Assembly: GCA_030602885.1 (NCBI GenBank)
Contig: JAUVYV010000035.1
Coordinates: 1 to 33,821 of the forward strand
DNA length: 33,821 nt
Source: Phycisphaerales bacterium
Lineage (GTDB): Bacteria; Planctomycetota; Phycisphaerae; Sedimentisphaerales; Anaerobacaceae
Direction: 5' to 3'
The notes beneath the pieces were generated by a model that was not told where the DNA came from, searched no databases, and worked only from the letters and a program-made list of their open reading frames with translations. Positions 1 to 33,821 of the stretch are shown piece by piece (position 1 is the stretch's first letter; the number at the start of each line of letters is the position of its first letter). The position numbers and the translations under genes were made by a program.

Positions 1-317
1 CTCAAAACCCCCTTTTTTTCGCGTTTTTTTGCCTTTTCACAGCCATTTTTCGCAGATTTTTTCAATTTTTTTCAAACTTTCGCACGTTTCCCCGCAACCG
101 AAAACCCGCCCCGTTTGCCCCTCTCGACCCCGAATTCGCCCTTTCCGCCCATTCCTCCACCCCCCTCTCCTAACCCCTTCCAAACCCTTTTAAACCCTAC
201 TATTAGATATTCTAATACTACCCCCCAACCTCCAATTCTGCCATCCCACCCCACTCCTGCCGCTCTACCCCCGCTAACCGCTCAAAAAACCTAATTTCCT
301 CCAGTTCATATTCCCCT
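1..317. other. Pyrimidine-rich intergenic stretch
   Basis: No gene is recognised here. The plus strand is strongly C/T-rich, with runs of C and T and few G, so the open frame on the minus strand (about 72-254) is a Gly/Lys low-complexity translation without a family match and is left out. The strand asymmetry in non-coding DNA suggests a replication-strand bias rather than coding selection. It ends just before the tRNA-Leu promoter. Confidence 0.6.
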
Positions 318-318
318 A

Positions 319-346
319 TTGACGAAAAGACAAAAGCCGCTAATAT
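319..346 (+). promoter_or_regulatory. Sigma70-type promoter of tRNA-Leu
   Basis: A -35 box TTGACG at 319-324 and a -10 box TAATAT at 341-346 are separated by 16 nt. The expected transcription start lies around 352-354, only a few bases before the mature tRNA 5' end at 358, which fits a dedicated tRNA promoter with a very short leader. Confidence 0.7.
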
Positions 347-357
347 GGCTCATTATC

Positions 358-441
358 GCGGATGTGGCGGAATTGGCAGACGCGCAGGCTTCAGGTGCCT
401 GTGGGCTTCGGCCCGTGGAGGTTCGACTCCTCTCATCCGCA
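358..441 (+). tRNA. tRNA-Leu(CAG)
   Basis: The 7-bp acceptor stem GCGGATG (358-364) pairs with CATCCGC (434-440), followed by discriminator A441. The anticodon stem CAGGC/GCCTG closes the loop TTCAGGT, giving anticodon CAG, which reads CUG. There is a long class II variable arm (GTGGGC-TTCG-GCCCGTG type) and a T arm with GTTCGACTC, as expected for tRNA-Leu at 84 nt. No CCA is encoded directly after the discriminator (GTT follows), so CCA must be added. It sits alone, with no neighbouring tRNA genes. Confidence 0.95.
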
Positions 442-667
442 GTTACCCCCCAAAAAACACAAATTAACCTAAATACAAGGAAACTTCCTCTTCCACATCC
501 TGCTCATATTATCTATGGTTTTAATATCCCCCCCTAACCCTGTTACGAACGGCCCATGCTCGAACAAAACCAACTCTTTAACGAAAAACGCAACCACAGG
601 CCGATAAACTAAGTGAATGAGCCTGAATTATGCGCGTCTTGCGCCCTTCTTTCTTCGTGAGGCTTAT

Positions 668-1420
668 ATGTTAGAAATTGCAAGAACTTTTGAACAGTCC
701 GCCGCACGCTTGAATTCTATCGCCTTGATAGCATCTGGCCTGGTACTACTGCTTACCGGCCTGTTTCTCTGGCTTGGCGGCCTTCGCTTCAGAAAAATCC
801 TCTTCGCTGTCATCGGAGCCACCTGCGGAATCGTCTTTGGATTCTTCGTCTCCGGCTGGAATATCCTCCTCGCCGTAGCAATAATCGGATTAGCTGCTTT
901 CCTCGCAGTAAAGCTCGATGATATTTTCATCGCAGTCGTCGCATCCGTCCTCGCAACAGTCGTCGGCTTCACCTATCTCATCTCACCCTACATCAAAGGT
1001 TCCGAGGACCTGTTCCCGCTCATGCAACAGGCCGTTCTCGATGTCCCGTACTACAACTGGGCTCTGCTCCTGCTGCTTATAATCATACCCATCATCGGCA
1101 AATTCTACTTCCCTTCACTCACTACTGCCTTGGCCTGTTCGGCCATGGGCACATTTATCGCCGCCGCCGGAATCACGCTGCTCGCCCTCTCTATGGGTAA
1201 TACACTTTCTCGACACATAGCTCAAAAATACACCCTCTCTTTAGCCCTCTTCTGCGGTCTAATTGCGCTGGGCACACTTGAGCAGCTCTTCCTCGTTAGA
1301 ACCGTAAGAGTCCTAAAGGGACCAAAGGTCACTAAGATAAAACCGAAAAAGAAAAAAGGCAAAAACACCGGCCAGGACGAAACACAGCAGACCCCCACGG
1401 CAAACTGGAGGACCACATAG
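668..1420 (+). CDS. Seven-segment membrane protein, DUF4203-like
   Basis: An integral inner-membrane protein of unknown function with about seven hydrophobic segments, and a highly basic cytoplasmic-looking tail (Lys-rich, near KPKKKKGK) ending in a polar Gln/Thr stretch. I place the start at ATG 668 because GTGAGG lies five bases upstream; an in-frame ATG at 617 has no Shine-Dalgarno and would add 17 residues. The Gly/Ala-rich helices with repeated GxxxG-like spacing resemble the DUF4203/TMEM198-type fold; this is by feel, not by search. The next gene (1491) encodes a protein of the same architecture, so the two probably arose by duplication and may act together. No catalytic motif is visible. 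Confidence 0.75.
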   Translation: MLEIARTFEQSAARLNSIALIASGLVLLLTGLFLWLGGLRFRKILFAVIGATCGIVFGFFVSGWNILLAVAIIGLAAFLAVKLDDIFIAVVASVLATVVGFTYLISPYIKGSEDLFPLMQQAVLDVPYYNWALLLLLIIIPIIGKFYFPSLTTALACSAMGTFIAAAGITLLALSMGNTLSRHIAQKYTLSLALFCGLIALGTLEQLFLVRTVRVLKGPKVTKIKPKKKKGKNTGQDETQQTPTANWRTT

Positions 1421-1490
1421 TATAAAACCGAACACACCGTGCCCGGCACGCTGAGTCGATATCGACCGGCACAAACGAAGGAGAATATAC

Positions 1491-2192
1491 ATGGATGGCC
1501 TGACAATTCTCGCTCAGACAACATACACCTATGGTTACGAAGAGCCCCTCGTTGACACCCAGTTTGTCTCGCGATTCCTCCAGTATATGTGGGACCAGAT
1601 TACCATTATGACCTGGCCGCAATCCGTCCTCGCCATCTCTCTCGGCGTCATCTACCTCATGTACGGCTGGAGAATCTTCAAAGCTCTAACCGTCATCAGC
1701 TTCGCACTGCTCGGACTATACGTCGGAATGTGGATCGGCGCCCAGTTTGACAAGGTCCTCCTCGGTAGTCTCCTCGGCCTGGCCCTGCTGACCATATTGT
1801 CCGTCCCACTTATGAAATGGGCTGTCTGCATCCTCGGCGCCGTCGCCGGCGGTGTCCTCACCGCAGGTATCTGGTACGCATTCAAACTCCCCGAACAATT
1901 CGTCTGGGCCGGCGCGCTCGTCGGTTTCGTCACAGGCGGTATGATCGCATTCGTCGTCTTCAGAGTATCCGTCATGCTTTTTACTTCGCTTGGAGGCGGT
2001 GTCCTCATAATCATGGGCGCCCTCGCACTCGTCTATCAATACGAAGGCATACAAGACCCACCCACGAACCGACTCTACGACATCTACTTCAACAACAACT
2101 GGTTCATCCCCGTCCTGCTCATCGCAGCCACACTCTTCGGCATGCTCCTCCAGTGGCGCTTCGTAAAAACCTCAAAAAACTGGACCGTCTGA
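1491..2192 (+). CDS. Seven-segment membrane protein, DUF4203-like paralogue
   Basis: A 233-residue membrane protein with about seven hydrophobic segments starting near residue 42, preceded by a polar N-terminus with aromatic residues and no cleavable signal. AAGGAG at 1478-1483 lies seven bases before the ATG, so the start is well supported. Segment layout and Gly-rich helices match the upstream gene, 70 bases away and on the same strand, suggesting a two-gene unit encoding a paralogous pair. It lacks the neighbour's long Lys-rich tail and ends with a short WRFVKTSKNWTV tail. The function is unknown; the DUF4203-like assignment is tentative. Confidence 0.75.
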   Translation: MDGLTILAQTTYTYGYEEPLVDTQFVSRFLQYMWDQITIMTWPQSVLAISLGVIYLMYGWRIFKALTVISFALLGLYVGMWIGAQFDKVLLGSLLGLALLTILSVPLMKWAVCILGAVAGGVLTAGIWYAFKLPEQFVWAGALVGFVTGGMIAFVVFRVSVMLFTSLGGGVLIIMGALALVYQYEGIQDPPTNRLYDIYFNNNWFIPVLLIAATLFGMLLQWRFVKTSKNWTV

Positions 2193-2244
2193 GCCCGTCA
2201 CCCCCACTGCAAGACCGTGATTCAGCAATGCACGTCTTTTCGCC

Positions 2245-2273
2245 TTGAAAACCGCTCCATCACCATTTACAAT
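2245..2273 (+). promoter_or_regulatory. Promoter candidate for ffh
   Basis: TTGAAA (2245-2250) and TACAAT (2268-2273) are spaced by 17 nt. The inferred transcript begins near 2280, so the G/C hairpin at 2298-2316 would lie in the ffh leader. This is the only good promoter-like pair between the 1491 gene and ffh. Confidence 0.6.
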
Positions 2274-2297
2274 GCACTCCCGACACTGGACTATTTA

Positions 2298-2316
2298 GCC
2301 CCCAATTTTATTGGGG
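2298..2316. repeat. C5/G5 hairpin in ffh leader (family copy 1)
   Basis: CCCCCAA (2298-2304) pairs perfectly with TTGGGGG (2310-2316) around the loop TTTTA. It is preceded by TTTAG and followed by GTTGG. Similar hairpins with a C5/G5 base but different inner pairs occur at 25980-26004 and 33217-33238. There is no T-run, so it is a poor intrinsic terminator; a REP-like element or leader structure is likelier. Confidence 0.65.
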
Positions 2317-2361
2317 GGTTGGTTTAGAAAACATAACACGCACAACAACGAATAACGCCCT

Positions 2362-3789
2362 ATGTTTGACGCATTAACACAGAAATTTAACAACGTTTTC
2401 AAATCCCTCTCGGGCAGAGGCCGTATCACCGAAGCAAACGTCTCGGACGCCGTCCGCGACGTCCGAAAGGCCCTGCTCGAAGCAGACGTCAGCTACAACG
2501 TCGCAAAGCAGTTCTGCAAGGACGTCACCCAGGCCGCCATGGGTGCCGACGTAATCAAGTCACTGCACCCCAGCCAGGTCTTCGTCAAAATCGTCAACGA
2601 CCAGCTCACAAAACTTATGGGCCCCGTCGATACAAATATCTATTACGTCTCACCGGGCCCGACAGTCGTCATGCTCGCAGGCCTCCAGGGCGGCGGCAAA
2701 ACCACCACCGCAGCAAAGCTCGCAAAATACACCGTTGCAAAAGGTAAAAAGCCCCTGCTCGTCGCTGACGACCTCCAGAGACCCGCTGCAATCGAGCAAT
2801 TAGTCACGCTTGGCGAGCAATTGGGCATCGAAGTTTACAGTGAAACAAGCAAAAACGCCGTAAAAGTTGCAAAAAACGCGCTAAAACACGCACAAAAAAA
2901 CGGCTTTGACGTCGTCGTCATCGACACCGCAGGCCGACTGCACATCGACGAAGAGATGATGACTGAGGTCGCCAACATTGCAAAGGCCGTAACGCCCCAC
3001 CAAATCTACCTCGTCTGCGACTCTATGACGGGCCAGGACGCCGTCAACTCCGCGAAGGAATTCAACGAACGGCTCGAATTGGACGGCGTCATCCTCACAA
3101 AGCTCGACGGCGACGCAAGAGGCGGTGCCGCCCTTTCCGTAAAGGCAGTCACGGGAAAACCCATCAAGTTCGTCGGCGTCGGCGAAAAGCTCGACAAGCT
3201 CGAAGAATTCCATCCCGACCGTATGGCATCCCGTATCCTCGGCATGGGCGACGTCGTCACGCTCGTCGAAAAGGCACAGGAGCAGTTCGACGCAGAAGAA
3301 GCGCAAAAGCTCCAGGCCAAGATGGCCAAGGGAAGCTTCGGCTTCGACGACTTTCTCAAGCAGATGCAGGCCGTCAAGAATATGGGCGGCATGAAGAGCA
3401 TGCTAAAACTCATGCCCGGCGCATCCCAACTCGGCGACCTCGACCTCGACGGCAACGAAATCGGGCAGATGGAGGCAATCGTCTATTCCATGACACGCAA
3501 AGAGCGGCAGAATCCCGACCTGATTGATTCACCTCGCAGAAGGAGAATCGCGGCGGGGTCGGGTACTCAGCCGCACAATGTCTCCTCACTCGTCAAGACC
3601 TTCATGCGAAGCAGGGATATGCTCAAGTCCCTGTCCGGCGGAAAGCTCGGCGGACTAAAAGCCCTCATGTCCGGCGGACTCAACATCGGCGCGCTTTCAC
3701 AGCAGATGGCGCAGGGCAGAAAAATCAAACAGCGCTCAAAAAGAAAACGAGTCATAAAAAGAAGAGGAAAAATCAAAAAACGCCGCTAA
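2362..3789 (+). CDS. ffh: Signal recognition particle protein Ffh
   Basis: The SRP GTPase binds SRP RNA and signal sequences of nascent membrane proteins and docks with FtsY. An N-terminal helical bundle is followed by the G domain: P-loop GLQGGGKTTT (G107-T116), DTAGRLHID (from D188) and TKLDGD (T246-D251). The M domain carries SMTRKERQNPDLID then RRRRIAAGSG, the RNA-binding and hydrophobic-groove region. Its 475 residues are normal for the family, and the C-terminus is extremely basic (Lys/Arg run over the last about 25 residues). No clear Shine-Dalgarno precedes the ATG. The partner RNA gene ffs lies at 23347. A sulfatase gene follows after 17 bases, which is an odd operon partner. Confidence 0.97.
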   Translation: MFDALTQKFNNVFKSLSGRGRITEANVSDAVRDVRKALLEADVSYNVAKQFCKDVTQAAMGADVIKSLHPSQVFVKIVNDQLTKLMGPVDTNIYYVSPGPTVVMLAGLQGGGKTTTAAKLAKYTVAKGKKPLLVADDLQRPAAIEQLVTLGEQLGIEVYSETSKNAVKVAKNALKHAQKNGFDVVVIDTAGRLHIDEEMMTEVANIAKAVTPHQIYLVCDSMTGQDAVNSAKEFNERLELDGVILTKLDGDARGGAALSVKAVTGKPIKFVGVGEKLDKLEEFHPDRMASRILGMGDVVTLVEKAQEQFDAEEAQKLQAKMAKGSFGFDDFLKQMQAVKNMGGMKSMLKLMPGASQLGDLDLDGNEIGQMEAIVYSMTRKERQNPDLIDSPRRRRIAAGSGTQPHNVSSLVKTFMRSRDMLKSLSGGKLGGLKALMSGGLNIGALSQQMAQGRKIKQRSKRKRVIKRRGKIKKRR

Positions 3790-3806
3790 AAAAGGATGTT
3801 TGTCCT

Positions 3807-5252
3807 ATGACACAGACCATTACCCGCCGTCGCTTTGTCAAATCCCTCGCGGCAACCGCCGCCGCAACCTTCCTGCCCGGCTGCAATGGCGGCCTTTTTT
3901 CAACCGAAGCCAGGCGGTTCTCCGACAGGCCGAACTTCATAGTCATCTTCATCGACGACATGGGCTACGGCGACCTCGGCTGCTTCGGCTCTAAGGTTCA
4001 TCGCACTCCGAATATCGACCAAATGGCCGCCGAAGGAATCAAGTTCACCAGCTTCTATGTCACCAGCGGCGTCTGCACCCCATCCCGCTCATCTCTGCTG
4101 ACCGGCTGCTACCCGAAACGCGTCGATATGCACCAGGACTCCAAAGGCCGGTGTGTCCTCTTTCCCGCTGCACACAAAGGACTCAACCCAAATGAAATCA
4201 CCATCGCCGAAATCCTGAAATCCCGCGGCTACGCCACCTGCTGCATCGGAAAATGGCACCTGGGCGACCAGCCGAAGTTCCTGCCCACCCGGCAGGGCTT
4301 CGATTACTACTACGGCATCCCCTACAGCAATGACATGGGGGGATCCAAGCAGACCAAACCCCCGCTGCCCCTGATGCGAAACGAAACCGTCATCGAAGCG
4401 CCCGCAAATCAGAACACCCTAACCCAACGCTACACCGCCGAAGCAACCAAATTCATAAAGAAAAACAAAGACCGCCCCTTCTTCATCTACCTGCCACACT
4501 CAATGGTCCACAACCCCCTCCACGCAAGCAAAGATTTCCGCGGCAAAAGTGCAAATGCCCGTTATGGCGACGCCGTCGAGGAAATCGACTTCTCAACTGG
4601 TCGGATCCTCAACACGCTAAGAAAACTCAAGCTCGATAAGAACACCCTCGTCGTATTCACCTCCGACAACGGCGCCTCAAACCAGTTCGGCGGCTCAAAC
4701 GCCCCACTGCGAGGCCACAAGGGCTCCACATGGGAAGGCGGCATGCGAGAGCCCTGCTTAATGTGGTGGCCCGGTCACATCCCCGCAGGAAAAACCTGCT
4801 CCGAAATGGCCATAACAATGGACCTGCTCCCAACCTTCGCTGCTCTCGCCGGTGCATCGCTGCCCGTTGACCGAACCATCGACGGAAAAAACATCTGGCC
4901 GCTTATGTCGGGAAAACCCAACGCAAAATCACCGCACGAGGCATTCTACTACTACCAGATCGACCAGTTACAGGCCGTCAGAAGCGGAAAATGGAAATTG
5001 CATCTCCCGCTCAAAGAGAAAAAGAAGAACTGGGGCGAGCCCGACCTCGATGTCCCTCTGCAGCTATACGACCTCGAAGCCGACATCGCCGAATCAAACA
5101 ACCTCGCCGACCGGCACCCGGAAGTAGTCGAACGCCTCCTCAAACTTGCAGAACGCGCAAAGCTCGACCTCGGTGACACAGAAATCCCAGGCCTCAACAC
5201 CCGCCCCGCCGGATGGCTTGTCTCACCAAAACCACTCTTGATGAAAAGATAA
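3807..5252 (+). CDS. Tat-exported sulfatase (S1 family, CTPSR type)
   Basis: Hydrolyses sulfate esters, probably on polysaccharides, outside the cytoplasm. The N-terminus has a twin-arginine signal (TRRRFVKSLAATAAATFLPG) ending in Cys26, which could be a lipobox. The formylglycine signature C90-T-P-S-R94 is intact; D50-D51 and the later TSDNG motif would bind Ca2+ together with the modified Cys, and GKWHLG supplies the conserved Lys/His. The length of 481 residues is typical. AAAGGA upstream of ATG 3807 supports the start. It begins 17 bases after ffh and overlaps the stop-start region of the following small gene, so it is likely co-transcribed with both. The exact substrate cannot be read. 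Cys90 must be oxidised by a sulfatase-maturating enzyme; none of the classical type is seen nearby except the secreted FGE-like protein at 16075. Confidence 0.93.
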   Translation: MTQTITRRRFVKSLAATAAATFLPGCNGGLFSTEARRFSDRPNFIVIFIDDMGYGDLGCFGSKVHRTPNIDQMAAEGIKFTSFYVTSGVCTPSRSSLLTGCYPKRVDMHQDSKGRCVLFPAAHKGLNPNEITIAEILKSRGYATCCIGKWHLGDQPKFLPTRQGFDYYYGIPYSNDMGGSKQTKPPLPLMRNETVIEAPANQNTLTQRYTAEATKFIKKNKDRPFFIYLPHSMVHNPLHASKDFRGKSANARYGDAVEEIDFSTGRILNTLRKLKLDKNTLVVFTSDNGASNQFGGSNAPLRGHKGSTWEGGMREPCLMWWPGHIPAGKTCSEMAITMDLLPTFAALAGASLPVDRTIDGKNIWPLMSGKPNAKSPHEAFYYYQIDQLQAVRSGKWKLHLPLKEKKKNWGEPDLDVPLQLYDLEADIAESNNLADRHPEVVERLLKLAERAKLDLGDTEIPGLNTRPAGWLVSPKPLLMKR

Positions 5253-5272
5253 TGGTCGGCTGTGAGGCCAAC

Positions 5273-5578
5273 ATGACAATAGACGAATATCTCGGAAAAG
5301 TCGCCCAATTCGCCGACAGCCGCTACGGCCGAATGGTCCGCAGCCGGTTCAAAGACCACCGCGGCTCAAGTGAGTTGGCCATGCTCGCCAGCCCCACTGC
5401 CGACGAGATCGAGCAGCTAAGACGCGCCGTCGCCATCATGACCCCCTCCGAAAAGCAAAACGCCGACAAACTCACCGACGAGCAAATCCACAAAATCGCA
5501 CAAGACGCCCGAACCGAACCCGCCCTGCTCGCAATCTTCATCAACGGCTACGCCCTGCATCAGAAACGTTCGCCGTAG
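5273..5578 (+). CDS. Small protein resembling part of the Ffh M domain
   Basis: A soluble 101-residue protein without signal or membrane segment. I choose ATG 5273 because GTGAGG lies five bases upstream; an in-frame ATG at 5252 overlapping the sulfatase stop (TAATG) is the alternative. Residues 44-93 align without gaps to residues 365-414 of the Ffh encoded 2 kb upstream: both have EI.Q, then MT..E(K/R)QN.D, then IA, then T.P, about 14 identities over 50 by eye plus many conservative changes. The Arg-rich RNA-binding segment of Ffh (RRRRIA) is replaced by QIHKIA, so SRP RNA binding is doubtful. It may be an M-domain-derived protein; coincidental similarity of two helical proteins is not excluded. 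It is not a family I recognise. Confidence 0.7.
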   Translation: MTIDEYLGKVAQFADSRYGRMVRSRFKDHRGSSELAMLASPTADEIEQLRRAVAIMTPSEKQNADKLTDEQIHKIAQDARTEPALLAIFINGYALHQKRSP

Positions 5579-5625
5579 TGTATGACAAAGCATAGGCGAG
5601 GGAACAAAACTTTTAGGGGATATTG

Positions 5626-7218
5626 ATGATTAGGACAACTATTGTCATCGGCCTGACGATGTGTCTGGCTTGTGGCTGTTCAGCAAGCAAATGCGCCGGC
5701 GATCACACTAACGCTGCGAAAATCAATATCATCCCGAAGCCGGTTGAGATGACTGTCGGCAAGGGCCTCTTTCGCATCGACACCGACACAAAGATTTATG
5801 CCCCCACTGCCAACACCGAAGCAGAGCAGATAGCAGAGTATCTCGCCGAAATGGTCAAACACCGTACCGGCTCTGGCCTGGAAATCAGTCGGTCCCGCAC
5901 CTCCCAAACAGAATCCAATGCAATCACATTTCACCTCGAACACCGCGACGACCTCGGCAGCGAGGGCTATATCCTTTCCGTCCGTCCCGATTCAATATTA
6001 ATAACCGCATCGCAGCCGGCCGGGATGTTCTACGCCGTCCAGACCATACGCCAGATGTTGCCCGAGCAAATCGAGGACACAACCAAAGAACACTATATCA
6101 ATCTATCCGTCCCCTGCATTTACATAAAGGACAGACCTGTCTTTGTGTGGCGGGGCCTGCTGCTGGACTGCAGCAGAGTGTTTCTTGAAAAGAAGTTTCT
6201 CCTCAGATACATCGACCTGCTCGCCCTGTACAAGATGAATATCCTGCAGCTCCATCTCACCGACGACCAGGGCTGGCGTCTCGAAATCAAAAAGTATCCC
6301 GAGCTCACCGAGCTGTGCTCGGAATTCTCCGACAGGTACCCTGATGCAAAAGGCGGCTACTATTCGCAGGACGATATAAAAGAAATGGTCGAATACGCCC
6401 GCCGCCGCTATGTCACCGTCGTCCCTGAAATCGAGATGCCCGGCCATTCCAGCTCCGTCTTCGTCGCATATCCGCATCTAAGCTGCAGGGGCGAAAAGAC
6501 CGAAATATTCCCCTTCTGGAAAGGCCCCACAATCACGAAAGACATCTTCTGCGCCGGCAACGAAGACGTTTACACCTTCCTTGAAAACGTACTCGGCGAA
6601 GTCGTCGAAATGTTTGACTCCGAATATATCCACATCGGAGGTGACGAGGCCCCCAAGGACAGGTGGAAGGAATGTCCCAAATGCCAGGCCATGCTCGCCC
6701 GTCACAACCTCACCGATGAAGAGCATCTTCAGGCCTATTTCACCCAGCGAATCGAACATTTCCTCAACTCCAAAGGGCGAAAGTTAATCGGATGGGACGA
6801 AATACTCGAAGGAGGACTGGCCAAAAACGCCGCCGTAATGTCCTGGAGAGGAACAGTCGGCGGCATCAAGGCAGCCCGGATGGACCACTACGTCGTAATG
6901 TCTCCCACCTCCGCCTGCTACTTCGACTACGACATAAGAACCACGCCGCTAAAGGAAACGTACCTCTACAATCCCGTCCCCGCTGAGCTGCCATCCGATA
7001 AGAGAAAATTTATCCTTGGCGGCCAAGGCAACATGTGGACACAGTCGGCCCCCACCGAAACCGCCATCGACAAACATACATTCCCGCGCCTTATCGGCCT
7101 GTCAGAAGCCCTCTGGACGCCATCTGAGCTGAAGGATTTCGACGACTTCCACAACCGCCTCGGTGCCCACTACCGCCGTCTCGACATAATGCACGTCAAA
7201 TACGGCCCCGAAAAATAA
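5626..7218 (+). CDS. Beta-N-acetylhexosaminidase, GH20
   Basis: Removes terminal beta-linked GlcNAc/GalNAc from glycans by substrate-assisted catalysis. The N-terminus is a short lipoprotein-type signal with several Cys (LACGC region), then a GH20b-like domain beginning near INIIPKPVEM, then the GH20 barrel with HLTDDQGWRLEIKKYPELTE and the catalytic pair in HIGGDEAPKDRW (D341-E342 counted from a TTG three bases before the chosen ATG). EIEMPGHS, the GWDEILEGG segment and the C-terminal EALWTP are also family landmarks. AGGGGA five bases before ATG 5626 decides the start. The length, 530 residues, is normal. Lying after a sulfatase, it fits stepwise removal of sulfate and then N-acetylhexosamine from a sulfated glycan. 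Confidence 0.95.
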   Translation: MIRTTIVIGLTMCLACGCSASKCAGDHTNAAKINIIPKPVEMTVGKGLFRIDTDTKIYAPTANTEAEQIAEYLAEMVKHRTGSGLEISRSRTSQTESNAITFHLEHRDDLGSEGYILSVRPDSILITASQPAGMFYAVQTIRQMLPEQIEDTTKEHYINLSVPCIYIKDRPVFVWRGLLLDCSRVFLEKKFLLRYIDLLALYKMNILQLHLTDDQGWRLEIKKYPELTELCSEFSDRYPDAKGGYYSQDDIKEMVEYARRRYVTVVPEIEMPGHSSSVFVAYPHLSCRGEKTEIFPFWKGPTITKDIFCAGNEDVYTFLENVLGEVVEMFDSEYIHIGGDEAPKDRWKECPKCQAMLARHNLTDEEHLQAYFTQRIEHFLNSKGRKLIGWDEILEGGLAKNAAVMSWRGTVGGIKAARMDHYVVMSPTSACYFDYDIRTTPLKETYLYNPVPAELPSDKRKFILGGQGNMWTQSAPTETAIDKHTFPRLIGLSEALWTPSELKDFDDFHNRLGAHYRRLDIMHVKYGPEK

Positions 7219-7248
7219 CACAATCCCAAAAACTGACCCCGGCAAAAC

Positions 7249-7276
7249 TTGACACCCGCCCGGACACACATACAAT
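7249..7276 (+). promoter_or_regulatory. Near-consensus promoter before the aquaporin remnant
   Basis: TTGACA (7249-7254) and TACAAT (7271-7276) are separated by 16 nt. The only coding sequence downstream is the truncated aquaporin tail that begins about 60 bases later, so this looks like the original promoter of a gene whose main body was lost. Confidence 0.6.
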
Positions 7277-7333
7277 CTCCTGAAGAGTGTTACTGTTTTT
7301 AAGTTAATGCTATGTCGAACAGCGGATTTGAAG

Positions 7334-7510
7334 GCAAGGTCGCTCGCCCCTGCACTGTTCGCCGGCGGTGCGCCTTTGAACATCCTGTGGCTCTACTTCG
7401 CCGCCCCAATAGCCGGCGCCGTCCTCGCCGCCCGGCTGTACGACATAATCCGCTCCGATAAAGACCGCATCCCCTCAGTCCCCGCCTTTGATTACCCCGA
7501 ATCCGACTAA
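7334..7510 (+). pseudogene. C-terminal remnant of an aquaporin/MIP channel
   Basis: The frame reads ARSLAPALFAGG, then LWLYFAAPIAGAVLAARLYD and a short polar tail to a TAA stop. In MIP-family channels the second NPA motif continues as NPARS.(G/A)PAL, followed by a loop and the sixth membrane helix LW.Y..AP..GA..AA, which is the pattern seen here. Everything N-terminal of the second NPA, including the Asn-Pro, is missing; the preceding codons do not resemble the family. An open frame runs back to an ATG at 7307 but has no Shine-Dalgarno. I conclude an internally deleted, non-functional gene; a small independent membrane peptide is less likely. Confidence 0.65.
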
Positions 7511-7534
7511 TCCCTCCCGCCACCAAAAACGTGA

Positions 7535-7579
7535 CATGGGCATCTTGCCCATGCGTATCACGGCCATCTTGGCCGTGAT
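7535..7579. repeat. Tandem pair of hairpins sharing loop ATCTT
   Basis: CATGGGC-ATCTT-GCCCATG (7535-7553) is followed by ATCACGGCC-ATCTT-GGCCGTGAT (7557-7579). Both stems are perfect (7 and 9 bp) with different sequence but the same five-base loop. In the minus-strand reading they give GQDGRDTHGQDAH-like peptides, a pattern I recall from dispersed palindromes in planctomycete genomes. The rest of 7511-7939 (429 bases) shows no gene. Confidence 0.75.
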
Positions 7580-7939
7580 TATTATTTTCCCCCAACAACG
7601 CCGAAGACATAAAAAAATTAGTAAATGGTAAATATTCAATCGTAAATTCCAACACTTACCCATCCTCGCCTGCCCACAGGCGGAATGTTTACAGATTTTC
7701 TGCCTATTTAGCAGGATATATCGCTTTACTGAGCTTGGAGGGCCAAATATAATATGTGCTTAACATCCGGGATTTGCGAGACCTTTGGACCTCTGTTAGA
7801 TATTTGAAATTCAAACGACCACTGCCAATTGGCACCTTTTTCTTTGTGAGGGGCAATTAGCGTTTTGCATGATGGATTATATGGGATGGATGGGAATGAC
7901 AATGATACAAACAGTCTTGGATGAACAGTGAGGATTTTT

Positions 7940-8662
7940 ATGACTGAGAAAAAGAAAACCTGTTTTGTGATTGGGCCGATAGGAGAGCCTGACTCAAAGA
8001 TTCGCGAGTGGTCGGACACATTGCTAGAACACATTATTAAACCTGCGGTTGTAGCTTGCGGATACGATTGCCCGTTAAGGGCAGATGATCTTCGTAATCC
8101 AGGGATGATTACCCATGACATTATTACTCATCTTTTTACCGACGATCTTGTAATTGCTGATTTGACCAATTCAAATCCTAATGTGTACTACGAACTTGCT
8201 GTCCGGCACGCTGCTAAGAAACCTGTCGTTACGATAATTAAGCAGGATGAGTCATTACCGTTTGACAATAAGGATCTCAGGACTATTCCGGTGGACCTCC
8301 CAATCCATATAGCAAATAACGCTATTCGACAAATCAAAGAGCACATCGTAGCAGCCGAGAAACTTGGAGAGAAAGCAAAGAATCCTATCACAAATTCTAT
8401 AATGATCAATCTCATGCAGTCGAGTAGTAACGATCAACAACAGCAGCTTGGAAACATCCTATCGACACTTGAGGGAATTCGATACGACATTGATGACTTG
8501 AAGAAACAAACATCTCTGCAGAGTGGCATTTTTGCTCCACCAGCTTCAAAAAATAAAGAGACTTCTTCACCTACGGTACAGTTCCTGTCTGATCTTATGG
8601 ACCAACACCAGAAAGAGGCGAGAGGTAGAAGAAGGTCCTCTTTCTTGGAATCTGAAACATGA
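7940..8662 (+). CDS. TIR/nucleoside-deoxyribosyltransferase-like protein
   Basis: A 240-residue cytosolic protein. Residues 7-15 read TCFVIGPIG, then a RADDLRNPGMI segment, then DLVIADLTNSNPNVYYELAVRH (about 70-91) with E85 in the position expected for the catalytic glutamate of TIR and deoxyribosyltransferase-like folds. This FVIGPIG...NPNVYYELA family belongs to nucleotide-processing Rossmann-like domains often found in prokaryotic immunity and signalling; NAD or nucleotide glycohydrolase activity is inference. The C-terminal half is Gln/Ser-rich with a probable coiled coil (DQQQQLGNILSTLEGIRYDI) and a basic end. GTGAGGA five bases before ATG 7940 decides the start; a GTG at 7928 is in frame. 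Base composition is AT-richer than the neighbours and repeats flank it, suggesting horizontal arrival. There is no partner effector gene beside it. Confidence 0.85.
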   Translation: MTEKKKTCFVIGPIGEPDSKIREWSDTLLEHIIKPAVVACGYDCPLRADDLRNPGMITHDIITHLFTDDLVIADLTNSNPNVYYELAVRHAAKKPVVTIIKQDESLPFDNKDLRTIPVDLPIHIANNAIRQIKEHIVAAEKLGEKAKNPITNSIMINLMQSSSNDQQQQLGNILSTLEGIRYDIDDLKKQTSLQSGIFAPPASKNKETSSPTVQFLSDLMDQHQKEARGRRRSSFLESET

Positions 8663-8855
8663 AATACTTCTTCCCTGTCCCTTGAAGTGCCAGTGTTAAT
8701 CTTGTGTTAATCCGTGTCTGGCAATAATTCTCTGTGTCCTCGGTGTCCTCTGTGGCTATAATCTATCCTTAATCCGTGAAAATCCGTGCAAATCCGTGGT
8801 TTGAACCTTTTTTTGTTACTTCGTGCCTTCGAGACTTTGTGGTGAACCAAAAATT
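8663..8855. repeat. Dispersed-repeat block (ttaatccgtg / tctgtgtcctc type)
   Basis: This non-coding block contains recurring words such as TTAATCCGTG, AATCCGTG (three closely spaced copies near 8770-8800) and TCTGTGTCCTCGGTGTCCTC. Read on the minus strand it gives HRGHRGHRE-like peptides, a pattern I recall from intergenic repeats in many environmental genomes. Related words (AATCAGCGTTAATCAGCGTT, TTAATCTGTGTCT) recur at about 9000-9033. No gene is supported. Confidence 0.7.
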
Positions 8856-8859
8856 TCAC

Positions 8860-8888
8860 TTGACAAACAACTTCCCATGAAGTATAAT
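8860..8888 (+). promoter_or_regulatory. Perfect consensus sigma70 promoter
   Basis: TTGACA (8860-8865), a 17-nt spacer and TATAAT (8883-8888) match the textbook consensus exactly. A small inverted repeat TGTTC-ACC-GAACA (8888-8900) overlaps the start-site region and could be an operator. GGAGG at 8931-8935 followed eight bases later by GTG 8944 completes a full expression signal, but what follows is repeat DNA. Confidence 0.75.
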
Positions 8889-8943
8889 GTTCACCGAACA
8901 TTGAGAAAGTGAATACTGAATCACAAATTCGGAGGGTTCAACA

Positions 8944-9267
8944 GTGACCGCCCATTTACAAGATGTTATATTTTGTTTCTCAGCCCTTGAACTTTTTCAA
9001 AAATCAGCGTTAATCAGCGTTAATCTGTGTCTAAAGCCCTTCTGTCTCACGACTTACCACTCTACAGTTGTAAAGAACTCTCTACAAATCGCACTTTTTA
9101 TGCAAAACGAACCCAATTTTGGCAAGGCCCACAATGAACTTAACTCTATACCTGAAAAGGAATTACGAAAATTATTTGCCCCTCCGAACGGTGAAAAACG
9201 AACCCAAACGAACCCAATTTTAAAAATGCGAGAAATGAACCTAACACTTTATCAAACAAAGACTTAA
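8944..9267 (+). pseudogene. Broken or spurious ORF behind a strong promoter
   Basis: GTG 8944 has a good Shine-Dalgarno (GGAGG, spacing eight) and a consensus promoter upstream. The first about 18 codons (MTAHLQDVIFCFSALELF) are unremarkable; from about 8995 the frame runs through dispersed repeats (AATCAGCGTTAATCAGCGTT) and then the tandem CGAACCCAATTT array. The encoded peptide has no recognisable domain. I read it as the 5' end of a lost gene overrun by repeats; translation of the rest is probably accidental. Confidence 0.4.
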
Positions 9268-9403
9268 GCCCAAAAACACAGCTTTCGCCAAAGAAAAAAA
9301 CGAACCCAATTTCGAAAACAGGCGAAATACCCCCTAACTCTTTACACACGAACGCATTACGTCAAAAACTACGAATTACGCCAACAAAAAACGAACCCAA
9401 TTA
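9108..9403 (+). repeat. Tandem array of about 91-nt diverged units
   Basis: The box CGAACCCAATTT(T) starts at 9108, 9209 and 9301, with CGAACCCAATTA at 9392 and an extra half-box CGAACCCA at 9199. In the three full units a second box (AATGAACTTAACTCTATA, AATGAACCTAACACTTTA, AATACCCCCTAACTCTTTA) begins exactly 25 bases after the first. A looser third region with ATTACG and A-rich ends also recurs. Unit lengths are about 91-92 bases (101 with the duplicated half-box). Repeats are too short and the intervals too similar to each other for CRISPR. The whole gap 8663-9657 holds no firm gene. Confidence 0.7.
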
Positions 9404-9486
9404 CGAACTCGAAGCGAAGCGCAGATCCCTGTGGGGATGCTTACTTGGAACCGCAATCCGGGGGTCAATTTTCCTCTCCCCCCTGC

Positions 9487-9532
9487 GTCCTGCATTCTGC
9501 CTTCTGTATTCTACATTCTGTATTCTACCCCA
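9487..9532. repeat. TATTCTG/CATTCTG minisatellite
   Basis: Imperfect tandem copies of a (C/T)(A/G)TTCTG(C/T) word: TGCATTCTGC, CTTCTGTATTCTAC, ATTCTGTATTCTAC. Pyrimidine-biased on the plus strand; it lies between the tandem array and the rpsP promoter. Confidence 0.6.
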
Positions 9533-9543
9533 AAAAATAATGT

Positions 9544-9571
9544 TTGATTCTGCGATAAATTTCGCTATATT
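9544..9571 (+). promoter_or_regulatory. Promoter candidate for rpsP-trmD
   Basis: TTGATT (9544-9549) and TATATT (9566-9571) are 16 nt apart, about 85 bases before the rpsP ATG. This is the likely present promoter of the rpsP-trmD pair, after separation from ffh. Confidence 0.55.
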
Positions 9572-9657
9572 ACTCGTTTCGATTGATAAACGCGTCTCGT
9601 GGCCGCTAACGTAAAGGCCGTGGGAATTGATTATAAACGACGAAAAAGGAGCATGTA

Positions 9658-10782
9658 ATGGCAGTTAAAATCAGAATGTCACGTCTGGGAAGACGGCACC
9701 GCCCGTTCTTCAGAATCAACGTCATTGACTCTCGCACCCCCCGCGACGGCAGAATCCTCGAAAAATTAGGCCACTACGACCCCCTCGAAAAGAACACCGA
9801 AAGCCAGGTCGTCCTCAACATCGAACGCGTCAAATACTGGCTCGAAAAGGGCGCAATCCCCTCTGAAGCCGTCTCCGACATTCTGCTCCGAAAGGGAGTT
9901 AAACATAAACAGGCCGAACAACGCACCGCTCGACGGGCGCGCGCCAAGGCAAAGGCCAGAGCCAAAGGAAAGCCCTTTGACAAAGCCGATAGAGCAGCAA
10001 TCGTAAAAGCTGCTGACGCAGAAAAAGCTGCTGCCGAAGCTAAGGTAAAAGCTGCCGAAGAAAAAATCAAGGCCGAAGCAAAGGCCGCTGAAGAAGCTAA
10101 GAAAAAAACTGAAGAAGAGGCCAAAGCCGCCGAGGAGAAGGCCAAAGCCGACGCAGAAGCAAAGGGAAAACTGACTGAGCAGACCGCAGCACAAGCCGCC
10201 GAGCCCGCCGCTGCTGAAGAAAAACCGACCGAAGAACCAAAGCCCGAAGAGCAAAAAGCAGAAGAACCCCCAGCCGAGGAAAAACCCGCAGGAGAACCTG
10301 CAGAACACCCTAAGCCCCGGGAACCGAAAGCCGAACCCCAGGAACCTGCGAAGAAACCCAAATCCGAAGCCCTCGCAGAAAAGCCACCGGCCGAAGAACA
10401 CAAGCCCGAAACCCCGGCAGAACAGCCGAAGCCCGAAGAGCAAAAAGCTGAAGAACCCCCAGCCGAGGAAAAACCTCTAAAACAGCCCGGGACTGAGGAA
10501 CCGGTAACCGAAGAAAAGGCCGAGACCCAGGCCACAGAAGAAGAAAAAACCGAAGACGAGCCGCAGCCCGAAAAAGCCGAAGAACAAAAACCCAAACCCA
10601 AGGCCAAAAAAACAAAAGCAAAACCAAAAACAAAGAAAGATAAGCCTGAACCAACCGAGGAAAAACCAAAGGCCAAAAAGCCCGGAGCAAAGAAGAAAGC
10701 TAAGCCCGAGGAAAAACCCGAAGAACCAACGGCTGACAAAAACAAAGAAGAACCTCCCGAGAATGAACCCCAAAAAGAGTAA
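9658..10782 (+). CDS. rpsP: Ribosomal protein bS16 with very long acidic/basic tail
   Basis: Residues 1 to about 83 are a complete bS16 ([20 protein letters not shown], then [18 protein letters not shown] and W61[11 protein letters not shown]), a small-subunit assembly protein. bS16 is usually about 80-90 residues; here another 290 follow: a basic Arg/Ala/Lys stretch (about 86-106), a Lys/Glu/Ala helix-forming region to about 185, then Pro/Glu/Lys-rich sequence to the end. The 17-residue segment [17 protein letters not shown] occurs twice, an internal duplication. AAAAGGAG sits upstream of ATG 9658. The stop overlaps the trmD start by one base (TAATG), so the tail is translated in an operon and is not a sequencing read-through. 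The tail's role is unknown. Confidence 0.95.
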
Positions 10783-11480
10783 TGCGTATCGACGTCCTTA
10801 CTCTGTTTCCCGAGATGTTTGAATCGCCTCTGAGCGCCTCGATACTCAAGCGTGCTCAGGAGGCCGGCATTGTCGATATCCACCTCACTGACATCCGCAG
10901 CTTCTCAAAGGATAAGCACAACAAAGTCGACGACCGCCCCTACGGCGGCGGCCCCGGCATGGTAATGATGTGCCGGCCAATCTTCGACTCCTTCGAACAC
11001 GTCGAGAAACTCGCACTGGAAAAACCACACACCATCCTCCTCACCCCACAAGGCCAACCCTTCAACCAGAAAAAAGCTATCGAGCTTTCAAAAGAAAAAC
11101 GCCTCATCCTGATCTCGGGCCGATACGAGGGCTTCGACGAACGCATCCGCATCGGCCTCGGTGCCGAGCAAATCTCAATCGGCGACTACGTCCTCTCCGG
11201 AGGCGAGCTTGCCGCTATGGTCGTCATCGATGCCGCCGTTCGCCTGCTGGCAGGCGCCCTCGGCGACGAAGACTCCTCAAAAGACGATTCCTTCTCCGAG
11301 GGCCTGCTCGAATACCCCCACTACACCCGCCCCGAGGTTTTTCGCGATATGAAAGTCCCCGATGTCCTGCTCTCAGGCCACCACGCCGAAATTGAAAAAT
11401 ACCGCCGCGACCAGGCCCTCAAGCGTACAAAACAAAACCGCCCCGACCTGCTCAGGGACAACCCGCCTGAAGACCAATAA
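10782..11480 (+). CDS. trmD: tRNA (guanine-37-N1)-methyltransferase TrmD
   Basis: Methylates G37 of tRNAs with G36, preventing +1 frameshifting, using S-adenosylmethionine bound in a trefoil knot. Family landmarks are [13 protein letters not shown] at the start, [13 protein letters not shown], the knot region [11 protein letters not shown] and [14 protein letters not shown], and the C-terminal segment [16 protein letters not shown] containing the catalytic aspartate region. The 232-residue length is normal. Translation is coupled to rpsP by a one-base stop/start overlap. The rimM gene that usually lies between rpsP and trmD is absent from this position and from the window. Confidence 0.97.
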
Positions 11481-11494
11481 CCGAACCTCAATGC

Positions 11495-11866
11495 TCACCA
11501 CTTCTTCACCAGCGGCGTTACATACAGTATCAAAAAGAAAATTACCGCCAGCGCCACAACAATTCCCACCACCCACTTCAGCTTCTCCCACGCCGACATC
11601 GCCGCCTCACCCCTTTTTCCCTTCTCGATCTTCCCCCATCCGATGGCCGACCAGACCCGCTCATAGAAGTAATACATAATCATCCGCGTAGAATGATGGT
11701 AAATCACTATCGCCGTTGCCATCAGCGACGCACTCCGGTACTTCGCCGGCGTCAGCGCCAGAATCAGATAAACCCCCATCCATGTCCACGCTATCCCTAT
11801 AACACGCCAAATCAGCGACTTAGTCACCGACCGCCGACGCAGCTCTATAACCGAAGTTTTCGCCAT
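11495..11866 (-). CDS. DUF2061 membrane protein
   Basis: A 123-residue membrane protein of unknown function. The central part reads RSVTKSLIWRVIGIAWTWMG, a hydrophobic segment, then MATAIVIYHHSTRMIMYYFYERVW, which matches the DUF2061 pattern of two short membrane passes followed by YYxHERxW. A third hydrophobic segment near the C-terminus (VVGIVVALAVIFFLILYV) is an addition to the minimal domain. On the minus strand AAGGGGAT precedes ATG 11866. The gene converges on trmD with a 14-base gap and no visible terminator between them. Confidence 0.85.
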   Translation of the reverse strand: MAKTSVIELRRRSVTKSLIWRVIGIAWTWMGVYLILALTPAKYRSASLMATAIVIYHHSTRMIMYYFYERVWSAIGWGKIEKGKRGEAAMSAWEKLKWVVGIVVALAVIFFLILYVTPLVKKW

Positions 11867-12079
11867 AATCCCATATCCCCTTGCTCAACCAACAGAAAAT
11901 GCCCTCTCACCAAAAAACTGCTCTCTTCAGCAGACCACCATACCTGCTCGAATTCGAGCCGACGAAACCACACCTCAATCGATGGCTAACACGACCTCAC
12001 CATTTACCGCTGTCAACCCCAATTCCTTTTTCCCTTGCCTTCTCCGTCTTTTGACGCTACATTTACGCCATCAGCCGCG

Positions 12080-12103
12080 TATGGTCTTGCTTATCATACC
12101 ATA
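12080..12103. promoter_or_regulatory. Inverted repeat upstream of the exported sugar operon
   Basis: TATGGT (12080-12085) and ACCATA (12098-12103) form a 6-bp inverted repeat about 45 bases before the 12148 gene. It could be an operator for sugar-responsive control; no convincing -35/-10 pair was found around it. The rest of 11867-12147 shows nothing else. Confidence 0.3.
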
Positions 12104-12147
12104 TTCCCGGCAACGAAACTCTAACTTACAGAAATGAGGTAAAAATC

Positions 12148-13020
12148 ATGTCTCAAATACCGAACTCAAGAAGCATATCACGGCGTCGTTTCCTAAAATC
12201 CACCGCCGCACTGGCGGCAGTCGGCGCGGTGGCGCCGCAAACCTTAGGGGCAGAGAAAATGAAGAAAGAAAAAAACATCCCGGTCGGCGTCCAGTTGTGG
12301 TGCGTTCGCGACCTCGCCGAAAAAGACTTCCCCAAAACAATTGAAGCCATCGCCAAGATGGGCTACGAAGGCGTCGAATTCGCCGGCTTCTACGAACACA
12401 AGGCCCAGGACCTCCGCAAAATCCTCGACGACAACGGCCTGCTATGTTGCGGCAGCCACACACAGAACGATACCCTCATGCCTGACAAAATCGACGCAAC
12501 CATCGAGTTCAACAAACTCCTCTCCAACAAGTATCTCATCGTGCCCTGGCTCGGGGACCCGGAGAAAAGCACGAAAGAGTTCTGGCTTGAGCAGGCCGAG
12601 CGATTCAACAAACTCACCGAAAAGGTAAAGCCCCACGGAATGCAGGTCGGCTACCACAATCACTCCCACGAATTCAAACCAATCGACGGCGAAACCCCAT
12701 GGGACATCTTCGCGCAAAACACCAACGAAGACGTCATCCTCCAGCTCGACACGGGAAACGCAATGGGCGGCGGTGGAGACCCGGTTGTCTATCTGAAGAA
12801 ATACCCCGGCCGGACCGTCACCATTCACCTCAAGGAATTCTCTGCAACAAACCCCAAAGCCCTCATCGGCGAAGGTGACCTCGATTGGCAGAAGATATTC
12901 TCAATCTGCGAAACTACCGGCGGCACCAAGTGGTACATCATCGAAGAAGAAAAAGAGGTCTATCCGCCTCTGGTTGCCATCGAAAAATCCCTTCAAAACT
13001 ACAAAAAGCTCCGCGCGTAG
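12148..13020 (+). CDS. Tat-exported sugar isomerase/epimerase-like TIM barrel
   Basis: Belongs to the xylose-isomerase-like TIM barrel family. The twin-arginine signal SRRRFLKSTAALAAVGAVAP precedes a processed region near LGAEKMKK. The barrel starts at VGVQLWCVRDL; putative metal ligands lie in YHNHSHEF, QLDTGNAMG, IHLKEF and the Glu cluster near WYIIEEEKE. GAGG before ATG 12148 supports the start. It is the first gene of a compact run with a GH43 (22-base gap) and a sulfatase (4-base overlap), all Tat-exported, so it probably acts on sugars freed in the periplasm. Isomerase, epimerase or dehydratase activity cannot be told apart here. Confidence 0.88.
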   Translation: MSQIPNSRSISRRRFLKSTAALAAVGAVAPQTLGAEKMKKEKNIPVGVQLWCVRDLAEKDFPKTIEAIAKMGYEGVEFAGFYEHKAQDLRKILDDNGLLCCGSHTQNDTLMPDKIDATIEFNKLLSNKYLIVPWLGDPEKSTKEFWLEQAERFNKLTEKVKPHGMQVGYHNHSHEFKPIDGETPWDIFAQNTNEDVILQLDTGNAMGGGGDPVVYLKKYPGRTVTIHLKEFSATNPKALIGEGDLDWQKIFSICETTGGTKWYIIEEEKEVYPPLVAIEKSLQNYKKLRA

Positions 13021-13042
13021 ATGCCTCTGACAGAGATTACAG

Positions 13043-14047
13043 ATGAGATATGAAAGGGCTATAGGTCGGCGCCAGTTCCTTTATCTTGTTGGCGGTACCG
13101 GCGCAGGAGCGATAGCTTATGTCGCTGGCTGTCAGGGCGGGTCGCTTCGGTGTGAATCTACGTTTACGTACTGCAATCCGATTATAGAACGTTACCTTGC
13201 CGACCCGTGTATAATAAAAGATGAAGGGGTTTACTACCTCTTCGCAACGGGCAAGGCCCCGGACGAGCGATTCATACAAATCTACAAGTCGGACAACCTG
13301 ACCGACTGGACGTTCGTCCGAGGCGCCGTCACCAAGGGCAAGCCAGGCTCGTGGAACCGGCGGAACTTCTGGGCGCCGGAGGTGGTCAAGCTGGATGGCA
13401 AGTACCATCTTTATTACACGGCGTCGCTGGAGAATACGCCGAAGAATACGGGTAATCGTGTGGGGCTGGCGGTGGCGGACAGCCCGGAAGGGCCGTATGA
13501 GGACCGAGGGGCTATTGTACCGAACGCGTCACTGGACGGGCATCCGTTTGCCGATGAGGACGGGACGCTGTATCTGTACTACACTATCGAACACGGCAAC
13601 AGCTTGGGCCTTACGGCCGGGCAGATATATGTTGATAGACTGGTGGCGCCAAATCGGGTAGCGGGTGAGCCGAAGCAGTTAATAAGCCACCACAAGTGGC
13701 AGGAAGGACCTTTCATTCTGAAGCGGGATAAGACGTATTTTCTTACCTATAGTACAGGTGCGTGGACGAACGAAACATATAACCTTCGCTACGCGGTTGG
13801 CGAATCACCCACGGGGCCATTCATCGAGCAGCCAGACAAGATTCTGGAATCAAACGAGTTCGTCAAAGGGCCCGGCCATCACAGCTTCTTTACCGGGCCG
13901 GATGGGAAGACATGGATTGCGTATCATGGTTGGGATCCGAAGTTCACGGCACGATATCCAAGAATCGACCCGCTTGTGATAGACGCAGTGCGCTTATCGT
14001 CTCCGGGGCCCACTTCAACTCCGCAAACCGTTAAGATAAAGCAATGA
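13043..14047 (+). CDS. Tat-exported glycoside hydrolase, GH43-like
   Basis: A five-bladed beta-propeller hydrolase, typically cleaving arabinose-, xylose- or galactose-containing glycans with inversion. Signal: G8RRQFLYLVGG with lipobox-like VAGC30. The propeller begins at FTYCNPIIERYLADPCIIKDEG; D54 (catalytic base), D165 in LDGHPF (pKa modulator) and E221 in QEGPF (acid) occupy the family positions. The length of 334 residues fits a single catalytic domain. The 5' two-thirds is noticeably G-richer on the plus strand than the flanking genes, a possible sign of recent acquisition. ATGA overlap with the next sulfatase indicates translational coupling. The exact linkage is not readable. Confidence 0.88.
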   Translation: MRYERAIGRRQFLYLVGGTGAGAIAYVAGCQGGSLRCESTFTYCNPIIERYLADPCIIKDEGVYYLFATGKAPDERFIQIYKSDNLTDWTFVRGAVTKGKPGSWNRRNFWAPEVVKLDGKYHLYYTASLENTPKNTGNRVGLAVADSPEGPYEDRGAIVPNASLDGHPFADEDGTLYLYYTIEHGNSLGLTAGQIYVDRLVAPNRVAGEPKQLISHHKWQEGPFILKRDKTYFLTYSTGAWTNETYNLRYAVGESPTGPFIEQPDKILESNEFVKGPGHHSFFTGPDGKTWIAYHGWDPKFTARYPRIDPLVIDAVRLSSPGPTSTPQTVKIKQ

Positions 14048-15474
14048 AAACAGGCACCGACCAGATGGAGCCATTGAATCGTCGATACTTCATGTCACTC
14101 GCAGCCGGGACTGCGGCCGCAGCCTTTTGTCATCTGACGGGCTGTCGGGACGGCCCGCGCCCGTCGGCACGCCGCGACAAAAGGCCAAACATCATCTTTT
14201 TGCTGACCGACGACCAGCGATGGGACACGATGGGCTGTATGGGCAACAAAATCATCCGGACACCCAATATGGATGCCCTTGCTGCAAAGGGCTGTCTGTT
14301 CACCAATTGCTTTGTCACCACGAGCATCTGCGCCGCCAGCCGGGCGAGTATTTTTGCCGGCCAGTACGCCCGGCGAACCGGCATCCACGACTTCGTTACC
14401 AACTTTTCACCCGAAGCCCTTGCCGGGACCTATCCGATGCTCCTCAAGGCAGATGGCTATCGCACCGGCTTTGCAGGCAAGTACGGCGTCGGTCGAAGCG
14501 AAGAAATGCCGCGGGACAAATACGACTTCTGGGCCGGTATCGGGGGCCAGCCAAGATACGAACACAAAGACGGCGCGGGCAATTACAAACACTTGACGAG
14601 TATTCTTACCGAACAATCAATCAAGTTCCTTGACTCCTGCACCGCCGGGCAGCCCTTCTGCCTGTCGGTAAGCTTCAAGGCCCCGCACGTGCAGGACTCA
14701 GACCCCCGCCAGTTCATCTACGACCCCGCCTACAAAGACCTATACGCCGATGTCACTATTCCCACACCTCTGACCGCCGACCCGAAATACTTCCAGGCCC
14801 TGCCCGAGTTTCTTCGTGAGTCCGAGGCCCGCCGACGCTGGAAAATCCGCTTCTCCACACCCGAAAGATACCAGGAATCAGTCAAGGGTTACTACCGGCT
14901 GATTACCGGCCTCGACGTCGCCATCGGAAAAATCAGAGCCGAGCTGACGCGCCTCGGCCTTGCCGGCAACACGATCATCATACTCACCGGCGACAACGGC
15001 TTCTATCTGGGCGAGCACGGCCTCGCAGGAAAGTGGTTCCCGCATGAAGAATCCATCCACGTCCCCCTCATCATCTACGACCCAGGAGCACCCAAAAACC
15101 GCCGAGGCCAACGCCGAGATGAATTCGCCCTAAACATCGATATCGCCCCCACAATCCTCGACCTTGCCTCAGTCCCCATCCCAAAACGAATGCAGGGCCG
15201 CTCCCTCGTCCCCATCGCCCGCGGCCAACACCCTAAATGGCGAGCCGACTTCTTCTACGAACACCTCTTCCCACACGCCACAATCCCCAAATCCGAAGCC
15301 CTCCGAACCCAGCAATACAAATACGCCCGTTACATCGAATTCGGCTACGAGCAGCTCTACGACCTCGTTAACGACCCCCACGAAACCACCAATCTCGCCG
15401 ACAAACCCGAACACGCCGACATCCTCGAAAAACTGCGAAAACGATGCGACCAGCTCCACGACAAGGCAAAGTAA
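14044..15474 (+). CDS. Tat-exported sulfatase (CAASR type)
   Basis: A second S1-family sulfatase, 476 residues. Signal: R13RYFMSLAAG with a lipobox-like LTGC34. N49IIFLLTDDQRWD supplies metal ligands D56/D57, and the modification site is C96-A-A-S-R100, with Ala instead of the usual Pro at the third position. GKYGVG and LTGDNGFYLGEHG follow, the latter the second metal-binding region. It is coupled to GH43 by a 4-base overlap. In-frame ATG 14068 (MEPLNRRYF) is an alternative start. Composition shifts from balanced to very C-rich toward the 3' end. The Ala variant is compatible with maturation by radical-SAM anSME enzymes; none is visible in the window. Confidence 0.93.
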   Translation: MKTGTDQMEPLNRRYFMSLAAGTAAAAFCHLTGCRDGPRPSARRDKRPNIIFLLTDDQRWDTMGCMGNKIIRTPNMDALAAKGCLFTNCFVTTSICAASRASIFAGQYARRTGIHDFVTNFSPEALAGTYPMLLKADGYRTGFAGKYGVGRSEEMPRDKYDFWAGIGGQPRYEHKDGAGNYKHLTSILTEQSIKFLDSCTAGQPFCLSVSFKAPHVQDSDPRQFIYDPAYKDLYADVTIPTPLTADPKYFQALPEFLRESEARRRWKIRFSTPERYQESVKGYYRLITGLDVAIGKIRAELTRLGLAGNTIIILTGDNGFYLGEHGLAGKWFPHEESIHVPLIIYDPGAPKNRRGQRRDEFALNIDIAPTILDLASVPIPKRMQGRSLVPIARGQHPKWRADFFYEHLFPHATIPKSEALRTQQYKYARYIEFGYEQLYDLVNDPHETTNLADKPEHADILEKLRKRCDQLHDKAK

Positions 15475-15527
15475 TACCCGCTCAGCATCTAATCCACGAT
15501 TTATTCCCGGCTTTTCGCAAAATCCAC

Positions 15528-15555
15528 TTGTATCCCCTCTCGAAATCCGTATAAT
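15528..15555 (+). promoter_or_regulatory. Promoter candidate for rplS
   Basis: TTGTAT (15528-15533) and TATAAT (15550-15555), 16 nt apart, about 107 bases before rplS. This gives rplS its own transcription, separate from the upstream sulfatase operon. Confidence 0.6.
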
Positions 15556-15662
15556 GACTCGTTTACGAGTGAAGCCCTCGGCACTATTCAGGTGCCCCGG
15601 GAAAATAATTCCGAAAAAAAAATATCTCTCTGAGTCCTTTGTGGCTAAAACAGGAGAAAACC

Positions 15663-16031
15663 ATGAAAACCGAACTGCTTGACGCCGTCGAAAGCAAGAG
15701 CTTGAAAGAAAACGTGCCGTATTTCGAAATCGGCGACATCGTTGACGTCCACTACAAGATCAAAGAAGGCGAAAAGGAACGTATCCAGGTTTTTAACGGC
15801 ACGGTAATCGCCCGCAAGGGACGTGGGATCAATGAAATGTTCACCGTACGCAGGATGGTAGGCAGCGAAGGTGTCGAACGTATCTTCCCTCTTAACTCGC
15901 CCAACGTCGTCAAGATAAAGCCGATTCGAAGCGGAAAGACCAGAAGAGCAAAACTCTACTTCCTCCGCAAACGCACCGGAAAAGCCGTCAAGCTCGCACA
16001 GCAGCATTCCGACCACACCGTATCCAGATAG
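15663..16031 (+). CDS. rplS: Ribosomal protein bL19
   Basis: A 122-residue large-subunit protein at the 30S-50S interface. It shows the family core: PYFEIGDIVDVHYKIKEGEK, then RIQVFNGTVIARKGRGINE, FTVRRMVGSEGVERIFPLNS and a basic C-terminus with AKLYFLRKRTGKA. AGGAG before ATG 15663 decides the start; an upstream in-frame start at 15639 is not needed. In many bacteria rplS directly follows trmD; here 4.2 kb of exported sugar genes and a DUF2061 gene separate them. Confidence 0.97.
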   Translation: MKTELLDAVESKSLKENVPYFEIGDIVDVHYKIKEGEKERIQVFNGTVIARKGRGINEMFTVRRMVGSEGVERIFPLNSPNVVKIKPIRSGKTRRAKLYFLRKRTGKAVKLAQQHSDHTVSR

Positions 16032-16074
16032 CCGCTCGAAAACAGCCGTCTAACGCCACTGGTTGGGCACGGAT

Positions 16075-17871
<1,797 letters not shown>

Positions 17872-18030
17872 TGTTTTAACTGCAAAGTGGTATTGATTTG
17901 TCAAACCTGTAATTCCCGTTCCCGGGCGGTGGTTATGATTAGGTGCGAATTTTTATCTGTCAGGAGCCGGCTTCGGGATTAGTAATTGATTGAAACCTTT
18001 TGACATTTCTCTTATTTGAATCCGATTCGA

Positions 18031-18420
18031 ATGTTCGGTATAACTGCAAAGGCCCCCTCCGATCCCAAACGACTCGGCCGATGGGGCGAACGACGCTGCG
18101 AAAAATTCCTCAGACGAAATGGAATGAAGCTGCTCACCCGCAACTTCGCCTGCAAGGCCGGCGAAATCGACCTCATCATGGTGGCTCCGGACCGCTCCAT
18201 CGTCTTCGTCGAAGTAAAGACCAGAGCATCCGAAGACTTCGCCGCCACCGAAGAGGTCATCACAAAACCAAAACGCGACAAGCTCGCCCGTACCGCCCGT
18301 TATTTCCTCGCCGCCAACCAGATCGAAAACCGCCCATACCGCTTCGACGTCGTCACCATCACCCTCAACCACACAGGCCGTCCCCAAATTACCCACTACA
18401 AAAACGCCTTCGTGAGATAA
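18031..18420 (+). CDS. yraN: YraN family (UPF0102) nuclease-like protein
   Basis: A 129-residue protein with the restriction-endonuclease-like core: LGRWGERRCEKFLRRNG, then ACKAGEIDLIMVAPD and IVFVEVKTRAS, which supply the Glu, Asp and Glu-x-Lys residues of that fold. The biological role of YraN is not settled. I take ATG 18031; an in-frame TTG at 18016 is possible and neither has a strong Shine-Dalgarno. tatD begins three bases after the stop, so the two are likely one transcript. A position downstream of rplS is common for this family. Confidence 0.9.
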   Translation: MFGITAKAPSDPKRLGRWGERRCEKFLRRNGMKLLTRNFACKAGEIDLIMVAPDRSIVFVEVKTRASEDFAATEEVITKPKRDKLARTARYFLAANQIENRPYRFDVVTITLNHTGRPQITHYKNAFVR

Positions 18421-18423
18421 CCC

Positions 18424-19197
18424 ATGGAACTGATTGATACACACTGCCATTTGACCTTCGACCCATTCACCGACCAAATCGAACAAGTCCTCCGGCGAAG
18501 CCGCGAAGCAGGAGTGACGTCCTGCATCACCGTCGGTACAACACTTGAAGACTCCCAAAAAGCAATCGAACTGGCCGAAAGACACGACAACCTCTACGCC
18601 ACCGTCGCCGTACACCCCCACGAGGCAAAAACCGTCACCGACAAGACAATGGCACAACTGGAAACGCTCGCACAAAGCGAAAAAGTCGTTGCCGTCGGTG
18701 AGACGGGGCTCGACTTCCACTACGACTTTTCAACGCCCGAGCAGCAAAAGGAAGCCTTCACCCGCCACCTCGAACTCGCCGCCGACCTCAATCTGCCCGT
18801 CATCATCCACTCCCGCGAAGCATTCGACGAAACCCTCACAATCATGAATGAATTCCAATCCACTCTGCCTAAGGTCGTCTTCCACTGTTTCTCCGGCTCT
18901 GCCGAACAGGCCAAAATCCTCCTCGACAAGGGATGGTACATCTCCTTCACCGGCGTCGTTACCTTCAAAAACGCAGAAAAGACCCGCGACGCAGCCAAAA
19001 TCGTCCCCCTCGACCGCCTGATGCTCGAAACCGACTGTCCCTATATGTCCCCCGAACCAATGCGTAAGCAAAAAGTAAACGAACCCGCCCTCCTCATCCA
19101 CACCGCCCGCTTCCTCGCCGAACTCAAAGACCTCGATTTCACCGATTTCGCCCGTGCCGTTACCGCCACAACGAAAAACTTTTTCGCCCTGCCTTAG
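18424..19197 (+). CDS. tatD: TatD family metal-dependent hydrolase/DNase
   Basis: An amidohydrolase-fold TIM barrel, a 3'-5' exonuclease in characterised members. Metal ligands are visible: H7 and H9 in IDTHCHLTF, E93 in GETGLDFHYD, the His of VIIHSRE, the His of VFHCFSG and the Asp of LETDCPYMSP. The length of 257 residues is normal. The ATG follows the yraN stop by three bases. The next gene is a separate transcription unit with its own promoter. Confidence 0.94.
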   Translation: MELIDTHCHLTFDPFTDQIEQVLRRSREAGVTSCITVGTTLEDSQKAIELAERHDNLYATVAVHPHEAKTVTDKTMAQLETLAQSEKVVAVGETGLDFHYDFSTPEQQKEAFTRHLELAADLNLPVIIHSREAFDETLTIMNEFQSTLPKVVFHCFSGSAEQAKILLDKGWYISFTGVVTFKNAEKTRDAAKIVPLDRLMLETDCPYMSPEPMRKQKVNEPALLIHTARFLAELKDLDFTDFARAVTATTKNFFALP

Positions 19198-19290
19198 CCC
19201 CTGCCCCGCCCTTAACCTGACTCCCACCGCCACAACCGCTGCCGCCCCGCCCAGGCCAACCAAAAAAAACACAATCCTCTCAAAATTTCC

Positions 19291-19318
19291 TTGACAAAAC
19301 TCCCCTAAATAGTGTAGA
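19291..19318 (+). promoter_or_regulatory. Promoter candidate for the LamG protein
   Basis: TTGACA (19291-19296) is followed after 16 nt by TGTAGA (19313-19318), a weak -10. The inferred leader of about 115 bases ends in GGAGGA just before ATG 19439. The good -35 with poor -10 suggests activator dependence (inference). Confidence 0.4.
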
Positions 19319-19438
19319 AGTTATGTTATGCTGCGCTGACGGAAAATGGGAGGTGGCGTTGCAGTTACTCGCTGACCCCCATACCTCGCTTATTCCGTTT
19401 CTTTTGGTTAAGTTCTTTGACCCGATTGGAGGAATATC

Positions 19439-21451
19439 ATGACAAGCCGAAGCGTAAAATCCTGCAAAACCACGTGCAGAGTCCTGCTGCTCTTGCTCAC
19501 CTTCCTATTCACGGCAACTGTTGTCTCCACTTCATACGCTCAAGCACCAGTCGGAGACTACGGTGATGCACCCGAACCGGGCTTCCCGTCGCCTTGGGAC
19601 GGTCCGACGGTTGGTATCAAGGTCGGCGCTGCTTTGGAAGTAGAACTTACGTGGGACCGTGGCTATTACGTAGCTGACACGAACGGCCATCAGATATACT
19701 TCGGGACCGACTTCAACGATGTTAATGAGGCCAATACCTTAGATCCGGAGTACATAATTACCAAGACAGACCCGAACTATACGGCTATGGGTCTGGAGCT
19801 TGGCGAGACGTACTACTGGCGTATCGATGAGGTGAACGAGGCCGGTCCTGACCCATGCATCTGGCCGGGCGACGTCTGGAGCTTTACGGTAGGCGACTAC
19901 CGCGTGGTGGACGAATTCAATTACGCTAACTTCGACGATATGAACGAGTTCTGGAAAATCAATGCGATCGATATGGACTATACCCTGCCCTGCTCCACAT
20001 ACGGCGGCGCCTGGATAGACCTCGACCACGGCGAGATGTCATATTCTTACGACAACAACGGGACGGGGGGCGGCGAAGATTACTTCTCAGAGGTTCGCTA
20101 TGAGTTTGCAGTTCCGGTTGACTTTGGCTACGGAGATGCCGAGACGATTTTGAGAGCGCTGGCGCTTGACTACACGGGAAATTCGGGCAACGCGGCAGAC
20201 CCGAATTACGACAGGATGTACGTGGCCCTGGAGTCTGCGGACGGCAATATGGCAATTGTGTCGAATCCCGACCCTGACGCTCAAAAGAAATCAGGGAACT
20301 GGAACATCGACCTTGACGAGTTCATCGACGCCGGAGTTGATGTTCAGAGCGTTGTATATCTGTACCTCGGCTTTGGAATCCAGTGCAATCCGAATCCAGG
20401 CACGCCCGGCGGCGAAGGTGTTGTGAACTTTGACAATATCCGGGTGTATCCGCCGAGATGCGTCGGTCAGCCGGGCTACAGGCAGCTCGGTGATTTGAAC
20501 GGCGACTGTACGGTCGATATCAAGGATATGAAGCTGCTGTCGAACCACTGGCTTAAGACCGACCGGATTACCGGAGCGCCGGTACCTGTTGCGGACGACG
20601 ACCCGTGTATGATGGCCCGCTGGGAGTTCGAGGGCAACTGGGATAACGACCCCAACGCCAGAATTGAAGCGGACTCAAATGGTATTCCTTATGGCACGCC
20701 TCAGATTGTTTACGATGCCGAGCGTGACAGCAACGTGGCGTATTTCGACCAGGTTGATGTCAACGACTATGTGATGTGCGGCACGTGGGGCCAGGACGGC
20801 AACTTCCTCGGCAAGTCGCTCACACTTATGGTCTGGGCGAAGCAGACGCAGGCGCTTGGCTGGTGGGCCGATATGATCAGCAAGGGCGAGTCGGCCGAAA
20901 AGCTTGAGTTCGGGTTTGTCCCTTTTCTCGAGAGGCGGGTACTCTTCACTGGCAGCGGCGTAGTTGCGTGTCCGGCTACGGAACTGGACTTCGATACGTG
21001 GTATCACATTGCCGGGACCTATGAGAAACTGCCGGATGTCAATGGAGGCATCTCTCGGGTCTATATCAACGGGCGTTTGCACGAGGAGCAAGACGGCAAC
21101 GAGATAACGTACAAGCCCTCGCACAACCCGAATTACGACCCGAACTGGTGCATCGGCGCTCAGGACTACGAGGGTAGCGAGACCGATGTTCCTCCCTACC
21201 GTCCGCACATCGACCGTCTGTACTACGGCTACCTTGACGACGTTCGTATATATGACCGGCAGCTTAGCGAGGAGGAGATTATGTGGTTGGCCGGCAAGAC
21301 GATGCCGAATTACTATGCGATTTTGCCGCCTGCGTCGTACGCGGACATCTACAGTCCCGACCCGAAGGGCCAGAAGATAGTCAACTTCAAAGACATCGCA
21401 AAACTTGCTCAGGAGTGGCTTGAGTCCGCCCTCTGGCCGGTTATACCTTAG
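19439..21451 (+). CDS. Secreted LamG-domain protein with dockerin-like motifs
   Basis: A 670-residue exported protein. A Sec signal (residues 9-36, VLLLLLTFLFTATVVSTSYAQA) precedes GDYGDAPEPG. Region about 55-140 looks fibronectin/Ig-like (LELGETYYWRIDEVNEA). Region about 155-345 is a beta-sandwich ending in GVVNFDNIRVYPP. Near residue 352 a half-dockerin motif appears (LGDLNGDCTVDIKDMKLLSNHWL). A LamG/concanavalin domain spans about 390-610, with SLTLMVWAKQ, DFDTWYHIAGTYE and GYLDDVRIYDRQLSEEEI. A second half-dockerin-like motif (KIVNFKDIAKLAQEWLE) lies at the C-terminus. This layout is familiar from Phycisphaerae surface proteins; carbohydrate binding or adhesion is likely, and no catalytic domain is recognised. 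It is G-richer than most neighbours. Confidence 0.85.
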   Translation: MTSRSVKSCKTTCRVLLLLLTFLFTATVVSTSYAQAPVGDYGDAPEPGFPSPWDGPTVGIKVGAALEVELTWDRGYYVADTNGHQIYFGTDFNDVNEANTLDPEYIITKTDPNYTAMGLELGETYYWRIDEVNEAGPDPCIWPGDVWSFTVGDYRVVDEFNYANFDDMNEFWKINAIDMDYTLPCSTYGGAWIDLDHGEMSYSYDNNGTGGGEDYFSEVRYEFAVPVDFGYGDAETILRALALDYTGNSGNAADPNYDRMYVALESADGNMAIVSNPDPDAQKKSGNWNIDLDEFIDAGVDVQSVVYLYLGFGIQCNPNPGTPGGEGVVNFDNIRVYPPRCVGQPGYRQLGDLNGDCTVDIKDMKLLSNHWLKTDRITGAPVPVADDDPCMMARWEFEGNWDNDPNARIEADSNGIPYGTPQIVYDAERDSNVAYFDQVDVNDYVMCGTWGQDGNFLGKSLTLMVWAKQTQALGWWADMISKGESAEKLEFGFVPFLERRVLFTGSGVVACPATELDFDTWYHIAGTYEKLPDVNGGISRVYINGRLHEEQDGNEITYKPSHNPNYDPNWCIGAQDYEGSETDVPPYRPHIDRLYYGYLDDVRIYDRQLSEEEIMWLAGKTMPNYYAILPPASYADIYSPDPKGQKIVNFKDIAKLAQEWLESALWPVIP

Positions 21452-21585
21452 CGGGGCAGCGTTTTGAACAGCAACCGAGCCGTTTTGAGTATGCAACAAA
21501 GCAGGAATCCATATACTCAACCCCACACTTTTATTGCGGAGCTCGTCGCCGGCCACACTGTCCTCTTCTTACCCTGAAGCCCGTC

Positions 21586-22089
21586 TCAGCTCACAGGCCC
21601 CAGCTTGTGCCCCGGCCCAATCGTGTACAGCCGCTTCTTCGCCTCCGTATTGATGTGCGAGCACACTACCCGCCCCACGAAGATAACATGGTCCCCCACC
21701 ACCGTCTCCGATTCCAGCTCACACTCGAAATTCGCCACCGCATCGCTCAAGAGAACCGAATCTATTTTCTCAGCCGGCTCCGCCGCACAGTCAAATTCAG
21801 CCAGCTTGTCGATGTCTCTGCCCGACCTTGACCCGAAAAATAGAGCCGCCTCCCCCTGCTCCGACGACGGAAACGCTAAGCTAAAGCACTTCGAATGACG
21901 AATACACCCCGTCGAATAATGTCCTGCCGCAACCGCTATCGCTAACATCGCCGGCTTGCCCGACGCTGTCATCGTCCACCCCAAAGTCACCGGATTCGCC
22001 TTGCCGTTCTTATCCTTCGCAATCGCTATCACCACCTGCTCCGGGTATTTGGTCTTCATCGCCTCTGAATATTCAACCTGCTTTTGCAT
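21586..22089 (-). CDS. Flavin reductase-like FMN-binding split-barrel protein
   Basis: A 167-residue cytosolic protein of the flavin reductase family. VVIAIAKDKNGKANPVTLGWTM and a later GHYSTGCIRHSKCFSLAFPS segment match the split-barrel FMN site; GDHVIFVGRVV is the conserved C-terminal strand. It could reduce FMN with NAD(P)H or carry bound FMN for electron transfer; the genes around it do not settle this. It is divergent from proC, with 89 bases between the start codons. Confidence 0.88.
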   Translation of the reverse strand: MQKQVEYSEAMKTKYPEQVVIAIAKDKNGKANPVTLGWTMTASGKPAMLAIAVAAGHYSTGCIRHSKCFSLAFPSSEQGEAALFFGSRSGRDIDKLAEFDCAAEPAEKIDSVLLSDAVANFECELESETVVGDHVIFVGRVVCSHINTEAKKRLYTIGPGHKLGPVS

Positions 22090-22178
22090 TTGATTTCCTC
22101 CGCAACTGCGTCTATATTAACTCACCAATAACACGATACGATTCTAAGCCTAAGCAGAACTTTCGCAAGGAGAAAAAA

Positions 22179-22988
22179 GTGAGCACAATCGGTTTTCTCG
22201 GTGCCGGCAACATGGCCGAAGCACTCATCAAGGGCGTAATCAACGCAAAACTCTACGAACCACAGGACGTCCTCATATCAGACGTTCGGCCCGAACGCCT
22301 CGATCTTCTAACAAAACAATACGCCGTCACACTCGCTGATGACAACACTGCACTCGCTGCCAATGCCGATACCCTCGTCCTCAGCGTAAAACCTCAGAAT
22401 ATGACCGAAGCGCTGGACAGCATAAAAGCTGCCTTCAAAGCCGACACCCTCGTAATATCAATCGCCGCCGGCATCAAGACCGCAAATATCACCGCCGTAC
22501 TTGGCGACGTCGCAATCGTCCGCGTCATGCCCAACACCCCCGCACTGATAGGCCAGGGCGCAAGTGCCCTCTTCGCAAACGAAAAGGCAAAACCAATGCT
22601 CGATAAAGCGATGCAAATCTTCTCTGCCGTCGGTGTCGCCGTCGTCGTCGAGGACGAAGACCTCATCGACGCCGTCACCGCCGTCTCCGGCTCAGGCCCC
22701 GCATACTATTTTCTGCTGATGGAAGAAATGATAAAGGCAGCCGTGGAACTCGGCCTGGCCGAGGATGTTGCAAAGGACCTCGTCCTCCAGACCGCAAAAG
22801 GCGCTGCTCTGCTCGCCGTCGAACGCGACAAAGCCGGCGAAACACCCGCCCAGCTTCGCCGAAAAGTCACCTCACCAGGCGGAACCACCGAAGCCGCACT
22901 AAAGGTCTTCGCCGAACGCAAATTGCCCGAGACTATCGCCGCCGGTATCACTCGCGCTCGCGACCGCGGACGAGAACTCGCAAAATAA
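22179..22988 (+). CDS. proC: Pyrroline-5-carboxylate reductase
   Basis: Last step of proline synthesis: reduces 1-pyrroline-5-carboxylate with NAD(P)H. The nucleotide-binding loop is IGFLGAGNMAEALIKG at the N-terminus; VRVMPNTPALIGQGAS and AVSGSGPAYYFLLMEEMIKAA with the C-terminal TSPGGTTEAAL are family signatures. The 269-residue length is normal. The start is GTG 22179, six bases after AAGGAG (22167-22172). It converges with the ferredoxin gene, the stops being one base apart. Confidence 0.96.
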   Translation: MSTIGFLGAGNMAEALIKGVINAKLYEPQDVLISDVRPERLDLLTKQYAVTLADDNTALAANADTLVLSVKPQNMTEALDSIKAAFKADTLVISIAAGIKTANITAVLGDVAIVRVMPNTPALIGQGASALFANEKAKPMLDKAMQIFSAVGVAVVVEDEDLIDAVTAVSGSGPAYYFLLMEEMIKAAVELGLAEDVAKDLVLQTAKGAALLAVERDKAGETPAQLRRKVTSPGGTTEAALKVFAERKLPETIAAGITRARDRGRELAK

Positions 22989-22989
22989 C

Positions 22990-23172
22990 CTACTCCACAA
23001 CTATCGCCTCGACCGGACACTCATCAGCCGCCTGCTGAGCCGCATCCTCATACTCCGCCGGCACTTCGTCAACCGTCACCTCGGCCACAGTATCGCCCAT
23101 CTCAAACACCTCCGGACAGGCATCGACGCACAACCCGCACGCAGTGCACGTATCCTCTATGCTCACTTTCAT
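22990..23172 (-). CDS. Small [4Fe-4S] ferredoxin
   Basis: A 60-residue acidic electron carrier. One cluster is ligated by C9-x2-C12-x2-C15 and the distant Cys of DECPVEAI, with an additional C19 in DACP as in monocluster ferredoxins that lost the second cluster. The Asp/Glu-rich surface is typical. It stands alone, tail to tail with proC; no redox partner is adjacent except the flavin reductase 0.9 kb away. Confidence 0.93.
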   Translation of the reverse strand: MKVSIEDTCTACGLCVDACPEVFEMGDTVAEVTVDEVPAEYEDAAQQAADECPVEAIVVE

Positions 23173-23346
23173 GCCATACTCCTTTACTGAAACAATCTCG
23201 AATTCTATGAAAATCTATTAGCTTTTCCGCCCTGTCTGTTCAACAGAAAATTCCCGAATCCGCATCTTTCTCTGGAAATCGCCCCCTGCCGTGTTATACT
23301 GGCACTGGCCAGACATTAAATATTCAATTGAAAAAACTAAATGTTA

Positions 23347-23446
23347 CCGGCCGGGTCCCATGCAGACCGAGCCCGTGAATCTGGTCAGGCGGGGAACCGA
23401 GCAGCCATAAGCGTGGCATTGGCCGTGCCGTGGCAAACCCGGCCGA
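23347..23446 (+). ncRNA. ffs: Signal recognition particle RNA, small bacterial type
   Basis: The universal SRP domain IV is present: GGTCAGG, then CGG-GGAA-CCG closing a GGAA tetraloop, then AGCAGCC (about 23383-23407). The ends pair as CGGCCGGGT (23348-23356) with ACCCGGCCG (23437-23445), giving a closed hairpin of about 100 nt like E. coli 4.5S RNA, without an Alu domain. A T5 run (from 23449) directly follows, suitable as a terminator. It lies just before dnaX, a common location. It would be bound by the Ffh encoded at 2362. Confidence 0.93.
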
Positions 23447-23479
23447 TCTTTTTACAGTGATAATCGATAATCAATTGCC

Positions 23480-25087
23480 ATGGCCTACACTGTACTCGCT
23501 CGCAAATACCGTTCGCAGACGTTCGACGACGTCGTCGGCCAGGACCCTATCGCCCTGACCCTCAAAAACGCTATCAAATCCGACCGAGTCGCTCACGCCT
23601 ATCTCTTCACCGGCACAAGAGGCGTCGGAAAAACCACCATGGCCCGCATCCTCGCAAAAGCCCTCAACTGCCTCTCATCTGACCGGCCCACCACCGAACC
23701 ATGCTGCAAATGCGACGCCTGCACCGCTATCAACATCGGCGAAGACATCGACGTAATAGAAATCGACGGCGCCTCGAACAACGGCGTCGAAGAAGTCCGC
23801 CGACTCCGAGAAAACGCCATCTATCGCCCTGCTCGATGCCGCTTCAAAATCTACATCATCGACGAAGTACACATGCTCACCGTCCAGGCATTCAACGCTC
23901 TGCTAAAAACCCTCGAAGAGCCGCCTTCACACGTAAAATTCATCTTCGCAACAACAGAACCGAACAAGGTAATTGCAACCATCCAGTCCCGCTGCCAGAG
24001 ATTCGACTTCCGCAACATCGCCCCCGTGCTAATCGCCGCTCAGCTCAAATTCATCCTCGAAAAAGAGAAAATCAAATACGACGACAACCTCATCCTGCCG
24101 CTCGCCGGAATGGCCGCAGGTTCAATGAGAGATGGCCTCTCCCTCCTCGACCGACTCATCAGCACCGGAATCGAACCACTCTCCGCAAAACTGCTCGAAG
24201 AATACCTCGGCTGTCCAAACAGCGAAATGGTCTATAACCTCGTCGCAAAAATCGGCCACTCCGACGCCGCCGCAACCCTCGCCGCCATTGACGACCTTAT
24301 CAACACAGGCCTGTCCGAAATCCAGATCGCAGACGCACTCGTCGATAGTTTCCGTGACCTGCTCGTCGTCAAAACCGCCTCCGCCGACTCCGGCCTGCTC
24401 ATCCTCTCCGACGCACAAAAGCAAACCGCAAACGAACTCGCCGAAAAATTCGACATAGCCGCACTCATTTACAACATCACCACACTCGAAAAGCTCCGCT
24501 GGTCTCTAAAGAATTCCGAAACCGCCCGACCCCTCCTCGAAGCAGCCCTTTTGCGCCTGGCCCTAACAGAGCACTTCCTCAACGTCGATGACCTGCTCAA
24601 AGCTGCACCAGCCCCCGGCAGCGCAGTAAAAAAAAACGCACCGCCCCTGAACGTAACCACTGAACACACAGCGCCACCTGACACTCAACGCCATGCCCCT
24701 GCCCTCGACAATATAGAGTCAATCAGGAGCAACTGGCAGAACATAACCCGGATGGTCGCCGCCAAACTCGGAAATGGCACCGCCGCCCTGCTGAATCTCG
24801 CCCTGCCGAGCCGGCTTGAAGACGGACTGCTTACCCTGGCATTCCCAACCTCCTGTGAAATGCAGATGAAGATGTGCCAATCAAACGGCCGACTCGAAAA
24901 AATCGAATCTCTCCTCGCTAAGTCCTCCGAAAAACCCGTCAAAATCACCCTCGAACTCGCCGACATCGACGACCCCAACCGTCCCAAAACCCAAAGCCAG
25001 AGACAAAACGAGCTAATCAACGACCCCGCCGTTAAAACCGTCGTCACAGGCCTCGACGCTACCATCACCGGCATCGAGGAAGACTGA
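23480..25087 (+). CDS. dnaX: DNA polymerase III subunit gamma/tau
   Basis: The clamp-loader ATPase that assembles the replicative polymerase and sliding clamp. Walker A G45TRGVGKTT, zinc ligands C64, C75/C76, C78 and C81, IIDEVHML, and sensor SRC in TIQSRCQRFDF are present; the collar domain III ends near residue 370 (LLEAALLRLALTEHFL). A proline-rich linker follows, then a C-terminal tau-like region with predicted helices. In the linker, nine consecutive A (24628-24636, codons 383-386) form a slippage-prone tract: the -1 frame stops at 24661 and the +1 frame at 24648, either giving a gamma-sized product of about 390 residues. It follows ffs and precedes recR. Confidence 0.96.
   Translation: MAYTVLARKYRSQTFDDVVGQDPIALTLKNAIKSDRVAHAYLFTGTRGVGKTTMARILAKALNCLSSDRPTTEPCCKCDACTAINIGEDIDVIEIDGASNNGVEEVRRLRENAIYRPARCRFKIYIIDEVHMLTVQAFNALLKTLEEPPSHVKFIFATTEPNKVIATIQSRCQRFDFRNIAPVLIAAQLKFILEKEKIKYDDNLILPLAGMAAGSMRDGLSLLDRLISTGIEPLSAKLLEEYLGCPNSEMVYNLVAKIGHSDAAATLAAIDDLINTGLSEIQIADALVDSFRDLLVVKTASADSGLLILSDAQKQTANELAEKFDIAALIYNITTLEKLRWSLKNSETARPLLEAALLRLALTEHFLNVDDLLKAAPAPGSAVKKNAPPLNVTTEHTAPPDTQRHAPALDNIESIRSNWQNITRMVAAKLGNGTAALLNLALPSRLEDGLLTLAFPTSCEMQMKMCQSNGRLEKIESLLAKSSEKPVKITLELADIDDPNRPKTQSQRQNELINDPAVKTVVTGLDATITGIEED
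24628..24636 (+). promoter_or_regulatory. A9 slippage tract in dnaX linker
   Basis: Nine A residues immediately after domain III. E. coli dnaX uses A-AAA-AAG ribosomal frameshifting and Thermus dnaX uses an A9 tract with transcriptional slippage to make gamma. Here both shifted frames meet a stop within 5-10 codons. Function is inferred from position and length. Confidence 0.55.
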
Positions 25088-25103
25088 AATTGCGATTCCC
25101 CTG

Positions 25104-25251
25104 CCCCACCATCCGTCATTTCGACCGAGGCCACAGGCCGAGCGGAGAAATCTACTCAAATTCCCCACGCAAAGCGTGACCGACGGCAAATTATCAATTA
25201 TCATTTACCCATTATCAATCAGGCTACGAAATACGAACGACGAGCGACGAA
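25104..25251. repeat. Dispersed repeats between dnaX and recR
   Basis: Contains TCATTTCGACCG...GGAGAAATCT, the hairpin CACGC-AAA-GCGTG (25166-25178), an ATTATCAATTATCATTTACC word, and the heptamer repeat ACGAACG-ACGAGCG-ACGAACC (25233-25253). These push an open frame upstream of recR but are not conserved coding sequence; the same 18-nt heptamer block recurs inside dnaG. Confidence 0.65.
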
Positions 25252-25253
25252 CC

Positions 25254-25859
25254 ATGACTACTGTTTACACTGAAACCCTAAACAGGCTCATCGAAGAACT
25301 CAGCCGGCTCCCCGGCGTCGGCCCGAAAACCGCCGAACGGCTCGCATTCCACATCCTGAGAGCCGACACCCCCGAAGCCCTCGACCTCGCACAAGCCATC
25401 GCTGACGTCAAAAACAAAATCAGACGCTGTAAAACCTGTTATAACCTCTCCGAATCCGACACCTGCCAAATCTGCGCCGACCCCCACCGGGACAAATCGC
25501 AAATCTGCGTCGTCGAACAGCCCAAGGACATCGTAATGCTCGAAAAAACCGGCGCCTGCAGATGGGTCTATCACGTCCTCGGCGGACACATCGCTCCACT
25601 CGACGGCATCGAGCCATCCGACCTCACCATCGACCGGCTCATCGAACGAGTCCGAGCCGGCGGCATCACCGAAGTTATCATGGCAACCAACCCCAACATG
25701 GCCGGAGACGGCACCGCACTGTATATCTCCTCACTGCTAAAACAAACAGACGCCAAAATCACCCGCCTCGCACGAGGCCTGCCAACAGGTACAACAATCG
25801 AATACGCATCAGGAAAAATACTCACCGACGCAATCATAGGCCGACAGCAGTTGGAATAA
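25254..25859 (+). CDS. recR: Recombination protein RecR
   Basis: Acts with RecF/RecO to load RecA at gaps. The N-terminal helix-hairpin-helix LSRLPGVGPKTAERLAFHIL is followed by the zinc finger C..C (CKTCYNLSESDTCQIC) and a Toprim domain (QICVVEQPKDIVMLEKTG, then VIMATNPNMAGDGTALY), ending with the family's TRLARGLPTGTTIEYA. The 201-residue length from ATG 25254 is standard; a longer frame to 25176 only adds repeat-derived residues. dnaX-recR neighbours are widespread. Confidence 0.96.
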   Translation: MTTVYTETLNRLIEELSRLPGVGPKTAERLAFHILRADTPEALDLAQAIADVKNKIRRCKTCYNLSESDTCQICADPHRDKSQICVVEQPKDIVMLEKTGACRWVYHVLGGHIAPLDGIEPSDLTIDRLIERVRAGGITEVIMATNPNMAGDGTALYISSLLKQTDAKITRLARGLPTGTTIEYASGKILTDAIIGRQQLE

Positions 25860-26390
25860 TCCTTCGCATCCACCGCTTGCCCCATCACACCCGTGAAACT
25901 TGCCCGGCGCTCCGTTCGACGGGGCGGCAATCCAAGAATAAAAACCGCCGCAAGCTTCGCTTGCTTCCTTATCGTTTAGCCCCCGTGCCCTTACGGCGCG
26001 GGGGTTGCAAACGCCAGGTCCGCTTTATGTTTCGCACCACCTGCCTGCCCTCTGGCGGGTTTACCCGCAGTGTAATCGAGGCGAAGCAATCTCAATCCAA
26101 TAATCTTGTCGTTCCCGCGAAACCTGTCCCCAAGGGAGCTTGCCCGCCTGGAGTTTACCCTCGGGATGATTCTTACTTGGCCTGCAACAGAGGGAGAGGA
26201 AAGCTTACCATATTGAGGCCGCAGGCCTCAACATTTCGCCCGGCCTGCGCCAGAATGCCCCTGTTGGGTATCCTCTGGGCCGGGACGCTTGTATCGATAA
26301 CGGAAACTCTGGAGAGAATCCGAACCGATTCAACGTGAAAAGATGCCCGCATTAATTATCATTACCAAGAACGAATTTTCTGTCACCTCC
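25860..26390. repeat. Repeat-rich intergenic region after recR
   Basis: No gene is supported in these 531 bases. Hairpins include GCAAGC-TTC-GCTTGC (25950-25964), the C5/G5 element at 25980-26004, and TTGAGGCC-GCA-GGCCTCAA (26213-26231). The word CCCCAAGGGAGCTTGCCC near 26132 recurs near 33171, and CTGCCTGCCC words are shared with about 33330. This looks like a cluster of nested dispersed elements. Confidence 0.7.
25980..26004. repeat. C5/G5 hairpin (family copy 2)
   Basis: CCCCCGTGCC (25980-25989) pairs with GGCGCGGGGG (25995-26004), one G-T wobble, loop CTTAC. Flanks GTTTAG and TTG match copy 1 at 2298, while the inner stem pairs differ in a base-paired way, which favours conservation of structure. 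Confidence 0.65.
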
Positions 26391-28181
26391 CTATTTTCGT
26401 CGTTTCCCCATCGCCAGCCCCCAGCCCAGTGCGATCGTTCCCACACCGATCATTAGGCCCACGCCGTTTAAGGCGAGCAAGTGTAGCTCCAACAGTGTTT
26501 CAATTCCATGTCCTGGAAGCTCACTCTTCCGGACCACATCGCCCGTTTTCTCCCTGTAGATCAAATATTCGATATGAAGCGAGAAACCCTCGCTGACGAG
26601 CCTGGCCCTGCGCAGCACCTCTTCCTCAAATCCCTCGAAGTACCCTGGAATCCCTGTCTGCAAATACTGGTCATCTAACGGATGCGCGTACACGAGACCT
26701 GTGAACACATCTTGGTATTTAAGCTTTCCCTTGACTCTTGGATTAAACGGGAACATGTCGAAGGGTTCTTTTCCAAAAGGTGATCCTTCGAAATCAAATG
26801 CGGCAGGCCGGTTTCCTGTCTCCTCAAACGCCACGTCCCACAACCCCCCAGCGATTGGTACGGAGATCGCGATGCGGGTGTTCAGCAATACGTTAGCCGC
26901 ACGGTTTCCGAAGGTATCCTTAAGAAATTCGTAGGTGTTAAACCGCTTCACCTCCGGCGATCTGCCGGTCAGATCAAATGCGTGCCGATAGTTCATGACA
27001 ACCAGGCACTTGGGCGGTGTGCTCCTCGATTCAGCTAACCGGCCCATCTTCTCGATCACACTTTGCGCCATCCGCTCATCGCGGTTCCGGAGCGAACGCC
27101 GGAAAGCTTGGTACTCTTCTTCCTTGGTCAGATCCGACCAGTTGACTGGCATATCGGTAAAGTGATGTTGGATTCGTCTGTCAACCGGCAGGGACTGATT
27201 CAACGCATACAGACGCGTTAGGTAAGTGTAGAAGTTTGTATTGGTCCACGCGGGCCAGACGGGCCAATTTCGCATTATGTGTACGACACGTTCTTGGATC
27301 TCGCTAGCACCCAAACCGTCGGTAGTCATGAAGTTGTCCATGTAAGCTTGCATCCCCACTTGTCCGTACTCCGTGAACACGTGCCCAACTCTTTCGACGA
27401 ATCTCGGATCTTGCAACACTTCGTATATGAACTCCCACTGAGACCCTTCAGGGTGCATGCGTTCACAGAGCACGACCACGTCGTATCGGTCGAAGAGACC
27501 AATAATGTAGTCGACGGGTGTCGCCTGCCCATGCTTCAGAAAGGCCGCATACGGCCCCGTAGAGCGCATGCTCCGATATATTGCCAGCCGGCAAGGTATC
27601 CAATCCTGTACCTTGAACTCCATTGCCTTTGTACCCAGACCCAGGATCGCTGCCCCAATAAGGGTGACGAAGACCGGCCATACACGCCCGCCAGAACCTG
27701 TCACCCGCCCAACGTTTGTCCCCGCCAGTTGGTCGTACCAAGTCTGTTTTGCGATCAGATAATAAACAAGCAGCAAAAGAAGCACTGGCAGCAGGATCAG
27801 CATGTCGTATGCCGTTGGTACCCAAGCCTGACCCACCAGCGCCCTGCCCAGAATGACGGGCATCACCACAGTGATACCCCATTTGCCCAGAACTTCCCGG
27901 ACCAGAGCAACCCGCAGGCTCAATCGGTCACCTGTTTTAGTAGAAACAGTGATCCCCATTAGCCTCTTCCCAATTGTCTGCCCACTCCAGGCAAGCAGTG
28001 CGGTTCCGTAAACCGCAGCCAACACCATATACAGTGGCTCAAGAGATATACGTAGCCGTAAGATCGTGGTGCTCGTGATCAGCAAGGCAGCAATGGAGTA
28101 GATCACAAATGAATCGATCCACATCGCCGCAAGCCGCCGCCAGAGCCAAGCTTTGATGTATTTGTCATCCATGGAGCTCAT
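26391..28181 (-). CDS. RDD membrane domain fused to EreA/ChaN/Tiki-like domain
   Basis: A 596-residue membrane protein. Residues 10-160 form an RDD-like domain (AWLWRRLAAMWIDSFVIY, then GQTIGKRLMGI) with about four membrane segments; a further helix lies at 168-184. Residues 220-540 are extracytoplasmic or soluble and carry E240-x-x-H243 (LCERMHPEGSQWEFI), E271 (FTEYG), R367-D-E-R-M (with 366-372 RNRDERMA) and H400 (VVMNYRHAF). This pattern resembles the erythromycin-esterase/ChaN/TraB (Tiki) superfamily of metal-dependent hydrolases or haem binders. A last helix is at about 568-590 before KRRK. GGGAGAGG precedes ATG 28181. It has no operon partner. Composition is more balanced than the core genes. 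The fusion is not one I know; the function is unassigned. Confidence 0.8.
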   Translation of the reverse strand: MSSMDDKYIKAWLWRRLAAMWIDSFVIYSIAALLITSTTILRLRISLEPLYMVLAAVYGTALLAWSGQTIGKRLMGITVSTKTGDRLSLRVALVREVLGKWGITVVMPVILGRALVGQAWVPTAYDMLILLPVLLLLLVYYLIAKQTWYDQLAGTNVGRVTGSGGRVWPVFVTLIGAAILGLGTKAMEFKVQDWIPCRLAIYRSMRSTGPYAAFLKHGQATPVDYIIGLFDRYDVVVLCERMHPEGSQWEFIYEVLQDPRFVERVGHVFTEYGQVGMQAYMDNFMTTDGLGASEIQERVVHIMRNWPVWPAWTNTNFYTYLTRLYALNQSLPVDRRIQHHFTDMPVNWSDLTKEEEYQAFRRSLRNRDERMAQSVIEKMGRLAESRSTPPKCLVVMNYRHAFDLTGRSPEVKRFNTYEFLKDTFGNRAANVLLNTRIAISVPIAGGLWDVAFEETGNRPAAFDFEGSPFGKEPFDMFPFNPRVKGKLKYQDVFTGLVYAHPLDDQYLQTGIPGYFEGFEEEVLRRARLVSEGFSLHIEYLIYREKTGDVVRKSELPGHGIETLLELHLLALNGVGLMIGVGTIALGWGLAMGKRRK

Positions 28182-28278
28182 TACTGCACCTCTCCCGCAC
28201 TAATCTGTGTGTTTTGCAATGTAGAACTGCATCCTATCACACGCATATTTTTAAAGATAACAATGATTATACAGTCTG

Positions 28279-28333
28279 TAAAAAACGGCAAACGCAGACG
28301 GTCTCCTTCTGTATAAGAAGCTGCCGTTTTTTC
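28279..28333. terminator. Large A/T-flanked hairpin, possible bidirectional terminator
   Basis: AAAAAACGGCA (28280-28290) pairs with TGCCGTTTTTT (28322-28332), enclosing a smaller CTTCT-GTATA-AGAAG hairpin. The A- and T-runs on either arm would terminate transcription from both sides. No rightward gene ends just before it, so it may be the relic of a lost gene. Confidence 0.5.
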
Positions 28334-28923
28334 TTTTGCTCGCTGGCCTACAACGGCATGCTACCATGATCAACAGATAACGATAACTCAATCAAACGCC
28401 TTCTATTAGCTCTATTCTAACAAATTTTATTCCTCATACTGACCGATTTTTGTGGGCTTGGCCACGTCGCCGAGACCCCTTACGGGGCTGCGCGTTTGAT
28501 ATTTAGGCCCAACTATATACTAAATACTATATACTATATACTAAATACTAGCGACTATCAACTCCCAATATGCCAGTCCTATCTGACTAAGTGTCCAATT
28601 GCCTCTAAACCCCGTTTATCAATACTAAAAACGCCTTTTTTACGCCAAACTTGACTTTTCGCATATTCCCCCCTATATTAAGGTAGCCGAATGGATTGAT
28701 TACTGAACCGGGCCGGTGAGCATTCACCAATAATCAATTCTTCTGATGGTTTTACAAAATACTCGTCCCGAGGCGATATGGCGGAGGACTCGTCCGCCGC
28801 AGGCGGATTCTCCGTAAGGAGTCCTTAGGACGACAATTTTGCATTTTACTCTTTGATTTTTGCGTTTTCAATCAGCCGTCCGCCGCAGGCGGATTCAACA
28901 ATTTTGCATTTTGATTTTTACAC
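28334..28923. repeat. Repeat-rich intergenic region before dnaG
   Basis: No gene. It holds a TACTAAATACTATA-type AT repeat (about 28513-28550), the small hairpin GGTGA-GCAT-TCACC with outer TTGATTA/TAATCAA arms (about 28697-28736), and two identical 20-nt copies of a GTCCGCC-GCA-GGCGGAT hairpin (28791-28810 and 28877-28896). The word CAATTTTGCATTTTGATTTT follows the second copy and recurs near 33433. Confidence 0.7.
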
Positions 28924-28952
28924 TCTCAAACTGACCATCGGTCAGTTTGAGA
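28924..28952. promoter_or_regulatory. 13-bp perfect inverted repeat upstream of dnaG
   Basis: TCTCAAACTGACC (28924-28936) and GGTCAGTTTGAGA (28940-28952) flank a three-base loop ATC, 27 bases before the dnaG ATG. With no T-run it is not a standard terminator. It could be a regulator binding site or an RNA structure near the dnaG start. A short palindrome TGCCT-AA-AGGCA (28968-28979) follows and touches the start codon. Confidence 0.55.
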
Positions 28953-28978
28953 TATTAGGGTTTAGTGCCTAAAGGCAA

Positions 28979-30784
28979 ATGCCCTCTTACGATAACAACC
29001 TGATAGCGCGAATCCAGCAGGCAAACGACATCGTCGATGTCGTCGCCGAGCACATCGCCCTAAAGCGAAAGGGACGCGAAATGCTCGGCCTCTGTCCCTT
29101 CCACGACGACCACAAACCCTCGATGAACGTCTCCCCAATCAAGCAAATATTCAAATGCTTCGCCTGCGGCGCAGGCGGCGACGTCTTCAAATTCATCCAG
29201 ATGCGGGAAAACCTCTCCTTTCCGCAAGCCATCGAGCGACTCGCCGAACGAGCCGGTATCGAATTGCCCCGCCCAACAGGACGCAAAACGAGCGACGAGC
29301 GACGAACGACGAGCGACGAAATCGATCCCAACCAGCTCGCCCGACTCAACTCCTGGGCCGCAAAATACTTCCAGAAAAACCTCGCCGAAAAACAAAAAGG
29401 CAAAGCCGCTCGCCAATACCTCGCCGATAGAAAAATATCACCCGAAAGCATCACAAAATTCCGACTCGGCCTCACCCTCGACGAGCCCGACCACCTCTGC
29501 AAAACCGCCGCAAAAGCCAACATACCAGAAAAGCTCCTCCTCGCCGCCGGACTCATCGTCCCGGGCCGAACCGATAAATTCGTCAACCGACTGATGTTCA
29601 CCATCACCGACCCCACAGGCCGCGCCATCGGCTTCGGCGGACGCACCCTCGCCGACGAAGGCGCAAAATACATCAACTCTCCCGCAACAGCGCTCTTCGA
29701 CAAATCAAACGCCCTCTACGCACTCGACCTCGCACGTCACCGAATCGTCGAAACAGGCACCGCCGTCGTCACCGAGGGCTATACCGACGTCATCATGGCT
29801 CACCAGTTCGGCCTCACCAACGTCGTCGCATCACTCGGTACAAGCTTCACCACTGGCCACGCACGTACCCTCCGACGCTACGCAAGAAAGGCCGTCCTCC
29901 TCTTCGACGCCGACACAGCAGGCATCGAAGCCGCAAACCGTGCCTTACAGACCGCACTCGCCGGAAGAATCGACGTCTCTATCGCTGTCATACCCGGCGA
30001 AAAAGACCCCTGCGACTTCCTCCTCGCTCAGGGAAAAGATGCACTCGATACACTCATCAAAAACGCAGCCGACGTCTTCTCCTTCAAATGGGACCGCCTC
30101 ACCGAACAGCTCAAAGCCGGCGACACCCTCGCCGCCCGCAAGCAGGCCGTTGACGATTACCTCGAAGCCCTCGCCGCAGGCATAGCCGCCGGAAATCTCC
30201 CGCCCATCGATACGGGCCTCATTGTCAACCGCGTTGCCGCCGTCATCGCACTTGACCCGCGCGACGTAAAAAACGAGCTAAAAAAACGAATCGCACGCGC
30301 CCGCCGCGCCGCCTCCTACGACACAATACACGCAGAAAACCGAAAAGCAGCAAAGCTCGACCTCGGCCACGGCCTCGCCGCAAACGCCCAGCGAGAAATC
30401 CTCGAAGTCATCCTCAACGCACCGACCTTCCTCAAAAAATACGATAATCAAATCACACCCGACACCTTCGACGTACCTGCGTACGGACAAATCGCCCTCA
30501 TACTCACCGAAACAATCAAGCAAAACTCCCAGCCCACGCTCGCCGAAATACTCGCTCACGCCGAGTCCACCGACCTCGCCAACCTCATCGTCGAGCTTGC
30601 CACCGTCGGCGAGCAAAAGGCAAACTTCAAGGCACGGCTCAACGGTGCACTCGACGCCGTCAAACTCGCCCAGAAACAAAAAGACAAAGCCGAAATCAAA
30701 GAAATCACCGACCAAAAACAGTTCATAAAACGCGTAACCGAAAATACCGAAAAACAAAATCCCCACAACGTGGGTATGGTGTGA
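28979..30784 (+). CDS. dnaG: DNA primase DnaG
   Basis: Makes RNA primers at the replication fork. Zinc-binding domain: C39-x2-H42 and C60-x2-C63 in CPFHDDHKPSMN...FKCFACG. The RNA polymerase core has VTEGYTDVIMAHQFG and LLFDADTAGIEAA (Toprim acidic residues); a C-terminal helicase-interaction region completes 601 residues. Between the zinc and polymerase domains, residues about 103-115 (TSDERRTTSDE) are encoded by 4.5 copies of an ACGARCG heptamer (29288-29320), the same sequence that lies before recR. No good Shine-Dalgarno precedes ATG 28979, which is partly inside a short palindrome. rpoD follows 42 bases later. Confidence 0.95.
   Translation: MPSYDNNLIARIQQANDIVDVVAEHIALKRKGREMLGLCPFHDDHKPSMNVSPIKQIFKCFACGAGGDVFKFIQMRENLSFPQAIERLAERAGIELPRPTGRKTSDERRTTSDEIDPNQLARLNSWAAKYFQKNLAEKQKGKAARQYLADRKISPESITKFRLGLTLDEPDHLCKTAAKANIPEKLLLAAGLIVPGRTDKFVNRLMFTITDPTGRAIGFGGRTLADEGAKYINSPATALFDKSNALYALDLARHRIVETGTAVVTEGYTDVIMAHQFGLTNVVASLGTSFTTGHARTLRRYARKAVLLFDADTAGIEAANRALQTALAGRIDVSIAVIPGEKDPCDFLLAQGKDALDTLIKNAADVFSFKWDRLTEQLKAGDTLAARKQAVDDYLEALAAGIAAGNLPPIDTGLIVNRVAAVIALDPRDVKNELKKRIARARRAASYDTIHAENRKAAKLDLGHGLAANAQREILEVILNAPTFLKKYDNQITPDTFDVPAYGQIALILTETIKQNSQPTLAEILAHAESTDLANLIVELATVGEQKANFKARLNGALDAVKLAQKQKDKAEIKEITDQKQFIKRVTENTEKQNPHNVGMV
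29288..29320. repeat. Heptanucleotide ACGARCG repeat inside dnaG
   Basis: Units at 29288, 29295, 29302 and 29309, then a partial unit. The 18 bases at 29303-29320 are identical to 25234-25251 upstream of recR. It encodes a polar interdomain linker segment. Confidence 0.8.
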
Positions 30785-30826
30785 TAGTCCTGAAATACCA
30801 ATACCAAATTCTTGAGGACAGTTATC

Positions 30827-32689
30827 GTGGCAAGGAAGAAAACAAAAACGCAAAAATCCCCGGGGGCTGAAAAGAAAGACAAAAAAACCAACCCAGACAC
30901 CACCGTCACCCCCTCCGACACCGCCCGGCAGGGCGAAACGCAAAAAACTAAAAGCGAAAAACGAAAAGACGGCGAGGCAAAAATAAAGGCCGTCATCGAA
31001 AAAGGAAAGAAAAAGGGATACCTTACATACACCGAGCTCAACGACCAGCTACCCGAAGACGCCGCCACACCCGCACGCCTCGACGCCCTCCTCGCTCAGC
31101 TCGACGAAATGGGTATCAGTCTCATCGACGAAACTGACGTCGAAAGGCACATCGCCCATCATCCTCCCGACCACGATGAAGAGGATGAATTCGAGGCCTC
31201 CGAAGAAACCGAAGCCCAAACCGTAGAGGATGAGCACCTCAAAGAGGACAAACGCCTCGAAAAAGAGCTCGTCAGCCCTGAAGTCCGCCGCACCGACGAC
31301 CCAATCAGAATGTACCTCACGCAGATGGGAGAAATCCCTCTTCTCGTCAGAGCCGATGAAATCGCCCTCGCAAGAAAAATCGAGCTCTCCAGAATGGCAT
31401 TCAGACGAAAAATGCTCGAATGCGACTACTGCGCCAGAGCTGCCGTCACCATCCTTCAGCAGGTACGCGAAGGCACACTCTCATTCGACCGAACAATGAA
31501 AATCAGCACCGCAGAAAATCTCGTGAGAAGCGTCATCAAAAAACGACTGCCCGATAACCTCGAAACCGTCAACAAGCTCCTCGATATTAACCAGAACCTC
31601 TTCAAAAAATATCTCGACCTCTCCGCAGGCGCCGGCGACGCCGAACAAGCCGCACCTCTCATGAAGCGAATTATGAGAAAACGCCGAAAAATCGCAACAC
31701 TGCTTGAAGAGCTCTCACTGCGAACCAGCAGAATCCAGCCTATGAAGGACAAACTGCACGGTATCTGCGCCAAAATGCACCAGCTACAGACAATCATCGC
31801 CGCCGGTCCAAACGGTGAATACACCATCGAGGATATCGAAGCCATGACACAGGAGCTCGCCGGCATGCAGGACCTTATCACCGAGACCCCCGCCAATCTC
31901 GAAAAACGACTCCGAAACATCGACCGAATCTTCCATCAGTACGAAAAAACAAAACGCTTCCTCTCCGGCGCAAACCTCCGGCTCGTCGTCTCAATCGCAA
32001 AAAAATACCGCAACCGAGGCCTCAGTTTTCTCGACATCATACAGGAAGGAAACACAGGCCTCATGAGGGCCGTCGACAAATACGAATATCGACGAGGATA
32101 CAAATTCAGCACTTACGCCACCTGGTGGATTCGACAGGCAATCACACGTGCCATCGCAGACCACGCTCGAACAATCCGAATCCCCGTACACATGATTGAA
32201 ACCATGAGCCGACTGCGAACCACAAGCAAAATGCTCCTCCAGCAATTAGGAAGAGAGCCAACCATCGAAGAAATCGCAAAAGAAGCCGAAATGACCATCG
32301 AAGAGACCAGACGCGTCCTCAAAATCTCAAAGCACCCTATCTCTCTCGACAGACCCATCGGCGACAGCGACGACAGCTACTTCGGAGACTTTATCGAAGA
32401 CGACGAGATCGACAGCCCCGTCTCAACCGCCACACAGAGCATGCTCAAAGAAAGAATCGGCCAGGTACTCAGAACACTCTCATACCGAGAACGAGAGATT
32501 ATCAAGCTCCGCTACGGTATCGGCGACGGCTACACATACACCCTCGAAGAGGTCGGAAGAATCTTCAAGGTCACACGAGAAAGAGTCAGACAGGTCGAAG
32601 CAAAGGCCGTCAGAAAGCTCCAGCACCCCGTCCGCTCAAGAAAGCTCGAAGGATTCATCGACCACCACAAAACTCCCATACCACAGTGA
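30827..32689 (+). CDS. rpoD: Primary sigma factor RpoD
   Basis: The housekeeping sigma70 factor. After a Lys-rich N-terminus, region 1.1 ([20 protein letters not shown]...[11 protein letters not shown]), region 1.2 ([19 protein letters not shown]), a long non-conserved helical insert, region 2 ([15 protein letters not shown], then [18 protein letters not shown]), region 3 and region 4 ([16 protein letters not shown] and the [24 protein letters not shown]) are all present. The start is GTG 30827 with GAGGA upstream; TTG 30812 is in frame but less suitable. The length of 620 residues is normal. Lying after dnaG it repeats the classical macromolecular-synthesis operon order, lacking rpsU. Confidence 0.96.
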
Positions 32690-32758
32690 CAGCCGCTCTA
32701 AAGGCCCGATTTACATTATTTTTTTTAAATTTTTCCTGGCCCAATGGGCGATAATATA

Positions 32759-32767
32759 TGGTATAAT
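32759..32767 (+). promoter_or_regulatory. Extended -10 promoter of cspA
   Basis: TGGTATAAT matches the TGnTATAAT extended -10; no -35 is visible 16-18 bases upstream. The inferred transcript begins near 32774, giving a leader of about 100 nt. Confidence 0.6.
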
Positions 32768-32773
32768 GCCCGG

Positions 32774-32872
32774 CTTAATGAGCTTATTCTTTCGTCTCTC
32801 AGGAATATGCTCCTGCAAAAATGTGAGAGGCATACAGTATGTTTATGGCCTGAAAAGGCCGAAGGAGTCCAT
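32774..32872 (+). promoter_or_regulatory. Structured 5' leader of cspA
   Basis: CTCTCA (32796-32801) can pair with TGAGAG (32824-32829), enclosing an alternative CAGGA/TCCTG pairing, and GGCC-TGAAAA-GGCC (32847-32860) forms a hairpin directly before the AAGGAG ribosome site. Long, structured leaders are typical of cold-shock genes, where they act as temperature-sensitive switches; that role is inferred here. Confidence 0.5.
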
Positions 32873-33076
32873 GTGAGTACAGGTATAGTCAAATGGTTTA
32901 ACAGTAAGAAGGGCTTTGGGTTTATCGTCCCCGACGACGGCGGTGAGGAGCTTTTTGTCCACCACTCCGAGATCAAGACCGATGGTTACGCTACACTCGA
33001 AGAAGGACAGGCGGTCGAGTACGAAATCGGTGAGGGCAAAAAGGGACCCTGCGCGGTCAACGTCAACCCAAAGTAA
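32873..33076 (+). CDS. cspA: Cold-shock protein, CspA family
   Basis: A 67-residue OB-fold RNA/DNA chaperone. It has the two nucleic-acid-binding motifs as KGFGFI and LFVHHSEI, after [13 protein letters not shown] start at GTG 32873, five bases after AAGGAG (32862-32867). An open frame reaches back to 32744 but the extra 43 residues are leader RNA, not CspA. It is followed by a clear terminator, so it is monocistronic. The specific paralogue name is by convention. Confidence 0.95.
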
Positions 33077-33100
33077 AACACGCAAGATGTGACCACAAAG

Positions 33101-33129
33101 AAGGCCTTGCACCGCAGGGCCTTTTTTTT
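33101..33129 (+). terminator. Intrinsic terminator of cspA
   Basis: AAGGCCTTGC (33101-33110) pairs with GCAGGGCCTT (33114-33123), one wobble, loop ACC, directly followed by a T-run to 33129. It lies 24 bases after the cspA stop. Confidence 0.9.
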
Positions 33130-33538
33130 ATTCCCCCGCCAACCTTGTCATTCCCGCACCTCTTGTCATCCCCAAGGGAGCTTGCCCCTAAGGCGGCGCC
33201 GAATCCGCATATTTAACCCCCAGATTACACTCTGGGGGCACTCTCTTGCCCGCCACAGCTCAGCGAAGCCGGACCACCATTTTACATAGTCAATTGTAAA
33301 TCGTAGGTAGTCAATTCGCAACACCTGCACCCTGCCTGCCCCCAGGGTGAGCTTGTCCCTAAGGGGCTGACTTGGATCCACAGACCGGGGGTGACCCCGC
33401 CTCTGAACGCTAAAGTTCATCCCGCCGCGCAGCGGCCGCCGCAATTTTGCATTTTGATTTTTGCATTCTCAGGATTGCTACCTAAAGGTAGTCGACCAAT
33501 AAGTATCACACCTTACTATCTCTCCAAGGAGTTTACCT
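33130..33538. repeat. Repeat-rich region after cspA
   Basis: No gene in these 409 bases. It contains CTTGTCATTCCCGC/TTGTCATCCCC words, CCCCAAGGGAGCTTGCCCC (shared with about 26132), the C5/G5 hairpin CCCCCAGA-TTACAC-TCTGGGGG (33217-33238, family copy 3), and the CAATTTTGCATTTTGATTTT module (33433 onward) followed by CTACCT-AA-AGGTAG (about 33479-33492), parallel to the arrangement before dnaG. Confidence 0.7.
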
Positions 33539-33763
33539 ATGTCTGACATTAACAAGGAAGTCGGTTTCAAAATAAGGAGGAGAAAAGGGGTCAGAGGAGA
33601 AAAGGGGTCAGGAGCATTTTCTGTGTCGGAGGAGAAAAGGGGTCAGGAGCATTTTCTGTGTCGGCCCCAGGGGGAAAAGGGGAGCTGGCCCCCGAAAAAG
33701 CGAAATTCGTACGAACGGTTGAAACGACCGTTTGGCGCAAATGCGCAACGCTCTGCGCCTTAA
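33539..33763 (+). pseudogene. ORF with good start interrupted by minisatellite
   Basis: AAGGAG (33526-33531) seven bases before ATG 33539 is a convincing start, and MSDINKEVGFKIRR reads like a normal N-terminus. From 33577 the frame enters the GAGGAGAAAAGGGGTCA repeat and then G/C-rich repeat DNA, giving a basic low-complexity peptide to a stop at 33763. I read it as a gene start overrun by repeats; a real small protein is possible but unsupported. Confidence 0.4.
33577..33664. repeat. 35-nt minisatellite
   Basis: GAGGAGAAAAGGGGTCA occurs at 33577, 33594 and 33629; the latter two copies continue identically with GGAGCATTTTCTGTGTCGG (33594-33629 and 33629-33664, period 35). The first copy is truncated (period 17). 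Identity between copies implies recent duplication. The AAAAGGGGTCAGGAGCATTTT word resembles elements seen near REP-associated transposases, but no transposase gene is present here. Confidence 0.8.
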
Positions 33764-33821
33764 ATTCCAAATTCCAATTTTTTTTTTACTCTTGTTTGCA
33801 TAAGCACTTACGCAAATCGGC

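Follow-up and report, generated by a model that had tools for sequence, protein, structure and literature searches.

A divergent, stand-alone SRP M-domain-like protein encoded behind ffh in the planctomycete order Sedimentisphaerales

The window analysed here (the whole stretch of DNA, 33,821 nt, from a member of the order Sedimentisphaerales) carries on its forward strand ffh (2362..3789, 475 aa; TIGR00959, 3.8e-173; PF02978, 97 bits), whose M domain is encoded by positions 3316-3636. It is followed by a sulfatase gene (3807..5252, +; PF00884, 1.2e-66) and then by a small gene, here called X (5252..5578, +), which we describe from its open reading frame, family, profile, fold and start as coding for a stand-alone SRP M-domain-like protein with ffh as its presumed parent gene. 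Downstream lie a GH20 beta-hexosaminidase gene (5623..7218, +; PF00728, 7.5e-103) and then rpsP (9658-10782) and trmD (10782-11480), both on the forward strand and conserved behind ffh and X in the order (tblastn synteny); judged by gene spacing, rpsP directly follows X in many relatives. A bacterial small SRP RNA of the 4.5S type is present in full length at 23349..23447 (+; RF00169, 66.2 bits vs. a gathering score of 40). As the genome thus has a normal SRP RNA and a normal Ffh, X is an addition to the SRP and no replacement of a part of it. The initial annotation placed X at 5273-5578 (+), where an open reading frame is indeed present and where the family-conserved block begins; its start may nevertheless lie upstream, as the window offers both ATG 5273 (101 aa) and ATG 5252 (108 aa), the latter overlapping the sulfatase stop (TAATG). 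The rpsP product in the window is a bS16 of ~85 residues fused to a Lys/Glu/Pro/Ala-rich tail of ~290 residues, and the length of this tail may vary, since the distance between rpsP and trmD is strongly variable among relatives.

We found that X residues 42-93 (5396..5551, +) align without a gap to Ffh residues 363-414, as supported by hhalign, by a column table of the two families and by the helices of AlphaFold2 models. The 14/50 identities that had been counted by eye between X 44-93 and Ffh 365-414 recur in the column table (E45, I46, Q48, V53, M56, T57, E60, Q62, N63, D65, I75, A76, T81 and P83), and six of these positions, E45, M56-T57, E60 and I75-A76, are invariant or nearly so in both families. 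BLASTP of X against the Ffh of the window as a single pair gave E=4e-5 (20/62 identities), a search of its own genome with X returned X itself and then Ffh as the only other match (E=0.03), and pairwise hhalign of X against the M domain gave E=2.1e-6. Profile-profile comparison scored X at 38.2 against M domains of the order (shuffles 11.4 ± 2.4, maximum 18.9) and at 31.3 against M domains from the rest of the phylum (shuffles 11.9 ± 2.3, maximum 19.6; null of 100 column shuffles), and in the reverse search the X profile matched the Ffh M domain in three other Phycisphaerae (G239, G299 and G309). The best Pfam family for X of the window is SRP_SPB (PF02978; residues 42-91, E=0.024, 15.4 bits); this is below the curated cut-off of 27 bits, and X is therefore a divergent relative rather than a formal member of SRP_SPB. 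The same family was matched, weakly, by 23/31 X members (best 6.8e-4; the next family by 3), and it is the only Pfam family that recurs across most of them. A search of NCBIfam with X gave no family, and the X profile matched no SRP54 chain among PDB chains by sequence (only unrelated matches, E at least 0.35), so that by sequence alone X falls short of the solved SRP54 structures; no unrelated family scored better than the M domain in these profile searches. The 101-108 aa reading frame gave no SRP54 or SRP54_N match that would indicate an NG GTPase.

We modelled X with AlphaFold2 without templates (pLDDT 80.8, pTM 0.72), and the M domain of the window's own Ffh likewise, at a similar alignment depth, as a yardstick (pLDDT 79.5). 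When the X model was aligned to the PDB with VIA-align, ranks 1-29 went without exception to SRP54/Ffh M domains or mL105-like mitoribosomal chains (Z from 10.1 down to 5.1, vs. 5.0 for the best homeodomain), and the best matches, which are M domains, spanned residues 1-101; the yardstick model reached a best Z of 14.4, with homeodomains at 4.7. Foldseek also placed SRP54/Ffh M domains and mitoribosomal chains on top, but at E of at least 0.2. The predicted helices of X (43-55, 58-62, 69-78 and 83-99) correspond one-to-one, with a three-residue offset, to the last four helices of the Ffh M domain (46-57, 61-65, 72-82 and 86-106 in M-domain numbering), and residues 11-40, the finger-loop region, were modelled with low confidence. 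Structure prediction thus gives X an M-domain fold over its whole length. A chance resemblance between X and Ffh was ruled out by the shuffles, the genome-wide search and the fold ranking, and it is near certain that X and the Ffh M domain share common descent. The view that X is a stand-alone M-domain derivative that arose as a duplicate from ffh is well supported by sequence, profile, fold and its position behind ffh.

The two families differ most clearly at the SRP-RNA contact, S-R-x-R-R-I-A-x-G-x-G, where Arg and Gly residues of Ffh touch SRP RNA in published SRP structures. The invariant R392-R395, G399 and G401 of Ffh are replaced throughout X; R392-R395 correspond to Q71, V/I72, a variable residue 73 and K/R74, in agreement with the earlier reading that the Arg-rich contact is replaced, and G399 corresponds to an invariant D78. 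Because these contact residues are lost, X is unlikely to bind 4.5S RNA in the canonical manner. X is also acidic (charge -3.3 vs. +4.2 for the Ffh M domain) and far poorer in methionine than the Ffh M domain (2.7 vs. 11.0 Met), which makes signal-peptide binding by X uncertain. The last helix of X contains eight consecutive invariant residues, AIFINGYA; its FINGYA forms a second invariant cluster that has no counterpart in Ffh, and such a run hints that the helix is buried or contacts a partner on more than one face.

Orthologues of X (E < 1e-13) were found in most of 99 near relatives and, at the same threshold, in 45 species-collection loci, each from a planctomycete MAG. In the class-wide sample X was found in 57/62 genomes of the order Sedimentisphaerales; four of the five others also have no detectable ffh in the assembly, and the available sequence of the fifth (G012) ends inside the sulfatase behind ffh, so that the misses in the order are assembly gaps or contig ends. 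Outside the order, the class-wide sample yielded no X homologue beyond chance-level matches, the phylum-wide sample agreed, and the region downstream of ffh in four other Phycisphaerae contained no X-like frame. Among the weak class matches, those in G239, G299 and G309 turned out to be Ffh itself, that in G148 was an ORF with the short stretch AIFINGYA alone in common with X, and one further match, in G155, lies outside Ffh. A chance-like frame in another order (L151:222-371, minus strand) has a secreted-like start and likewise shares only AIFINGYA with X. The 31 X members align almost gap-free with 25 invariant columns, the last of which form the AIFINGYA signature, and dN/dS was 0.10-0.17 in nine pairs, which together place X under strong purifying selection. 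X and Ffh are correlated in their pairwise distances (r=0.82; 0/2000 permutations), in line with joint vertical inheritance of the two sequences.

The gene order is the same in every locus with enough flank, namely ffh, a sulfatase in a subset, X and, further on, rpsP and trmD; X orthologues thus stay behind ffh wherever linkage could be scored. In ~27 distinct loci exactly 8 nt separate the ffh stop from the conserved X block, with X in the -1 frame relative to ffh. The initial annotation had assigned X to a sulfatase operon, which is wrong: many loci have no sulfatase between ffh and X, and in most relatives X directly follows ffh, before rpsP-trmD. A native sulfatase operon was also rejected on account of ffh-tail copies before X, since the DNA just 5' of X resembles, by eye, the end of ffh despite the sulfatase (L044, L045, L032 and L027), as a later insertion of the sulfatase predicts. 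We therefore regard the sulfatase as a later insertion in a subset of genomes and the sulfatase context of X as secondary; the apparently duplicated ffh tail beyond the sulfatase, seen in several genomes, may record the insertion event. Sulfatases of 66-72% identity occupy this place in the window and in L032, L034, L038, L040, L043-L046, L048, L050 and L055. Direct coupling of the two genes is dispensable, as shown by genomes in which a sulfatase or a gap separates X from ffh.

Where X follows a sulfatase or a spacer it usually has an ATG. Of the 33 loci with X abutting or overlapping ffh, 20 offer no ATG, GTG or TTG in the stretch from the last in-frame stop to the conserved block (L036, L052, L007, L025, L065, L061, L053, L067, L073 and, behind a sulfatase, L027 are among the loci without a canonical start). 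The candidate start in those 20 loci is ACG (17), ATA (2) or GCG (1), overlapping the ffh stop; it lies six codons (~18 nt) before the block, where other members have ATG, and in most of these loci GAGG, AAGG or AGGA stands 8-11 nt upstream. ACG occupies this position in 22/27 abutting loci vs. 14/44 others (p=7e-5, in a test that ignores shared ancestry). That the codon is simply forced by the Ffh tail was rejected, as its excess in abutting loci persists among loci with Arg as the penultimate Ffh residue (22/24 vs. 14/29, p=0.001, again ignoring shared ancestry). A programmed -1 frameshift that joins Ffh and X is an alternative; however, there is no common slippery codon across loci, L036, L052 and L065 have neither a start codon nor a slippery codon in the scanned stretch, and in L027 X lies behind a sulfatase instead of ffh and yet has no canonical start, with ACG kept. 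A start at an ATG inside the conserved block is disfavoured, as the N-terminal helix is conserved. We take near-cognate initiation of X coupled to ffh termination to be likelier than frameshifting. In an E. coli reporter study, ACG belonged to a group of weak codons and initiated at 0.1-1.5% of ATG (PMC6925171), so that X, if it starts at ACG, would be scarce unless coupling raises its translation. A bolder reading, which we hold to be rather doubtful, is that X is a second M-domain subunit whose ACG start over the ffh stop yields a fixed small fraction per Ffh, giving a two-M-domain SRP with a stoichiometry set by a non-AUG codon. The conserved ACG or ATA codon that apparently starts X in 19 loci would represent unusual near-cognate initiation for bacteria, and a non-canonical start, if real, would account for gene callers possibly overlooking X or misplacing its start.

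To our knowledge, the SRP is universal and the protein part of the bacterial SRP is taken to be Ffh alone; a report of a bacterial protein made of an M domain only was not found in the literature searched, which leaves most subscription journals outside its coverage. A small SRP-linked protein is encoded beside ffh in Firmicutes, namely YlxM, which in this resembles X; it differs in being encoded upstream of ffh and in being a helix-turn-helix protein rather than an M domain. With the M domain of Ffh/SRP54 itself X shares a helical fold, the order and spacing of the last four helices and the motif E..Q...V..MT..E and IA, but it has neither the NG domain nor the RNA-contact Arg and Gly residues, is acidic with few Met, scores below the Pfam cut-off and has a shorter linker from the finger-loop region to the helix that starts at residue 43. 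M-domain-only proteins are already known in mitochondria: mL105 is an NG-less M domain located at the mitoribosomal tunnel exit (PMC7326499; MAP67: PMC8321541), and in Polytomella it is associated with density assigned to the OXA1L insertase (PMC9576764). X resembles MAP67/mL105 as a divergent stand-alone Ffh M domain without NG, and its model matches mL105-kind mitoribosomal chains 6z1p_AT, 8apn_Ub and 9i05_AI. In contrast to X, MAP67/mL105 are nuclear-encoded, mitochondrial and found mostly in lineages that have lost the mitochondrial SRP (PMC8321541, PMC7326499, PMC9576764), whereas X is a bacterial protein whose gene neighbours ffh and which occurs alongside a full Ffh and SRP RNA. Given its restriction to one order and its position behind ffh, an origin independent of MAP67/mL105 is far more likely.

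We reasoned that X, which is kept by essentially every member of the order, probably assists or regulates protein targeting in a manner undescribed for bacteria, and it could, as had been proposed, modulate the SRP. The reading we favour, at a probability of roughly one half, is that X serves as an accessory M domain that needs no SRP RNA and cooperates with Ffh or sits at the tunnel exit. X would be the product of a tandem duplication of the ffh 3' end at the base of the order, and its translation would be coupled to ffh termination; the protein would then pair with Ffh, or take up the place close to the ribosomal tunnel exit where the Ffh M domain docks, and screen nascent chains there or tune the access of Ffh, in the manner of mL105/MAP67 on mitochondrial ribosomes. 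The fixed overlap of ffh and X suggests a stoichiometric partnership, and short gene overlaps are over-represented among the subunits of heteromeric complexes (PMC10666635). Having no NG domain, X should be unable to recruit FtsY alone. Binding to Ffh, to the ribosome or to both would each be compatible with the sequence data. If true, X would add an SRP-linked component new to bacteria, parallel to mitochondrial MAP67/mL105, and would make it possible to test the capabilities of an M domain that lacks its GTPase and RNA.

Other readings have to be weighed against this one. It is possible, though clearly less probable, that X is an Ffh-binding regulator (an anti-SRP or assembly factor) which sits on the M domain or tail of Ffh and limits substrate or RNA binding, itself touching neither ribosome nor nascent chains. 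The overlap with ffh and the conserved adjacency fit such a role, as do the acidic X (-3.3) facing a basic M domain (+4.2) and a basic Ffh tail, and an invariant AIFINGYA that exceeds what one-sided packing needs; against it, X persists where it lies at least 1.5 kb from ffh. We consider it unlikely that X is an M-domain duplicate repurposed for a non-targeting role, for example RNA or protein binding in the rpsP-trmD operon. Loss of the RNA contacts and methionines, inversion of charge and a FINGYA cluster without Ffh counterpart would all suit a change of function, but near-universal retention beside ffh in the order does not, and neither does the parallel divergence of X and Ffh, though shared ancestry predicts that too. 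Convergence of two small helical proteins is highly improbable: the modest single-sequence scores would be in keeping with it, but the ungapped motif is invariant in both families (E45, M56-T57, E60, I75-A76), the shuffles never approach the score of X against M domains, only M domains head the fold ranking, and X is encoded next to ffh.

We also observed stand-alone M-domain proteins in another family of Planctomycetota, f48 (L145:6007-6585, L146:5895-6611 and L144:5596-6321, minus strand), which in L145 and L146 match SRP_SPB (PF02978) above the cut-off, at 42-44 bits. Like X, they are a second M domain besides ffh, have no NG domain and do not carry the RRRR of the RNA contact (e.g. ATSRRAEVAYQ in L145). 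Unlike X, they are 190-240 aa long with a C-terminal extension, score 18 bits to the X profile, and are encoded not next to ffh but next to a gene whose product has a succinyl-CoA synthetase alpha-like start. As this set is separate from X, the stand-alone M-domain theme may recur in the phylum.
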